Source of the DNA: Candidatus Daviesbacteria bacterium
GTDB taxonomy: Bacteria; Patescibacteriota; Microgenomatia; Daviesbacterales; UBA10151
DNA length: 32,941 bases
NCBI GenBank assembly: GCA_030646805.1
Contig: JAUSKZ010000026.1
Coordinates: 1 to 32,941 of the forward strand
Reading direction: 5' to 3'
Shown: positions 1 to 32,941 of the stretch, one piece after another
How the letters are laid out: each line of letters opens with the position of its first letter
How positions within the stretch are numbered: position 1 is the first letter of the stretch
Made by a program: the position numbers and the translations under genes
Notes under the pieces: model-generated
The model's input: the letters and a program-made list of their open reading frames with translations, nothing else
The model's database searches: none
Told to the model about the DNA's origin: nothing

Positions 1-571
1 CTAAAACCGATATCCCGACGCTGACCCGAGAGATGACCAATCCGGTAATAAAATTAGAACTTAAAAAAGCTTCCTTTAAGAATACAGCCGAGGCGGCAAA
101 GAAAAAAGCTGCACCTACGGCTAAACCTAGATGAACCCCCCTGATTTTTTGGCCAAACAGTTGATTAAAATTTAAAATAATCATCCCTAAAACTAGGACT
201 AAGAACGCATAGAGTTGATTTTGGGTAGTTGTTTGGCCCAACAGTAAAAATCCTAACAAGATTGTAAATATCGGGTTTAGGGTGCCGGAAATGGGCGAGA
301 GTTTGGAGGCTTCATCAATCCTTAAGGCTTTATAATAAAAAACCCAGGCACAGGTAAAATAAACTCCGGATAAAAAGCCAAAGATTAAAGCTGACCCACT
401 TGGGAGTGAGAAACCAAAGGGGATCAGTAAAAGGGATATAAAACTCAACAGACCAAGATAAAAAGTATAAACAATTGGATTGGGGATATCCCGATCTAAA
501 ATTGCTTTATCAATCAGGATGGCGATCGAAAGGAGAAAATAACCAATTAGGGCAATAGGCAGGTAAATCAT
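1..571 (-). CDS. EamA/DMT-family transporter, C-terminus beyond window
   Basis: I translated this partial gene by hand from the reverse strand; about 190 codons are visible and the rest lies left of position 1. It starts MIYLPIALIGYFLLSIAIL and shows at least five hydrophobic segments. The helix-loop order matches the first EamA (DUF6) repeat and the start of the second, including the stretch YYKALRIDEASKLSPISG, which resembles the conserved small-residue region of drug/metabolite transporters. Such proteins are inner-membrane permeases; the substrate cannot be told. Its ATG overlaps the stop of the upstream beta-glucosidase gene in an ATGA, so the two are probably translationally coupled. 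A sugar or sugar-derivative export/import role is inference from that neighbour only. Confidence 0.8.
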   Translation of the reverse strand, partial: MIYLPIALIGYFLLSIAILIDKAILDRDIPNPIVYTFYLGLLSFISLLLIPFGFSLPSGSALIFGFLSGVYFTCAWVFYYKALRIDEASKLSPISGTLNPIFTILLGFLLLGQTTTQNQLYAFLVLVLGMIILNFNQLFGQKIRGVHLGLAVGAAFFFAASAVFLKEAFLSSNFITGLVISRVSVGISVL

Positions 572-1851
572 TTAGACTTCACTACTTCTTCAACTTGAAT
601 TCCATGGCCTAAAAGTTTTAGTAAATAATGGGGAATGCCGTTATTTTTAATGATCTCTTTATAAACAAACGATGAAGGCTTGGGGGTTCGTTTTTGGGTT
701 TCAAAATTAACTTCTATTAGTCCGAACTTGGGGTCAAAACCGTTATTTAATTCCATATTATCGAGCAAAGACCAATAAAAATAACCTTTTATTTTAGTTC
801 CGGATTGGCTAGCATGATAGACTTCTTTAAGGTAAGAGAGTAAAAATCTTACTCTTCGATCATCATTTTTAGAAGCAATCCCATTTTCGGTGATATAGAT
901 AGGAAGTTTATAAGAAGAAAAATCAATTAGGACATCAAATATTCCTTCCGGGTGAATTTCCCAACCGAGATCAGTGACATCTTTACCGGTTTTTACAGCC
1001 TCGACTAAACTTGGAAGTTGCCAATGCCCATTAATGCTAATTCGTTGGTGTTTATAATAATTCAAGGCTAGGAAATCATGAGTCTTTTGAGTGAACCAAT
1101 TAAAAGAGTGGTTTCTAATATTATCCAAAACCCATTTGGCTAAGTTCTCTTGGAGGGAATGAGCATGAAAAGTCTCAAACGATTCAACCGGGTTAGCGAA
1201 ACCTACTTTGACATGAGGGTCTACAACATGCAAAAACCGGTATACTTTCTTGTGAGCTTGGGCCATGTTAAAGAAACACTTAGTTGCCAACCAGTAACTC
1301 TTTTTTTGAGGGGGGAAATGTCCGATTACATAGGCATGAGTAGCGTAAATCCAAGGCTCATTAATGGTAATCCAAAGATCAACATAGTCTTTAAGTTCTG
1401 GCACCACCCGTTTTACAAACCTCTCAAAGTAATAAACAGACTTGCCGCTGGACCAGCCACCAAGATGGGCAAACCAGGCGGGATTTGTAAAATGATGTAA
1501 GGTTAACATGACTGTAAAACCTTTGTCTTTTAAGGATTTTAAGACAGTTTTATAGTGCTCAATTTCGTTATCATCAAACTCACCCTCGCGGGGCTCAATT
1601 CTGGACCATTCTAGTGACAACCTATGAGCATTGTGCCCCAAGCTTTGAGCTAACTTAAAATCTTCTTCAAATCTATTATAGTGATCAGCAGCTTGACCAG
1701 ATCTAAATTCTTCGGGCTGATGAGTCTGTTCCCATTCCCACCAATCAGAGTCTTTAATATTGCCTTCAACTTGAAAAGCGCTGGAACCTGCTCCCCATAA
1801 AAAACCTTCAGGGAACTTTAAGGTAGAGTGATCGTGTTTAGACTGACCCAT
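568..1851 (-). CDS. GH1 family beta-glucosidase
   Basis: A 427-aa retaining glycoside hydrolase of family 1, hydrolysing beta-linked glucosides or related sugars, probably in the cytoplasm because no signal peptide is visible. The N-terminal family signature FPEGFLWGAGSSAFQVEG is at residues 13-30. The acid/base glutamate is E165 in TINEPW, and the nucleophile is E322 in YITENG. The sugar-binding WSLLDN and GFDPKFGL stretches follow at 360-378. The length is slightly short for the family (about 440-480). A -10-like TATAGT lies 11 bases upstream of the ATG, so the gene may have its own promoter as well as read-through from the ROK kinase gene 27 bases upstream. Downstream it overlaps the EamA gene by 4 bases. 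Substrate specificity (glucose, galactose, 6-phospho forms) cannot be settled from sequence alone. Confidence 0.95.
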   Translation of the reverse strand: MGQSKHDHSTLKFPEGFLWGAGSSAFQVEGNIKDSDWWEWEQTHQPEEFRSGQAADHYNRFEEDFKLAQSLGHNAHRLSLEWSRIEPREGEFDDNEIEHYKTVLKSLKDKGFTVMLTLHHFTNPAWFAHLGGWSSGKSVYYFERFVKRVVPELKDYVDLWITINEPWIYATHAYVIGHFPPQKKSYWLATKCFFNMAQAHKKVYRFLHVVDPHVKVGFANPVESFETFHAHSLQENLAKWVLDNIRNHSFNWFTQKTHDFLALNYYKHQRISINGHWQLPSLVEAVKTGKDVTDLGWEIHPEGIFDVLIDFSSYKLPIYITENGIASKNDDRRVRFLLSYLKEVYHASQSGTKIKGYFYWSLLDNMELNNGFDPKFGLIEVNFETQKRTPKPSSFVYKEIIKNNGIPHYLLKLLGHGIQVEEVVKSK

Positions 1852-1878
1852 GTTCTTAGGATACTATATTTTTGGGTA

Positions 1879-2670
1879 TTAAGGAATTTGTTTAAGGAAA
1901 CTTAAAGCGCCATAAAGTCCGGAGAGATCTCCCAGCTTTGATTTAACAACCGGGGGAATATTGTTTTGAGGTCGGATTTTTTCCATCTCCCTTTTAATTT
2001 GATCAAAAGGTAAAGACTCCGCGACCCCTCCTCCGAGAATTATTATCTCAGGGGCCCACTTTGAGATTATCCGGTTTAGACCCCAAGCGAGATGCTCTGC
2101 CACCTCAGTCCAAGCTGTCGGGTCGGTTAACTCCCCGGCCGGAGTACCATAAATTTTTTCAATCCCGGTGCCGGAAATCAAACTTTCCCACTCCTGGCCG
2201 TTCTTGAGTGTCATATGACCAACATCATCTTTAATACTGGCGGGGTCTAATTTGCCGTCGATTACCTGGGCTCCGCCCACTCCGGTACTGAGGGTCAGAT
2301 AGGCAACATGTTTAAAACCAATACCTGCGCCATAAGTTGCTTCTCCCAAGGCTGCCAAGGCAGCGTCATTTTCTAAATATACAGGAGAGTTGGTAACCGC
2401 CATCAAATCTTCTTTAATTGGCTGGTTTATCCAAAGAGGCAAGTGAGGAGCCTGGCTTAGAGTTGATTTATCAGGAGTTAACAAGCCGGGCAGGCCAACC
2501 ATAGTTTGAGTTATTAAGTGACTTTCTGAGATAGTAAGATAGTTTTTGATCTGGGTGATCGCTTGGTGGTAGTTTTGGGGTGTCTCAAAGATTTCGACGT
2601 CACTTAACTCCTCGGAATCACTTAAAGCCAGTCGGGTTTTGGTCCCACCAATATCCAAAAGGAGTAACAT
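1879..2670 (-). CDS. ROK family sugar kinase (glucokinase-like)
   Basis: ROK-fold kinase that likely phosphorylates glucose or a related hexose with ATP, feeding glucose 6-phosphate to the zwf/gnd/pgi genes of this window. The phosphate-binding motif LLLLDIGGTKTRLALSD is at the N-terminus, the catalytic-loop region LENDAALAALGEA is present, and GVGGAQVIDGKL and GGGVAES follow. The usual zinc motif CxCGxxGCxE is absent: after the conserved GH the sequence runs MTLKNGQEWESL, so this is a Zn-less ROK variant. I chose ATG 2670 (263 aa) over the upstream GTG at 2691 because TATAAT (2677-2682) sits exactly 6 bases before it and because the resulting N-terminus, MLLLLDIGGTK, matches the family. It is divergent from the first sigma gene. 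Confidence 0.88.
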   Translation of the reverse strand: MLLLLDIGGTKTRLALSDSEELSDVEIFETPQNYHQAITQIKNYLTISESHLITQTMVGLPGLLTPDKSTLSQAPHLPLWINQPIKEDLMAVTNSPVYLENDAALAALGEATYGAGIGFKHVAYLTLSTGVGGAQVIDGKLDPASIKDDVGHMTLKNGQEWESLISGTGIEKIYGTPAGELTDPTAWTEVAEHLAWGLNRIISKWAPEIIILGGGVAESLPFDQIKREMEKIRPQNNIPPVVKSKLGDLSGLYGALSFLKQIP

Positions 2671-2737
2671 CTCTAAATTATACATCTTCACTTACATATT
2701 TACCTTTTTAGCTTTTCTTTGGTATATTACAAAAACA

Positions 2738-3706
2738 ATGATTGATTTAAAGGAACCTTTTGAGACTGAAACTGAAAGTTTAAGCGCTGAGGGGCTTTAT
2801 CTACAGGAAATTGACCGGGCACCTCTTCTAACTCACCAACAAGAGATATTTTTGGCCCGATCTATCAAACGTGGTGATAGAGCCAAAGTAGCCTTGGATC
2901 TTGAGCCACCACCGATTCTAGAAGAGCGCAGATTAGGGTTTGAATCAGCGATCAGGTTAGGTGAGGTAGCCAGGTCAAGGATGATAGAATCTAATTTAAG
3001 GCTAGTCGTGTCAGTTGCTAAACATAGTTTGGGTAAAGGTTTACCGCTTTTGGATCTAGTTCAAGAGGGAAACTTCGGTTTATTCAGAGCTATTGAAAAA
3101 TTTAACCCAGACAGAGGTTTTAAGTTTGGTACTTATGCTTACCGGTGGATTAGACAAGCAGTCGAGAGGGCTGTTAAAGATAAATCCAGAACAATCAGGG
3201 TGCCTATTCCTATGGTTGAGGAAGGACACACTGTTATTGGGAGAATGCGTAGGGCGGAAGTCTTCTTAGGTAATATGTTGGGGCGGGATCCAAGTTTAAA
3301 AGAGACAGCTCAAGAGATCGGAGTTCCGACAGACCAGCTTGAATTTTTATTATCTTTATTTAATAGACCGGATTCGTTAAACTCAAAAAAAGCGGTCACA
3401 GATATAGACGGAGAAGATGTTTACAACTTAGTTGCTGATAAAACTACGCCTGTCCCGGAAGAACAATCGTTTATCCAAAGTTTGAGAAGAGACTTGAGAA
3501 GTATTTTTGATGATATATTAACAGCAAAAGAGAGAGGAGCTCTTCTTTTGCGGTTTGGTTTGAACGGTGAGGCTGGGATGGCGTATGAACAGATTGGAAA
3601 TAGATTGGGATTTTCCCGGGAATCAGCTAGGCAGACTGAAGCTAGAGCTTTGGAAAAACTACGGGATCCGAAGATAAGGGATAGACTAAAGGATTATTTG
3701 ACCTAA
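2738..3706 (+). CDS. Sigma-70 family factor 1 (divergent, 322 aa)
   Basis: First of four consecutive sigma-70 genes. It has region 1.2 (LYLQEIDRAPLLT, 20-32), region 2 (about 77-160), region 3 and a region 4 helix-turn-helix (about 282-308), but no region 1.1. It departs from the housekeeping type at promoter-contacting positions. In region 2.3-2.4 the usual TWWIRQAITR reads YRWIRQAVER, so the first melting tryptophan is Arg and the -12-contacting Thr is Glu. In region 4.2 RERIRQIE reads RESARQTE. It therefore probably reads altered promoters. I place the start at ATG 2738 rather than at an upstream in-frame codon inside the divergent kinase gene; a TATATT at 2723-2728 lies 9 bases before it, implying an almost leaderless mRNA. 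The next sigma gene follows after 3 bases. Confidence 0.93.
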   Translation: MIDLKEPFETETESLSAEGLYLQEIDRAPLLTHQQEIFLARSIKRGDRAKVALDLEPPPILEERRLGFESAIRLGEVARSRMIESNLRLVVSVAKHSLGKGLPLLDLVQEGNFGLFRAIEKFNPDRGFKFGTYAYRWIRQAVERAVKDKSRTIRVPIPMVEEGHTVIGRMRRAEVFLGNMLGRDPSLKETAQEIGVPTDQLEFLLSLFNRPDSLNSKKAVTDIDGEDVYNLVADKTTPVPEEQSFIQSLRRDLRSIFDDILTAKERGALLLRFGLNGEAGMAYEQIGNRLGFSRESARQTEARALEKLRDPKIRDRLKDYLT

Positions 3707-3709
3707 AAA

Positions 3710-4738
3710 ATGGTAGTTGAAAATAAACAAGAAATTATCCAATTCGATCCGGAAATTTATTTGATTGAGAAAGAAGCAGCTAATTTGAGGGTTGGAGACT
3801 TAGTGGTTGATAGTCCGCTGAATATGTATTTTCGGGATATAACTCAGTTTCCACTTTTGACCCTGGCTGAGGAAAAGAGAATGACTCGGAGTTTTGATAG
3901 AGCCAGGCGGTTGCGGACTGAGTTGGAAAGTCGGGGAGAAAATTCTATTTTAGTCGATCAAGCCCGAGGACGAGAGAGACTGCTTCGAAATGGCTTGACT
4001 GAGGCCAATCTTAGGTTGGTGGTGGCTATGGCCAAAAGGTATAGTGGTAGAGGGGTCGAGGCGTCTGATTTAATTCAGATGGGAAACGAAGGTTTGATGA
4101 AAGCTGTTGAGAAATTTGATTGGAAAAAGGGTTTTAAGTTTTCAACTTACGCTACCTGGTGGATTAGACAAGCGGTCTCTCGTGGTGTAATTGACGAGGG
4201 TCGAACAATTAGAATTCCTGTTCACTTTATTCCGGGTATTAATGCCTTAAATAGAACCAGGACTCAGTTGGAACGTGAAAGAGAAAGCGGTGATATCAGT
4301 CTGGCTGAAATAGCTGAAGCTATGGGTATACCCGAAGCAAAAGCTTTAGAGCTACATCAAGCGTCTTTAGGGGTCATGTCACTTGACCTGCGGGTAGGAA
4401 GTGACGATGATGACGCTTCTTTCGCCGAGTATTTGCCTGATCTCCAAGCTGATACAGCCCGGGAAGCGGAAGATAATCTCCGGTCTTCTGAAATTCGAAG
4501 AATCCTCGATCAACAAAGTAGTCCAAATCCAGGACAAAGTATAAAACCAATCAAACCAAGACATGTCGAGATTTTTCGAGATAGGCATGGTTTGGACGAT
4601 GGACAACCCAAAACTTTAGGGGTAGTTGCGCAAAGATTCGGAGTTAGCCGGGAAAGGGTCAGACAGATTGAGGGTAAAGTTTTCGAAAAATTGAGGCATC
4701 CATCGGTAACTCGGGAGTTGGCAGTTTTTTTAGATTAA
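3710..4738 (+). CDS. Sigma-70 family factor 2 (342 aa)
   Basis: Second sigma gene, three bases after the first with no promoter or Shine-Dalgarno visible between them, so probably co-transcribed. Region 1.2 is [18 protein letters not shown] (34-51). Region 2 holds [16 protein letters not shown] and [16 protein letters not shown] (146-160) with both melting tryptophans kept. The usual ADQARTIR is altered to IDEGRTIR. Region 4.2, [20 protein letters not shown], keeps the -35-reading core RERxRQIE. Before it the usual region 4.1 is replaced by a segment with [17 protein letters not shown], an unusual spacer. It begins MVVE, as do the fourth factor and, nearly (MVAE), the third. The role is likely an alternative group 2-type sigma; which promoters it serves is unknown. 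Confidence 0.93.
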
Positions 4739-4749
4739 TAGTGAATGAG

Positions 4750-4788
4750 ACTATATTCGCTCGCGATTTCAAGGCTCGCGATATAATT
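4750..4788. promoter_or_regulatory. 39-bp promoter/operator cassette, copy A (before sigma 3)
   Basis: The sequence contains two TCGCGA palindromes (4761-4766 and 4776-4781), 15 bases apart, flanked by a TATAAT on the plus strand (4782-4787) and a TATAGT read on the minus strand at the other end. By my count 37 of 39 bases are identical to the reverse complement of 6073-6111, in front of the fourth sigma gene. The plus-strand TATAAT is 10 bases before the sigma-3 ATG. It looks like a bidirectional promoter with paired operator sites; that role is inference. Confidence 0.7.
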
Positions 4789-4797
4789 GAGATAATT

Positions 4798-5823
4798 ATG
4801 GTGGCAGAGGTATTAATCGACAGTCAGCCTACTCAAAGTACTCATCAGGCTGAGGTGCCTCCAATTTTGTTGAATCAACCCTCCCCTTTTTTAGAGATGG
4901 GGAAAGCCAATGGAGATTTAAACCCAACAGCCCTTTATTATAAGGATATTGATCAGGCTAAGTTGTTAACTGCCCGAGATGAAAAGACTTTAGCCCAGAC
5001 AATTGAGAGAGGTAAGCAAGCTTATCAAATTTTACAAACTAGAGACGATTCCGACCCCCAAGTGCTGTCTCGTTTTAACCGATTGATTTCCTCCGGTGAA
5101 AAAGCCAGATTAAGATTAATTGAAGCCAATTTAAGGCTGGTTGTTTCGGTAGCCAAAAAATATATGGGTCGTGGTTTACCGCTGGATGATTTAATCCAGG
5201 AGGGGAATATCGGCCTAGCCCGGGCAGTTGAGAAATTTGAGTGGCGACAGGGTTTTAGGTTTTCAACCTATGCCCATTGGTGGATTAGACAAGGAGTCTC
5301 AAGGGCTCTGGCAGATCAGGCGAGAACAATTCGAATCCCGGTTCATGTCGGCGTAAAGATCCAACAATCCATTAGTGCTGCCCGGAAGCTGGAACAAGAC
5401 TTAGAGCGGGAACCAACTATCGACGAGATAGCTGTTGAACTAAAATGGAAGCCCAAGAGAGTTGAAGAGATTTTCTTGGCTGCCCAGCAACACCGGTTAG
5501 TCTCCCTAGATACTCCAATTGGTGAGGATGAAGGGGATACTACGATTGGAGATTTGGTAGATTCTGATGTAGATACTGCAGAAGAGGCAGTTCAAGCTAC
5601 CAGTCGGTCAACAATTGACGAGGTTTTAGGAGAGTTAAATAAAAACGAACAAAGAGTATTGAGGTTACGGTTTGGCTTAACAGATGGAAATGCGAGAACC
5701 TTACAAGAAGTTGGGGATGAATTGGATGTCAGTCGGGAGAGGATCAGGCAAATTGAAGCTGAGGCACTGGGTAAATTAAGACGCTCAAAAAATGCTGCCA
5801 AACTAAAGGGGTTGCAAGACTGA
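4798..5823 (+). CDS. Sigma-70 family factor 3 (most housekeeping-like)
   Basis: Of the four this is closest to the RpoD/SigA consensus: NPTALYYKDIDQAKLLTA (region 1.2), [30 protein letters not shown] (split over region 2.1-2.2), STYAHWWIRQGVSRALADQARTIRIP (2.3-2.4 with both tryptophans) and VSRERIRQIEAEALGKLRR (4.2). Region 3 carries the usual LDTPIGEDEGD finger-like loop. It lacks region 1.1. An in-frame GTG at 4741 exists, but I prefer ATG 4798 (341 aa) because a TATAAT lies at 4782-4787 and the N-terminus MVAE then matches factors 2 and 4. It is preceded by promoter cassette A, so it can be expressed independently of factors 1 and 2. It is likely the primary sigma factor, though factor 4 is also a candidate. 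Confidence 0.94.
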   Translation: MVAEVLIDSQPTQSTHQAEVPPILLNQPSPFLEMGKANGDLNPTALYYKDIDQAKLLTARDEKTLAQTIERGKQAYQILQTRDDSDPQVLSRFNRLISSGEKARLRLIEANLRLVVSVAKKYMGRGLPLDDLIQEGNIGLARAVEKFEWRQGFRFSTYAHWWIRQGVSRALADQARTIRIPVHVGVKIQQSISAARKLEQDLEREPTIDEIAVELKWKPKRVEEIFLAAQQHRLVSLDTPIGEDEGDTTIGDLVDSDVDTAEEAVQATSRSTIDEVLGELNKNEQRVLRLRFGLTDGNARTLQEVGDELDVSRERIRQIEAEALGKLRRSKNAAKLKGLQD

Positions 5824-5850
5824 AAAGTTCTGAGGCCTTAGTCTTAATGT

Positions 5851-5980
5851 GTCATTCTGGGGACTCAGAGCGAAGCGTGAGGACTCCAGAATCTATAAAA
5901 CAAAAAGATCCTGGACAAGCTCGCCTCGCTTGCGCTCTGGCCAGCTTCGCGGCTAGGCGGGCGAAGCGGGCCAGGATGAC
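5851..5980. repeat. GTCATTCTGG palindromic (MITE/RPE-like) element
   Basis: A 130-bp element in the roughly 300-bp gap between sigma 3 and sigma 4. It begins GTCATTCTGG and ends CCAGGATGAC, imperfect inverted termini, with internal GC-rich hairpins including a GGACTC/GAGTCC-type stem. Related ends occur at 7496-7573, 9753-9840, 28012-28080 and 30840-30867. No open frame of note. The rest of the gap, 5981-6072, shows nothing I can identify. Confidence 0.75.
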
Positions 5981-6072
5981 AGAGTGTATATCAGCTTCAA
6001 TCACAACATGAAAGCCTTAGTGAGTTACAAATAGTAAGGGTACAAAATGTGGTGAAGGAACAAGATTTTCGA

Positions 6073-6111
6073 AATTATATCGCGAGCCTTGGATTCGCGA
6101 GCGAATATAGT
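6073..6111. promoter_or_regulatory. 39-bp promoter/operator cassette, copy B (inverted, before sigma 4)
   Basis: Inverted copy of 4750-4788 with two mismatches. TCGCGA palindromes are at 6080-6085 and 6095-6100. On the plus strand the cassette ends in TATAGT (6106-6111). Immediately overlapping it, TTGGAT (6089-6094), 16 bases, TAAAAT (6111-6116), 6 bases, ATG 6123 form a promoter with the leaderless geometry seen elsewhere in the window. The minus-strand TATAAT points into the intergenic region. Confidence 0.7.
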
Positions 6112-6122
6112 AAAATTAGAAT

Positions 6123-7475
6123 ATGGTGGTAGAAGCTCCGTTACGCGTTATAACTGACTCGCCCCAAGCCTTAGTGGGGCATCACTCGCTTGAAGTAAAG
6201 GTAGCTCCGCTGCGTGGCGATGAGTTTATCAGATCGTTCCTAGAAAAGAATAATCTTAATACTCCTCAGACTGATCTTATTCTTTGGGCCAGAGCAACCC
6301 CTGAAGTTTGGCAAAGAGAAAGACCTCTGAGAAAAGCCCTGCTTAACCTCTCTTTGTTTGGATTCGGAGAACATAAAATAGCCAAAAGAGTCTCGGATCT
6401 TTTTAATATCCCCCAAGAAAAAGTAGGAGCGGAGTACCAAAAAGCCCTGGCCAGGCTGGGTGAAAAACAACGGCAAATATCAGTTCAGAAAGACGATAAT
6501 GAGGAGGAGCCTGAGGAATTTGATGAAGAGGTTCATCAGCTAGAGCAAGAAGCGGGGCGTTCGGAGGAGGGTGGTCAAGTTCCAGAAGCACTACAGATGT
6601 ACTTTGATGGACTCCGTTTGGTTCCACTCTTAAATGGCTACGAAGAGAGGTCAAGAGCTTGGGCCTTGGTCCGTCAAAGAGCAATCCGGCAGAGATTGGA
6701 GGCAGATCCTGAGGCTAGTGACCAAAGTTTAAAGGAAGCCTGGGAAAAAGAAAGAATTTTCCGTAATAACTTGATCGAACCCAACTTAAGGCTGGTGGTT
6801 TCGGTGGCTAAAAGATATATGGGCCGGGGTTTACCGCTAGCTGATCTAATTCAGGAGGGAAATATTGGCTTATTCAGAGCTGTTGAAAAGTTTAAACTAG
6901 AAAAAGGTTTTAAATTTTCAACTTATGCTACCTGGTGGATTAGGCAATCAGTGATGAGGGGAATAGCCGATCAGGCGAGGATCATCAGACGTCCAGTTCA
7001 TATGGAGGGAACTCTTAATTTATATAGAAAAGCCAAGGGAGAACTGGAGCAGGATCTAAAAAGAGCTGTTAGTAATAATGAAATAGCTGTTCATATGGGG
7101 GTGAGTGAGGAAAGGGTGGCTATGTTTCAAAAATTCTCAAGTAGCGTTAGTTCCTTGGATAAGCCGATTGGAGAAGACGAATCGACGATCGGTGATTTGG
7201 TTGCCTCAGATCAAAAGCCGGTAGATGCCGAGGCAGAGCAATCTATCCGCCGGGAGAAGATTGCCACCCTGCTAGAAGGAGCTTTAGATCCGAGAGAGGT
7301 GGTTACGATTAAATTGAGGTTTGGACTTGTTGATGGTGGAGAAAGAACTTTAGAGGAGATAGGACGCGAACTTGGCCTGTCTCGGGAGAGAGCCAGGCAA
7401 ATCCAGGAGGAGGCACTGAAGAAATTAAGACACCCTTCCAGATCTAAGGTACTTAAGGATTGGCTGGATGAGTAG
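6123..7475 (+). CDS. Sigma-70 family factor 4 with N-terminal extension (450 aa)
   Basis: Fourth sigma factor, longest of the set. The first ~140 residues are not a normal region 1.1. They hold a predicted helical, HTH-like block ([20 protein letters not shown] near 80-98) followed by a very acidic linker ([13 protein letters not shown] near 124-136). Region 1.2 is [15 protein letters not shown], region 2 contains [22 protein letters not shown] and [26 protein letters not shown], region 3 has [16 protein letters not shown], and region 4.2 is [20 protein letters not shown]. The -12-contacting Thr position is Met, and RTIRIP reads RIIRRP. The start is supported by TAAAAT six bases upstream. It is preceded by inverted cassette B, suggesting shared control with factor 3. 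Confidence 0.94.
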
Positions 7476-7495
7476 ACACAAGTTTCGCAGTTTGT

Positions 7496-7573
7496 GTCAT
7501 CCTGAGAAGTAAAACGACGAAGGATCTCACAAGTAGAAGCGTCCAAGGGATTCTTCGCTATGCTCAGAATGAC
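7496..7573. repeat. GTCATCCTGAG palindromic element
   Basis: A 78-bp element starting GTCATCCTGAG and ending CTCAGAATGAC, the same family as 5851-5980. It lies between sigma 4 and the 641-aa gene, just after a short ACACAA/TTGTGT hairpin that starts behind the sigma-4 stop. No coding function is seen. Confidence 0.8.
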
Positions 7574-7636
7574 AACTACGAAATTTATAAGTAGATTGAC
7601 AACCAGCTTTTAGGGTAGTATACATTTTAATAACTT

Positions 7637-9562
7637 ATGGCTTTAAGAGAATTTCAATCACTGACTGATCAAGTGCTAGATAGAGCAGTTGAATTTGGAA
7701 CTCAGAATTTGTCTCTGATTAGGGAGAGAGATTTTGCGGGGGCACTGGCAGCTGATAAAGATAAAGATGAGGCCTTAATTGTCTATGAAAGGTTGCTTGA
7801 AATTCAGGCGGAAGTGGAAGGGTATGCCGGACGTTTTCATCTAACGCCACTTCTGGATCAGACTACTTTTGACAGACCCGGGATGTTTATGGTTGGCAGA
7901 GATCCTGACAGGGTGCCTTTGATAGATGATCGGGAGAGCAGTTTGGATTCCATAGATAAAACAGATGATGACTTATATTTTTCAGCTAAACGCGATAAAA
8001 ACACAGGTTTTCCCCGGGTTGAAGTAGTTTTAGAACCGGCTCCAAAGATAGGATCAAGTCCTGATGTTATCGCTGACGCTCAAACAATAGGATCAAGTCC
8101 TGATGTTATCGCTGACGCTCAAACAATAGAATCAAGTCCTGTTTCCTCACTAAGTTCGGAAATAGAATCAAGTCCTGATGTTATCGTTGACGCTCAAACA
8201 ATTAAAGTACCTCAGTCAGAGCCGGTCATAATAAAGCCTGAAAAGAAAAGAATGACCTTTCATTTGTCCAGCTTACAGAGAGCGGTAATGGAAGCACTTT
8301 TGGTTGGTGATGAGGAAGGGATAACTTACCGTTATCCACGGCTGGTTGATGTATCCCGCCAGTTGTATGGAGATAAATTCAGAGTCAAAGGTCTTTCCGG
8401 ACAAGCATTAAATATCGCCTTCAACTCTATAGGTGGTAGTATTATCACTGCCCGAATAGAGATTATAAATAAAGCCTTGGAAAAAGCTAAAAATCCTCAC
8501 CACCCCTCAGACGAGGAGTTTGATGAGTTTTTCCAAGCCATAACTCAAGGGAATAACGCTGCGATTGGGGTTGTGGATAGAGCTGCCAGACGTAAGATTA
8601 CTTTTGCTCAGTTTCAAGAGAAGTTCAGACTTGTTACCGGGGTAGAGTTTAGTCTTCCGCCAAAGGCCACCCAGGATTCAGGGGTTGAACTCCTAAATGG
8701 CGTTCAGGAAGAGGGTTTAGACATGGCTACCACGGCTGTTACCGTTCCTTTTCTAGATTCTGACAGTAGTAATGGTAATGGTGCATCTAAGCCTCAAGAA
8801 GAACTCAACATCTCTTCCGATCAACTGAATTTTACCTGGCCTGAGATGTTGCTCTTGGCTCGAGACTTAATTGGAGTTGGTGTTGATGATGATGAAGAGA
8901 AGAGGTTTCTAGTCTCTTGCTTTGGAAATTTACGAGCTAACTCCGGAGTTGTATCCTTGTCGGAGAACCCTGAAACAGTCCTAAGACTTGAGAAGAAGCT
9001 GGGATTACTAAATGGTCCTAAAGGGAAAGAGATGGTGAGATTAATTGATAATCCGCAGATCCAAGCAGTTTTAGCTATTTATGACCGGCTTAGATCTGAC
9101 TCAATAAGTCCCGAGCCAAGTGAGGTAGTTAGTCCTCCTCCGGTTGAGGTAACTACTCCCATAGGTCGAACTACTCTTCTTCCTCCCAGGATAGTGCCTC
9201 AACATAGACGGCGGGAAGCAAATATGACCAAGGATGGACCTCCGGAATTAACTACAGCTGAGAAGTTAGTTCTTGTAGCCGGGATACTTAAGTTAAAACC
9301 TCATCAATTGAGAGAGAGAGGTATTGACCTAACTCCAGAAGATTATGCTTTACTAAGATCAATGGATCATCATTACCGAACTGACCCAAAAGTTAGGGGT
9401 GCCTTTAATGTGGCTCAAAGAACTGTATCTGGGAAGGTGAGGGAGATTAGATTTGGACTCGATCTTGGAATAATAAGCAAAGAGGATTTACCTGAGGATT
9501 TAAGAAGGATAGTCCATATTATCTCTCCCAAAAAAGCCCAAGTAGAAGTAGGTAAGATATGA
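7637..9562 (+). CDS. Orphan 641-aa multi-block protein with 13-residue repeats
   Basis: I do not recognise this family. It has a helical N-terminal block (1-70), a low-complexity linker with three copies of a 13-residue unit like IGSSPDVIADAQT (DNA repeats 8048-8086, 8087-8125, 8162-8200), and then at least three helical blocks separated by acidic or Pro-rich linkers. The last block (about 560-620) contains LTPEDYALLRSMDHHY followed by NVAQRTVSGKVREIRFGLDLG, which resembles a LuxR/sigma-4-type helix-turn-helix. No membrane segment is visible. A TTGACA (7596-7601) with TATACA 17 bases on gives a good promoter 12 bases before the ATG. The stop overlaps the gnd start (ATGA), so it is coupled to 6-phosphogluconate dehydrogenase. 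A regulatory, perhaps sigma-associated, role is inference. Confidence 0.8.
   Translation: MALREFQSLTDQVLDRAVEFGTQNLSLIRERDFAGALAADKDKDEALIVYERLLEIQAEVEGYAGRFHLTPLLDQTTFDRPGMFMVGRDPDRVPLIDDRESSLDSIDKTDDDLYFSAKRDKNTGFPRVEVVLEPAPKIGSSPDVIADAQTIGSSPDVIADAQTIESSPVSSLSSEIESSPDVIVDAQTIKVPQSEPVIIKPEKKRMTFHLSSLQRAVMEALLVGDEEGITYRYPRLVDVSRQLYGDKFRVKGLSGQALNIAFNSIGGSIITARIEIINKALEKAKNPHHPSDEEFDEFFQAITQGNNAAIGVVDRAARRKITFAQFQEKFRLVTGVEFSLPPKATQDSGVELLNGVQEEGLDMATTAVTVPFLDSDSSNGNGASKPQEELNISSDQLNFTWPEMLLLARDLIGVGVDDDEEKRFLVSCFGNLRANSGVVSLSENPETVLRLEKKLGLLNGPKGKEMVRLIDNPQIQAVLAIYDRLRSDSISPEPSEVVSPPPVEVTTPIGRTTLLPPRIVPQHRRREANMTKDGPPELTTAEKLVLVAGILKLKPHQLRERGIDLTPEDYALLRSMDHHYRTDPKVRGAFNVAQRTVSGKVREIRFGLDLGIISKEDLPEDLRRIVHIISPKKAQVEVGKI
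8048..8200 (+). repeat. 39-bp tandem repeat inside the 641-aa gene
   Basis: Two perfectly adjoining copies (8048-8086 and 8087-8125) and a third, slightly diverged copy (8162-8200) after a degenerate spacer. The unit length is a multiple of three, so copy number can change without breaking the frame. Confidence 0.9.
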
Positions 9563-10596
9563 AGATGAAATTGGGGTATGTAGGGCTCGGAAAGATGGGG
9601 AAGAATATGGTTTTAAGGCTGTCTGAACAAGGCATTAAAATTGTGGCTTGGAATAGATCAGTTGAGCCTCGTGAGGAAGTCCGTAAAGCAGGAGTTGAGG
9701 TAGCAGATTCACTTGAAGAGTTGATATCTAAACTCAAAGAACGACCTAGTTCGTCATTGCGAGCTTCAGCGAAGCAATCTCAGAGCGAGATTACTACGTC
9801 ACTCAAAGGTCATTTAGACCTTCTCCCTTCTCGTAATGACGGTATTATTATTTGGATCATGTTAACTGCTGGTTCCGCGACAGATGAAATTTTAAACCAA
9901 CTTACCCCACTTCTTTCTAAAGGCGATCTAGTTATTGATGGGGGAAACTCTTTTTATAAAGATACCCTAGAGCGGGCAGAGAGGTTGAGTAAAGAGGGTA
10001 TCCATTATATGGATATAGGTACGTCCGGGGGTCCAAACGGAGCCAGAACTGGAGCTTGTTTGATGATCGGTGGGAGTAAGGAAGATTTTGAGAGGATCCG
10101 ACCTTTGGTAGAGGCAGCTTCTGCCCCACAAGCTTATGGACACTTTGGACCAGTAGGTAGTGGACACTTTGCCAAGATGGTTCATAACGGTATTGAATAT
10201 GGGATGATGGAAGCAATCGGTGAAGGGGCTGCAGTTTTGAAATCCTCAGGCTTAAAACTTGATTTGGCAGAGGTCTTCCGGGTTTACAATAACCGTTCGG
10301 TGATTGAATCAAGGCTAGTAGATTGGACTCAGCAAGCTTTACAGGAAGACTCTGAACTTTCAGAGATCTCAGAGGTTATTGGCCACAGTGGAGAGGGTGA
10401 ATGGACGATCAAGACGGCAGAGGAGCTTGGTGTTCCAGTACCAGTAATTAAAGAATCTTTTAGGGTCAGAGTCAACTCTAAAGAAGAACCAAAAGGAGCT
10501 AAGAATCCTCAAGCAGTCATCTTTAGAAACCGGGTGGTTTCAGCGATGCGCGGTAAATTTGGTCTACATCAAGTTAAAAGAGGCTCGGTGGGTTAA
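9559..10596 (+). CDS. gnd: 6-phosphogluconate dehydrogenase, decarboxylating (NAD-type short form)
   Basis: Oxidises and decarboxylates 6-phosphogluconate to ribulose 5-phosphate. The Rossmann motif is GLGKMG (9-14). The substrate motif GTSGGPNGAR is at 154-163 and the catalytic GHFAKMVHNGIEYG, with K206 and N210, follows. The C-terminal region is short, as in the YqeC/GndA subgroup of about 300 aa. The protein is longer (345 aa) because residues about 62-95 are an insertion encoded by a palindromic repeat (9753-9840), placed in the loop before the GIIIWIMLTAGSATDE strand. The frame stays open. The start overlaps the stop of the 641-aa gene (ATGA); M3 is an alternative. The 3' end overlaps the convergent Clp-N gene by 23 bases. 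No 6-phosphogluconolactonase gene is seen in the window. Confidence 0.94.
   Translation: MKMKLGYVGLGKMGKNMVLRLSEQGIKIVAWNRSVEPREEVRKAGVEVADSLEELISKLKERPSSSLRASAKQSQSEITTSLKGHLDLLPSRNDGIIIWIMLTAGSATDEILNQLTPLLSKGDLVIDGGNSFYKDTLERAERLSKEGIHYMDIGTSGGPNGARTGACLMIGGSKEDFERIRPLVEAASAPQAYGHFGPVGSGHFAKMVHNGIEYGMMEAIGEGAAVLKSSGLKLDLAEVFRVYNNRSVIESRLVDWTQQALQEDSELSEISEVIGHSGEGEWTIKTAEELGVPVPVIKESFRVRVNSKEEPKGAKNPQAVIFRNRVVSAMRGKFGLHQVKRGSVG
9753..9840. repeat. Palindromic element inserted in frame in gnd
   Basis: It begins GTCATTGCGAG and ends CTCGTAATGAC, inverted termini of the window's dispersed repeat family. It is translated as part of residues 62-95 of Gnd without a stop, similar in behaviour to the protein-coding palindromic elements (RPEs) known from Rickettsia. 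Confidence 0.85.
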
Positions 10597-11068
10597 GACT
10601 TTTTAAGTCTCGGTAAAAACTATTTAAATCTTCAACAAATTTGACTAATTTTTGATCATCTTCAAATAGGTGAAGAGTTATTGGCTGACTAAGTTTTAAA
10701 GGTGTCTCAAAGATACCTTTTAATAACTCTGCCGGGCTAATATCATCTGGGCTAAGTTCCTCTGCCCGGTTTAAAACTGCGAGCGTTGATGGGGTAACTC
10801 TAACATCATCTACTACCCACTTATCACCTGGTTTTAAAACAAATCTGATAACTTCTCTTAGACGATTGGCATCGATTCCGTGATTTTTTAGAAACCCTTC
10901 TAAAGTCGGTTGCTCTTGCTGTCGGATTAGTCCTAGCATTAGATGTTCAGGGTTTACAAAGGCATGATTTATTAGTTTAGCTTCGTCTGTGGCGAGTAAA
11001 AAAGCCTCTTTTGAGCCTTGAGATAACTTATATTGGTCAAAGAGGTTTTCAGGTCTGGGTTGTTCCAT
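10574..11068 (-). CDS. Stand-alone Clp N-terminal domain protein
   Basis: A 164-aa protein made of a Clp_N-type double helical repeat without any AAA+ ATPase module. The first repeat contains AFVNPEHLMLGLIRQQ (typical ClpA/ClpC form NxxVxxEHLLLGLL), and the second is near VTPSTLAVLNRAEELSPDDISPAELLKGI. Such domains bind substrates or adaptors of Clp proteases; a free one might act as an adaptor or decoy, which is inference. I chose ATG 11068 (MEQPRPENLF) because it sits one base after the zwf stop, giving TAAGATG and likely translational coupling. A longer frame running into zwf adds 17 residues unlike the family. It is cotranscribed with zwf and convergent with gnd. Confidence 0.82.
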   Translation of the reverse strand: MEQPRPENLFDQYKLSQGSKEAFLLATDEAKLINHAFVNPEHLMLGLIRQQEQPTLEGFLKNHGIDANRLREVIRFVLKPGDKWVVDDVRVTPSTLAVLNRAEELSPDDISPAELLKGIFETPLKLSQPITLHLFEDDQKLVKFVEDLNSFYRDLKSLNPPSLF

Positions 11069-11069
11069 C

Positions 11070-12380
11070 TTAAGTTTTAGAAAAATCTGAAGTTTGTGTT
11101 CCGGCCCAAGAGCGACCATCTCTTCGAATCAACAAATCTGCTTCTTTAGGTCCATCCGTTCCTGGCTGGTAGATAATTGGCTGGCCTTTTTTAGAAGCTA
11201 AGGGGTCAATAAAAGCCCACTGAATTTCGACCTCTTCTGCATCATTAAAAAAGGTTTGATCACCTCGGATGGCATCTAATATTAAGGCCTCATATGGATC
11301 TTGAGACATCAGCAATTGCTCTTCCGGCTGAATCTTAAACCGTAATAATTTGGGTTCGCCTTGTTTGAAAACTATTACTACCTCAGTTAGAGTCTGAGCT
11401 AGTTTTTTACCAGCCCGGATATAGATCGGAATATCTTTAAAACGATCGTTATTAATAAAAGTTTTTAAGGCAAAAAAAGTCTCTGTTTTGGAGCTCGGGT
11501 TGACGTTTTTTTCACTTAGATATCCTTGATACTGGCCAAAAACAACGGAGTCTTTTAAAGGAGTTAATTTTTTTAAAATTTTGATCCGTTCGGAAGTCAC
11601 CTCTTCATTGGTAAATTTAGCCGGTTTATCCATAGTGGCAGCAGTTAACATCTGCAGTAGATGGTTTTGACCAACGTCTTTTAAGGCTCCAACCCTATCA
11701 TAAAACGCTCCTCGTTCGCCAATCCCAAAATTCTCAATGGCTGTAACTTGAATATGGTCAATGTGACGGCTGTCAATCAAAGGTTGAAGGTTAGAAGATG
11801 TTTTAAATCTAAATTCCAAGATACCACGCAATGTTTCTTTGCCTAAGTAATGATCTAACCGATAGATTTGATTTTCTTCAAAAAATTGGTGGAGAAGCTT
11901 GTTTAAAGCTTTGGCGGAGTTAAGATCTTGGCCGAACGGTTTTTCAATCATCAGTCTAACAAAGCCCGTCTTGGATTTGTGGAGTTTTGAATCTTTTAAG
12001 TTTTGAAAGATAGCTTGATAAAGCTCGGGGTAGGTCGCCAAATAGAAGATTAAATTTTTAGAGTTCAGGTCAGTTAATTTTTTGTGTAATCTTTGGTAAA
12101 ACTCAGGATCATCTAAGTGCCCATTCAAATAGTGTAACCTCTTGAGTAAAGCTTGTTTGACAGGGTCTTGGATTGTGTGTTTGTGATGAAGATTCTCTTT
12201 ACTCAGCGTAAGGTCAAGGTGTTCTTGAATCCAACCTTCTTCCTTTGGGGACCTGGCTACACCAATAATCGAGGTATTTTCCGGCAATAAGCCTTTTTCC
12301 TCTAAATCATACAAGGCTGGCAGGAGATACTTTTGAGCTAAATTAGAGGTAATACCAAAGATAATAAGGCTTAAAGACAT
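11070..12380 (-). CDS. zwf: Glucose-6-phosphate 1-dehydrogenase
   Basis: First enzyme of the oxidative pentose phosphate pathway, making 6-phosphogluconolactone and NAD(P)H. The N-terminal dinucleotide motif reads IFGITSNLAQKYLLPALY, a variant of GASGDLAxRKLLPALY. Conserved EKPFG is at 146-150, the substrate motif RLDHYLGKE at 174-182, and the ERGAFYDRVGALKDVGQNHLLQ region (222-243) has catalytic H240. At 436 aa it is shorter than the usual 480-490. The changed cofactor loop makes NADP versus NAD preference uncertain. TATAAT (12387-12392) lies exactly 6 bases before the ATG, so the mRNA should start at or next to the start codon. A TCGCGA occupies the -35 position. Downstream it is coupled to a Clp-N protein; pgi is divergent. 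Confidence 0.95.
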   Translation of the reverse strand: MSLSLIIFGITSNLAQKYLLPALYDLEEKGLLPENTSIIGVARSPKEEGWIQEHLDLTLSKENLHHKHTIQDPVKQALLKRLHYLNGHLDDPEFYQRLHKKLTDLNSKNLIFYLATYPELYQAIFQNLKDSKLHKSKTGFVRLMIEKPFGQDLNSAKALNKLLHQFFEENQIYRLDHYLGKETLRGILEFRFKTSSNLQPLIDSRHIDHIQVTAIENFGIGERGAFYDRVGALKDVGQNHLLQMLTAATMDKPAKFTNEEVTSERIKILKKLTPLKDSVVFGQYQGYLSEKNVNPSSKTETFFALKTFINNDRFKDIPIYIRAGKKLAQTLTEVVIVFKQGEPKLLRFKIQPEEQLLMSQDPYEALILDAIRGDQTFFNDAEEVEIQWAFIDPLASKKGQPIIYQPGTDGPKEADLLIRRDGRSWAGTQTSDFSKT

Positions 12381-12386
12381 ATCCTG

Positions 12387-12476
12387 ATTATATAACGTAT
12401 CGGGTTACATCGCGAGCAAATATATAGAAGGTCAAAAGAGTTAATACTTGACTTGTATATCGAGTCTATTTAATCT
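12387..12476. promoter_or_regulatory. Divergent zwf/pgi promoter region with TCGCGA site
   Basis: Minus strand: TCGCGA (12410-12415), 17 bases, TATAAT (12387-12392), 6 bases, zwf ATG. Plus strand: TTGACT (12448-12453), 17 bases, TAATCT (12471-12476), 12 bases, pgi ATG. The 15-mer TCGCGAGCAAATATA (12410-12424) matches TCGCGAGCGAATATA in the sigma-3 and sigma-4 cassettes at 14 of 15 positions. That suggests common regulation of these genes (inference). Confidence 0.7.
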
Positions 12477-12488
12477 AAAGAGACTACT

Positions 12489-13772
12489 ATGAAGTTTTTA
12501 TATCAGGATTCAAATCTTTTGGAAAATGAAATTGTTGAAACAATTGAAACTTTAAAACCATATTTGGATCACCTCCAGAAAGTTGCTGAAGATAAAAAAT
12601 ATATTTTTGATGAATCCTCACTAAATTTAGCCTTTGATGACCAGATTTTATCTTCGATCCAAGAGTTAGTTGGGGAAAAAGTTACTCCAAAATTAAAATA
12701 TATTATTGATATTGGGATTGGTGGATCAAATCTGGGAACCAAGGCTGTTTACGATGCTTTATATGGATATGCTGATGTTCTGGAGCCAAACCGGTATCCC
12801 AAAATCTTGTTTGCTGACACCAACGATCCGGAATTTTTAGGAAAGTTGATCAGTAGACTATTTAGTCAATTTAAAGACCCGGATGAGGTTTTAATCAACG
12901 CCATCTCAAAGTCCGGGGGTACAACCGAGACTATCGTTAATTTAGAAGTTGTCATCCAAAATTTAAAATCAAAATTCCCTAATATCCTGGAGAGACTAGT
13001 TATTACAACCGATGAGGGGTCTAAGCTTTGGGTTAAAGCGAAAGAGTTAGGAGTTGAGGTTTTACCTATCCCAAAATTAGTAGGAGGTAGGTTTTCGGTT
13101 TTTTCCTCGGTGGGATTATTTCCGCTGCTATCTGCAGGACTTGACGTAGAAGCTTTAAGAAATGGTGCATTAGCCTCGCAGGGAGAATGCTTGCAAGGAG
13201 GAATAGGAAATCCTGCTTTGGTATCTGCCGTCATTTTGTATTTGCAGAGCAAAAATGGAAAAGCCATCAACGATAATTTTTTCTTTCACCCCGAGCTTGA
13301 ATCGCTTGGTAAGTGGTATCGGCAGCTGCAGGGAGAGAGTATTGGCAAAGTGAATACAGGAATTACTCCAACTGTCTCGATTGGATCAACTGACTTGCAC
13401 TCTATGGCTCAACTTTACTTAGGAGGTCCAAAAGATAAGCTCACTACTTTCGTCGCCAGTTTCAAGTCTGCTGAGGTTTTAATCCCTCAAGATTTAATTT
13501 TTCCTTTAGTTGAAGGAATAGCTGGAAAGTCCACCGAAACCGTCATGAGGGCTATTTATGAAGGGACCAAAGAGGCTTACAGGAAGAATAATTTACCGTT
13601 TATGGAGGTAATTTTGGATGATTTATCCGAAAAGTCGTTGGGAGAGTATTTACAATTTAAGATGATGGAGATGATGTTTTTAGGACATCTTTTAAATGTG
13701 AACACTTTTGATCAACCGGCGGTTGAAGATTACAAACAGTTTACTAAAGTTATCTTAAATAAGGGCTCCTGA
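12489..13772 (+). CDS. pgi: Glucose-6-phosphate isomerase
   Basis: Interconverts glucose 6-phosphate and fructose 6-phosphate. SIS-fold motifs are in order: IGIGGSNLGTKAV (75-87), the phosphate-binding SKSGGTTET (140-148), GGRFSVFSSVGLFP (199-212), QGESIGK with catalytic E283 (281-287), GSTDLHSMAQLYLGGP with H304, and NTFDQPAVEDYK with K416. The 427-aa length fits the short bacterial GPI group. The promoter TTGACT-N17-TAATCT gives a leader of only about five bases. It is divergent from zwf and shares a 108-bp control region, so carbon can be split between glycolysis and the pentose phosphate branch under linked control. The stop lies two bases from the stop of the convergent small gene at 13775. 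Confidence 0.96.
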   Translation: MKFLYQDSNLLENEIVETIETLKPYLDHLQKVAEDKKYIFDESSLNLAFDDQILSSIQELVGEKVTPKLKYIIDIGIGGSNLGTKAVYDALYGYADVLEPNRYPKILFADTNDPEFLGKLISRLFSQFKDPDEVLINAISKSGGTTETIVNLEVVIQNLKSKFPNILERLVITTDEGSKLWVKAKELGVEVLPIPKLVGGRFSVFSSVGLFPLLSAGLDVEALRNGALASQGECLQGGIGNPALVSAVILYLQSKNGKAINDNFFFHPELESLGKWYRQLQGESIGKVNTGITPTVSIGSTDLHSMAQLYLGGPKDKLTTFVASFKSAEVLIPQDLIFPLVEGIAGKSTETVMRAIYEGTKEAYRKNNLPFMEVILDDLSEKSLGEYLQFKMMEMMFLGHLLNVNTFDQPAVEDYKQFTKVILNKGS

Positions 13773-13774
13773 GA

Positions 13775-13999
13775 TCAGCGGCGAAGAGGTTTATCTGGCA
13801 GAGACTTATCTACCCAAAGGTTATCTCGGCTTGTCTCATCTAAAATTCCCGTGATTACCCTCTCTCCGGGTGGGATTGTTTGGCCTGTTGCTCTCCTGGC
13901 AGACTCCAGTAATTTAAGTGTAGGTGATTTGGGAAGTAGTAAGCCTTCTTGTCTTAAAAACGCCCCTCTTTTTTGGTTCTCAACAGATCCCTCTACCAT
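13775..13999 (-). CDS. Small orphan protein, 74 aa
   Basis: I do not recognise this family. It is a basic, soluble-looking protein (MVEGSVENQKRGAFLRQEG...) with no Cys motif or membrane segment. It is convergent with pgi. The start is supported by a promoter TTGAAA (14030-14035), 18 bases, TAAAAT (14006-14011), then exactly 6 bases to the ATG. It begins MVE, like sigma factors 2 and 4 and the next gene, so the opening codons are shared with that regulatory group; the meaning of this is open. Confidence 0.6.
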   Translation of the reverse strand: MVEGSVENQKRGAFLRQEGLLLPKSPTLKLLESARRATGQTIPPGERVITGILDETSRDNLWVDKSLPDKPLRR

Positions 14000-14044
14000 A
14001 AAGGTATTTTACTGTAAAATTTAGTTTCATTTCAAGGGGAAATT

Positions 14045-14290
14045 TTAACTGCGTATCCGCTGAGGTCTTAAGATTTTACGGATAGCTCTGGCCTCGATAT
14101 TTTTTAGAGTGGTTTCGGCAATTCCTGATCCTTGAGATATTTGATCAAAAGTAAGGGGAGGCTTGGTTCTATATCTATAAGTGATAACAGAGACCTCAAT
14201 TGCTGATAAAGATGGTGGTAAATCGCCTCCCAAAAGGTTGTCGATTATAGCTTGACGGTAAGGATCAGGCCGGCCAGATTTTTCAACCAT
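14045..14290 (-). CDS. Free sigma region-4-like helix-turn-helix protein, 81 aa
   Basis: The second half, about residues 28-77, resembles the region 4 of sigma-70 factors: SAIEVSVITYRYRT is like region 4.1, LTFDQISQGSGIAETTLKNIEARAIRKILRP like region 4.2 (compare [29 protein letters not shown]). The RERxRQ recognition core is replaced by AETTLKN, so -35 binding as in sigma factors is doubtful. It has no region 2 and cannot be a sigma factor alone. It could be a DNA-binding regulator or a YlxM-like small HTH protein, possibly derived from the sigma array 7 kb away (inference). No clear promoter is seen; a weak TAACTT lies 7 bases before the ATG. Confidence 0.65.
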   Translation of the reverse strand: MVEKSGRPDPYRQAIIDNLLGGDLPPSLSAIEVSVITYRYRTKPPLTFDQISQGSGIAETTLKNIEARAIRKILRPQRIRS

Positions 14291-14316
14291 ATCTATAAAG
14301 TTATTGAGAAGCTAGG

Positions 14317-14685
14317 TTAAAGTATATCAACGATCTTAGTTTTACCAAAAAATTTTAGATTTAGGAGCTTTTTATCATTTGTTAAAAACAGATCACACTC
14401 TGCTTCTGCTGCACTATTTAGTTGCACATTATCCTCAAAATCAGTTGTCGGCCCATCTAAAGATCTTTCTACTACAATCTTAGAAAAATCTATCAGTTGA
14501 AACTTTTCTTTTTGGCTAGCCACCTTTTTATTAGGTATTTTTATTTTGTAGGTATAGCAGTAGATATGGAGTGAAAGAGGAGAGATACAGATAATATGCC
14601 CCTCCAAAGAATCAAGAATTTGTCTTTCAGGTTTTCTGTGGATAGCATCAATAAAGTAGTTGGTATCAAGAAAGACCTTTGCCAT
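14317..14685 (-). CDS. PIN-domain toxin (VapC-like)
   Basis: A 122-aa PIN-domain ribonuclease, toxin of a type II toxin-antitoxin pair. The first acidic residue is D7 in VFLDTNYFIDA. The central TDFEDNVQLNSAAEAECD (81-98) has D85 and D98, and LTNDKK carries D104, matching the PIN acidic cluster that binds metal. Members cleave tRNA, rRNA or mRNA; the target here is unknown. Its start lies inside the antitoxin gene with a 20-base overlap, so the two are translated together. The TA pair lies at the edge of the accessory zone. Confidence 0.88.
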   Translation of the reverse strand: MAKVFLDTNYFIDAIHRKPERQILDSLEGHIICISPLSLHIYCYTYKIKIPNKKVASQKEKFQLIDFSKIVVERSLDGPTTDFEDNVQLNSAAEAECDLFLTNDKKLLNLKFFGKTKIVDIL

Positions 14686-14935
14686 ATTTTTCTACAAGGT
14701 GTTTTCTATATGTTTTTTCTCTTTGAGCATATGTCATCTTGGGGAGATTAAGCTCTTTAGCTAACCTTTTAAGTTCTTTAATGCCCGACTTGGTCATAGG
14801 TTTTGCATCCTGTTTAGGTTTGAATTCACCGATAACTTTTGAGCGGTGGATTAATGAAACTGAGCCACCTTTTTTGAGGGTTTCAACAAGTTGAGAAGAC
14901 TTTGTTCTAAGCTCTGTCGTGGTAATGTAATTCAT
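14666..14935 (-). CDS. Antitoxin, Phd/YefM-like
   Basis: An 89-aa protein whose N-terminus MNYITTTELRTKSSQLVETLKKGGSVSLIHRSK fits the Phd/YefM DNA-binding fold (ELR.....LV..L..G..V.L..R...IGEF). The C-terminal half is basic and helical (KELKRLAKELNLPK...), the expected toxin-binding tail. It is first in the operon and overlaps the PIN toxin by 20 bases. Promoter: TTGACA-N17-TACATT with 6 bases to the ATG, overlaid by palindromes AAATGTACATTT and GTATAC. Auto-repression by antitoxin or complex is expected for the family. Confidence 0.85.
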   Translation of the reverse strand: MNYITTTELRTKSSQLVETLKKGGSVSLIHRSKVIGEFKPKQDAKPMTKSGIKELKRLAKELNLPKMTYAQREKTYRKHLVEKYGKGLS

Positions 14936-14940
14936 CTTCT

Positions 14941-14970
14941 AAATGTACATTTAAGTATACATTTTGTCAA
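14941..14970 (-). promoter_or_regulatory. TA operon promoter and operator
   Basis: Minus strand: TTGACA (14965-14970), 17-base spacer, TACATT (14942-14947), 6 bases, ATG 14935. A perfect palindrome AAATGTACATTT (14941-14952) covers the -10. A related half AAATGTATACTT (14953-14964) fills the spacer, so two tandem operator sites sit where a repressor would block RNA polymerase. Confidence 0.8.
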
Positions 14971-14992
14971 GAAAATAGGATATACTTTAGTT

Positions 14993-15390
14993 ATGGAACA
15001 GGAGAGTTCGGAAAAGAAACTTGAAGTATTTAAAGCTAATTTTGAGCAGGGATTGATGATATTTTAGAATCAGCAGAGGTTATGCTTGATATCCCCCGGC
15101 CTCCAGATCCGTACTCTATGGGTTTTGACGAAAGAACGTTGGAGGAGTTAACTCCTGCTGAGTTGGAAGTTGCCAGACGGGTAATTTATAGTAAATTAGG
15201 TTTGGACCCCGACAAAATAGATGATGATAAAGTTAGGACTTATGAATCACCAGTCCCGGAAGATGCCAAATCTCCTGGGATTATTAAGATTGACGTCTTC
15301 AAGACAAATAATCCAGATATTTTCCTTCAAGAACTTAACTCTCCAGATGGAGAAAAGAGATGGTTAATTGGGCCAGACCAAGATATCTGA
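14993..15390 (+). pseudogene. Orphan gene broken by a one-base frameshift
   Basis: Frame 1 starts at ATG 14993 with TATACT (14981-14986) exactly 6 bases upstream and encodes MEQESSEKKLEVFKANFEQG before stopping at 15065-15067. The continuation is in another frame from about 15052 (GIDDILESAEVMLDIPRPPDPYSMG...) and runs to 15390; its first Met is at 15082. Adding one base at the GGG near 15051-15053 would join the two parts into a protein of about 132 residues. The 3' part is acidic, with no recognised domain, and ends WLIGPDQDI. The last 25 codons are duplicated at 17845-17919. It could be a true mutation, a sequencing error in a short G run, or recoding. Confidence 0.7.
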
Positions 15391-15519
15391 AAATCAGTAG
15401 TAATTTTACCTGCCCACATCCCTCTCCAACCTTTTAAGATTTTTTCTAAAGTTGGGTCTATAAAATTCATCTTTACCACAGCATAGCTATATCATTTGAT
15501 CTGATATAATCTAACAAGA

Positions 15520-15900
15520 ATGCCTAAAGGGAAGAGGGTTGGTAAATTTAGTAAGGCTAGGTCAAAAGCAAAAACATATTATTTTAGGTATTGGTCGGGC
15601 CATGAAAAGATAACGCCAGCTTTTAAAAAGAAAGTTCTAGTTACTAGATCGGGTTGGGACCACCTGATAAATCCACCGCATAAACGTACAAAGGTTGAAC
15701 AGATGGAAAGGTTTAGGATCCTTCCGCTCGCAAGAAAGCTGCTAGAGACGGCTCAAACCTTTCAGGAGCATAGAAAGGATAACCTAGGGCATTATTTTGC
15801 CTTTAGTGGATATATTGGAGGGAGAAAAATTAAAGTAATAGTTAGGTCAAAAACTTTTGAAGGACAGAAATACTTTTACTCTTTAATGGTTCTTTGGTGA
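15520..15900 (+). CDS. Small basic protein, possibly BECR-type nuclease-like
   Basis: A 126-aa protein rich in Lys/Arg, with N-terminus MPKGKRVGKFSKARSKAKTY. The body reads VLVTRSGWDHLINPPHKR, then ERFRILPLARKLLE, then strands IKVIVRSK and YFYSLMVLW. This helix-then-strands order with a conserved-looking W-D-H and closing K-V-I-V-R strand recalls phage-Barnase-EndoU-ColicinE5/RelE (BECR) nuclease-like domains, but this is only a resemblance by eye. A TATAAT (15505-15510) lies 9 bases before the ATG. No partner antitoxin is obvious on either side. Alternatively it is an unrelated orphan. Confidence 0.6.
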   Translation: MPKGKRVGKFSKARSKAKTYYFRYWSGHEKITPAFKKKVLVTRSGWDHLINPPHKRTKVEQMERFRILPLARKLLETAQTFQEHRKDNLGHYFAFSGYIGGRKIKVIVRSKTFEGQKYFYSLMVLW

Positions 15901-16067
15901 GACGTCTTCCACTTTATGCAGGTGCAATAATGGGGTCAGGGTCAAGCCCTCCGCCTCACTTAGTATTCTATGTTTTTTCATCTCTTCAGTCAAGTATGAG
16001 GTGAGTAAGCAGGGACTAGTTTATCAGAAGTCTATTCTATTTCTTCGGGCTTAGTTATAATCCAATT

Positions 16068-16610
16068 GTGTTAACCGACAAACAAATCAAAAGATTAATT
16101 AAACAAAGGAATATTTCCGTTGAACCTTTTGATGAAAAGAATGTAAAGGCAGGAAAACTAGATATTCACCTCGGACAATTTATTCTTAAACCTAAATCTT
16201 CTACCAAAGTAATTGATCCACAGCAACTAAATTTTAATCCTGAATATACAAAATATGACTTAATGAAAGATGGTTATATCTTAAAACCAGGTGAATTTAT
16301 ACTTGGACAGACACTTGAATTGATTGGCTTAGACTCCAATACAGGAATGTTTCTTGATGGTAGTACAACAATGGCCAGGCTTGGATTAACAATTCATCAA
16401 TCCTCTATGTTTGTACCACCTGGTCAAGACCCTCACATATTAACTCTAGAGATTCTCAATTCTGGAATATGGAAGGTGAGATTGTCCTATAAATTAAGAG
16501 TGGGTAAAGTTGTCGTGTTTAGGTATTCAGAGAATAATACTACCGATGCCAAGGTTTTTAATCAATATAATGGTCAGAAAGAAGTTACGGGAGCAATTTT
16601 TAGGAAATAA
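16068..16610 (+). CDS. dCTP deaminase/dUTPase-superfamily protein, divergent
   Basis: A 180-aa protein of the trimeric dCTP deaminase (Dcd)/dUTPase beta fold. MLTDKQIKRLI at the start and KLDIHLG (30-36) match the Dcd N-terminus. FLDGSTTMARLGLTIH (95-110) matches the GRSSLARLGLxxH active-site segment, and LTLEILNSG (126-133) supplies E128, the deaminase catalytic glutamate position. R104 is kept, but the Ser-Ser preceding it is Thr-Thr and the IDPGWxG segment is PPGQDPH, so activity or substrate may differ. The start is GTG: TATAAT (16056-16061) lies exactly 6 bases upstream. It sits among orphan and broken genes and could have been acquired. Confidence 0.85.
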   Translation: MLTDKQIKRLIKQRNISVEPFDEKNVKAGKLDIHLGQFILKPKSSTKVIDPQQLNFNPEYTKYDLMKDGYILKPGEFILGQTLELIGLDSNTGMFLDGSTTMARLGLTIHQSSMFVPPGQDPHILTLEILNSGIWKVRLSYKLRVGKVVVFRYSENNTTDAKVFNQYNGQKEVTGAIFRK

Positions 16611-16614
16611 AACA

Positions 16615-16740
16615 GTGAATGAGGTTTATGAAGTTATTTATCATCCATTTCCAGCCAGAGAGATGGTCTGTGTTAAAGAATTACCTTTAGGATCTAAAAC
16701 CAAGCTCATTATCGTTATCTCATTGGATAAAACTATATAG
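16615..16740 (+). pseudogene. RidA (YjgF/UK114) C-terminal remnant
   Basis: Forty-one codons remain, VNEVYEVIYHPFPAREMV followed by CVKELPLGSKTKLIIVIS. This matches the end of RidA enamine deaminases (MNxVYxxFF...PARxxVxVxxLPxxAxVEIExIA), including the Arg of the PAR motif. The first ~85 residues of the ~125-aa family are missing; the dCTP deaminase-like gene ends just upstream in another frame. Likely a deletion remnant, not functional. Confidence 0.65.
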
Positions 16741-16798
16741 AGCTTGTCAAAAGTTTCATTGATGACAGTAGAAGGAACAATTTTCAAAGGACATCAAT

Positions 16799-17050
16799 CT
16801 ACTTTCTTTGTGGCATCCCCAGTTTTGCCTGCTCACATTGACCCTTAACAATAGGTACATCTAAAAATGTTTCGCAATTATCACAAAGCGTATGCATTTC
16901 GCCATCTATGTGCTCATTGAGCTTAATTTCCTGCAATCCATTTGCAAGTACGTAACCATCATAAGTTAAATATTTACTTTGCCATTCGTCAATTTTTTCA
17001 TTGCATTTAGGGCATCTCATTGTACTGTTGATAACATTGTATACTCCCAT
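16799..17050 (-). CDS. Zinc-ribbon orphan protein, 83 aa
   Basis: It contains two Cys pairs, CPKC near residues 13-16 and CDNC near 56-59, spaced as in a zinc ribbon or short zinc-binding domain, plus a Tyr/Asp-rich middle. No family is recognised. The start at ATG 17050 is uncertain; the internal Met at residue 11 (MRCPKC, 17020) is an alternative. A TATAAT read on the minus strand lies about 35 bases upstream. The gene is convergent with the RidA remnant. Confidence 0.6.
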   Translation of the reverse strand: MGVYNVINSTMRCPKCNEKIDEWQSKYLTYDGYVLANGLQEIKLNEHIDGEMHTLCDNCETFLDVPIVKGQCEQAKLGMPQRK

Positions 17051-17121
17051 ATTAGACCGTAAACTTTACTAGATGTTTATTATATCAACTAGGTGAAATC
17101 TATAAAATATCCGAACTTAAT

Positions 17122-17793
17122 TTATTTAGCTGTCATTAAGGCGAAAATCCACTTCTCTTCAAAACTGGGAATATACACATCTCTTCTATAAACTTTTGCA
17201 AATCCTTCAAGTAACCTAGCTAATAAATACCTATTCCTGTACGCATACTCAACCGACAGTAGTCCACCTTCTTCTAAATGACTACCAAGAACTCTAAAAA
17301 AATTAAGAGAGTAAAGATTGGTTGATGGAGTCGAGTCTCTGTTCTGCCATCTATAAGGGTCAGTTAGATCCCAAACAATGAGATCATAGTGTTCTTTTGA
17401 TTGTTGAACAAATTTTCCGGCATCTTCATAATGTAATTTAAGTCTCGGATCGTCAAAAGCTCCTTGGTGCCACTGTGGTAAATATTCCTTACAGATTGCT
17501 ACTAAACCTGGATCGATATCAACCATTGTTACTTTTTCTACCGTAGGTTGTTTTAAGATCTGTTTTGCTGTTGCACCCTCACCACCACCCAATATAAGTG
17601 CAGTTTTGATTCTTGGATTAAACTTAAAAGCTGGGCAAACTAAAGCTGAGTGGTATTGGCCCTGATCAGATTCAGCTGACTGCAAATCACCGTCTAGGAA
17701 TAAACACTTACCATATTCAGGTGTCACTGCTATGGTAACTCGTTGGAATGGAGTAGTCGTATCAATAAGTATTTCAGTCCGCTCGTCTAACAT
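17122..17793 (-). CDS. Spermidine synthase-like aminopropyltransferase
   Basis: A 223-aa protein of the SpeE methyltransferase-like fold. LFLDGDLQSAESDQGQYHSAL (31-51) is the substrate loop, LILGGGEGATAKQIL (66-80) the nucleotide-binding motif, VDIDP (91-95) the ribose-binding acid, and VWDLTDP (140-146) supplies the candidate catalytic D142. It is shorter than typical SpeE (~280 aa), mainly at the N-terminus. Known members transfer an aminopropyl group from decarboxylated AdoMet to putrescine; no AdoMet decarboxylase is seen in this window. Start: TATAAT (17801-17806) is 7 bases before the ATG. Confidence 0.85.
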   Translation of the reverse strand: MLDERTEILIDTTTPFQRVTIAVTPEYGKCLFLDGDLQSAESDQGQYHSALVCPAFKFNPRIKTALILGGGEGATAKQILKQPTVEKVTMVDIDPGLVAICKEYLPQWHQGAFDDPRLKLHYEDAGKFVQQSKEHYDLIVWDLTDPYRWQNRDSTPSTNLYSLNFFRVLGSHLEEGGLLSVEYAYRNRYLLARLLEGFAKVYRRDVYIPSFEEKWIFALMTAK

Positions 17794-17844
17794 GGTGGTA
17801 ATTATATTACTTTTGTGGTTAGAGTTCGAATTGTATTCCCTTCA

Positions 17845-17919
17845 GACATTTTCCTTCAAGAACTTACTTCTCCGGATGGAGAAAAGAGATGGTTAATTGG
17901 ACCAGATCAAGATATCTGA
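17845..17919 (+). pseudogene. Displaced copy of the 3' end of the gene at 14993-15390
   Basis: Twenty-five codons (DIFLQELTSPDGEKRWLIGP plus DQDI and stop) are near-identical to 15316-15390: by my count 69 of 75 bases. No start or upstream part of the gene is present. Differences are mostly third-position, so the copy diverged while still coding or came from a related locus. It lies directly before an att-like repeat. Confidence 0.8.
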
Positions 17920-17921
17920 AA

Positions 17922-17946
17922 GTACTAACAAGCTAGTTGTGGCAGG
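17922..17946 (+). repeat. att-like direct repeat of the tRNA-Trp 3' end (distal copy)
   Basis: Twenty-two of 25 bases match 20622-20646, with the last 16 (AGCTAGTTGTGGCAGG) identical and in the same orientation. The matched part in the other copy covers the encoded CCA, discriminator and first acceptor bases of tRNA-Trp. The enclosed 2.7 kb holds two orphan genes and a HAD phosphatase. Between here and 18031 a short open stretch (KLVVAGPTGLSEKF...) has no recognised match. Confidence 0.6.
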
Positions 17947-18030
17947 CCCAACAGGGTTATCAGAAAAATTTCAGGCAGAGATAAGGCAGAGTTTCCGAAA
18001 ATTAATTATATTGGACTTGAGCCAAAGTAG

Positions 18031-19053
18031 TTAAGCTGCAAGTAGAGATATAATCCGTGAAGCAGGGAATTTTTTATCTAATCCTTTGGATCGTATTTTT
18101 CTTAAGAAGCTCGCAGGCACATCTTCTCGGTTTTCTGCAGATTGAAAAACTTCTTCAACATCATCTGTTAAAAATTCTGAGCCAATTTCCCTAAGTGAGT
18201 CTTTAAATTCGCCAAAGTTTAGACTTGATATATCAAGCGTGTTTTGTAAAACGCGTTGAAGTAGTGATCTTGCAAGTAATATATCGTCGACTTGTTTTTC
18301 GAACATAAAGGCACGCAGAGCTTCGCTTTCATAGTCGAAATTATAAGGAGAGTTGCTAAATTCTCGAGATACCTTATCGGGTAGTTTCTTCTTTAGATCA
18401 ATATATAATCCAGTGTGCACAGCTCCAATAACTAACAATACTTGGATTTCTTTTTTGTCTTTTAGGTCAGGGCTATTTTGGATTATGCTTTGAACAGTGG
18501 GGTCAAGCTGGGAAAGCATATATTCTTCTCGTTGTTTTTGAATCAGAGCAAATGCTTTAACATACTCTTGCCAGTCATTGATAAAATCACTAAAATCTTC
18601 ATGTGACCTGTTTGCCGGTGAATACATAAAGTAGAGAGCTCCTTGGAGTCCAAACGTTCTGAGTAATCCTGTACTCTGTTCGAGTAAATGGTGGTTCAAA
18701 GGAAGATCGATATAGCCGAATGGTTTTTGAGTGTTATATCTAGCCTGAAGTTCGGATAGATAAATAGCATACCTTGAGTTGTCTAATGATACATTGTCTC
18801 TTGCAAGTTCCTCTTCTGGAGTTCTCCTGCCGTCAATAACTTCTTGAGTATTTCTTTGCAAATCATGATCCCAGCCAACTGATTCATCAATTACAATGTC
18901 AGCTTGCTCTATGTGTTCTCTCTGCAGTGCATAATCCCTTTTTGTACCATGTTCACCGAAGAAAAATTTATAGTAAATATTCGGCCCACCCGGAACTTCT
19001 TTTTGCAAAGGGTAGGGCGCATCCTTTAATTTTAAATCGTTCAGAATTTCCAT
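18031..19053 (-). CDS. Orphan 340-aa protein, faintly TraB/EreA-like
   Basis: I do not recognise the family with confidence. It is soluble and charged, without signal peptide or membrane segment. The N-terminal part has QADIVIDESVGWDH, the middle FGYIDLPLNHHLLEQ, and about residues 200-225 read IQVLLVIGAVHTGLYIDLKKKLP. An early acidic motif with a later hydrophobic strand ending in GxxH is reminiscent of the TraB/TIKI/erythromycin-esterase group of possible hydrolases, a weak analogy. The C-terminal third is helical. It follows the 245-aa orphan on the same strand, separated by a hairpin repeat. Both lie inside the tRNA-Trp-bounded segment. Confidence 0.65.
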   Translation of the reverse strand: MEILNDLKLKDAPYPLQKEVPGGPNIYYKFFFGEHGTKRDYALQREHIEQADIVIDESVGWDHDLQRNTQEVIDGRRTPEEELARDNVSLDNSRYAIYLSELQARYNTQKPFGYIDLPLNHHLLEQSTGLLRTFGLQGALYFMYSPANRSHEDFSDFINDWQEYVKAFALIQKQREEYMLSQLDPTVQSIIQNSPDLKDKKEIQVLLVIGAVHTGLYIDLKKKLPDKVSREFSNSPYNFDYESEALRAFMFEKQVDDILLARSLLQRVLQNTLDISSLNFGEFKDSLREIGSEFLTDDVEEVFQSAENREDVPASFLRKIRSKGLDKKFPASRIISLLAA

Positions 19054-19091
19054 ATTAGAATTTACTTCCTGTATATTTCGTCATGAGTGCC

Positions 19092-19130
19092 TTGCAGGAA
19101 GCCGAGGGATTTTAGCCCTCGGAACTTCAC
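19092..19130. repeat. Hairpin repeat CCGAGGG/CCCTCGG, copy 1
   Basis: A perfect 7-bp stem with a 7-base loop (19102-19122), flanked by TTGCAGGAAG and AACTTCAC. Read on the minus strand it starts GTGAAGTTCC, which supplies the TGA stop of the gene at 19127-19864. A sister copy is at 24008-24045. The layout is like the end hairpins of IS200/IS605 or REP elements; no transposase is in the window. Confidence 0.65.
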
Positions 19131-19864
19131 TTTGAGATAAACCGCTCTGATACTGGATAAATGGCTCGGAATATAGCCCTTGAGAAATCTGCTCCTGCAG
19201 CAACGAATTCAGGAACCAGCATTTCGGATAAATTGTATTGTTCTAACCTATTGGGCAATCCTTTTAGTTGTTTATTTAATTCATCCACTAATATAAAACC
19301 TTTAGGATTTTTACTAGTGGTTTCATCGAATAAAACTGACCATCTATTTTTCTCAGATTGGATTTTAAGAAATATTGAAGCTTGATCAGTAATACTAATA
19401 ACTTTCCCCAAGAAATGCTCTGATTCCTCAGTTGTGTCTGCAATAACAGTAGATAAATCCGGTATAGATTTAGCAGATTCAGGTTTTGTGATTGCTATAA
19501 TAGGATGAATTCCCATTGTAGCACCAAAATCTGTATCAAAAAATAAAATAAACAATGCAGGTTGCTGGTCTTGTCGAGCTCTTATAGCATTTGATCTAAA
19601 AGCATCCACTGCAGCATCTGTGGCATAGAATGCAGAGAGAGTAGCTGGTCCTAAATAACTTTTCCTAACTCCTAAACGATCAACGACTTCATCTAATCGG
19701 TTGTGAACTCGAGATGAGTTCGATCTAATTAGTTCTAATTCTTCTTCTTGAGTAGGTGTAATTACTTTCTGAACTGCTTGAGTTGCTCGTGCGATATCAA
19801 ACGGTTGATAGCCTGTCTGGCTAAGGGCTTTCCTAATGATGTATGAGTCAGGATTTTCTATCAT
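19127..19864 (-). CDS. Orphan 245-aa protein
   Basis: No family recognised. It is mostly alpha/beta without membrane segments. The N-terminal half is helical (IIRKALSQTGYQPFDIARATQAVQ). The centre has hydrophobic strands (QQPALFILFFDTDFGATMGIHPIIAI) and the C-terminal part contains VPEFVAAGADFSRAIFRAIYP. The stop codon is contributed by a hairpin repeat, so the original C-terminus may have been replaced. It is divergent from the HAD gene and lies upstream of the 340-aa orphan on the same strand, which suggests a two-gene accessory unit. Confidence 0.65.
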   Translation of the reverse strand: MIENPDSYIIRKALSQTGYQPFDIARATQAVQKVITPTQEEELELIRSNSSRVHNRLDEVVDRLGVRKSYLGPATLSAFYATDAAVDAFRSNAIRARQDQQPALFILFFDTDFGATMGIHPIIAITKPESAKSIPDLSTVIADTTEESEHFLGKVISITDQASIFLKIQSEKNRWSVLFDETTSKNPKGFILVDELNKQLKGLPNRLEQYNLSEMLVPEFVAAGADFSRAIFRAIYPVSERFISK

Positions 19865-19996
19865 AATGAATCAGTGAATAATAATCTAAATGAAGATGAT
19901 TGTCAAACTATGGGATTATTTTACAGGGACTGGTTGACTTGTGGTGAGTTTGCCAGAAGTCGTTTTATTTCTCCAGGTTTGAGGTATAATTCAACA

Positions 19997-20584
19997 ATGG
20001 TTAAAGCAGTTATATTTGATGCTGATGGAGTCTTAATCAATGCTGAGCGGTTTAGTCTTCAACTGGAGAGAGAACATGGAATCTCGACTGAAAAAACCTC
20101 CTCTTTTTTCCAGGGAATATTTCAAGACTGTTTGATAGGTCAAGCTGATTTAAAAGAGGTGATTGCCAAACATTTATCTGAATGGGGTTGGGATAAATCG
20201 GTAGATGAATTCTTGAACTATTGGTTTAAGTCTGAGCACAAGGTTGATGAGGAGTTAGTTGAATATATTAAGAATTTAAAAGAAAAAGGATTAAAAGTTT
20301 TTGTTGCCACCAATAACGAGAGACATCGAACAGAATACATTATAAACGAGATGGGATTTGGGCAAATTTTTGACAAAGTTTATGGATCGGGTCACATTGG
20401 TTGCAAAAAACCTGACCACCAGTTTTTTCAGCATATCGTAGATGATCAAAATCTAAACAACGATGAGATTTTATTCTGGGATGATACTGAGGAAAATATT
20501 AAGGCTGCTAAAAAGTTTGGGATTAAAGCTGAACTCTACATCAACCTCTCAGACTTTAAAGAAAAAATGGTCTCTTATCTCTAA
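19997..20584 (+). CDS. HAD-family hydrolase
   Basis: A 195-aa phosphatase of the haloacid dehalogenase superfamily. Motif I is VIFDADGVLINAERF, with nucleophile D8 and acid/base D10. Motif II is VFVATNNERH, the lysine is in GCKKPD, and motif IV is ILFWDDTEENIKAAKKFG. The alpha-helical cap between motifs I and II is of the beta-phosphoglucomutase/phosphoglycolate type. The substrate is unknown. I chose ATG 19997 instead of a longer frame from 19874 because TATAAT (19985-19990) is exactly 6 bases upstream and the N-terminus then begins with the HAD strand. Confidence 0.9.
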   Translation: MVKAVIFDADGVLINAERFSLQLEREHGISTEKTSSFFQGIFQDCLIGQADLKEVIAKHLSEWGWDKSVDEFLNYWFKSEHKVDEELVEYIKNLKEKGLKVFVATNNERHRTEYIINEMGFGQIFDKVYGSGHIGCKKPDHQFFQHIVDDQNLNNDEILFWDDTEENIKAAKKFGIKAELYINLSDFKEKMVSYL

Positions 20585-20621
20585 ACATTTAATGAATTTG
20601 TGAGGTTCATCACAGCTACGA

Positions 20622-20646
20622 GCACTAAAGAGCTAGTTGTGGCAGG
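20622..20646 (+). repeat. att-like repeat, tRNA-Trp copy
   Basis: Partner of 17922-17946 (22 of 25 bases). It spans the downstream flank and the last bases of tRNA-Trp, including its CCA. Confidence 0.6.
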
Positions 20647-20714
20647 GGCGGTAGGACTTGAACCTACAACCGTCGGTTTTGGAAACCGATGCGCTACCAT
20701 TGCGCCACACCCCT
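20640..20714 (-). tRNA. tRNA-Trp (CCA anticodon)
   Basis: Reverse strand: acceptor AGGGGTG pairs with CGCCCCT (one G-T pair), the D stem is GCGC/GCGC, the anticodon stem TCGGT/ACCGA encloses TTCCAAA with anticodon CCA, and the T arm is GTAGG/CCTAC with TTCAAGT. The discriminator is G and the 3' CCA is encoded (20640-20642). bL33 and tRNA-Trp being neighbours recalls the common rpmG-trnW-secE order, but no secE follows here. Confidence 0.95.
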
Positions 20715-20744
20715 AATTATTCATGTATTATATACTAATTAAGC

Positions 20745-20957
20745 ATGAACTACATTGATTTTTTTCCTGAACTGAGCGATAAACAGCTAGATAGGTTATC
20801 AGAATTTCTTTCTAATGCTTCTTTGCTTTCTGTAGCATCATTGGTCATTCCCAATATATTTGGGTTTGACAAACTGAATATCCTTGACCTAACATTGGGA
20901 TTAGTGTTGACAGCAGCCTTTTTATCAACAAGTTTAATTATAATTAGGAGAGACTAA
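20745..20957 (+). CDS. Small two-helix membrane protein, 70 aa
   Basis: After a polar N-terminus (MNYIDFFPELSDKQLDRLSEFL) come two hydrophobic stretches, SLLSVASLVIPNIFG and LGLVLTAAFLSTSLIII, ending in RRD. No family is recognised. A TATACT (20731-20736) lies 8 bases before the ATG. The stop overlaps the start of a 35-aa membrane peptide by one base (TAATG), so they form a unit. Confidence 0.65.
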   Translation: MNYIDFFPELSDKQLDRLSEFLSNASLLSVASLVIPNIFGFDKLNILDLTLGLVLTAAFLSTSLIIIRRD

Positions 20958-21064
20958 TGAGTGAACTACAAACTTTTTATTTAATTCTAGCAATCATACT
21001 TTTGGCCGTAAGCATTTTAGTTGCTCCAACCCTTTGGAAACGTTCCAAAAGAGGTAAAAAATGA
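20957..21064 (+). CDS. 35-aa single-helix membrane peptide
   Basis: The frame reads MSELQTFYLILAIILLAVSI, then LVAPTLWKRSKRGKK: one transmembrane helix followed by a strongly basic tail, the shape of a small membrane regulator or toxin-like peptide. It is preceded by a good Shine-Dalgarno AGGAGAG (20947-20953) and overlaps the stop of the upstream membrane protein. Use of a Shine-Dalgarno here, in second position, contrasts with the lack of one before most first genes. Its stop is three bases from that of the convergent bL33 gene. Confidence 0.6.
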   Translation: MSELQTFYLILAIILLAVSILVAPTLWKRSKRGKK

Positions 21065-21067
21065 CTC

Positions 21068-21238
21068 CTACTTAATTTTGCCTTCTTTGTGTTCGGTGTG
21101 TTTTCGGCACTTTCGGCAAAATTTACTCAAGGTTAGTTTATCCTTGGAGTTAATTACATTCTTTTCAGAGGTGTAATTTTTCATTTTACAAACAGAACAT
21201 TCAAAAGTTATTAATTGTCGGTTGCCCTTTTTAGCCAT
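21068..21238 (-). CDS. rpmG: Ribosomal protein bL33
   Basis: A 56-aa zinc-binding bL33 of the large subunit. N-terminus [27 protein letters not shown], then [18 protein letters not shown]. Cys14, 17, 41 and 44 form the ribbon. Promoter: TTGAAA (21270-21275), 18 bases, TATAAT (21246-21251), 7 bases, ATG. This gives a nearly leaderless mRNA. It lies close to tRNA-Trp, a common bacterial neighbourhood. Confidence 0.95.
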
Positions 21239-21277
21239 GGGATGAATTATATCTTAAGCAGGATCAAGATTTCAAGC

Positions 21278-22093
21278 CTAAGAGCCAACTTTATAAAACT
21301 TTATTGAACTCTGTCTGCCATCAGCACTTTTAACATCGACCCCGTATTCTACCGAGTTATTAACAGTGCTAGGAATTTTACAGCTGATCTCTTCTTGGGA
21401 CCAAGAGACTATTTCACATTGGCCTTTGGTAGTGACAGAAAAATTAGTAATCTCAGTAAAATTAACAGATCCGTTTGCGGCCCCAAAGTCTTTTCCCGAG
21501 ATTTTGATATTTTGCAGGGGTTGAGCATTTCTAGGTGAGATATCATCAATTCTAGGCTGGCCACCTTTAACCATAAAAGTAACAAAATTACTTTTTCTAC
21601 CATCTTTATGCTGGACTTCAAAATAGATTGTTTGGTTCCCTGCTAATAAGGTTGGAACTGTAACTTTGATCTCAGTTTCAGTCCATCTATTTGGGGTAAG
21701 ACGCATCCAAGGTGTATCGAATCCTACTTTTGCGTTATAAAGTATGATCTCACCCATAACCGGTCCAAAACCTAAACCGGCAAGAATTATCTCATCTCCA
21801 ATTTTACCCTCGGAAGGGGTTACTAAATCAATCTTAATCGAACTTGAACCTCGCTGGGGAAATTGGGAGATACTAGGAGATGGTTTAATCTTTGTAGGGG
21901 TAGGACTTGGAGTTTTTTTAGATACCTCTCCGGAAGGCGAAGCAATCGGAGTAACTGTTGGTTGTGAATCTATGGTTGGAGTAACTTGTGAATTTTGGTT
22001 AGCGATACTCACTTGAAAATAGTTTTTATAAAAATATGCTCCAGCTACAAGCAGGACAACTATGATTAGTGGTTGGAAGGTATTTAGTCTCAT
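21278..22093 (-). CDS. Membrane-anchored IPT/TIG-domain surface protein
   Basis: A 271-aa protein with one N-terminal membrane segment (QPLIIVVLLVAGAYFY), a Thr/Ser/Pro linker of about 50 residues, and two immunoglobulin-like IPT/TIG domains. The first starts DLVTPSEGKIGDEIILAGLGFG, the second IDDISPRNAQPLQNIKISGKDFG, each with the typical P..G..GxxIxIxGxxFG pattern. It is most likely exposed outside the cell; the role could be adhesion or envelope structure. I prefer ATG 22093 over an upstream TTG (22120) because TATAAT (22101-22106) lies 7 bases before it. It is divergent from the DUF378 gene. Confidence 0.85.
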   Translation of the reverse strand: MRLNTFQPLIIVVLLVAGAYFYKNYFQVSIANQNSQVTPTIDSQPTVTPIASPSGEVSKKTPSPTPTKIKPSPSISQFPQRGSSSIKIDLVTPSEGKIGDEIILAGLGFGPVMGEIILYNAKVGFDTPWMRLTPNRWTETEIKVTVPTLLAGNQTIYFEVQHKDGRKSNFVTFMVKGGQPRIDDISPRNAQPLQNIKISGKDFGAANGSVNFTEITNFSVTTKGQCEIVSWSQEEISCKIPSTVNNSVEYGVDVKSADGRQSSIKFYKVGS

Positions 22094-22128
22094 CTTTATT
22101 ATTATAGTTGATTTTCTCAAAAATCTGA

Positions 22129-22186
22129 TATAGTGGATATAGATCCTCCTGCGCTAAAGCTACGGAGGACGAAGGAGGTGAGATTA
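22129..22186 (+). promoter_or_regulatory. DUF378 promoter and hairpin leader with sequestered Shine-Dalgarno
   Basis: A TATAGT (22129-22134) precedes a ~46-base leader. CCTCCT (22145-22150) can pair either with GGAGG at 22164-22168 or with AGGAGG at 22173-22178, the latter being the Shine-Dalgarno (AGGAGGTGA, ATG 22187). Two exclusive pairings of one strand with the ribosome-binding site could act as a switch; this is inference. Confidence 0.55.
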
Positions 22187-22393
22187 ATGAAAAATTTACA
22201 TATGGCTGCCTTTATTTTGGTCGTGGTTGGAGCTATAAATTGGGGACTAGTGGCACTTTTAGGTTTAAACCTGGTTGATGCAGTTTTAGGCTCAATGCCA
22301 CAACTGGCCCAATTAGTTTATATTTTAGTGGGAGCTTCAGGAGTTTATCTTCTGACCACTCATATGGGTGACTGTAAAGCTTGTGGTAAGTAG
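22187..22393 (+). CDS. DUF378 family small membrane protein
   Basis: A 68-aa protein matching DUF378: MKNLHMAAFILVVVGAINWGL, LVALLGLNLVDAVLG, then LAQLVYILVGASGVYLL, i.e. two membrane helices with the conserved GAxNWGLxG pattern. The C-terminal tail has a Cys pair (GDCKACGK). Function is unknown for the family. The start is decided by the strong Shine-Dalgarno 6-8 bases upstream; the frame extends to 22133 but there is no homology before MKN. It is one of few genes here with a structured leader instead of a leaderless start. Confidence 0.88.
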   Translation: MKNLHMAAFILVVVGAINWGLVALLGLNLVDAVLGSMPQLAQLVYILVGASGVYLLTTHMGDCKACGK

Positions 22394-22401
22394 GATAGGG
22401 T

Positions 22402-22425
22402 CGCCTTGAACTTTGTTCAATGGCG
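22402..22425 (+). terminator. Hairpin after DUF378 gene, possible terminator
   Basis: CGCCTTGAAC pairs with GTTCAATGGCG across a TTT loop with one bulged T, nine bases after the stop. It is followed by a pyrimidine-rich but not pure T tract (CTTCCTTCC), so termination is plausible rather than certain. Confidence 0.5.
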
Positions 22426-22491
22426 CTTCCTTCCTTATCCCTGCTGGGAATAGAACTTCCCACAGGTTGGTAATTATTTTAATTGCTGTTA

Positions 22492-22567
22492 ATTAAATCA
22501 AGATTGCGCAGCAAGATTATTTTAATGCTGCCATTAAATCAAGATTGCGCAGCAAGATTATTTTAAT
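22492..22567. repeat. Two 35-bp direct repeats, 41-bp period
   Basis: 22492-22526 and 22533-22567 are identical by my reading and contain GATTGCGCAGCAAGATTA. They lie in the gene-free stretch 22394-22753 ahead of a terminator. Two units only and no spacers of CRISPR size. Confidence 0.85.
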
Positions 22568-22570
22568 TAA

Positions 22571-22598
22571 ATCTCGCTCCAAGGGGGCGAGATTTTTT
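22571..22598. terminator. Rho-independent terminator
   Basis: Stem ATCTCGC/GCGAGAT (22571-22577, 22587-22593) followed by a run of T to 22598. An A-rich flank on the left would allow weak function in the other direction. The rest of the gap to 22753 contains a TATAAA-like hexamer near 22717 but nothing else I can assign. Confidence 0.8.
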
Positions 22599-22753
22599 GC
22601 TCTAAAACTGGTTTGGGACTGCCTATGATAAACTCATTTAACTCGAGTTTGCAACTCTCGTGAAATAATTTTGAACTCAAAATTTTGATTAAAAGTTGTA
22701 AATTGGAGTATTTTGAGTATAAAATGTTGGCAGTAGATTAAGAAAACTAAAAA

Positions 22754-24013
22754 ATGAGTGATGGGTCTTTAAGATCAATAGAACACGCCTTTCCTTTGCA
22801 GAATCTCGAATTGGAGCAGACTAAAATTTATTGGAGTCGCCAAGAAGGGGCAAAACTTCCAACGGTGATAACCGGATTTAGAGATCCTGGTGGAGCGAAC
22901 GCTCATTTACCGGTGATCGCAAGGCTTTTGGATAAAGCAAATGTTTGTGTTTTAACCGATAGCCGTGGTCAACAACAGTTAGAACAATCAGGACTGGATT
23001 TAAGGCGAGATAAATTTGAGGGTTCTGCACTACTGGCAGCATCTCAAGCACTTACCCTAGCTGATGTTGTATTGACAGGTTTATCAGACAACCTAGGTAC
23101 AGAACTACTGCTTATGGCTAATAGCCAATGGGATAATCTGAATGGGGTTGTGCAGAGACCTTTGATAATAGGACTGGAAGATTATCCCGGTGCTAACGCC
23201 AGATGGTATTTTGGAAACAAGAAAGTTCCAAGTTGGATTGTTCCAGATTATTTATGTGTAGTTAATGAGTGGTCCAAGGATGAAGAATTAAAGTTTTTAC
23301 CTCAGGGTTTTGATCCCGAAAGAGTAGTCATAACCGGTCAGCCTAGTTTTGACAGACTGGCCAAAGAAGACAGGGTCAAGATCAGGCGAGATGTTAGGCA
23401 AAAACTAGAAATTGGAGAGTCCGACATCTTCGTAACTTATATGGGAACTGTCACCACAGGTGATCCAATCGGTGAAACAGCTAAAACACTCCAAACCCTA
23501 GTTCCTATCTTAAAAAGTGTGGACCCAAAAATCCGTTTAGCCTTAAGAGCTCACCCCAGAGATATGACCGATCCGGAGGTTTATAATCAAGCATTTAGAC
23601 CTATGAAAGACATGAGAGTTGATACAACCGGTCTGACTACTGATCAAGTTGGAATTGCCTCTGATCTAGTTATCTCTAATGGTTCAACTACAGGAGTTGA
23701 TGCTGTTTATCGCGGCATCCCTTCAGTGAATGTTTTTTTAGCCCCGAACAATTATTTTTCTCAACAACCACAAAGCCATCAAGAAGTCTTGGATAAATTT
23801 CCATTACCAACTGTAGAAGACGGAGCCAGTCCATTGGCTATTAATTCACAAGAGCTTGGAAATATTTTAGACAAAATATTTAATGAGCAGTCATATGTTA
23901 CTAAACTGAAACAAAAAATGGCTGGTTGGAAGGTAGATGGGAGGGCAACCGATAGAGTAACGGATTTAGTCTTAAATATTGCCAATGAACATTTTTTAAA
24001 GAGCATAAAGTGA
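22754..24013 (+). CDS. GT-B-fold glycosyltransferase-like protein
   Basis: A 419-aa soluble protein with a two-domain Rossmann layout resembling GT-B enzymes and related surface-polysaccharide proteins. The N-terminal domain has TGFRDPGGANAHLPVIARLL (glycine-rich loop) and DVVLTGLSDNLGTEL. The C-terminal domain has VVITGQPSFDRL, ALRAHPRD and DLVISNGSTTGVDAVYRGIPSVNVF, the usual nucleotide-sugar-binding segment of CDP-glycerol transferase/UDP-GlcNAc-epimerase-like folds. Donor and acceptor are unknown. The TGA stop is part of a hairpin repeat, so the true C-terminus may have been altered. No leaderless -10 is seen. Confidence 0.75.
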   Translation: MSDGSLRSIEHAFPLQNLELEQTKIYWSRQEGAKLPTVITGFRDPGGANAHLPVIARLLDKANVCVLTDSRGQQQLEQSGLDLRRDKFEGSALLAASQALTLADVVLTGLSDNLGTELLLMANSQWDNLNGVVQRPLIIGLEDYPGANARWYFGNKKVPSWIVPDYLCVVNEWSKDEELKFLPQGFDPERVVITGQPSFDRLAKEDRVKIRRDVRQKLEIGESDIFVTYMGTVTTGDPIGETAKTLQTLVPILKSVDPKIRLALRAHPRDMTDPEVYNQAFRPMKDMRVDTTGLTTDQVGIASDLVISNGSTTGVDAVYRGIPSVNVFLAPNNYFSQQPQSHQEVLDKFPLPTVEDGASPLAINSQELGNILDKIFNEQSYVTKLKQKMAGWKVDGRATDRVTDLVLNIANEHFLKSIK

Positions 24014-24045
24014 AGCTCCTGGCTTTAGCCCGCGGCTTCCTGCAA
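24008..24045. repeat. Hairpin repeat, copy 2
   Basis: AAGTGAAGCTCC, then GGCTTTAGCC and GCGGCTTCCTGCAA: the same plan as 19092-19130 read on its minus strand (GTGAAGTTCC ... CTTCCTGCAA). Again the element contributes the TGA stop of the gene it abuts. Confidence 0.6.
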
Positions 24046-24056
24046 AAGTAAGGAAT

Positions 24057-24461
24057 TTATTTAGGAAGTAATTTTCTTGGAATTTGACCCGGTGGATAAC
24101 CTTTAGTCAAAAGTTTTGCACAATTATTTTGTAAAAATGATCCTACTCTCCTTGAGGAAGCATTAGTGGCTGAAAATCCCATCCCCTCACTTCTGAATTT
24201 ATCTACAATACCACAACCCGGGCAGTTGATAGTAGTTTCTATGACTGTGGGAGATTGCTGTCTTTTGGGATCACGTATTTGCTTTCCGGCTTCGGTCCAC
24301 ATCCCGTCTAAATATCCCTGTTGCAGGGTTCTCTCTCTAACTTCTGCCTCACACCCCGGATCTAGATTCCATGCGGGTCTTTCTTCAACCTGAGACTCAA
24401 CCTGAGACTCAATTTTTCCTGGAGTTGTCTGGATTTCACGATCTGGTGCTCCTTCGTTCAT
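24057..24461 (-). CDS. Orphan 134-aa protein with CPGC motif
   Basis: Family not recognised. The N-terminal third is polar and acidic with a QVESQVEERP duplication, the middle is helical (CEAEVRERTLQQGYLDGMW), and the C-terminal half contains CPGCGIVDKF and a further Cys near the end (NNCAKLL), so a metal site is possible. TATAAT (24473-24478) is 11 bases before the ATG. It is convergent with the GT-B-like gene. Confidence 0.6.
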   Translation of the reverse strand: MNEGAPDREIQTTPGKIESQVESQVEERPAWNLDPGCEAEVRERTLQQGYLDGMWTEAGKQIRDPKRQQSPTVIETTINCPGCGIVDKFRSEGMGFSATNASSRRVGSFLQNNCAKLLTKGYPPGQIPRKLLPK

Positions 24462-24527
24462 ATTAAGTAATGATTATACAGCGAAAGGTCTTTGTGTCAA
24501 CGATAGGTTTTTAGTTTAGGACTTCGT

Positions 24528-24601
24528 TGGAGCCGGCAGCGAGAATCGAACTCGCGTCGCGTCATTACCAATGACGTGCTTTACCACTAAGCTATGTCGG
24601 C
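24528..24601 (-). tRNA. tRNA-Thr (GGT anticodon)
   Basis: Acceptor GCCGACA/TGCCGGC with one A-C mismatch at the fifth pair, D arm AGCTTAGTGGTAAAGC, anticodon stem CGTCA/TGACG with loop TTGGTAA (GGT), T arm GCGAG/CTCGC with TTCGATT. Discriminator T, encoded CCA (24528-24530). A 17-base copy of its 5' end occurs at 24660-24676. Confidence 0.93.
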
Positions 24602-24659
24602 CTCTGGCCTCTATTCTTGCGCTCATATTCTTCGCGCACAAGGCGCTCATTCACGTTCG

Positions 24660-24676
24660 CACTAAGCTATGTCGGC
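24660..24676 (-). repeat. Partial duplicate of tRNA-Thr(GGT) 5' end
   Basis: CACTAAGCTATGTCGGC on the plus strand is identical to 24585-24601, the 5' end of the neighbouring tRNA. No rest of a tRNA follows; the intervening 58 bases (24602-24659) hold GCGCTCAT twice and no gene. Confidence 0.8.
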
Positions 24677-24677
24677 A

Positions 24678-24752
24678 TGGAGCCGAGACGGGGATTTGAA
24701 CCCCGGACCGACTGTTTACAAAACAGTTGCTCTACCACTGAGCTATCTCGGC
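24678..24752 (-). tRNA. tRNA-Thr (TGT anticodon)
   Basis: Perfect acceptor GCCGAGA/TCTCGGC, D arm AGCTCAGTGGTAGAGC, anticodon stem ACTGT/ACAGT with loop TTTGTAA (TGT), T arm CGGGG/CCCCG with TTCAAAT, discriminator T, encoded CCA at 24678-24680. Confidence 0.96.
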
Positions 24753-24807
24753 GAAACTATGTAATTCTATCAAAAATACGAGTTTGAAGGAAGGGAATGT
24801 GAATTTA

Positions 24808-25105
24808 AAAAAACCAGTCCGTAGTTCTACGGACTGGACAGAATAACTTTTAATAACTTCAACTAAACGATTTAAATCCATTAGATCAGTCGTAGACTGA
24901 TCGCAGGATTTGGATAATTCCAAATCCTACTTAGTCGTCATTTGAGGTTTTTCCCCCGAACATACAGGTGGGAATCCTGCCCCTTAGACCAAGGTCCTTG
25001 GGAACTCGAATCAACCCATTAAAGGAAGATTGTAGAAGGAAAAATTCTCCTCAAATTATTAACGTGCCAAGTAGGAAAACATCCAACTGGTTTCCCAAAT
25101 GGACA
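24808..25105 (-). ncRNA. Structured ~298-nt RNA of unknown class with own promoter and terminator
   Basis: It starts near 25105 behind a strong promoter and ends in a terminator with a 10-bp stem (about 24838-24815) and seven T (24814-24808). Helices visible: a 5' hairpin closed by a GAAA tetraloop (25104-25083); nested long-range helices CCTACTT/AAGTAGG (25076-25070 with 24933-24927), CGTT/GACG (25065-25062 with 24940-24937) and ATTTGAGG/CCTCAAAT (25057-25050 with 24948-24941); a TTTTTCC/GGAAAAA pairing further in; and hairpins at 24926-24909 and 24903-24885. I find no RNase P core (GAGGAAAGTCC), SRP tetraloop region or tmRNA tag/CCA end, and the shape is not the single rod of 6S RNA. The only frame inside (ATG 24923) runs through the terminator. 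Confidence 0.75.
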
Positions 25106-25111
25106 ACTTTA

Positions 25112-25139
25112 TTCTAGCACTCCTCCGTATTATGTCAAG
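25112..25139 (-). promoter_or_regulatory. Promoter of the structured RNA
   Basis: TTGACA (25134-25139), 16-base spacer, TAGAAT (25112-25117), both near consensus, with the expected start at the G near 25105. No start codon follows in the leaderless position. Confidence 0.8.
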
Positions 25140-25168
25140 TCAAAGAAGTTTAATTTTTGAGGCTAAAT

Positions 25169-27241
25169 TTAATCCTTTTTTTCTTTGTCTTTGTCTTTTT
25201 GATCTGGTGGTTGTGGCGATGGATTTGGAGGTGGAGCATAACAGACCCCTTTGGGTTCACTGCCTTTGATAAAATACTCGGTGTAGGCTGAGGAGGTAGC
25301 TTCTTTGCTCCTTAAACCGTTATGGCGACAAATTGCCAATTTGATTAATCCGTCAGGAGGAATGAAGTTTGCCGCGGTCGCAAATTTCTCGATTAAACTT
25401 TTAAATATTGGTGCTGCTCCTAAAGATCCGGCGATATTATTCATCGGAGCGCCATCGTTATTTCCGACCCAGACTCCGACTGTTAAATCATTGGTATAGC
25501 CTAAGGTCCAAGAGTCCTTGTAATCAGAGGTAGTTCCAGTTTTTACTGCTGCACCCTTTGAATTAGTTAAGGCACCACCAAATATCTCCTGGCGGGCGTT
25601 ATTATCAGACAAGATTGAGGAGATCAAGAATGTATATTTTTTATCTAATACCTTTTTCGGTTTTGCTTCTTGCTGATAGATTTTTTGGTTATGTTTATCA
25701 TAAATTTCCAAAATTGTTATTGGGGGGTTATAAACTCCGTCGTTAGCAAAAGTCGCGTAAGCCCCGGTCATCTCAATCAGTGAAACCTCGCCTGCTCCCA
25801 AAACTAAAGATAACCCGTATTTTGAAGGATCGTTAAGACTAGTTATTCCCAACCGTTTAGCCATCTCCAAAGCCTCTGGCATCCCAAGTTTGGATAAAAC
25901 TTGTACTGAGGGGACGTTTAAAGAATTAGCTAAAGCCCGGCGGGGTAAAACCGGCCCGCGGAACTTACTATCATAGTTTCGAGGTGTGTAAGCCTGGGAC
26001 CAACGGTTGGCCTGATAAGTGGTTGGCTCATCTTTTAAAACAGTCGATGGGGTAATGACGCCTTTTTCAAAGGCCGCGGCATAAACAATTGGCTTAAAGG
26101 AGGATCCGGGTTGTCTTTTTGCGGTAGCCACATTAACCTTGCCGAAGCCTTCAGTGCGCCAATCTTTACTGCCTACTAGTGATAAGATCTGTCCGTTTTC
26201 AGGGTCAATAACAACAGCTGCTCCGTTGCTAACTTGATTTCCGGAGATTTTTTGAACATGATCAGCTACGACTTTTTCAGCGTATTCTTGCCACTCAAGA
26301 TTAATTGTGGTTCGGACTTTATAACCTGAGCGGGTAACCTTTTCCTCACCGTACATTTTATTTAACTCGTCTCGGACCATCATCGCAAAATGAGGTGCCA
26401 GGTCATTCATCTCATCTTCACCTCGCTCAAATTCAACTGGGATTTTTTGGGCCTCTTCTTTTTCCTCTTGATTTATATACCCTGCATCTTGCATCCGGGA
26501 CAAGGTATAAAGTTGTCGGCTTTTAGCCTTATCTCCGTTACCGTTAAAAGGTGAGTATTTGGAAGGAGATGGTAAGAGTCCTGCTAAATAGGCCGATTCT
26601 GCTAAAGTTAATTTTTTGGCAGGTTTATTAAAGTAAGCCTCGGCTGCCTCCTCAATCCCAAAAGCCCCTGACCCAAAATAAACTGAGTTTAAATACATCT
26701 CCAAAATCTCATCTTTTGAGTAATTGACCTCGATTCTTTCCGAGAGTAGGATCTCTTGGTATTTTCTTAAAAAGCTTTTACCGGAGGTTAAAATTGAGTT
26801 TTTAACTAATTGTTGGGTGATAGTTGAGCCGCCTTGTTTAGCTTGTCCAAGCTTAACATCTGTAACGAGTGACCTAACTATTCCTCGAATTGAAAAGCCT
26901 TGGTGTAAGTAAAAATCATCATCCTCAACGGCGATAACGGCCTGTTTTGTTTGCTCAGGAATTTCTGATAAAGGGATAAAAGTTTTTTGGCGGGCTTCGT
27001 AAAGGGTAAAAAAGGGAGTATTGTTTTGATCCATCAAAATTACCCCGGTATCTTTACGGTTCATAATCCGTTCTCGGCTTGAGATATCTGGGGCAAAATA
27101 GAGATGGGTAAAAACAGCGATCAAAGATAAAACCGATAAAGGAATCAGTGCCAAAATCCAAACGCTCCCTCGGATAAAAGTTAGCCAAGACCCCAAAAAG
27201 TTTTTAAGGGAGTAAAAATAGTTAAATTGAAAAAAATTCAC
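25169..27241 (-). CDS. Class A penicillin-binding protein (PBP1A type)
   Basis: A bifunctional peptidoglycan synthase of 690 aa anchored by one N-terminal membrane helix (about 26-50). The glycosyltransferase GT51 domain has EDDDFYLHQGFSIRG with catalytic E106, GGSTITQQLVKN (138-148) and RKYQEILLSERIE. The transpeptidase has SSFK (S380-K383), SLN (440-442) and KTGTT (567-571). The tail is Pro/Lys/Asp low complexity (PPPNPSPQPPDQKDKDKEKKD). The start is GTG: TATGAT (27248-27253) lies exactly 6 bases upstream, matching the leaderless pattern. It shows that the organism builds its own peptidoglycan. Downstream, after 30 bases, is the promoter of the structured RNA on the same strand. Confidence 0.96.
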   Translation of the reverse strand: MNFFQFNYFYSLKNFLGSWLTFIRGSVWILALIPLSVLSLIAVFTHLYFAPDISSRERIMNRKDTGVILMDQNNTPFFTLYEARQKTFIPLSEIPEQTKQAVIAVEDDDFYLHQGFSIRGIVRSLVTDVKLGQAKQGGSTITQQLVKNSILTSGKSFLRKYQEILLSERIEVNYSKDEILEMYLNSVYFGSGAFGIEEAAEAYFNKPAKKLTLAESAYLAGLLPSPSKYSPFNGNGDKAKSRQLYTLSRMQDAGYINQEEKEEAQKIPVEFERGEDEMNDLAPHFAMMVRDELNKMYGEEKVTRSGYKVRTTINLEWQEYAEKVVADHVQKISGNQVSNGAAVVIDPENGQILSLVGSKDWRTEGFGKVNVATAKRQPGSSFKPIVYAAAFEKGVITPSTVLKDEPTTYQANRWSQAYTPRNYDSKFRGPVLPRRALANSLNVPSVQVLSKLGMPEALEMAKRLGITSLNDPSKYGLSLVLGAGEVSLIEMTGAYATFANDGVYNPPITILEIYDKHNQKIYQQEAKPKKVLDKKYTFLISSILSDNNARQEIFGGALTNSKGAAVKTGTTSDYKDSWTLGYTNDLTVGVWVGNNDGAPMNNIAGSLGAAPIFKSLIEKFATAANFIPPDGLIKLAICRHNGLRSKEATSSAYTEYFIKGSEPKGVCYAPPPNPSPQPPDQKDKDKEKKD

Positions 27242-27345
27242 AAACTGATCATAGTAAAAGTAAAAGTATTAGATATAAGTATTGAGTAAGAAATGTGTTA
27301 ATAATAATGGAAGTTTAAAAACCCTTTTTTGGAATAGGGTAAATC

Positions 27346-27609
27346 CTAAGATTTTGGTTTTTCGTCAAACTCACCCGGAATGGGAACGTATCTGTAAAGT
27401 GTTAAATTAGGCCTTTGGATAAATATTCTGTCTTGGATACCCTCATCATTTTGTCCGCCTGTTTGATCAGGCGGTTGAGTTTGGTTTAATAAATCCAATC
27501 TCAACTTGGCTGCTAAACGGGTAGATCTTTCGTCAAGGTAACTTCCGGGTACTCGGTAGTATGATTCCTCAAAAGTGTCATAGCCGACTATATTCCAAAC
27601 TTCTTTCAT
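27346..27609 (-). CDS. Orphan 87-aa protein
   Basis: No family recognised. It is soluble, begins MKEVWNIVGYDTFEESYYRVPGSYLDE, and has a Gln/Gly/Asp-rich middle and a C-terminal IFIQRPNLTLYRYVPIPGEF. I prefer ATG 27609 to an upstream TTG (27633) because TATAAT (27616-27621) is exactly 6 bases before it. Its promoter is back-to-back with that of tgt; the two -10 elements are about 30 bases apart. Confidence 0.65.
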   Translation of the reverse strand: MKEVWNIVGYDTFEESYYRVPGSYLDERSTRLAAKLRLDLLNQTQPPDQTGGQNDEGIQDRIFIQRPNLTLYRYVPIPGEFDEKPKS

Positions 27610-27653
27610 GGTGGAATTATATGACTTTGGCAATTGGACTTCAAATCAGCTAG

Positions 27654-29608
<1,955 letters not shown>

Positions 29609-29656
29609 ATTTTTAATTCAAACTTCGCGAATACCTCCTAGCTCTGCTGCGGGTAT

Positions 29657-29721
29657 GAGCGAAGCAGTGATCAAACTCGTCCCGCCGAAGGCGGGAATAC
29701 TCCGTAGTTTACTGCGGAGTA
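29657..29721. repeat. Repeat and twin hairpins between M50 gene and bL28
   Basis: GAGCGAAGCAGTGATCAAAC (29657-29676) is closely matched at the right window edge (GCAAAGCAGTGATCAAACC, 32922-32940). Then hairpins CCCGCC/GGCGGG (29681-29695) and TACTCCG/CGGAGTA (29698-29721) follow. A second dispersed repeat type, distinct from the GTCAT family. Confidence 0.6.
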
Positions 29722-29799
29722 GTTTATTTTGGCACATTTGAGCAATTTTTAACAGTACCTTAGGTTGCAACCATAAGAGATAAATGTTATATTTCCTTG

Positions 29800-30042
29800 A
29801 TGTTAATTTGTGATGTTTGTCAAAAAGGGAAGAAAAAGATCAGTTATTCCCGTCATAAGAAGGGTAGCTCCGGAGCTGGTGGTACTTGGGCCTTGCGGGC
29901 TCCAATTTATAAAAAGATCCAAAGACCAAATTTACACTCCTATCAAGGGATGAAGTTTTGTACAAAATGTTTAAGGGCGGTTAAATCAGCCATCTTACCT
30001 CAAAAACAAGAAATAGTTGAAATTCCAACCTCTCCAGCATAA
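29800..30042 (+). CDS. rpmB: Ribosomal protein bL28
   Basis: An 80-aa bL28 of the large ribosomal subunit, zinc-ribbon type. The N-terminus MLICDVCQKGKKKISYSRHKK has CxxC, KKIQRPNLHSY is the family core (compare KRRFxPNLQ), and FCTKCLRAVK supplies the second CxxC. It is divergent from the M50 gene. Promoter: TTGCAA (29765-29770), 17 bases, TATATT (29788-29793), 6 bases, ATG 29800. This geometry and the family start argue against the in-frame TTG one codon earlier. Confidence 0.93.
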   Translation: MLICDVCQKGKKKISYSRHKKGSSGAGGTWALRAPIYKKIQRPNLHSYQGMKFCTKCLRAVKSAILPQKQEIVEIPTSPA

Positions 30043-30051
30043 TATAAATTT

Positions 30052-30756
30052 ATGGCATCGGAATACCCAAATAAATTTCAAGGATTTAGCTTGGATCAGA
30101 TTTTGGCAGAAACCAAATCTATTCTGGCATCAGCCAAACCAAAACCTAAGACTTCGGAAATTTATCTAGGAGCTGTTCAAGCGGCTGTTGCACCTCAATC
30201 CATACCGAGGTTTGATTTTGAGACAGTTCAAGTTATGAAGTCTAGGGGACTAGAGGTTTTTGAGATCGGAGGTAAGTCGATTGAGGAGTTGGTTCGGGAT
30301 GAGGGATTGGTTTTAAATATGGAAAACTCATTACGATTTAGACTTGCTAAACTTCTACAAGAGCCAATTCCTAGAACTCAAGCCGCAATCTTCAAAGATC
30401 CGGATAAATTTTTTATAGAGGGTAGTCAGAGGTTGGACCCAAAAAAACACCGGCAATCCTTGATATTTTATGATCAAAATAGGCGGTGGTTAACTAGGGA
30501 AATTCGAGCGGTAAGTGGTAGTTTGGGCCAGATTGTGGATTGTCACTGGCAGATGATGGACAAATTTCAAGAAACCCCGTTTTCGTCTTGTAATAGTCCG
30601 ATAAGATATATTCCTGCCGATGACTTCATATCTCCTAAGATAATCCTTCGAGTTGGTAATTACACTGATGATGGATTAAGGATAGAAAAGGTTATGAGAG
30701 AGGATGCTCTTTCTAATACCTGGCTATCAGGAGTTTTTTTACCAAAATTCGACTAG
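30052..30756 (+). CDS. Orphan 234-aa protein
   Basis: No family recognised. Soluble alpha/beta protein; the first 50 residues are helical and Ala/Lys/Pro-rich. The middle has IGGKSIEELVRDEGLVLNMENSLRFRLAKLLQ, the end SSCNSPIRYIPADDFISPK and WLSGVFLPKFD. It starts nine bases after rpmB, so probably cotranscribed, although a TAATAT lies 6 bases before the ATG. Its stop overlaps the converging fmt remnant by 4 bases. Confidence 0.65.
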   Translation: MASEYPNKFQGFSLDQILAETKSILASAKPKPKTSEIYLGAVQAAVAPQSIPRFDFETVQVMKSRGLEVFEIGGKSIEELVRDEGLVLNMENSLRFRLAKLLQEPIPRTQAAIFKDPDKFFIEGSQRLDPKKHRQSLIFYDQNRRWLTREIRAVSGSLGQIVDCHWQMMDKFQETPFSSCNSPIRYIPADDFISPKIILRVGNYTDDGLRIEKVMREDALSNTWLSGVFLPKFD

Positions 30757-30837
30757 ATGATTGGAGGAAAGCTTGGGTAGCCTCTTTTAAATTCTTCCCA
30801 GGAAACAATTTTTTTTCCTTCCATCTGAATTAAGAAC
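30753..30837 (-). pseudogene. fmt C-terminal remnant
   Basis: The minus-strand frame KFLIQMEGKKIVSWEEFKRG then YPSFPPII and stop aligns with the end of Fmt in this window (MVQIEGKKPTDLDSFLRGYPNFPI). Only about 28 codons remain. Immediately upstream a GTCATTCTGAG element (30840-30867) begins, which may mark the break. Either a duplicated fmt tail or the end of another formyltransferase-type gene. Confidence 0.7.
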
Positions 30838-30839
30838 TT

Positions 30840-30867
30840 GTCATTCTGAGCTACTCGCGAAGAATCT
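30840..30867. repeat. Partial GTCATTCTGAG element
   Basis: GTCATTCTGAG followed by GCGAAGAATCT, half of the palindromic family seen elsewhere in the window; a matching right end is not present. Confidence 0.75.
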
Positions 30868-30996
30868 AATTTAGATCCTTTTACATATGCAGAAGATGAA
30901 ATACATCGGGTTACACATCTAAGGTGTACTGTCGCAGATGCACACACCTCTAACAGCTGTTTGACTTTTTAAAAGCCTATGTGTTATATAAGAGGC

Positions 30997-31401
30997 ATGA
31001 GTGCTGATAATAATGTCGGTAGAGGCATTTTCGTGAATCCATCTCCATCTGAAGCATCATCTCAACCGGATGCAGGGCCTCCTCTAAATCTCGAAGGAAT
31101 GAGGGGAATACACCAAAAACTAGTAGAACAAATAGCAGCTCATGGCGGTGGAGCGAGCGTTGCAGAGGCGCATGAGATTATGGGATTTTTGGGCCAGGTG
31201 GAACGAGGTCGTATAAGGATGGACTCTCCTGATCATGTTAAGGCTAAAGAGATTTTTAACTTTTGGAGTGTTATGGTAGAGGGAGTTCTTGGTGGAACGG
31301 TTTGGAGTTTAGATGAACATCCGTATGTCGGGAGAATCCTTCCTGGCGGGTGGAGCTTCAGACCTCAAACCACCTCCAATGAGCCCCCCAATCCTACTTA
31401 A
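30997..31401 (+). CDS. Orphan 134-aa protein
   Basis: No family recognised. It has a disordered Pro/Ser-rich N-terminus (MSADNNVGRGIFVNPSPSEASSQPD), then a helical core (MRGIHQKLVEQIAAHGGG, AEAHEIMGFLGQVERGRI) and a Pro-rich end. An in-frame ATG at 30979 exists, but a promoter TTGACT (30961-30966), 18 bases, TATATA (30985-30990), 6 bases, ATG 30997 decides for the shorter form. It overlaps the end of the convergent fmt gene by 8 bases. Confidence 0.65.
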   Translation: MSADNNVGRGIFVNPSPSEASSQPDAGPPLNLEGMRGIHQKLVEQIAAHGGGASVAEAHEIMGFLGQVERGRIRMDSPDHVKAKEIFNFWSVMVEGVLGGTVWSLDEHPYVGRILPGGWSFRPQTTSNEPPNPT

Positions 31402-32299
31402 GACTTCTAATTGGAAAGTTAGGATATCCTCTTAAAAAACTATCAAGATCAGTCGGTTTTTTTCCTTCTATTTGAACCATTCCTTCCGGCAAAAACTTTA
31501 CTATTTTCTCATTTTTATCCCCCGAAGCCTTGGCGAAGGGGGACCATTTAGTCCAAGCTGTTGGCCAAGGATAATAAGCCCGGATCATCCTATCTAATTT
31601 TTCCAAGAATTCTTGAGTTACCTGCCTGCCGGCAGGTCGAAGATCCTGGAAGGGCAGGTCAAAATAACCATCCTCTTTAGTAATTCGGTTACAATAAGAC
31701 GCTATAGCGTGGTCTTGTACACATAAGTTAATTTTACCAGTTATAAATTCTGGGATAATTTTAATTAAATCCTCTGCCGCTAGTATAAACACTTTTTTAC
31801 TCAAAGATTCAAAGGTATCTTCCTTTGAAAGTCTAAACTCCTTGGTAAATATTATTGGACCGTGATCCACCTCAGAGTCCATTTTAATAAAAGTTACTCC
31901 AGAAATTTCATCTCCGTTTAAGATAGATTCCTGAATAGGTGAGGCTCCCCGGTACTTTGGTAGAAGCGAAGGGTGGATATTGATACTTCCAAATTTAGGT
32001 ATATCTAAAATTTCTTGAGGGATAATTTTGCCATATGCTGCGACTATAAATAAATCAGGTTCAAGACTTTTTAATTTAGTGCTTACTTCCTCATCAAATA
32101 TTTTCGGGGTCAGACATGTTTTTTTAAATGCTTCTTTAATAGGTGAAGGAGTTAAAGTTTGGGTTCTGCCCACTAAATTATCAGGAGCAGTCACAACTGC
32201 CACAACGTCAAAGTTATCCTCTAAAGTTTTTAAAACTGGGATTACAAAGTGAGGTGTACCAAAAAAAACAATTTTAAGATTTTTCAAATGTTTCACCAT
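31394..32299 (-). CDS. fmt: Methionyl-tRNA formyltransferase
   Basis: Formylates initiator Met-tRNA using 10-formyl-THF. The N-terminal Rossmann domain begins LKIVFFGTPHFVIPVLKTL. The catalytic NIHPSLLPKYRGASPI has N107 and H109, and D145 lies in DHGPII. The C-terminal OB-like domain ends MVQIEGKKPTDLDSFLRGYP. Two short repeat-derived inserts are visible in the C-terminal part: RPAGRQ from the palindrome CCTGCCGGCAGG (31625-31636), and FAKASGDK from the imperfect palindrome at 31518-31543. It overlaps the def stop by 7 bases, the usual def-fmt pair, so co-transcribed with def. Confidence 0.95.
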   Translation of the reverse strand: MVKHLKNLKIVFFGTPHFVIPVLKTLEDNFDVVAVVTAPDNLVGRTQTLTPSPIKEAFKKTCLTPKIFDEEVSTKLKSLEPDLFIVAAYGKIIPQEILDIPKFGSINIHPSLLPKYRGASPIQESILNGDEISGVTFIKMDSEVDHGPIIFTKEFRLSKEDTFESLSKKVFILAAEDLIKIIPEFITGKINLCVQDHAIASYCNRITKEDGYFDLPFQDLRPAGRQVTQEFLEKLDRMIRAYYPWPTAWTKWSPFAKASGDKNEKIVKFLPEGMVQIEGKKPTDLDSFLRGYPNFPIRSLK

Positions 32300-32829
32300 G
32301 GTGTCACTTCTTCAAAAACCTCGCCGCCACTACGATCTTTCCCTACTACTTTAAACATCCTGCCCTTTTGGTTTAAAACCCGGTCTACAAACAAAGTTCC
32401 TTCTAGGTGATCAACTTCATGCTGAAAAACCCAGGCTAAAAGACCAGTTAGTTTTTTAGTTTGAACTACTCCTTTTTCGTCCTCATAAGAGACAGTTACG
32501 CTAATTGGTCTTTCTATCTCACCATAATAATTGGGGATAGACAGACAACCTTCAAAAAAGATTTTAGTTTTTTTGGAACTTGTGACAATTTTGGGATTTA
32601 TAAAAACAGAGAAATCTTTACCATTTTTGGCTACAAAAAGTTTTTCATCCCGGCCAATTTGGGTGCTGGCCAGTCCGACCCCTTCCGGATCTTTAAAGGT
32701 CTTGGTAAGTTTGACCATCTCCTCGGTAATTCTAATTAGCTCTGGGGTGACTTTGTTAACCCTTTTAGTCTTAACTCGAAGTCTGTTATCTGGAGCTCGA
32801 ATCACCTGGATATTATTTTTATCTTTCAT
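32293..32829 (-). CDS. def: Peptide deformylase
   Basis: Removes the formyl group from nascent proteins. Motif 1 GVGLASTQIG (50-59), motif 2 EGCLSIP with metal ligand C95, motif 3 HEVDH (137-141, ligands H137 and H141, catalytic E138). 178 aa. A longer frame reaches 32937, but its extra 36 residues run into a dispersed repeat at the window edge. ATG 32829 is supported by TTGAAT (32859-32864), 16 bases, TAAAAT (32837-32842), 7 bases. It is the first gene of the def-fmt unit; use of formyl-methionine start fits with leaderless translation. Confidence 0.95.
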   Translation of the reverse strand: MKDKNNIQVIRAPDNRLRVKTKRVNKVTPELIRITEEMVKLTKTFKDPEGVGLASTQIGRDEKLFVAKNGKDFSVFINPKIVTSSKKTKIFFEGCLSIPNYYGEIERPISVTVSYEDEKGVVQTKKLTGLLAWVFQHEVDHLEGTLFVDRVLNQKGRMFKVVGKDRSGGEVFEEVTPW

Positions 32830-32941
32830 AGCCGTAATTTTAACATTTTTGGGCTTTGATTCAAACTTTGCGGAAACCGTGTGGCTTTTAACCCTTCCAG
32901 GACTTTCAGCCCACGGATGAAGCAAAGCAGTGATCAAACCG

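Follow-up and report, generated by a model that had tools for sequence, protein, structure and literature searches.

Is a palindrome that interrupts the gene for 6-phosphogluconate dehydrogenase (gnd) in a Candidatus Daviesbacteria genome read into the enzyme, and how did it come to lie there? We addressed this question for one window, the whole stretch of 32,941 nucleotides that was analysed, and followed the element through the source genome and its relatives.

The gnd gene and its neighborhood

The gnd gene (9559..10596, plus strand) is an open reading frame and encodes a protein of 345 amino acids, assigned to 6-phosphogluconate dehydrogenase with Pfam (NAD_binding_2 and 6PGD) and homologues in the PDB. 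Gnd also matched NCBIfam PRK09599/TIGR00872 above the cut-off, as two stretches, and the Pfam, NCBIfam and PDB matches are all split by an insert at residues ~63-96. The insert was placed between K-L-K-E-R-P and I-I-W-I-M, in the coenzyme domain, within the loop that leads from a helix to the strand IIWIM. Every residue that is invariant in a 50-sequence alignment is present in Gnd, in agreement with the sequence-only reading, which had described the motifs before and after the insert as intact. The gene for glucose-6-phosphate dehydrogenase (G6PD; Pfam) adjoins gnd on the opposite strand. A decaying pseudogene or an error of assembly could also produce an interrupted gene, and the source genome is a draft of 49 contigs that is 90% complete. 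However, the full reading frame with all invariant residues, the adjoining G6PD gene and the recurrence of such inserts in many essential genes from independent assemblies of other genera make such an origin extremely unlikely.

The reading frame at 7637-9562 shares 4 bp with the beginning of gnd; it encodes a 641-aa protein, contains a 39-bp tandem repeat (IGSSPDVIADAQT) and gave no Pfam match. Four sigma-70-type genes were found in tandem at 2639-7475, all four with Pfam Sigma70_r2 and r4, in a genome of 0.69 Mb.

Structure of the palindromic element

An 88-bp element with inverted termini had been described in gnd. It is present, and we added one tag base at each end: with the outer bases C9752 and G9841 the palindrome, a dimer of CGTC-tagged REP type read as SLRASAKQSQSEITTSLKGHLDLLPSRND (9752..9841, plus strand), extends to 90 bp, equal to 30 codons. 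The left terminal arm GTCATTGCGAG (9753..9763, plus strand) and the right terminal arm CTCGTAATGAC (9830..9840, minus strand, on which it reads GTCATTACGAG) agree at 10 of 11 positions, and the border of the element is fixed to about +/- 6 bp. The tags are CGTC at 9752-9755 and GACG at 9838-9841. The left REP unit (9752..9781, plus strand) reads CGTC-ATTGC...GCAAT-CTC, with an unpaired tag, a 5-bp stem and a 3-nt tail, and the right unit (9787..9841, minus strand) has the opposite orientation and contains an inner hairpin, AGGTCATTTAGACCT, at 9807-9821. Folding of 9750-9843 as RNA gave -33.4 kcal/mol (z = -4.9), with none of 200 shuffled sequences equally good, and folding as DNA gave z = -4.4. 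The frame of gnd stays open across the element without a stop, as had been noted, and stops occur in the other five frames.

Comparison of the Gnd loop with relatives

The comparison covered 109 relatives of many phyla, ranging from CPR bacteria to Firmicutes, Chloroflexi and one archaeal bin, and the borders of the insert could be seen against them. The loop has 6 residues in 99 relatives and 7 in five, as compared to 39 in the Gnd of the window. This corresponds to 33 added residues against the 6-residue loop and 32 against the 7-residue loop, close to the earlier estimate of about 34. Conservation of the stretch in distant Gnd proteins that lack the repeat had been named as an argument against an insertion; the insert peptide was absent from all 109 relatives, and likewise from 12 further relatives within the class.

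AlphaFold2 prediction of Gnd from the 50-sequence alignment gave a pLDDT of ~97 for the core and 50-61 for the insert, and the predicted fold matched 6-phosphogluconate dehydrogenases (6PGDH). The insert is thus predicted to be disordered. In a Rossmann fold, a helix-to-strand loop of this kind is located on the side opposite to the coenzyme, and the loop with the insert is probably surface-exposed.

Dispersal in the source genome and its relatives

A genome-wide search, as suggested by the sequence-only reading, showed that the element is dispersed. The exact 11-mer GTCATTGCGAG occurs in 11 copies in the 685-kb (0.69-Mb) source genome, and its reversed control in none. Copies were located by pattern search and then read in stretches; host genes were identified with Pfam, and insert borders were taken from relatives or PDB chains. 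Eleven elements were readable, eight of them in frame within genes and three between genes. The in-frame hosts are gnd, rsmH, uvrD/pcrA, polA, valS (two sites), atpG and a copA-like P-type ATPase gene. At the repeat, the polA product has ~25 extra residues, immediately ahead of the catalytic QIHDEL motif, and the atpG product ~27. The units of the polA copy are in reverse arrangement, unlike the dimers with tags outward. Matches C7, C11 and C13 are apparently incomplete copies between genes. The one-mismatch matches C9, C23 and C32, which lie in ORFs and have no partner arm, look like chance and were set aside. The copA-like gene (L039, G000:C48) has three more in-frame repeat-like insertions (ILHFVQNDM, LRQAQGK and GPSRVGEPRRR) that are shorter or absent in relatives.

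The 11-mer was also found in 33 of 45 genomes of the same family, with up to 166 copies and controls near zero, and, patchily, in 79 of 192 genomes drawn across the phylum. In five family genomes, 45 of 86 copies lay within ORFs, for which a length of at least 150 aa and margins of 40 aa were required; of the shifted control positions, 50-68% per genome did so. The expectation for intragenic copies under a passive insert-and-survive model varies strongly with the coding density that one assumes. Among the hosts in this survey were uvrD again and, judged by reading the sequences, genes resembling DNA ligase, mutM, tsaD, trigger factor, valS and comF. In 45 dimers the tags point outward, the left tag consists of GTC preceded by C or T, and the unit fold leaves the four tag bases unpaired. 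The flanks of the copies inspected showed no consistent target-site duplication. The polA gene of a relative, genome G004 (L064), has an interruption of ~400 residues that resembles an intein, starting with CLPEDTRILTSSGYIPI and ending with HRFDSEGVISKN.

Length and reading frame of translated copies

Translated and intergenic copies were compared for length and frame. Dimer lengths modulo 3 were distributed non-randomly in translated copies (8, 2, 16; p = 0.003) and randomly in intergenic ones (5, 8, 6; p = 0.69). The number of open frames per copy separated the two groups poorly (2.4 of 6 translated vs 1.9 of 6 intergenic), and therefore frame use was tested instead. The left arm was read as VIA in 22, as SLR in 13 and as RHC in one of 36 translated copies; the right arm, whose third frame contains TGA, was read as RND in 28 and as AMT in 7 of 35. 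Among intergenic copies, RHC and SLR are open equally often, and AMT is open more often than RND. With the frames about equally open there, availability does not account for the bias. After correction for availability the bias had p = 0.0002-0.007 for the left arm and p = 0.0001 for the right arm, in statistics that include some sites common to related genera, which are not independent insertions. The frame bias in translated copies suggests selection on the peptide, but part of the effect could instead reflect a target preference tied to codon position.

These data also bear on whether the element reaches the protein. The stable hairpin closes the whole element, as would suit its removal at the RNA level, intron-like or by cutting and rejoining, so that it would never appear in Gnd. 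Length modulo 3, stops and frame would then not matter, yet translated copies show a length and frame bias that intergenic copies do not. Furthermore, no self-splicing intron is known that would fit within 90 bp. Removal from the message has for these reasons hardly any likelihood, and translation of the element, with the insert peptide present in the cell, is what we infer.

Relation to known repeat systems

The earlier comparison with the palindromic elements of Rickettsia (RPE) held up, in that the window element has both the CGTC tag and the ATGAC motif. The comparison is apt because RPE-4 and RPE-6 are CGTC-tagged REPs (PMC3733652); ATGAC is common to RPE-4/6/7 (PMC3767692). Both the RPEs and the window element are short dispersed palindromes with ATGAC/GTCAT termini that lie in frame in housekeeping genes at solvent-exposed sites, and in Rickettsia as in the family studied here different element groups occupy the same sites of orthologues (PMC3767692, PMC10969869). 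For the window element, exposure is suggested by the predicted disorder. The two occur in different phyla, and they are alike by motif and description, not by sequence match. Wolbachia palindromic elements and enterobacterial RU repeats are likewise small repeats that give in-frame peptides (PMC3767692; PMC2759123).

The CGTC-tagged REPs comprise the families CGTC-1 to CGTC-4 (Di Nocera et al. 2013, PMC3733652). They share with the window element the unpaired CGTC/TGTC tag, a stem starting with AT, a 3-nt tail, a mainly head-to-head dimeric arrangement with no linked transposase, and intragenic copies, including ones in UvrD, DNA polymerase I and tRNA synthetase genes. In the same account their tag can also be CCTC, their stem is 8-9 bp, their loop 4-5 nt and their tail mostly CCA, whereas the window element has a predicted 5-bp stem, a longer, variable loop with an inner hairpin, and the tail CTC. 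About half of the copies here lie in genes, in contrast to most described REPs, which are intergenic, and the available part of the survey does not name CPR genomes (PMC3733652). On these features the window element belongs near the CGTC REPs, and outside strict membership in the four published families because of its short stem, long loop and CTC tail. Literature searches yielded unrelated papers only for the 11-mer, and nothing relevant, among the matches listed, for REP elements in Patescibacteria.

Two RAYT-like Y1 transposase (Y1_Tnp) genes were found in the source genome, at G000:C20:4458-4694 (L046) and G000:C7:48783-49010 (L047). A RAYT was considered as the mobiliser and rejected, as both genes are flanked by GGTG-type palindromes and not by the CGTC repeat. 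The source genome thus resembles REP/RAYT systems in having palindromes that adjoin Y1 transposases, but the window element shares neither the sequence nor the neighborhood of the RAYT-linked palindrome.

Other palindromes in the same loops

At least three lineages of the family have palindromes that lengthen the gnd loop. In genome G022, which is identical in sequence to a record with the label Ca. Daviesbacteria (L113), the loop holds a translated CACACCTCSGAGGTG palindrome; a pattern search of both strands of G022 matched this repeat 38 times. The G022 palindrome shares a GAGGTG core with the palindrome beside the RAYT gene L047 of the source genome. It has no ATGAC motif and belongs to an unrelated family. 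The gnd loops of G009 and G013 hold short GTCATCCTGAG- or GTCATTCTGA-type units, which possibly go back to one shared insertion, since by sequence the two Gnd proteins are each other's closest. Translated palindromes were also seen in other loops of two further Gnd proteins (L025 and L259), and at one site of AtpG in three of six genomes. Permissive loops are reused, and the gnd elements cannot all descend from one insert because the one in G022 is of another family.

Repeated extension of one loop, together with strong hairpin potential and non-random frame use, would be in line with an element that is kept for a function. It could act on the gnd message as an RNA hairpin, through pausing, stability or attenuation, or form a new functional loop of the enzyme. 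However, the same elements also occur in other genes and loops that are unrelated, prediction gave an unstructured peptide, and in most relatives this loop carries no insert. We consider retention for a function improbable.

Within the window, a second in-frame palindromic unit, GTCATCCTGAGCGTAGTGAAGGATC (28012..28036, plus strand), was seen by sequence in tgt (27663-28961), where it gives the peptide SHPERSEGS. Tgt (queuine tRNA-ribosyltransferase) gains ~49 residues between AFSLGA and MTEEGVEF, starting near this unit. Intergenic repeats of sister families are a mixed dimer GTCATCCTGAG...CTCAGAATGAC at 7496-7573 and a single unit GTCATTCTGAG...GAAGAATC at 30840-30866. A methionyl-tRNA formyltransferase-like gene has DLRPAGRQ and PFAKASGDK (31502-31546 and 31613-31651), which resemble in-frame repeats, and the DNA around DLRPAGRQ is palindromic (CCTGCCGGCAGGCAGG).

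Discussion

In our judgment the gnd element is very probably a non-autonomous mobile palindromic repeat that was inserted in gnd, is translated and is tolerated at a surface loop. Two CGTC-tagged REP units would have been inserted head to head, most likely by a transposase, and the element would since have been transcribed and translated together with gnd. Only copies whose loop, length and frame allow the protein to function would survive. The gnd element would persist owing to the surface loop, an added length that is a multiple of three, and a stop-free frame, which would give a polar, unstructured peptide with which the enzyme still works. The element has presumably been mobile in the past, and its insert in Gnd is probably close to neutral.

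In the literature consulted, protein-coding palindromes are mainly known from Rickettsia and Wolbachia, plus scattered intragenic REPs elsewhere. Here they occur in another lineage with reduced genomes, where they lie in essential enzymes and in many genera; the element is a new addition to a known kind of repeat, notable for its breadth in Patescibacteria-type genomes. The intergenic copies serve as an internal control, making selection at the protein level on an inserted peptide measurable. For Rickettsia it was left open whether insertion hot spots or the divergence of one old insert account for shared sites. The gnd loop bears on this question because the G022 element, without ATGAC, comes from another family, and divergence of one old insert cannot explain it. 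There is about an even chance that palindromes are a main and still active source of new protein segments in this family, with about half of the copies translated within conserved genes, selection on the peptide setting the frame and unrelated repeat families reusing the loops of gnd, atpG, uvrD and valS. If this is true, permissive loops would serve as shared landing sites.
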